Assembly (NCBI GenBank): GCA_030685015.1 | Contig: JAUXWS010000026.1 | Span: 1-13,820, forward strand | Source of the DNA: a bacterium | GTDB lineage: Bacteria; CAIWAD01 | Length of the DNA stretch: 13,820 nucleotides | Reading direction: 5' to 3' | In this document: positions 1-13,820 of the stretch, piece after piece | Position numbering within the stretch: position 1 is the first letter of the stretch | Layout of the letters: each line of letters starts with the position of its first letter | Translations under genes and position numbers: made by a program | The notes under the pieces: model-generated | Databases searched by the model: none | What the model was told of the DNA's origin: nothing | The model's input: only the letters and a program-made list of their open reading frames with translations

Positions 1-234
1 CCGGACTACTACCTGATCTTCTACAACGAACAGGACCCAGCAGACGAATCCGATTGGTACTACCTGACTCCCGTCGTTGCCCCAGGCTACACGCATCAAT
101 TGGTGGCCCGCTTCCGGGAATTGATGAACTATCGGGTGATCGCCTGGAAGGGCATTGATCCGGCCATGCTTGGATTGACGCCCGGCATCAGCTTTGCGAC
201 TTTCCAGCAAGTCAGTCAGGACATGCGACGGTAG
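1..234 (+). CDS. Hypothetical protein, C-terminal part only
   Basis: An open frame enters from the left edge and ends at TAG 232-234, giving 77 visible residues. The fragment is rich in aromatic residues (paired tyrosines near residues 3-4 and 20-21) and acidic near residues 10-18. No signal peptide, membrane segment or known motif is visible in this part. Its stop overlaps the GTG start of the next gene by one base (TAGTG), which points to translational coupling and a shared transcript. It belongs to the integrated element and faces the integrase-side operon. I do not recognise the family. Confidence 0.6.
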   Translation, partial: PDYYLIFYNEQDPADESDWYYLTPVVAPGYTHQLVARFRELMNYRVIAWKGIDPAMLGLTPGISFATFQQVSQDMRR

Positions 235-521
235 TGCCGAAGAAGCCGATCACCTACAACGAATTCGTCATCCAGGCGAAGCTCTACCTGATCCGCAACA
301 CGGGGAACCTGCTGGGCAAGCGGGACTTCGACGTGTTCGACTACGATGAACTGACCCGCCAAGTGTTCGACGAGTCCTTCGACTTCAGCTGGTTCCTTGA
401 CTTCTTCGAGGAAGCCTACCCTTACGTTCTGGCCGGGTTCAGCCATGCCGAGGTCATCAGCGCCTTCTGCAATCGAAATGCTCGGATCGCGGCGATGCTG
501 GCCCGCATGAGCACCATCTGA
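234..521 (+). CDS. Hypothetical small acidic protein
   Basis: A 95-residue protein starting at GTG 234, which shares its first base with the stop of the upstream gene. No good ribosome site precedes the GTG, so coupled translation is likely; no in-frame ATG offers an alternative apart from ones near the C-terminus. The middle (about residues 30-65) is strongly acidic and rich in Phe, Asp and Glu (DFDVFDYDEL, SFDFSWFLDFFEEAYPY), and the C-terminus (about 75-95) is basic and helical. No catalytic motif or membrane segment stands out. The gene ends 10 bases before a strong hairpin terminator shared with the convergent operon. The function is unknown; an acidic, aromatic accessory protein of a mobile element is all that can be said. 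Confidence 0.6.
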   Translation: MPKKPITYNEFVIQAKLYLIRNTGNLLGKRDFDVFDYDELTRQVFDESFDFSWFLDFFEEAYPYVLAGFSHAEVISAFCNRNARIAAMLARMSTI

Positions 522-531
522 TGGCTAAAGA

Positions 532-553
532 AAGGGGCTCCAGGGAGCCCCTT
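532..553. terminator. Bidirectional intrinsic terminator between convergent genes
   Basis: A perfect 10-bp stem, AAGGGGCTCC (532-541) with GGAGCCCCTT (544-553), closes on a two-base spacer. Read on the minus strand it is followed at once by TCTTT, a fair U-tract, so it best serves the minus-strand operon. On the plus strand only a weak T-poor tail follows. It lies 10 bases after the stop of the plus-strand gene at 234-521 and 3 bases after the stop of the minus-strand small ORF at 557-646, so it probably ends both transcripts. Confidence 0.85.
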
Positions 554-556
554 CAT

Positions 557-646
557 CTACCGCTTCCTCCATGTCCGCGTGGCCAACCAGATCAACAGGT
601 CCACCAGCAGATCCCCCCAGTCGATTCCGCGCTTACGCCTCTGCAT
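557..646 (-). CDS. Possible 29-residue cationic hydrophobic peptide
   Basis: On the minus strand, ATG at 646-644 opens a 29-codon frame that ends with TAG at 559-557. A GGGAG ribosome site lies 9 bases upstream, inside the end of the preceding gene. A second in-frame ATG three codons upstream (655) is too close to that site. The peptide has a basic N-terminus (QRRKR), a hydrophobic centre (WGDLLVDLLIWLA) and a basic C-terminus (RTWRKR), as in small membrane-associated peptides. It overlaps the upstream gene by 14 bases, continuing the overlap pattern of the operon, and its stop lies 3 bases before the terminator, which fits a last gene. It could still be chance. No homologue is known to me. 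Confidence 0.38.
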   Translation of the reverse strand: MQRRKRGIDWGDLLVDLLIWLATRTWRKR

Positions 647-1343
647 GGCCGGCATCTCCCGGATCTTGGTAGTCGTCTTTGACAACCGTGGCCAGCGCAT
701 CCTGCCAGGATTCCCGCACCGCCTTCACCTGCGCCAGTTCTTCCGGCGTGATCAGGCGGTCCACCGTCATCAGCACCTCGGCATAGCGATAGGGCGGGCG
801 CTGGATGTCCTTCAATTCGAAGCGCGTACGCACGGCCAGGTAAGGCACCTTGGACCGCGCCAAGCGCTGCACATAGCGATGCCACTGTTTGATGCTGGTG
901 GGCGAGAGGGGCAAGACCCACAGCGCAGGTTCACCGTCCTCGCCGGGAGCCAACACCAGCAGGCGCACCTTGGGCTTGCAGCGGCTGCCGAAGCCACTCA
1001 GGGGACATTGCTCACAGTTCGAAGCCTGGGGCGTGTCCACGGTGGGCTGGCCATTTACAGCGGCGCAAACCGGCAGGGTGCCCCCTTCCTCAAACACGGC
1101 GCGGATGTGCTGGTGGGCGACCACGATTCCCGACAACTGGTTGCCTTCCAGAGGCACCACCAGGCCTTCGTCCTCGATGGTCGGCCCCAGATCCAGGAAC
1201 AGGCGATGCTGGCCACTGGGACTGTGTTCCACGCGCACGCGGGGCAAGGGCATGTGCACGCCTTCGGTCATGCGATCCAGTTCGGCCTGCAGATCGATGT
1301 CCAGGGCGGGCAGGCATTCGCTGATGTGGGCAGGGCTGTTCAT
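633..1343 (-). CDS. Four-cysteine protein of mobile elements, function unknown
   Basis: This 236-residue soluble protein starts at ATG 1343-1341, with GGAGGAA 5 bases upstream. The frame is open further upstream to 1478, but that part lies inside the preceding gene. The ATG overlaps the stop of the nuclease gene as ATGA, implying translational coupling. Four cysteines (C93, C110, C113, C122) lie in a central segment, LPVCAA, then NCEQCP, then GSRCKP, which looks like a zinc- or cluster-binding knuckle. After it comes a beta-strand (RLLVLAPG), a Leu/Pro segment (LWVLPLSPTSIKQW) and a C-terminal helix. From memory, phage and plasmid proteins share this layout, and a role in single-stranded DNA binding has seemed plausible to me, but I cannot name the family. 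Its nuclease neighbour supports DNA work. Confidence 0.75.
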   Translation of the reverse strand: MNSPAHISECLPALDIDLQAELDRMTEGVHMPLPRVRVEHSPSGQHRLFLDLGPTIEDEGLVVPLEGNQLSGIVVAHQHIRAVFEEGGTLPVCAAVNGQPTVDTPQASNCEQCPLSGFGSRCKPKVRLLVLAPGEDGEPALWVLPLSPTSIKQWHRYVQRLARSKVPYLAVRTRFELKDIQRPPYRYAEVLMTVDRLITPEELAQVKAVRESWQDALATVVKDDYQDPGDAGHAEA

Positions 1344-2230
1344 GCGACTTCCTCCAATTGTGATACAAGGGATTCCAGGCGGGCCATTGGCAGATGGGCG
1401 TCTTGGGTCGCGCCACGACAGGCGTCGGCAAAGGCGCAGACACCACACTTCAGGGGATCCGGCGAGCGCGGATAGCACCCCGCCTTCATCATCCGTGACA
1501 CATGGGCCACGTCCTGTTTCATGGCCTTCAGCTGGTCCAGGTTGCGGGTGGTGCTGATGCGCGGCTCCCCGCGCTCTTCCCCGGCGGACTTGCCCCCAGT
1601 GGCGCGCTTGTAAGGGATGTGGTGGCGCAGGAAGTAGAGAGTCAGGCGATCCGGCAGAATGCGTGGTTGCAGCAGCTTGCCGTCCACCAGCAGGGTGCCG
1701 TGGAGCAAGGCATAGGCGTAGATGGACAGCTGGTAGTCCAGGTCCACATAGGCCTGGGGCGGAATGGTCTTGCCGCTCTTGAAATCCACAAGCTCCAGTG
1801 TGCCGTCCGGGTGCTGGCGCAGCTGGTCCAAGGTTCCCGTCAGCTGATGGCGACCCAACTTCACGGTGAACTGGGCCTCGGCCATCAGCACTTTGCAGGC
1901 ACGGTTGTAATCCTTGCCGCGGTAGCCCTCCAGCATGGCCACGGCGTCGGACAGGTACTGGTCGCGGTCTTCCGCTTCAGCCTTCCAGCGTACGGGCAGC
2001 GTGTCGTTTTGTCCATTTGTCACTTCGTGCTGGAAGGCCAGCAGGTAAGCCGCCTGCAAATCCATGTCCCAGTCGCCTTCGTGCATGCGCTTGATCAAAC
2101 CGTGCAACACAGTGCCGTGGATGGCGGCGGGGTGTCGGAATGTCCGTTTGTCCGGTTCGGCGCTCTGCAGATAGTGCTGGTAGGGACAGCGCAGATAGCT
2201 GTAGATGGTGGATTGGCGCAGGGTCTCCAT
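1340..2230 (-). CDS. RecB/Cas4-like PD-(D/E)XK nuclease with iron-sulfur cysteines
   Basis: A 296-residue protein with the marks of the RecB/AddB/Cas4 nuclease family (PDDEXK_1). In order: C15 in CPYQHY, H43 in the HGxxxxR segment, E119, GTLD (D135), VDFKSGK (D149, K151) and the YQLSIYAYAL motif (Q167). A C-terminal cysteine set follows: C262, C265, C271. C15 plus these three is the arrangement that holds a 4Fe-4S cluster in AddB and Cas4. The expected activity is metal-dependent DNA end resection. ATG 2230 is chosen because GAGG lies 8 bases upstream; the TTG at 2236 leaves no room for a ribosome site. It starts 2 bases after the DUF932 stop and overlaps the next gene by 4 bases. No cas1, cas2 or repeat array is present, so a CRISPR role is unlikely. 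Confidence 0.88.
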   Translation of the reverse strand: METLRQSTIYSYLRCPYQHYLQSAEPDKRTFRHPAAIHGTVLHGLIKRMHEGDWDMDLQAAYLLAFQHEVTNGQNDTLPVRWKAEAEDRDQYLSDAVAMLEGYRGKDYNRACKVLMAEAQFTVKLGRHQLTGTLDQLRQHPDGTLELVDFKSGKTIPPQAYVDLDYQLSIYAYALLHGTLLVDGKLLQPRILPDRLTLYFLRHHIPYKRATGGKSAGEERGEPRISTTRNLDQLKAMKQDVAHVSRMMKAGCYPRSPDPLKCGVCAFADACRGATQDAHLPMARLESLVSQLEEVA

Positions 2231-2232
2231 GG

Positions 2233-3006
2233 TCAACCCCTCGCGTGGTCAAGGAAGTACTGCGTGACACGCCGGTTGGTGTGCTCGGCGCCAAAGGACT
2301 CCTGCCGCGTCAGCACATGGGTGAAGGCGTTGTAGAGATCCCAGGCACGGCTGCCTCCCAGTTCCATGAAGACATCGGACACCAGCGGACGCGGGATCTC
2401 CAGGTCGCTGAAGACACGCTGGATCCCGGCAATGGAGAGCTTCTGGCGGGTCATGGTCTGAAACTTGGGTGCGAGCAGGTGGATGTTGTGGGACAGCTGT
2501 TGGAGCCGCTCCACGGCCTGCTCCACCTCGCCATCGAAGACATCGCCATGGGCCTGGTTGTGCTTGAAGCGGAAGCCGCCCAACAACTGGTCCACCACCA
2601 TGCCGTTGGAGCAAAGCAGGCGCTGCATGTTGAAGGCGACGCCGAAGCGAGCGGAGCCGTCGTAGGAATTCCAAGCGTCCAGGGTCAAGGCGACGATGTC
2701 GCCGGGTTGGGCCTCGAAGGTGTGCTGCCCCAGCACCCAGCGCTGGCGGAAGCGTCGGCCATCGAACAAGGTCTTGCCCCGCGTGGCTTCCAGAGCGCCC
2801 TCCGCCAGGATGCGCTCCGCCGTCTCCACCACACGGGCGTTCTCCACCAGGTTGTAGTCGTCGGACACAATGCCCGCTTCCTCGTGGGCACCCTGCGGAT
2901 CCAGCACGATGGCGTAGCGGCTGGACTGCACACCGGCCGGGGTGAACAGGGGCACACGTTGGATAGGCACAAAGGGGTCATTGACCGTCAGGGTTCGCGG
3001 TCTCAT
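2233..3006 (-). CDS. DUF932 phage/plasmid-like protein
   Basis: A 257-residue protein matching the DUF932 (phage/plasmid-like protein) family by its internal signature: YNLVENARVVETAERIL (residues 51-67), then NSYDGSARFGVAFNMQRLLC (113-132) followed by SNGMVV. The last resembles the family's N-S-x-D-G-S ... R-L-x-C-S-N-G block. Family members are common in phages, plasmids and integrative elements and have no settled biochemical role. The length is typical of shorter members. ATG 3006 has AAGGAAGGA 4 bases upstream. The stop lies 2 bases before the start of the RecB/Cas4-like gene, so the two are co-translated, which suggests joint work in recombination or DNA protection. A 71-base gap separates it from the integrase gene and could hold its own promoter. 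Confidence 0.88.
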   Translation of the reverse strand: MRPRTLTVNDPFVPIQRVPLFTPAGVQSSRYAIVLDPQGAHEEAGIVSDDYNLVENARVVETAERILAEGALEATRGKTLFDGRRFRQRWVLGQHTFEAQPGDIVALTLDAWNSYDGSARFGVAFNMQRLLCSNGMVVDQLLGGFRFKHNQAHGDVFDGEVEQAVERLQQLSHNIHLLAPKFQTMTRQKLSIAGIQRVFSDLEIPRPLVSDVFMELGGSRAWDLYNAFTHVLTRQESFGAEHTNRRVTQYFLDHARG

Positions 3007-3077
3007 GGGTCCTTCCTTTCGGGTTGAACAGGGTTGGCTTCTGCGTCTCTGTTCTTATGCCCGAAAAGCGACCCGGA

Positions 3078-4157
3078 TCACGTTTTCTTGGGAATCCTCG
3101 GCAGTGTATCCACGGCGATTTTCAGATCCATGGGCGCCACGTGGGCGTAGCGCATGGTCATTTCGATGGACGCGTGGCCCAGCAATCTGCTGACCTTTTC
3201 GATGCCCACACCCTTCTTCACCAGGTGCGTGGCGAAGGTGTGACGCCACTGGTGCACGTCCCCGGTCAGCTCCAGTTTCTTCAGCGCCGTCTTCAGGGCT
3301 AGGTAGATCTTGTCGCGGTGAATGACGGTGCCGCGGTAGTCACTGAACACGCGGTTGTGCGGGTGGCGCTTCTGCCGGTTCACGATGTCGACGGCGTCCT
3401 GCGACAAGGGAACCACGCGGGTGCGGTTGGTCTTGGTGCGCCAGTCCTTCTTGCCCCGGATGATGATGCAGGGCGGGCTCGTGGCCAGGTCCACGTCGTC
3501 CCAGGTCAAGTGGATCAGTTCCTCCTTGCGCAGGCCCGTGTGATACAAGAAGGCGAAGGCATCCCGCCAGTAGTGGCCCACCTTGGACAGGATGCGCACG
3601 ACTTCTTCTTCCGTCCAGTAGGGCGGGGTTTCATCCGATGTTTCAGGGTAGGCCTTCAACTTGCTCGCCGGGCTCTTGGCCAGCAGTTCATCGTCCACGG
3701 CCATGTTGAACAGGGAGCGGAGGAACTGCATCTGGCCGTTCAAGGTCTTGTTGGCGAAGCCCTCCTCCACCAGCACCTGGATGTGCTCCTCCAGCTGGGC
3801 ACGTGTCACCTGGTCGATGCGCAGCACCTTGGGGAAGGCCTCGCGGAAGAAGGCGAGGAAGTGATCCGCGTAGATCTTGTAGCGCAGCTGCGAGGACTCG
3901 CGGGTACGCCGCACCTTGGTTTGCAGGAAGCGGTCCACCATCGCTTGCAGCGTCGGCGCCTCCTGCAACGGCTTCTGGCCTGCCTGGGCGTTCTGCAGAT
4001 CGGTGAAAAGCTTGGCGGCACGCTTCTCCGCCAGGTCCTTGCGGGGGCCGATGGTCTCGCGGAAGCGCTGGCCGTCGATCATGTAATCGAGGTAGTAGAC
4101 AACGCTGCCGGAGGGATTCTTGCGCTGCCGGACGATGGGGACTTTGGTCAGTGCCAT
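3078..4157 (-). CDS. int: Tyrosine recombinase / integrase
   Basis: A 359-residue site-specific recombinase that would insert and excise the element at tRNA-Ser. The N-terminal part (about 1-65) has the arm-binding character seen in integrases (SGSVVYYLDYMIDGQRF), then a core-binding SAM-like domain (about 68-165) and a catalytic domain (about 175-350). The active-site set is complete: R210 (TGLRKEEL), K242 (RTKTNRTRVVPL), H302 and R305 (HQWRHTF), H328 (LLGHAS) and nucleophile Y337 (RYAHV). ATG 4157 is chosen over an upstream in-frame ATG at 4190 because GGGAG lies 6 bases before it. It points away from the tRNA, 119 bases from the tRNA 3' end. No excisionase gene is recognisable in the window. 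Confidence 0.95.
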   Translation of the reverse strand: MALTKVPIVRQRKNPSGSVVYYLDYMIDGQRFRETIGPRKDLAEKRAAKLFTDLQNAQAGQKPLQEAPTLQAMVDRFLQTKVRRTRESSQLRYKIYADHFLAFFREAFPKVLRIDQVTRAQLEEHIQVLVEEGFANKTLNGQMQFLRSLFNMAVDDELLAKSPASKLKAYPETSDETPPYWTEEEVVRILSKVGHYWRDAFAFLYHTGLRKEELIHLTWDDVDLATSPPCIIIRGKKDWRTKTNRTRVVPLSQDAVDIVNRQKRHPHNRVFSDYRGTVIHRDKIYLALKTALKKLELTGDVHQWRHTFATHLVKKGVGIEKVSRLLGHASIEMTMRYAHVAPMDLKIAVDTLPRIPKKT

Positions 4158-4163
4158 GGCGGA

Positions 4164-4193
4164 CTCCCGTGCGAAATCGTGGTCGATCACGGG
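4164..4193 (-). promoter_or_regulatory. Hairpin overlapping the integrase ribosome site
   Basis: On the minus strand CCCGTG (4193-4188) can pair with CACGGG (4171-4166). The last three bases of the second arm are the GGG of the GGGAG ribosome site (4168-4164) of the integrase gene. An imperfect 14-base palindrome, CGTGGTCGATCACG on the plus strand (4178-4191), lies in the loop and could be a protein operator. Folding would hide the ribosome site and lower integrase synthesis. The pairing is seen in the sequence; the control role is inference. Confidence 0.3.
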
Positions 4194-4224
4194 CGAACCG
4201 CTTTGTCACATTATTGGCAAATCG

Positions 4225-4268
4225 CCAAAAAGCAGAAGCGGAACGCCCTGATCTTCAAGGCGTTCCGC
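4225..4268 (-). terminator. Terminator of the tRNA-Ser transcript
   Basis: On the minus strand a perfect 10-bp stem, GCGGAACGCC (4268-4259) with GGCGTTCCGC (4247-4238), closes an 11-base loop. It is followed by TTCTGCTTTTT (4237-4227 on the complement). It lies 8 bases past the tRNA-Ser(GCU) 3' end and before the integrase start. It would end the tRNA transcript and insulate the integrase from tRNA transcription. Confidence 0.85.
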
Positions 4269-4276
4269 CAATATAA

Positions 4277-4363
4277 CGGAGAGGGAGGGATTCGAACCCT
4301 CGAACGGGGTTAACCGTTACGCACTTAGCAGGCGCGCGCATTCGACCACTCTGCCACCTCTCC
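4277..4363 (-). tRNA. tRNA-Ser(GCU)
   Basis: An 87-base class II tRNA. The acceptor GGAGAGG (4363-4357) pairs with CCTCTCC, followed by discriminator G at 4277. The anticodon loop CTGCTAA gives anticodon GCU (plus-strand 4327-4329) on a five-pair stem with one G-U. A long variable arm (AACGG ... CCGTT) marks serine. The T arm GAGGG-TTCGAAT-CCCTC is perfect. CCA is not encoded (the next bases are TTA). Its 3' end is the likely attachment site of the neighbouring element, which leaves the tRNA intact. Confidence 0.95.
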
Positions 4364-4390
4364 AGGATGATGCGCCTCCCATGGAGGAAC

Positions 4391-4474
4391 CGGAGGAAGG
4401 GGGACTCGAACCCCCAAGGGCCGAAGCCCGGCGGTTTTCAAGACCGCTGCCTTACCAGTTAGGTCTATTCCTCC
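4391..4474 (-). tRNA. tRNA-Ser(UGA)
   Basis: An 84-base class II tRNA. The acceptor GGAGGAA (4474-4468) pairs with TTCCTCC, with discriminator G at 4391. The anticodon arm GCGGT-CTTGAAA-ACCGC gives anticodon UGA (plus-strand 4438-4440). A long variable arm (GGGC-TTCG-GCCC) and a perfect T arm GGGGG-TTCGAGT-CCCCC follow. CCA is not encoded. The D arm reads TAGACCTAACTGGTAAGGC; against the usual TAGCC...GGC form it carries one extra base between the acceptor and D stems or within the D stem. It lies 27 bases upstream of tRNA-Ser(GCU), probably in one transcript. Confidence 0.92.
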
Positions 4475-4488
4475 ATCGGAAGCGCACA

Positions 4489-4517
4489 AGTTTAGCCACT
4501 CAGGGGAAGTAAATCAA
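4489..4517 (-). promoter_or_regulatory. Promoter of the two tRNA-Ser genes
   Basis: On the minus strand TTGATT (4517-4512) and TAAACT (4494-4489) are separated by exactly 17 bases. Each matches the sigma-70 consensus at four of six positions. The expected start, about 7 bases downstream, falls just before the tRNA-Ser(UGA) 5' end at 4474, leaving a short leader, as is usual for tRNA operons. Confidence 0.6.
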
Positions 4518-4564
4518 GGAAGGGCCGGGCGCGGTGGGCCGGGGCCGTCCTCCGCCGCCCTTCC
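4518..4564 (+). promoter_or_regulatory. GC-rich hairpin in the leader of the glycan operon
   Basis: GGAAGGGC (4518-4525) pairs with GCCCTTCC (4557-4564). The enclosed bases are almost all G and C and can pair further imperfectly. CTTTGTTAGGTT follows. It lies 37 bases before the first gene of the right-hand operon and could be a leader attenuator or simply a GC-rich spacer. No convincing plus-strand promoter is visible in 4475-4600. Confidence 0.25.
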
Positions 4565-4600
4565 CTTTGTTAGGTTGGACGGCGCAATGAAAGTGGTCGC

Positions 4601-6973
4601 ATGTCCCCATCCTTGATCATCTGGTGTGTGGCCACGGGGGTCCTGGCCTGGCAGGGCACCCGCTGGTGGACAGGCCTGCGCCGCCTGGGGGCTTCGCCGG
4701 CGCCAGCGGCGGCCCAAGCGCCGCATCCAGCGGTCTGGGTGCTGGTGGCGGCCCGGGACGAGGCGCTGCAGGTGCCCGCCCTCTTGACCGCCCTGGCCGG
4801 GCAGGCAGGGGTGGATGCCCGGCCCCGCCTGGTGCTGGTGGACGATGGATCAGTGGACGGCAGTGCCGATCTGGCCCGCCGCCTGCTGGCCGACTGGCCG
4901 GAGGCGACCGTCCTGGTCCAGCCGCCGGCGGGCAAGCTGGCCGCCCTCGCCGCCGGCCTGCGCCACGTGCTGGAAAGGGCCGGTGCGGAGGATCTCGTCC
5001 TCTTCACCGATGCCGATTGTCGTCCCGCCGCCGGCTGGCTGGCCGCCCATCTGGCGGCCCATGCCGCCGGCGCCGACCTGGTGGGCGGCCACGTCGTCCT
5101 TGCTTCCCCGGACGGCGAGGTGTCCGCCTTCCGCCGCTTCGAGAACGCCGCCAGCAGCCTGCAAGCCGCTGTGGGCTTCATGCTGGGCAGGCCGCCCTTC
5201 GCCCGGGGCGCCAACTGGTCGACGCGGGCCCGCCTGCTGCGCCAGGTCGACGGTCTGTCGAACCTGGAGGATCTGCCCAGCGGCGACGACGTCCACCTCA
5301 TCCGGCGTCTGGGGCAGGTTGCGGCGCGCTGCGCCTTCCTCACCAGCGCGGCGTCCATCGTCCACACCCGTGAGGCGGGCAACGCCGTCCGCCAGGCCCG
5401 CCGCCGCTACGGCAAGCTGCGGGACCTGCCCGCCCGCGAGATCCTGCGCCAGGCCTCGCTCTTCCTGGCGCTTCTTCTGCAAGGAGCGCTGCTGGCCCGT
5501 TGGGCCGTGGCCGGCTCCCCGCTTGTCCTGCTCCCCGCCACGCTCCTGCCGGCCCTGGCGCTCGCCGCCCGGCGGATGCTGGCGGAGGGCCTGGCCCTGC
5601 TGGGCGAAGGGGAGCTTGTGCCCCGTGCGGGGCGACTGTCCCTGCTCCTGGTGCTCCACGCCCTCCGGCACAGCCTCGTCGGCGGCCTCCGCGGCTACCA
5701 GTGGCGCCAAGGCGCCCCCTCCCGCGAGTCCCTCCTCTTCCTGCGACACACCCTTACCCTGCGCCGGCTCTGGAACGCGGTCAAGAGCCATGCCAGCTAC
5801 GGTCTTTCCCTCCTGCTGCGGCGCCCCATCGTCTGGGGCCTGCCCACCGTCTTCATGGTGGAACCCACCAACGCCTGCAACCTGAAGTGTCCCCTCTGCC
5901 CCACGGGCGCGGGAACGCTCAAGCGGCCCGCCCGCTTCCTGGACAAGGCCGTCTACGACCGCCTGCTGGACGAGCTGGGTCGCGACGCCTTCATGGTCCT
6001 GCTCTGGAACCAGGGGGAGAGCTTCCTCCACCCCGACTTCCTGCCCATGGTGCGCCGGGCCGCCGGGATGGGCCTGTGGACCTACGCCTCCACCAACGGC
6101 CACTACCTGGACGACCCCGATGCCCTGGTCCGCAGCGGCCTGGGCACCCTGCTTGTCAGCGTGGACGGCGCCAGCGCCGAGACCTACGAGGCCTACCGCC
6201 GCAGCGGCAACTTCCCGCTGGTGGTGGAGGGCCTCACCCGCCTGATGGCGGCCAAGCGCCGCCTGGGCAGCGCCACGCCCGTCGTCCACCTCCAGTTCAT
6301 CGTCATGCGGCACAACCAGCACGAGATCCTCGAGATCGACCGGCTGGCCCGCCGCTGCGGCGTGGACCGCCTCACCCTGAAGACCGTGCAGATCTACGAC
6401 GACGCCGACATCGACGTGTGGCTGCCCGAGGACGAGGCGGCGCGGCGCTACCAGGTGGTGGAGGACGAGGGGGGTCGCCATTTCGCCATGAAACACGGCT
6501 ACCCCAACCGCTGCCAGCGCCTCTGGAACCAGCCCGTGCTCAATGCCGGCGGCGAGCTGGCCGTCTGCTGCTTCGACAAGGACAGCGACTTCGCCATGGG
6601 CGACCTGTCCACCCACAACTTCCGCGAGCTGTGGACCAGCCGGCCCTACATGGCCTTCCGCCGCGCCGTCTTCCGCCAGCGCAGCCAGTTCGAGATGTGC
6701 CGCAACTGCGGCGAAGGGGTGAGACTCACCCTCGAGCAGCGGGACCTGGCGGTGGATCTGCGCCGGCCCCTGGGCGACAGCCTGCGCCACCGGGGCTGGG
6801 CCGTCCCTGACGAGGATGAGGTCCGCCGCCGCATCGAGGCGGCCCGCGCCAGCCGCCCGCGCGAGGCGGGTGGCCGGGAGCAGCGGCGCGAGGGCCGGGA
6901 CGGCGTGGCCGGCATGTCGCTGGGACAGGGACCCCGCCCCATCGAGGAACTGGAGGGCAGGGAGGCGCCATGA
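4601..6973 (+). CDS. Fusion of GT2 glycosyltransferase and radical SAM/SPASM enzyme
   Basis: One 790-residue frame with two enzymes. Residues 1-25 form a hydrophobic anchor. Residues about 45-275 are a GT-A family 2 transferase: VLVAARDE (48-54), DD (81-82), DAD (137-139), SGDD (227-230) and RQARRRY (264-270), which resembles QxxRW without the Trp. Membrane segments follow (about 285-330). From about 412 comes a radical SAM domain: CNLKCPLC (C426, C430, C433) to bind the 4Fe-4S cluster that cleaves S-adenosylmethionine. SPASM-type cysteines follow (C638, C656, C657, C700, C703) for an auxiliary cluster. The tail (705-790) is Arg- and Glu-rich. ATG 4601 is the only start after an in-frame TAG at 4571; no strong ribosome site precedes it. 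It overlaps the next gene as ATGA. The coupled domains suggest a sugar is transferred and then modified by radical chemistry; the substrate is unknown. Confidence 0.93.
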   Translation: MSPSLIIWCVATGVLAWQGTRWWTGLRRLGASPAPAAAQAPHPAVWVLVAARDEALQVPALLTALAGQAGVDARPRLVLVDDGSVDGSADLARRLLADWPEATVLVQPPAGKLAALAAGLRHVLERAGAEDLVLFTDADCRPAAGWLAAHLAAHAAGADLVGGHVVLASPDGEVSAFRRFENAASSLQAAVGFMLGRPPFARGANWSTRARLLRQVDGLSNLEDLPSGDDVHLIRRLGQVAARCAFLTSAASIVHTREAGNAVRQARRRYGKLRDLPAREILRQASLFLALLLQGALLARWAVAGSPLVLLPATLLPALALAARRMLAEGLALLGEGELVPRAGRLSLLLVLHALRHSLVGGLRGYQWRQGAPSRESLLFLRHTLTLRRLWNAVKSHASYGLSLLLRRPIVWGLPTVFMVEPTNACNLKCPLCPTGAGTLKRPARFLDKAVYDRLLDELGRDAFMVLLWNQGESFLHPDFLPMVRRAAGMGLWTYASTNGHYLDDPDALVRSGLGTLLVSVDGASAETYEAYRRSGNFPLVVEGLTRLMAAKRRLGSATPVVHLQFIVMRHNQHEILEIDRLARRCGVDRLTLKTVQIYDDADIDVWLPEDEAARRYQVVEDEGGRHFAMKHGYPNRCQRLWNQPVLNAGGELAVCCFDKDSDFAMGDLSTHNFRELWTSRPYMAFRRAVFRQRSQFEMCRNCGEGVRLTLEQRDLAVDLRRPLGDSLRHRGWAVPDEDEVRRRIEAARASRPREAGGREQRREGRDGVAGMSLGQGPRPIEELEGREAP

Positions 6974-7932
6974 GGTCCGTCCTCACCGGCTGGTTGCTCA
7001 AGTCGGCCGTGGCGCTGGCGCTCTGCGTCTGGCTGCTCGGCCGCCTGGACGCCCCCGGTCTGGTCCGGGCCGTGGGGGACATGTCCTTCCTCCACCTGGC
7101 CAGCGCCCTGCTGCTGCTGGTGCCCAACCTGGCCTTCCAGGCCATCAAGTGGGGCCTGCTGGTCAGGGCCCAACTGCCGCGGGCGACCGGGGGACGCATC
7201 GTGCTCTCCTTCCTGGCGGGCACGGCCCTGGGCACCCTGACACCGGGCCGCCTGGGCGAGCACGCCCGCGCCGCCTGTTTCGGGGGCCGCCGGACGGAAC
7301 TGGCCGCCCTCTCCCTGCTCGACAAGTTCAGCTCCGCCGCCGTCACCAGCCTGTTCGGCGCCCTGGGCCTGCTCCTGCTGCCGCGCTGGGACCTCAGCAT
7401 CTTCGGCCGGGCGGCGCCGCTCGTGCTGCTGTTGTTGGGCCTTTACGCCGCCGCCGTCCTCGTCTGGACCCTGGCCGGCCTGGCCCTGCTCCTGGCTCCG
7501 GCCCGCGTCACCGGCCTGCTGGGCCGCCTGCCCTGGCTGGCCGCCCGGGAGCGCTTCGCCCGGGTCCACGGCGCCATGCTGCTGGTGCGCCGTCCGCGCC
7601 GCCTGGGCCTCCTCGCCGCGGCGCTGGCCTTCTACCTCACCTTCATCACACAGTTCGTCCTGCTCGCCCGCGGCCTGGGGCTGGATTCGACGCTGGCGCC
7701 CGCCGCCGCCGCCGGCACCATGTTCCTCAAGAGCCTCTTCCCCATCAGCCTGGGCGACCTGGGAGTGCGCGAACTCTTCGCCGCCAACCTCTTCGCCAGC
7801 ATCGGCGGCGCCCCCGAACTGGCCGTGACAGCGGCCTTCCTCCTCTTCGTCATCAACGTGCTGCTCCCCTCCCTGGCCGGCAGCTGGGCGGCCCTGGCCC
7901 TGCGCCCCTGGGGCGGAAGGGAGGACAGGTGA
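6970..7932 (+). CDS. YbhN/AglD-type integral membrane protein (flippase-like)
   Basis: A 320-residue, very hydrophobic protein with about eight likely membrane segments. It carries the two signatures of the LPG_synthase_TM/UPF0104 (YbhN, AglD) family: TPGRLGEHARA (91-101) and FPISLGDLGVRELF (257-270). Family members include the membrane part of lysylphosphatidylglycerol synthase and many uncharacterised proteins found next to glycosyltransferases, often taken to move or handle lipid-linked substrates. There is no soluble acyl- or aminoacyl-transferase domain, and the length fits the stand-alone form. ATG 6970 overlaps the upstream stop (ATGA), with GGGAGG 4 bases upstream. It overlaps the next gene as GTGA. 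Its place between GT2 genes suggests it presents or flips the lipid carrier; this is inference. Confidence 0.9.
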   Translation: MRSVLTGWLLKSAVALALCVWLLGRLDAPGLVRAVGDMSFLHLASALLLLVPNLAFQAIKWGLLVRAQLPRATGGRIVLSFLAGTALGTLTPGRLGEHARAACFGGRRTELAALSLLDKFSSAAVTSLFGALGLLLLPRWDLSIFGRAAPLVLLLLGLYAAAVLVWTLAGLALLLAPARVTGLLGRLPWLAARERFARVHGAMLLVRRPRRLGLLAAALAFYLTFITQFVLLARGLGLDSTLAPAAAAGTMFLKSLFPISLGDLGVRELFAANLFASIGGAPELAVTAAFLLFVINVLLPSLAGSWAALALRPWGGREDR

Positions 7933-9101
7933 GCCTGACCGCCCTCAGCCTGCTCGCGCTCAACGGGGTCTATGCCGCTTATGTGTGGCGGCTGGGCGGC
8001 GCCCTGGCCGGACGCGGCGACCGCCTGGCGCCCGGCGGCGGGGAGGAGGGCGAAGTGGCGGCCGGGGGGATCTCCGTCATTGTCCCCGCCCGCAACGAGG
8101 CGGAGGCCCTGCCCGCCACCCTGCGGACCTTGTGCGCCCAGACCCTGCCGCGGGAGCGCTGGGAGCTGCTGGTGGTGGACGACTGCTCCCGCGACGGCAG
8201 CGCGGAGGTGGCGCGGGTCCTGATCGAGGAGCTGGGCCGGCAGGGCGTCGCGGCGCGCCTGCTGGGCACCACGCCCGGGCGCAGCGGCAAAAAGGAGGCC
8301 ATCGACCTGGGCCGGGAGGAGGCGCGGCATGACTGGGTGGCCGTGCTGGACGCCGATTCGCGCCCCGGTCCCGACTGGCTGGCCACCCTGCTGGGCGCGG
8401 TCCGGTCCGGCGACGGCCTGCTGGCCGGGCCGGTCGTCTTCGCGGGGGAGGGCCTCTGGTCGCGCCTGGTGCGTCTGGAGTACATGGGCCTGCTGGGGGC
8501 GGGCCTCGCCTCCTTCGCCCTCGGCCGACCTCTCTTCGCCAGCGGGGCCAACCTGGCTTGGCGGCGGACGGCCTACCGCGAAGCAGGCGGCTACGAGGGC
8601 CTGCTGCACCTGCCCAGCGCCGACGACACGCTGCTCATCCAGCGCATGCGGCTGCGCACCCGCTGGACCCTGGCCGCCACGCTGGCCCGCGGCGCCCTCG
8701 TCGCCACCCGCGGTCCGGCCGGGCCGCGCGAGTTCTGGCGCCAGCGCGTGCGCTGGACCTCCAGCGAACGCCACATGCCCGACCGCGCCGCCCAGGCCGG
8801 CGCCCTGGGCCTCTACCTGGTCTTCCTGGGCACGCTGCTGGCGCCCATCCTGGCCCTGAGCGGACACCTGTCCGCGCATGCCGCCCTCGGCATCGTCCTG
8901 CTCAAGCTGATCCCCGACCTGCGCCTGACGGTCCACGCGGCGCGGCGCCTGGGCGGGCGCGGCCTGCTGCCGCTCTTTCCGCTGGTCTGGCTGGGACAGC
9001 TGGCCTATGGACTGGTCGTGCCCTGGGTCGGGACCTTCGTCCGCCCCCCGTGGCGCGGCTCGCCGGCCGAGGGCCGGCCGCCGCTCGGATGCGCGCCATG
9101 A
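7929..9101 (+). CDS. Membrane GT2 glycosyltransferase (second copy)
   Basis: A 390-residue protein starting at GTG 7929, which overlaps the previous stop (GTGA) and has GGGAGG just upstream. The frame is open further back but runs inside the upstream gene. There is an N-terminal membrane segment (about 3-20), then a GT-A domain: ISVIVPARNEAEALP (48-62), VVDDCSRDGS (82-91, nucleotide-sugar aspartates), LDADSRPGPDW (140-150, metal-binding DxD), SADDTLL (230-236) and QRVRW (272-276), a clean QxxRW motif as in membrane-embedded synthases. Three or more C-terminal membrane segments (about 292-312, 318-335, 346-372) follow. It probably adds a sugar to a lipid acceptor on the cytoplasmic face of the membrane. 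The C-terminal tail ends in low-complexity Pro/Arg/Gly residues. Donor and acceptor cannot be read from the sequence. Confidence 0.93.
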   Translation: MSLTALSLLALNGVYAAYVWRLGGALAGRGDRLAPGGGEEGEVAAGGISVIVPARNEAEALPATLRTLCAQTLPRERWELLVVDDCSRDGSAEVARVLIEELGRQGVAARLLGTTPGRSGKKEAIDLGREEARHDWVAVLDADSRPGPDWLATLLGAVRSGDGLLAGPVVFAGEGLWSRLVRLEYMGLLGAGLASFALGRPLFASGANLAWRRTAYREAGGYEGLLHLPSADDTLLIQRMRLRTRWTLAATLARGALVATRGPAGPREFWRQRVRWTSSERHMPDRAAQAGALGLYLVFLGTLLAPILALSGHLSAHAALGIVLLKLIPDLRLTVHAARRLGGRGLLPLFPLVWLGQLAYGLVVPWVGTFVRPPWRGSPAEGRPPLGCAP

Positions 9102-9805
9102 GCGCCCTGCTGCACCGGCCGCCCGCCTGGCGCCCCCTCCTTCAGCCCGGGCTGTGGCGCCTGCCCCGGCGCCTGGCCTGGCTGGGCGGCAGCGGTCGCG
9201 TCCTCCTCACCTTCGATGACGGACCCGGACCGGCCACGGCTGAGGCGGCCCGTCTGCTGGAGGCGGCGGGGGCGCGCGCGCTCTTCTTCCTCGTGGCCGG
9301 CCGCCTGCCCGAGGATCCGGCCCGCCCCGCCACGGCGGACGAGGAGCAGGCCCTGGCCATCACCCGCGCCCTGCTGGCCGCCGGCCACCTCCCCGCCGTG
9401 CATGGCCTCAGCCATCGGCGCCTGGGCCTGCTGCCGCCTGCCGTCGTGCGCCGCGACCTGGCCCGCGCCGCCGGACGCCTGGCCGCCGCCTGCGGCCTGC
9501 CGCCGATCTTCCAGCGGCCGCCCTACGGCAACTGGACGCCCTGGCTCAGCCGCGTCTCGCGCCGTCTGGGCCTGGAGCCCGTCTTCTGGAGCCTCAATCC
9601 CGCCGACTACCGCGCCCCGCGCCCGGACGCGCTCGTCAGCCGGGTGCTGGAGCTGGCGCGCCCGGGGGACATCCTGCTTCTGCACTGCAGCGGCCCGGGC
9701 CAGGAGTCGACGCGGGCCGCCCTGCCGGCCATCCTGGCCGGTTTGCGCGGCAAGGGGCTGAGTCCGCTTGATCCCATGGCCCTGCTGGAGGACGCCCATG
9801 CCTGA
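9098..9805 (+). CDS. Polysaccharide deacetylase family protein (NodB fold, CE4)
   Basis: A compact 235-residue NodB-type deacetylase. Motif 1 TFDDGP (38-43, D40 base and D41 metal), motif 2 HGLSH (H102 and H106 metal ligands, with Gly in place of the usual Thr/Ser), motif 3 RPPYG (140-144), motif 4 FWSLNPADY (163-171) and motif 5 DILLLH (191-196) are all in order. The family removes N- or O-acetyl groups from sugars such as GlcNAc, using a metal. There is no signal peptide, so it likely acts on a cytoplasmic or membrane-bound intermediate. ATG 9098 is preferred because it overlaps the upstream stop (ATGA); ATG 9089 is also in frame, and neither has a strong ribosome site. It overlaps the next gene by 8 bases. 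It may trim a sugar added by a neighbouring GT2. Confidence 0.93.
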   Translation: MSALLHRPPAWRPLLQPGLWRLPRRLAWLGGSGRVLLTFDDGPGPATAEAARLLEAAGARALFFLVAGRLPEDPARPATADEEQALAITRALLAAGHLPAVHGLSHRRLGLLPPAVVRRDLARAAGRLAAACGLPPIFQRPPYGNWTPWLSRVSRRLGLEPVFWSLNPADYRAPRPDALVSRVLELARPGDILLLHCSGPGQESTRAALPAILAGLRGKGLSPLDPMALLEDAHA

Positions 9806-10964
9806 GTGGCTGCTGCTGCCTCCCGGCTGGCCCCGCGCCCTGGCGCTGGTCGTGGCGGCGGGCATCCTCATCATGATCTGGCTGCGCCGCGCCTGGCTCG
9901 AGGAACTGGTGGAAGAGGGGAGCGACCGGGCTGCCGCGGAGAGGAGCGCGCCGGCGGCAGGCGGGGAGCCGCAGCGCAGCCTGCTCATCGTCGCCCGCAA
10001 TGAAGAGGAAGCGCTGCCCGGCCTGCTGCAGGACTTGGACCGGCTGCTGGCGAGGGATCCCGCCCTCGAGATCATGCTGGCGGACGACCAGTCGACGGAC
10101 GGCACGCGCCCCCTGCTCGAGGCATTCTGCGCCGATGCGGAGCGTCACGGGCGCGTCCGGCTCCTGCCGGCCGAACCCGGCCGCCGCGGCAAGCCCGCCT
10201 GGCTGCGCCACGGCGTTGATCAATGCCGGGGCCGGCAGGTGCTCTTCAGCGACGCCGACTGCCGGCTGCCGGCCGGCTGGAGCCTGGCCCTGGGCGCCCT
10301 CCTCGACGAAGGGCTGATCGCGGTGGGTGGCCTCGTGCTGCTGGAAGGAGGCGCCACGCCAGACCCCGCCGCGCGCTGGCAGCGCCTCCACTGGCTGCTC
10401 CTCTCGGGCATGGGCGCTCTCCTCTCGGCCCGCATGCACCAGGCGGCGCCCTCGCTCTGGGGGGCCAACCTTGCCTTCGACCGCGCCGCCGTGGACAAAC
10501 TGGGCGGTTATGCCCGACTGGCCGCCGTGGACAGCGGGGAGGATCTGGCCTTTGCCCGGGCGCTGGCCCGCCTCGGGGCGCCTCATCGCCTCGCCGCCTT
10601 TCCCCTCGACAGCCGGGTGCGCACCAGGCCCGAGACGTGGGCGGGCAGCGCCCGCCAACTGGCCCGCTGGTTGGCCGGCCTGCCCCGCCTGGCGCCGCTC
10701 CATCTGAGCCTGGTCCTGGGAGCCGCGGCCTGGCTGGGTGCCCTCGCCGCCATCCTCCTCCTGCGGCCCATCCTGGGCCTGGTGCTGGGCGGCGCCGCCG
10801 TGCTCAGCCTCTCCGCCCTGCTGGACGAGCTGGCCGCCCGCCTGCGCGAGGAGCGGCCCGCCGCCTCCGAGACGGCCCTCTACCTGGCCGCTTGGCCGCT
10901 GGTGGCCCTCCTCGCCCTCTGGCATGGCCTGCGCGGCACCACCGGCTGGAGGCGCCCCGCATGA
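9798..10964 (+). CDS. Membrane GT2 glycosyltransferase (third copy)
   Basis: A 388-residue protein starting at ATG 9798, with GGAGG 6 bases upstream; it overlaps the deacetylase gene by 8 bases. An N-terminal membrane segment (about 13-30) precedes a GT-A domain: LLIVARNEEEALP (62-74), DD (96-97), LFSDADCRLPAGW (149-161, DxD at 152-154), SGED (246-249) and QLARW (287-291, QxxRW). C-terminal hydrophobic segments (about 303-335 and 360-377) follow. Its DxD block (LFSDADC...AGW) is very like that of the fused GT2 (LFTDADC...AGW), while the second copy differs (VLDADSRP), so the first and third may be the closer pair. It overlaps the PHP gene as ATGA. It probably adds another sugar to the same lipid-linked product; donor and acceptor are unknown. 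Confidence 0.92.
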   Translation: MPEWLLLPPGWPRALALVVAAGILIMIWLRRAWLEELVEEGSDRAAAERSAPAAGGEPQRSLLIVARNEEEALPGLLQDLDRLLARDPALEIMLADDQSTDGTRPLLEAFCADAERHGRVRLLPAEPGRRGKPAWLRHGVDQCRGRQVLFSDADCRLPAGWSLALGALLDEGLIAVGGLVLLEGGATPDPAARWQRLHWLLLSGMGALLSARMHQAAPSLWGANLAFDRAAVDKLGGYARLAAVDSGEDLAFARALARLGAPHRLAAFPLDSRVRTRPETWAGSARQLARWLAGLPRLAPLHLSLVLGAAAWLGALAAILLLRPILGLVLGGAAVLSLSALLDELAARLREERPAASETALYLAAWPLVALLALWHGLRGTTGWRRPA

Positions 10965-12571
10965 GAGGTCCCACCCATCATGCGGAGAGCCATCCGCGCT
11001 ACGCCGAACTCCACTACACGCCCCTGGGCAAGTCCCTGTCACGCCTTTGGCAGCCCTGGCCCGAGATCTACCTCGACCTGCCCTGGCGCATCACGGCGGG
11101 ACGACCGCTGCCCCTGCTCCTCGCCTTCGCCGACGCCCACCGCTTCCCGGTCCGCCTGTTGGCCCTGGAGTTGACCCTGGCTGATCCGCGCGGCCGCCTC
11201 ACCCAGCAGCGTCGCGACCTGGACATCCGCCTCGAGACGCCGGTGGGCGGCCTGGTCCTGCTCGAGCTGGAGCTGGAGGATCCCGGCACGTGGGAACTGT
11301 GGGCCGACCTGCGCGCCGAGCGCCTGCCCGGCCCGGGCGGGGCGGCGGGCCAGGAGATCCTCTTCCGCAACCACCTCGCCCGCGGCCTCCCCGAGGAGCC
11401 GCTCCGGGTCCGGGTGGACCGCACGCCGCCGCCCCTCCTGCCCGGCATGGTCCAGGGCGATCCCCACGTCCATTCCTCCGCCACCCGCGACATGATCGAG
11501 TTCGGACCACCGCCGGAACTGCTGCGCCGCGCGGCGCGCGCCCTGGATCTGGACTGGTTCGCCCTGACGGACCACAGCTACGATCTGGACGATGGCGTGG
11601 AGAATCCCCGCCGCGCCGATCCTGCCCTCCCCATCTGGCGGCGCCAGCAGGAGTGGCTGGCGGCGGCGGCGGCCACGCCCGGCCCCTTCGTCATGGGCGG
11701 CGAGGAATGCTCGGTGGGGGGCGTGGGCGGTGGCATCCTCCACCTGTTGCTCCTGGCTCCCGACCGCTTCTGGCCCGGATCGGCCGACGGCGGCGAGTCC
11801 TGGCTGCCGCGGCGTCCGGAATGGCGTCTGCCCGCGCTGTTGGAGGCGCTGGCCGGCAGTGGCTGCCTGCCGGTCTCGGCCCACACCGGGGAGCGGCCGG
11901 GCGCGGGCGAGCGCTGGCTGCTGCGCCGCCGCTCCTGGCGCGGGGAGGACATGGCCCTCCTGACGGCGCACCAAGTGCTCTCCGGCGGGCTGGGGGCCGC
12001 TTTCCGGGCGGGTCGCCGCCTGTGGCTGGAGCAGCTGGCCCGCGGACGCCCCGCCGTCATTCTGGCCGGTGGGGACAGCCACGGCCATTTCAGCCTGGGA
12101 CGCTCCGTCCACGTGCCGGCCTGGAGCCTGGGTTGGGGACGCAGCCAGCTCTTCGGCCGCCACCGCAGCGCCTGCCTTCTGGCGGCGGGGGAGGCGCTGG
12201 CACCCCCTGCATCGGACCAGCCAGACCAGCGCCCCCGCCGTCTGCTGGCGGAACTGGAGGCCGGACGCACCCTCCTCACGGACGGCCCTCTGCTCTGGTT
12301 CACGGGTGGCGGCCAGACCTGCCTGGGCGGCATCCTGGCCGGGGGCGGATCCCACCTGCATGTCCGCCTGCGCGACGATGCCGGCCCCCTGCGTTGGCTG
12401 CGGCTGTGGGGGGGCGCTGCGGCCGGGGAGACGCTGCTCGCCGAGTGGCGGAAGCTGCCCCCAACGGCTGAACTGCCCCTGTCCTCCGCCTGGCGGGCAC
12501 ACCGCTGGCTGCGCGCCGAGCTTCGCCAGGCGGACGGCTTCGCCATGACCAATGCCGTCCGACCTGACTGA
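10961..12571 (+). CDS. PHP-domain metallohydrolase (CehA/McbA-like)
   Basis: A 536-residue protein. Residues about 1-155 look like a beta-rich domain (alternating hydrophobic strands such as RLLALELTL and GLVLLELEL). A PHP metallohydrolase domain follows: GDPHVHSS (H169, H171), ALTDHSYD (D204, H205), GGEECS (E248), H261, SAHTGE (H308) and GGDSHGHF (D372, H374), which supply the metal ligands expected of PHP enzymes. A final beta-rich part (about 430-536) ends the protein. PHP enzymes hydrolyse phosphoesters, and the CehA/McbA branch also hydrolyses other esters. There is no signal peptide. ATG 10961 overlaps the upstream stop (ATGA), with GGAGG 8 bases before it. As the last gene of the operon it may release a phosphate or other ester from the glycan or its lipid carrier; the substrate is unknown. 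Confidence 0.9.
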   Translation: MRGPTHHAESHPRYAELHYTPLGKSLSRLWQPWPEIYLDLPWRITAGRPLPLLLAFADAHRFPVRLLALELTLADPRGRLTQQRRDLDIRLETPVGGLVLLELELEDPGTWELWADLRAERLPGPGGAAGQEILFRNHLARGLPEEPLRVRVDRTPPPLLPGMVQGDPHVHSSATRDMIEFGPPPELLRRAARALDLDWFALTDHSYDLDDGVENPRRADPALPIWRRQQEWLAAAAATPGPFVMGGEECSVGGVGGGILHLLLLAPDRFWPGSADGGESWLPRRPEWRLPALLEALAGSGCLPVSAHTGERPGAGERWLLRRRSWRGEDMALLTAHQVLSGGLGAAFRAGRRLWLEQLARGRPAVILAGGDSHGHFSLGRSVHVPAWSLGWGRSQLFGRHRSACLLAAGEALAPPASDQPDQRPRRLLAELEAGRTLLTDGPLLWFTGGGQTCLGGILAGGGSHLHVRLRDDAGPLRWLRLWGGAAAGETLLAEWRKLPPTAELPLSSAWRAHRWLRAELRQADGFAMTNAVRPD

Positions 12572-12774
12572 ACCTGATGCTGTGTCATTCCTGACACGGG
12601 GCTGGCCAGGCTTGGCCGTTCCAGCTGTCAAGCAGAGCAGACACGGAATCAACCGATTGTCCTTCAAGCACTTCCAAGATCAGTGGCTGGCCCTCAAATG
12701 GGCATTGGACTTGCGAAGCAGAGGTCCGGCTTGACCTGGACTCCACGCAACCGCACGCGGAGGCTCGAAACGCA
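12572..12774. other. Gene-less stretch of low GC with a 16-base palindrome
   Basis: No supported gene lies between the PHP stop and the terminator at 12775. One row (12661-12720) is about 53% GC, far below the operon. A perfect inverted repeat, GTGTCATTCCTGACAC (12582-12597), lies 10 bases after the PHP stop; it is either an operator-like site or a weak hairpin, as no T-run follows. A second looser pair, TGTC (12626-12629) and GACA (12640-12643), follows. A minus-strand frame ending at 12585 reads plausibly for about 40 residues but has no start of its own. This may be a remnant of inserted DNA or a small RNA locus. Confidence 0.45.
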
Positions 12775-12806
12775 GGGCCGGCCTGTTCCCCGCAGGCCGG
12801 CCCTTT
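12775..12806 (+). terminator. Intrinsic terminator before mscL
   Basis: A perfect 11-bp GC-rich stem, GGGCCGGCCTG (12775-12785) with CAGGCCGGCCC (12793-12803), holds a 7-base loop and is followed by TTT. On the minus strand GCGTTT follows the stem, so it could work both ways. It lies 204 bases after the last gene of the glycan operon and 115 bases before mscL, and it would separate the two transcripts. Confidence 0.75.
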
Positions 12807-12921
12807 CCCAGCGCCCAGGCTGCTTGTTGCCCGTGCCTGGCACGTTCCACACATTGCCGCCGCTTGCCAAGGAACTGGCCGGGATCGTCACGCGCCCACC
12901 AACCAGCAGCAGGAGGACATC

Positions 12922-13368
12922 ATGCTCAAGGAGTTTCGTGAGTTTGCCATGCGCGGCAACGTGGTGGACATGGCGGTGGGCATCATCATCGGCGGCGCCT
13001 TCGGCACCATCGTCAAGAGCCTGGTCAGCGACGTGATCATGCCTCCCATCGGTCTGCTGCTGGGTGGCGTGGACTTCTCCAACATCTTCCTCACGCTCAA
13101 GGATGGCATGACGGCGGCCCCCTACGCCTCCCTGGCCGACGCCCAGACGGCGGGCGCCGTCACCGTCAACCTGGGCGTTTTCCTCAACGCCGTCATCAGC
13201 TTCCTCATCGTCGCCTTCGCCGCCTTCCTGCTCATCAAGGCGATCAACCGGCTGAAGCGGGCGGAGGCGCCGGCGCCCGCCGCCCCCACCACCCGCGAGT
13301 GTCCCCATTGCTTCAGCACCATCTCCCTCAAGGCGACGCGCTGCCCCTTCTGCACGTCGACCATCTGA
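12922..13368 (+). CDS. mscL: Large-conductance mechanosensitive channel MscL
   Basis: A 148-residue channel protein that opens under membrane tension to release solutes on osmotic down-shock. The N-terminal helix and first membrane segment are typical: [20 protein letters not shown] (5-24), then [20 protein letters not shown] (24-43). A loop (about 46-80) and the second membrane segment (about 85-107) follow. The C-terminus carries an added zinc ribbon, CPHC (C127, C130) and CPFC (C141, C144), which E. coli MscL lacks and which makes this protein slightly longer than that 136-residue homologue; similar tails occur in other bacterial MscL proteins. ATG 12922 has AGGAGG 5 bases upstream. It stands alone, between a terminator and an antisense intron remnant. 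No clear promoter was found in 12807-12921. Confidence 0.97.
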
Positions 13369-13384
13369 GCTGATCCTGGCAATC

Positions 13385-13455
13385 GGCATAGGGGTGCCGG
13401 GGAATCCCCGGCATCCCCTGCCACACCACCCGGCCTGCGGGTCCGCACCGGGCGG
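13385..13455 (-). ncRNA. Group II intron domains V and VI
   Basis: Domain V (13455-13426 on the minus strand): an 8-pair lower stem, CCGCCCGG with CCGGGTGG (one G-U), a two-base GG bulge on the 3' side, a 4-pair upper stem TGCG/CGCA and a GACC tetraloop. This is the canonical domain V layout. Domain VI (13422-13385): GGCA/TGCC and GGGG/CCCC stems under a long TGCCGGGG/CCCCGGCA hairpin. An unpaired A (complement of 13389) lies about 8 bases from the 3' end, where the branch-point adenosine belongs. Identified by hand folding, not by a covariance model. Confidence 0.75.
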
Positions 13456-13456
13456 T

Positions 13457-13820
13457 TCAAATGCGCCGCGTCGTGTGACGCACTCGCTCCTTCAGCTTGT
13501 CCTGGGCTTTCTTGGCCACCCGGCGCTTCACCACTCCGCCGGGTCCCAGCCAGAAGCTGTAGCCCAGCACCTTGCGGCGCATCGCCAGATCCACCGCGCT
13601 CTTGGCCTCGTTCACCTTCAGATGGAGCCCCGTGAACAGCTCCCGCAACCAGCCCATCACCTGCTCCCCGGCCCGACGGCTTCACACATGGATGTTGCAG
13701 TCGTCCGCGCCGCGCTGGGTGTGTCGCTGCGCGGCGCGGATAGCCACGGGCGCGCTTCTCCCTGGACGGAAGCCGTAAATGTGCCGTGTCAAGGTCGGGG
13801 CGCACAGCGGCTGCAGGACC
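13457..13820 (-). pseudogene. Broken group II intron reverse transcriptase/maturase
   Basis: One reading frame on the minus strand shows the enzyme in pieces. It begins with LQPLCAPTLTRHIYGFRPGR (fingers) and SAPVAIRAAQRHTQRG, then jumps to ADDCNIHV, the end of the active-site YADD region. Roughly 100 residues, including the first catalytic aspartate, are missing. A TGA at 13684-13682 replaces the Arg of the usual VRS (CGA to TGA would explain it). After it comes SRRAGEQVM, then LHLKVNEAKSAVDLAMRRKV and LGYSFWLGPG, in the order of the RT7/thumb region. The frame stops at 13457 after VRHTTRRI, losing the rest of domain X and any DNA-binding or endonuclease part; that stop is already the first bases of domain V. 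It is not functional. Confidence 0.9.

Follow-up and report, generated by a model that had tools for sequence, protein, structure and literature searches.

One open reading frame joining a membrane glycosyltransferase to a radical SAM/SPASM enzyme, a probable recent fusion in a putative envelope glycan operon

The stretch of bacterial DNA analysed here (13,820 nucleotides, hereafter the window) carries a gene (4601..6973, + strand) in which a GT2 glycosyltransferase is followed in the same frame by a radical SAM (rSAM)/SPASM enzyme. Is this a genuine gene fusion, and what would a glycosyltransferase tethered to a radical enzyme do?

The translation is 790 amino acids long and free of stops. 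The GT2 catalytic domain (4739..5122, + strand; residues 47-174) matches PF00535 (Glycos_transf_2) with an E value of 7.5e-13 and 49.2 bits for a Pfam cut-off of 23.3, which places it in the family. Its motifs reach as far as SGDD 227-230, and this motif, DD81-82 and DAD137-139 are all intact. Three hydrophobic helices close the GT2 half in the AlphaFold secondary structure (5432..5692, + strand; residues 278-304, 307-333 and 337-364) and hydropathy backs the first two. The fusion joint follows at 5693..5728 (+ strand), as located by DNA alignment, codon spacing and a linker of low pLDDT. Beyond it lie an rSAM domain (5858..6286, + strand; residues 420-562; PF04055, E 1.8e-12, 48.2 bits for a cut-off of 29.5) carrying the CxxxCxxC motif at 426/430/433 and a SPASM domain (6512..6709, + strand; residues 638-703; PF13186, E 5.8e-11, 42.9 bits for a cut-off of 21.5) with cysteines 638, 656, 657, 700 and 703; both belong to their respective Pfam families. 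No other Pfam domain is present in the fused protein, and in particular no B12-binding domain. The eight cysteines are invariant in an alignment with 20 rSAM relatives of 34-83% identity. In a more distant rSAM relative (L088) C657 is replaced by Thr, so that a single auxiliary cluster with four cysteines (638, 656, 700 and 703) is the safer reading. An earlier note on this DNA had described an unbroken frame leading from the GT2 domain through membrane segments into the rSAM/SPASM domains; this description holds, with three Pfam domains above their gathering cut-offs, and the residue numbers it gave for the motifs and the eight cysteines were all correct on re-examination. Such a frame lies well outside what chance would give, because each half is homologous to a separate known family in matching orientation and frame.

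The rSAM half ends in a C-terminal tail (6830..6970, + strand) with the alignment pattern ASRPREAG..E.RREGR.GVAG.SLGQGPRPIEEL. This basic tail of 40 residues is near-identical in four species (the window's and those of L001, L118 and L111) despite its disordered look; its conservation is confined to the window's family, and other phyla lack it. No second copy was found in the window's genome at E < 0.2.

The AlphaFold model of the GT2 half consists of a GT2 core with an N-terminal helix (residues 3-30) and the three C-terminal hydrophobic helices. Its fold resembles archaeal PcManGT, hyaluronan synthase, BcsA and ArnC. A low-confidence linker (residues 364-376, pLDDT about 39) then leads to the rSAM barrel. 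The relative placement of the two domains is of low confidence (pTM 0.52), and the model of the rSAM half has a mean pLDDT of 85.4. The folds nearest to the rSAM half are DesII (Z 21.7), BlsE (21.0), SkfB (20.4), SuiB (19.6) and BtrN (19.6). Since this list mixes three enzymes of sugars or cyclitols with two of peptides, the fold alone leaves the substrate class undecided. The top PDB sequence match is BlsE (E 9e-13).

The joint was compared with three relatives, two from the same genus (L001, genome G002; L002/L118, genome G001) and one from the same family (L084/L111, genome G003). All three encode the GT2 and the rSAM enzyme as separate genes that overlap by ATGA, with a purine-rich stretch in front of the overlap, which answers a question raised in the earlier note, namely whether relatives carry the two halves as adjacent genes. 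In the DNA alignment the window lacks 26-35 nt of the relatives, including the GT2 stop, the ribosome-site region and the rSAM ATG, and as a result both halves fall in one frame. The conserved GY.W codons are 65, 56 and 59 nt away from the conserved CTCTTY codons in the relatives (all 2 mod 3); in the window this distance is 30 nt (0 mod 3). Near the joint, in-frame starts occur at residues 326, 340 and 351, which belong to the GT2 half, and at 419-420, inside the first barrel strand. The window joint has no plausible start for a separate rSAM protein, the next one after residue 351 being codon 419. The fusion is the derived state because the outgroup G003 also has two genes. The two halves have diverged to different extents: identity to the same-genus copy is 57% for the GT2 half and 80-84% for the rSAM half, and to the separate genes of L111 0.37 and 0.64, respectively. 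In both halves codon position 3 is the one that varies most.

How rare is this arrangement? An rSAM homologue search of 290 related genomes gave 46 with a match at E <= 1e-25, and in the phylum of genome G218 27 of 40 genomes have a match at E <= 1e-50. Among the matches listed (about 90 rSAM homologues from the 290-genome and the 40-genome phylum searches, that is, the searched sets and not all proteins), none shows a fusion to a GT2 and in none did the GT2 half match within the rSAM frame. Nearly all are open frames of ~330-440 aa. The longer rSAM frames in L001 and G003 reflect a stop-to-stop frame that extends, out of frame, beneath the GT2 gene, and one weak match of 834 aa (G189) contains an internal stop. 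A candidate second fusion (L069), matched by both halves in tblastn, was rejected: its GT2 has an ORF of its own (339 aa), and its rSAM part is a fragment at a contig edge. Relatives of the fused protein were not found in viral contigs, nor was a GT2-rSAM/SPASM fusion found described in open-licence papers. These results agree with the earlier view of the fusion as unusual.

The same rarity could have another origin, namely a deletion introduced at the joint by assembly or consensus calling, the organism really having two ATGA-coupled genes as its relatives do. We regard this as unlikely, although it carries some weight: the sequence comes from one draft assembly of 105 contigs, each of the three near relatives has two genes and the fusion is unique among the about 90 homologues listed. 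However, a loss of 26-35 nt differs from a homopolymer slip, a search at the joint found no direct repeat that could have collapsed, and stop, ribosome-site region and start are gone together; the frame is left open, for which the expectation by chance is about 1 in 3. A frameshift or assembly join had been named beforehand as what would undo the fusion. There is no frameshift inside either half, but the joint itself is a loss of 26-35 nt that a single assembly cannot authenticate. The gene fusion is rare, and it is probably real and recent.

The fused gene opens a run of overlapping genes on the + strand. It shares an ATGA with the gene of a flippase-like membrane protein (LPG_synthase_TM, 6970..7932; PF03706, E 2.5e-20), which is followed by a second GT2 membrane glycosyltransferase (7929..9101, GTGA overlap; PF00535, E 3.6e-23 and PF13506, E 1.7e-13), a NodB/PdaB-like polysaccharide deacetylase (9098..9805, ATGA overlap; PF01522, E 3.8e-19), a third GT2 membrane glycosyltransferase (9798..10964, 8-nt overlap; PF00535, E 1.4e-15) and a CehA/McbA-like PHP metallohydrolase (10961..12571, ATGA overlap). 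The last matches NF038032 with E 6.2e-13, below the cut-off, and its homologue in L149 lies above it. Thus every other joint of the operon from the fused gene onward still overlaps (6970, 7929, 9098, 9798 and 10961). The gene order of the whole operon is common to L001 and L118, and G003 (L111) matches it up to the deacetylase. A same-class genome that is 67% complete (G004, L116) carries GT2-flippase-GT2-deacetylase-GT2-PHP without rSAM, suggesting that the rSAM step may be dispensable. In L116 a Wzi-like gene adjoins the operon (82 bits with a small custom Wzi profile). Pfam searches gave no Wzi match in the window's genome or phylum, and the controls were silent as well.

Two further features of the window lie outside this operon. 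The region 590-4475 has a lower GC content (about 60-64% vs 71-78% in the operon) and resembles an element integrated at a tRNA. It contains, on the - strand, genes for a PD-(D/E)XK exonuclease (1340-2236), a DUF932 protein (2233-3006) and a tyrosine integrase (3078-4190), and ends with two tRNA-Ser genes (4276-4475). An MscL gene (12922-13368) encodes a C-terminal CPHC...CPFC zinc-ribbon-like tail with a weak UPF0547 match.

The association of the two families extends well beyond the window. The rSAM family adjoins a GT2 gene, usually together with a flippase-like PF03706 gene and often with a Wzi-type capsule protein gene, in at least four phyla: the window's (five genomes), those of the G218 and G061 phylum lists, and that of G005, a genome outside all three of these. 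Distant loci were chosen solely by rSAM similarity. A GT2 gene is close to the rSAM gene in 20 of about 34 loci, two more end at a contig edge past the flippase gene and the remainder have no GT2; at these loci the Wzi, GT2 and flippase labels come from small custom profiles, and of three Wzi genes checked against Pfam (PF14052) two were over the cut-off and one (L143) just under. Gene orders include Wzi-GT2-rSAM-flippase-x-GT2-GT2-PHP (G005), Wzi-GT2-flippase-rSAM (G218, G077 and G194) and GT2-GT2-rSAM-rSAM-flippase-PHP (G061); in G285 the Wzi gene adjoins rSAM. The G061 locus (L149:7193-9342) thus has two adjacent rSAM/SPASM genes between its GT2 and flippase genes. In G194 (L146:8747-9717) a flanking rSAM copy is broken, with an intact copy beside it. 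In G218 a second rSAM-GT2 pair (L144:16263-18652) has the opposite order and a 4-nt overlap, an independent instance of the two families being paired. Subunits of complexes are enriched for short gene overlaps (PMC10666635). Many rSAM family members have no GT2 nearby (e.g. L113, L147, L148, L151 and L160), which counts against the reading we prefer below. The pairing of GT2 and rSAM is nevertheless real and old, and the suggestion that both activities belong to one pathway is backed by the conservation of this neighbourhood across at least four phyla.

The nearest logic is offered by HpnI, HpnK and HpnJ, which represent the same three kinds of enzyme as the window operon: HpnI is a membrane GT2, HpnK a deacetylase and HpnJ a radical SAM enzyme, and they work one after another on a sugar linked to a lipid. 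However, HpnJ carries a B12-binding domain before its radical SAM domain, where the window's rSAM half has a SPASM domain and no B12 domain, and the deacetylase of the window is of the PF01522 type, unlike HpnK. HpnJ and HpnK belong to families other than those of the window's rSAM half and deacetylase. The three hpn genes are jointly required for the bacteriohopanetetrol (BHT) cyclitol ether (PMC5462960). The hopanoid pathway was rejected as a candidate: with positive control searches, no squalene-hopene cyclase (PF13243) was found in five genomes of the phylum, and membership in the HpnI/HpnK/HpnJ system fails on this and on the missing B12 domain.

BlsE, DesII and BtrN are soluble antibiotic-pathway enzymes. 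They apply radical SAM chemistry to sugars or cyclitols and are the top matches of the rSAM half in fold likeness (Z 21.7 to 19.6), but share only about 14-20% identity with it and have no glycosyltransferase fusion. In other phyla the rSAM homologue adjoins GT2, flippase-like and Wzi genes as in capsule/LPS-type clusters with Wzi (PF14052). We know of no capsule pathway with a radical SAM step. By analogy, the window system may work like HpnI/HpnK/HpnJ, though it is a member of neither the Hpn pathway nor the mycofactocin pathway.

We consider it reasonably probable that the gene arose recently by fusion of two genes that were translationally coupled in an operon for an envelope glycan or glycolipid, and that its rSAM half modifies a sugar linked to a membrane lipid. 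Such a sugar is the most economical substrate given the fold matches and the flippase-like, deacetylase and Wzi neighbours. The fused gene would be expressed as a single protein. Its first half would be a membrane GT2 using an NDP-sugar at the cytosolic face. Its second half would be a cytosolic rSAM/SPASM enzyme in which, as in its family, the C426/C430/C433 cluster would serve to generate a 5'-deoxyadenosyl radical and C638/C656/C700/C703 would hold one auxiliary FeS cluster. Its likeliest job would be the oxidation, epimerisation or rearrangement of a membrane-lipid sugar built by the fused and neighbouring GT2s. Flipping of the product would fall to the PF03706 protein, and its trimming to the deacetylase and the PHP hydrolase. 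If the rSAM half works, the C-terminus of the GT2 half must be cytosolic. If all four predicted hydrophobic helices cross the membrane, this end could lie outside, which counts against the proposal; an Arg-rich stretch past the last helix of the GT2 half favours a cytosolic location. The earlier proposal that the product of sugar transfer passes straight to the radical enzyme gains no support from the model, in which the linker is of low confidence (pLDDT about 39, pTM 0.52), nor from the relatives, all of which have separate enzymes.

Could the rSAM half instead be a peptide or protein maturase, with the GT2 glycosylating the same peptide or cofactor in the manner of mycofactocin? There, an rSAM/SPASM enzyme (MftC) and a GT2 (MftF) belong to one pathway as in the window, with weak sequence matches to both halves, and MftF glycosylates mycofactocin (PMC7491314). 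The matches to the MftF (TIGR03965, E 1.8e-17, 63.4 vs 280 bits) and MftC (TIGR03962, E 1.3e-14, 54.1 vs 265 bits) models lie below their cut-offs. Among curated sequence models the best-scoring are those of metalloenzyme maturases, such as the rSAM maturase of tungsten-cofactor oxidoreductases (TIGR04317, 103.1 vs 380 bits), with every score far short of its cut-off, and the RiPP maturases SkfB (Z 20.4) and SuiB (19.6) are about level with the sugar enzymes in the fold list. Yet mycofactocin is a peptide-derived cofactor made from separate genes, where the window has one frame; each gene of the operon overlaps the next, so that a precursor gene would not fit between them; and the flippase-like, deacetylase and Wzi neighbours are glycan genes. 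A search for MftB in five genomes of the phylum gave no match, its controls being silent too. A maturase role is improbable. Still less credible is that the gene is decaying, with one half functionless and the fusion neutral: the lower identity of the GT2 half to its same-genus copy would fit, but the catalytic motifs of both halves are intact, no stops occur and the GT2 is also the faster-changing half against the separate gene of L111.

Within the preferred reading of a fused enzyme acting on a membrane-lipid sugar, a more specific form can be put forward only tentatively. The protein may be a bifunctional membrane enzyme in which the GT2 attaches a sugar to a lipid carrier and the tethered rSAM/SPASM enzyme at once alters that sugar, as the fused version of an undescribed multi-phylum envelope pathway (GT2, PF03706, rSAM and often Wzi) with radical chemistry on a lipid-linked glycan. 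As sequence-based hints of joint action go, domain fusion is one of the stronger. The locus also illustrates a simple route to gene fusion, the loss of an ATGA stop/start overlap. Together with synteny in at least four phyla, the fusion ties a conserved but uncharacterised rSAM/SPASM family to membrane glycosyltransferases and glycan building, from which arises a testable proposal, namely that an envelope sugar linked to a lipid is the target of radical chemistry. Its main value is as a pointer to a conserved, uncharacterised GT2-flippase-rSAM envelope module.
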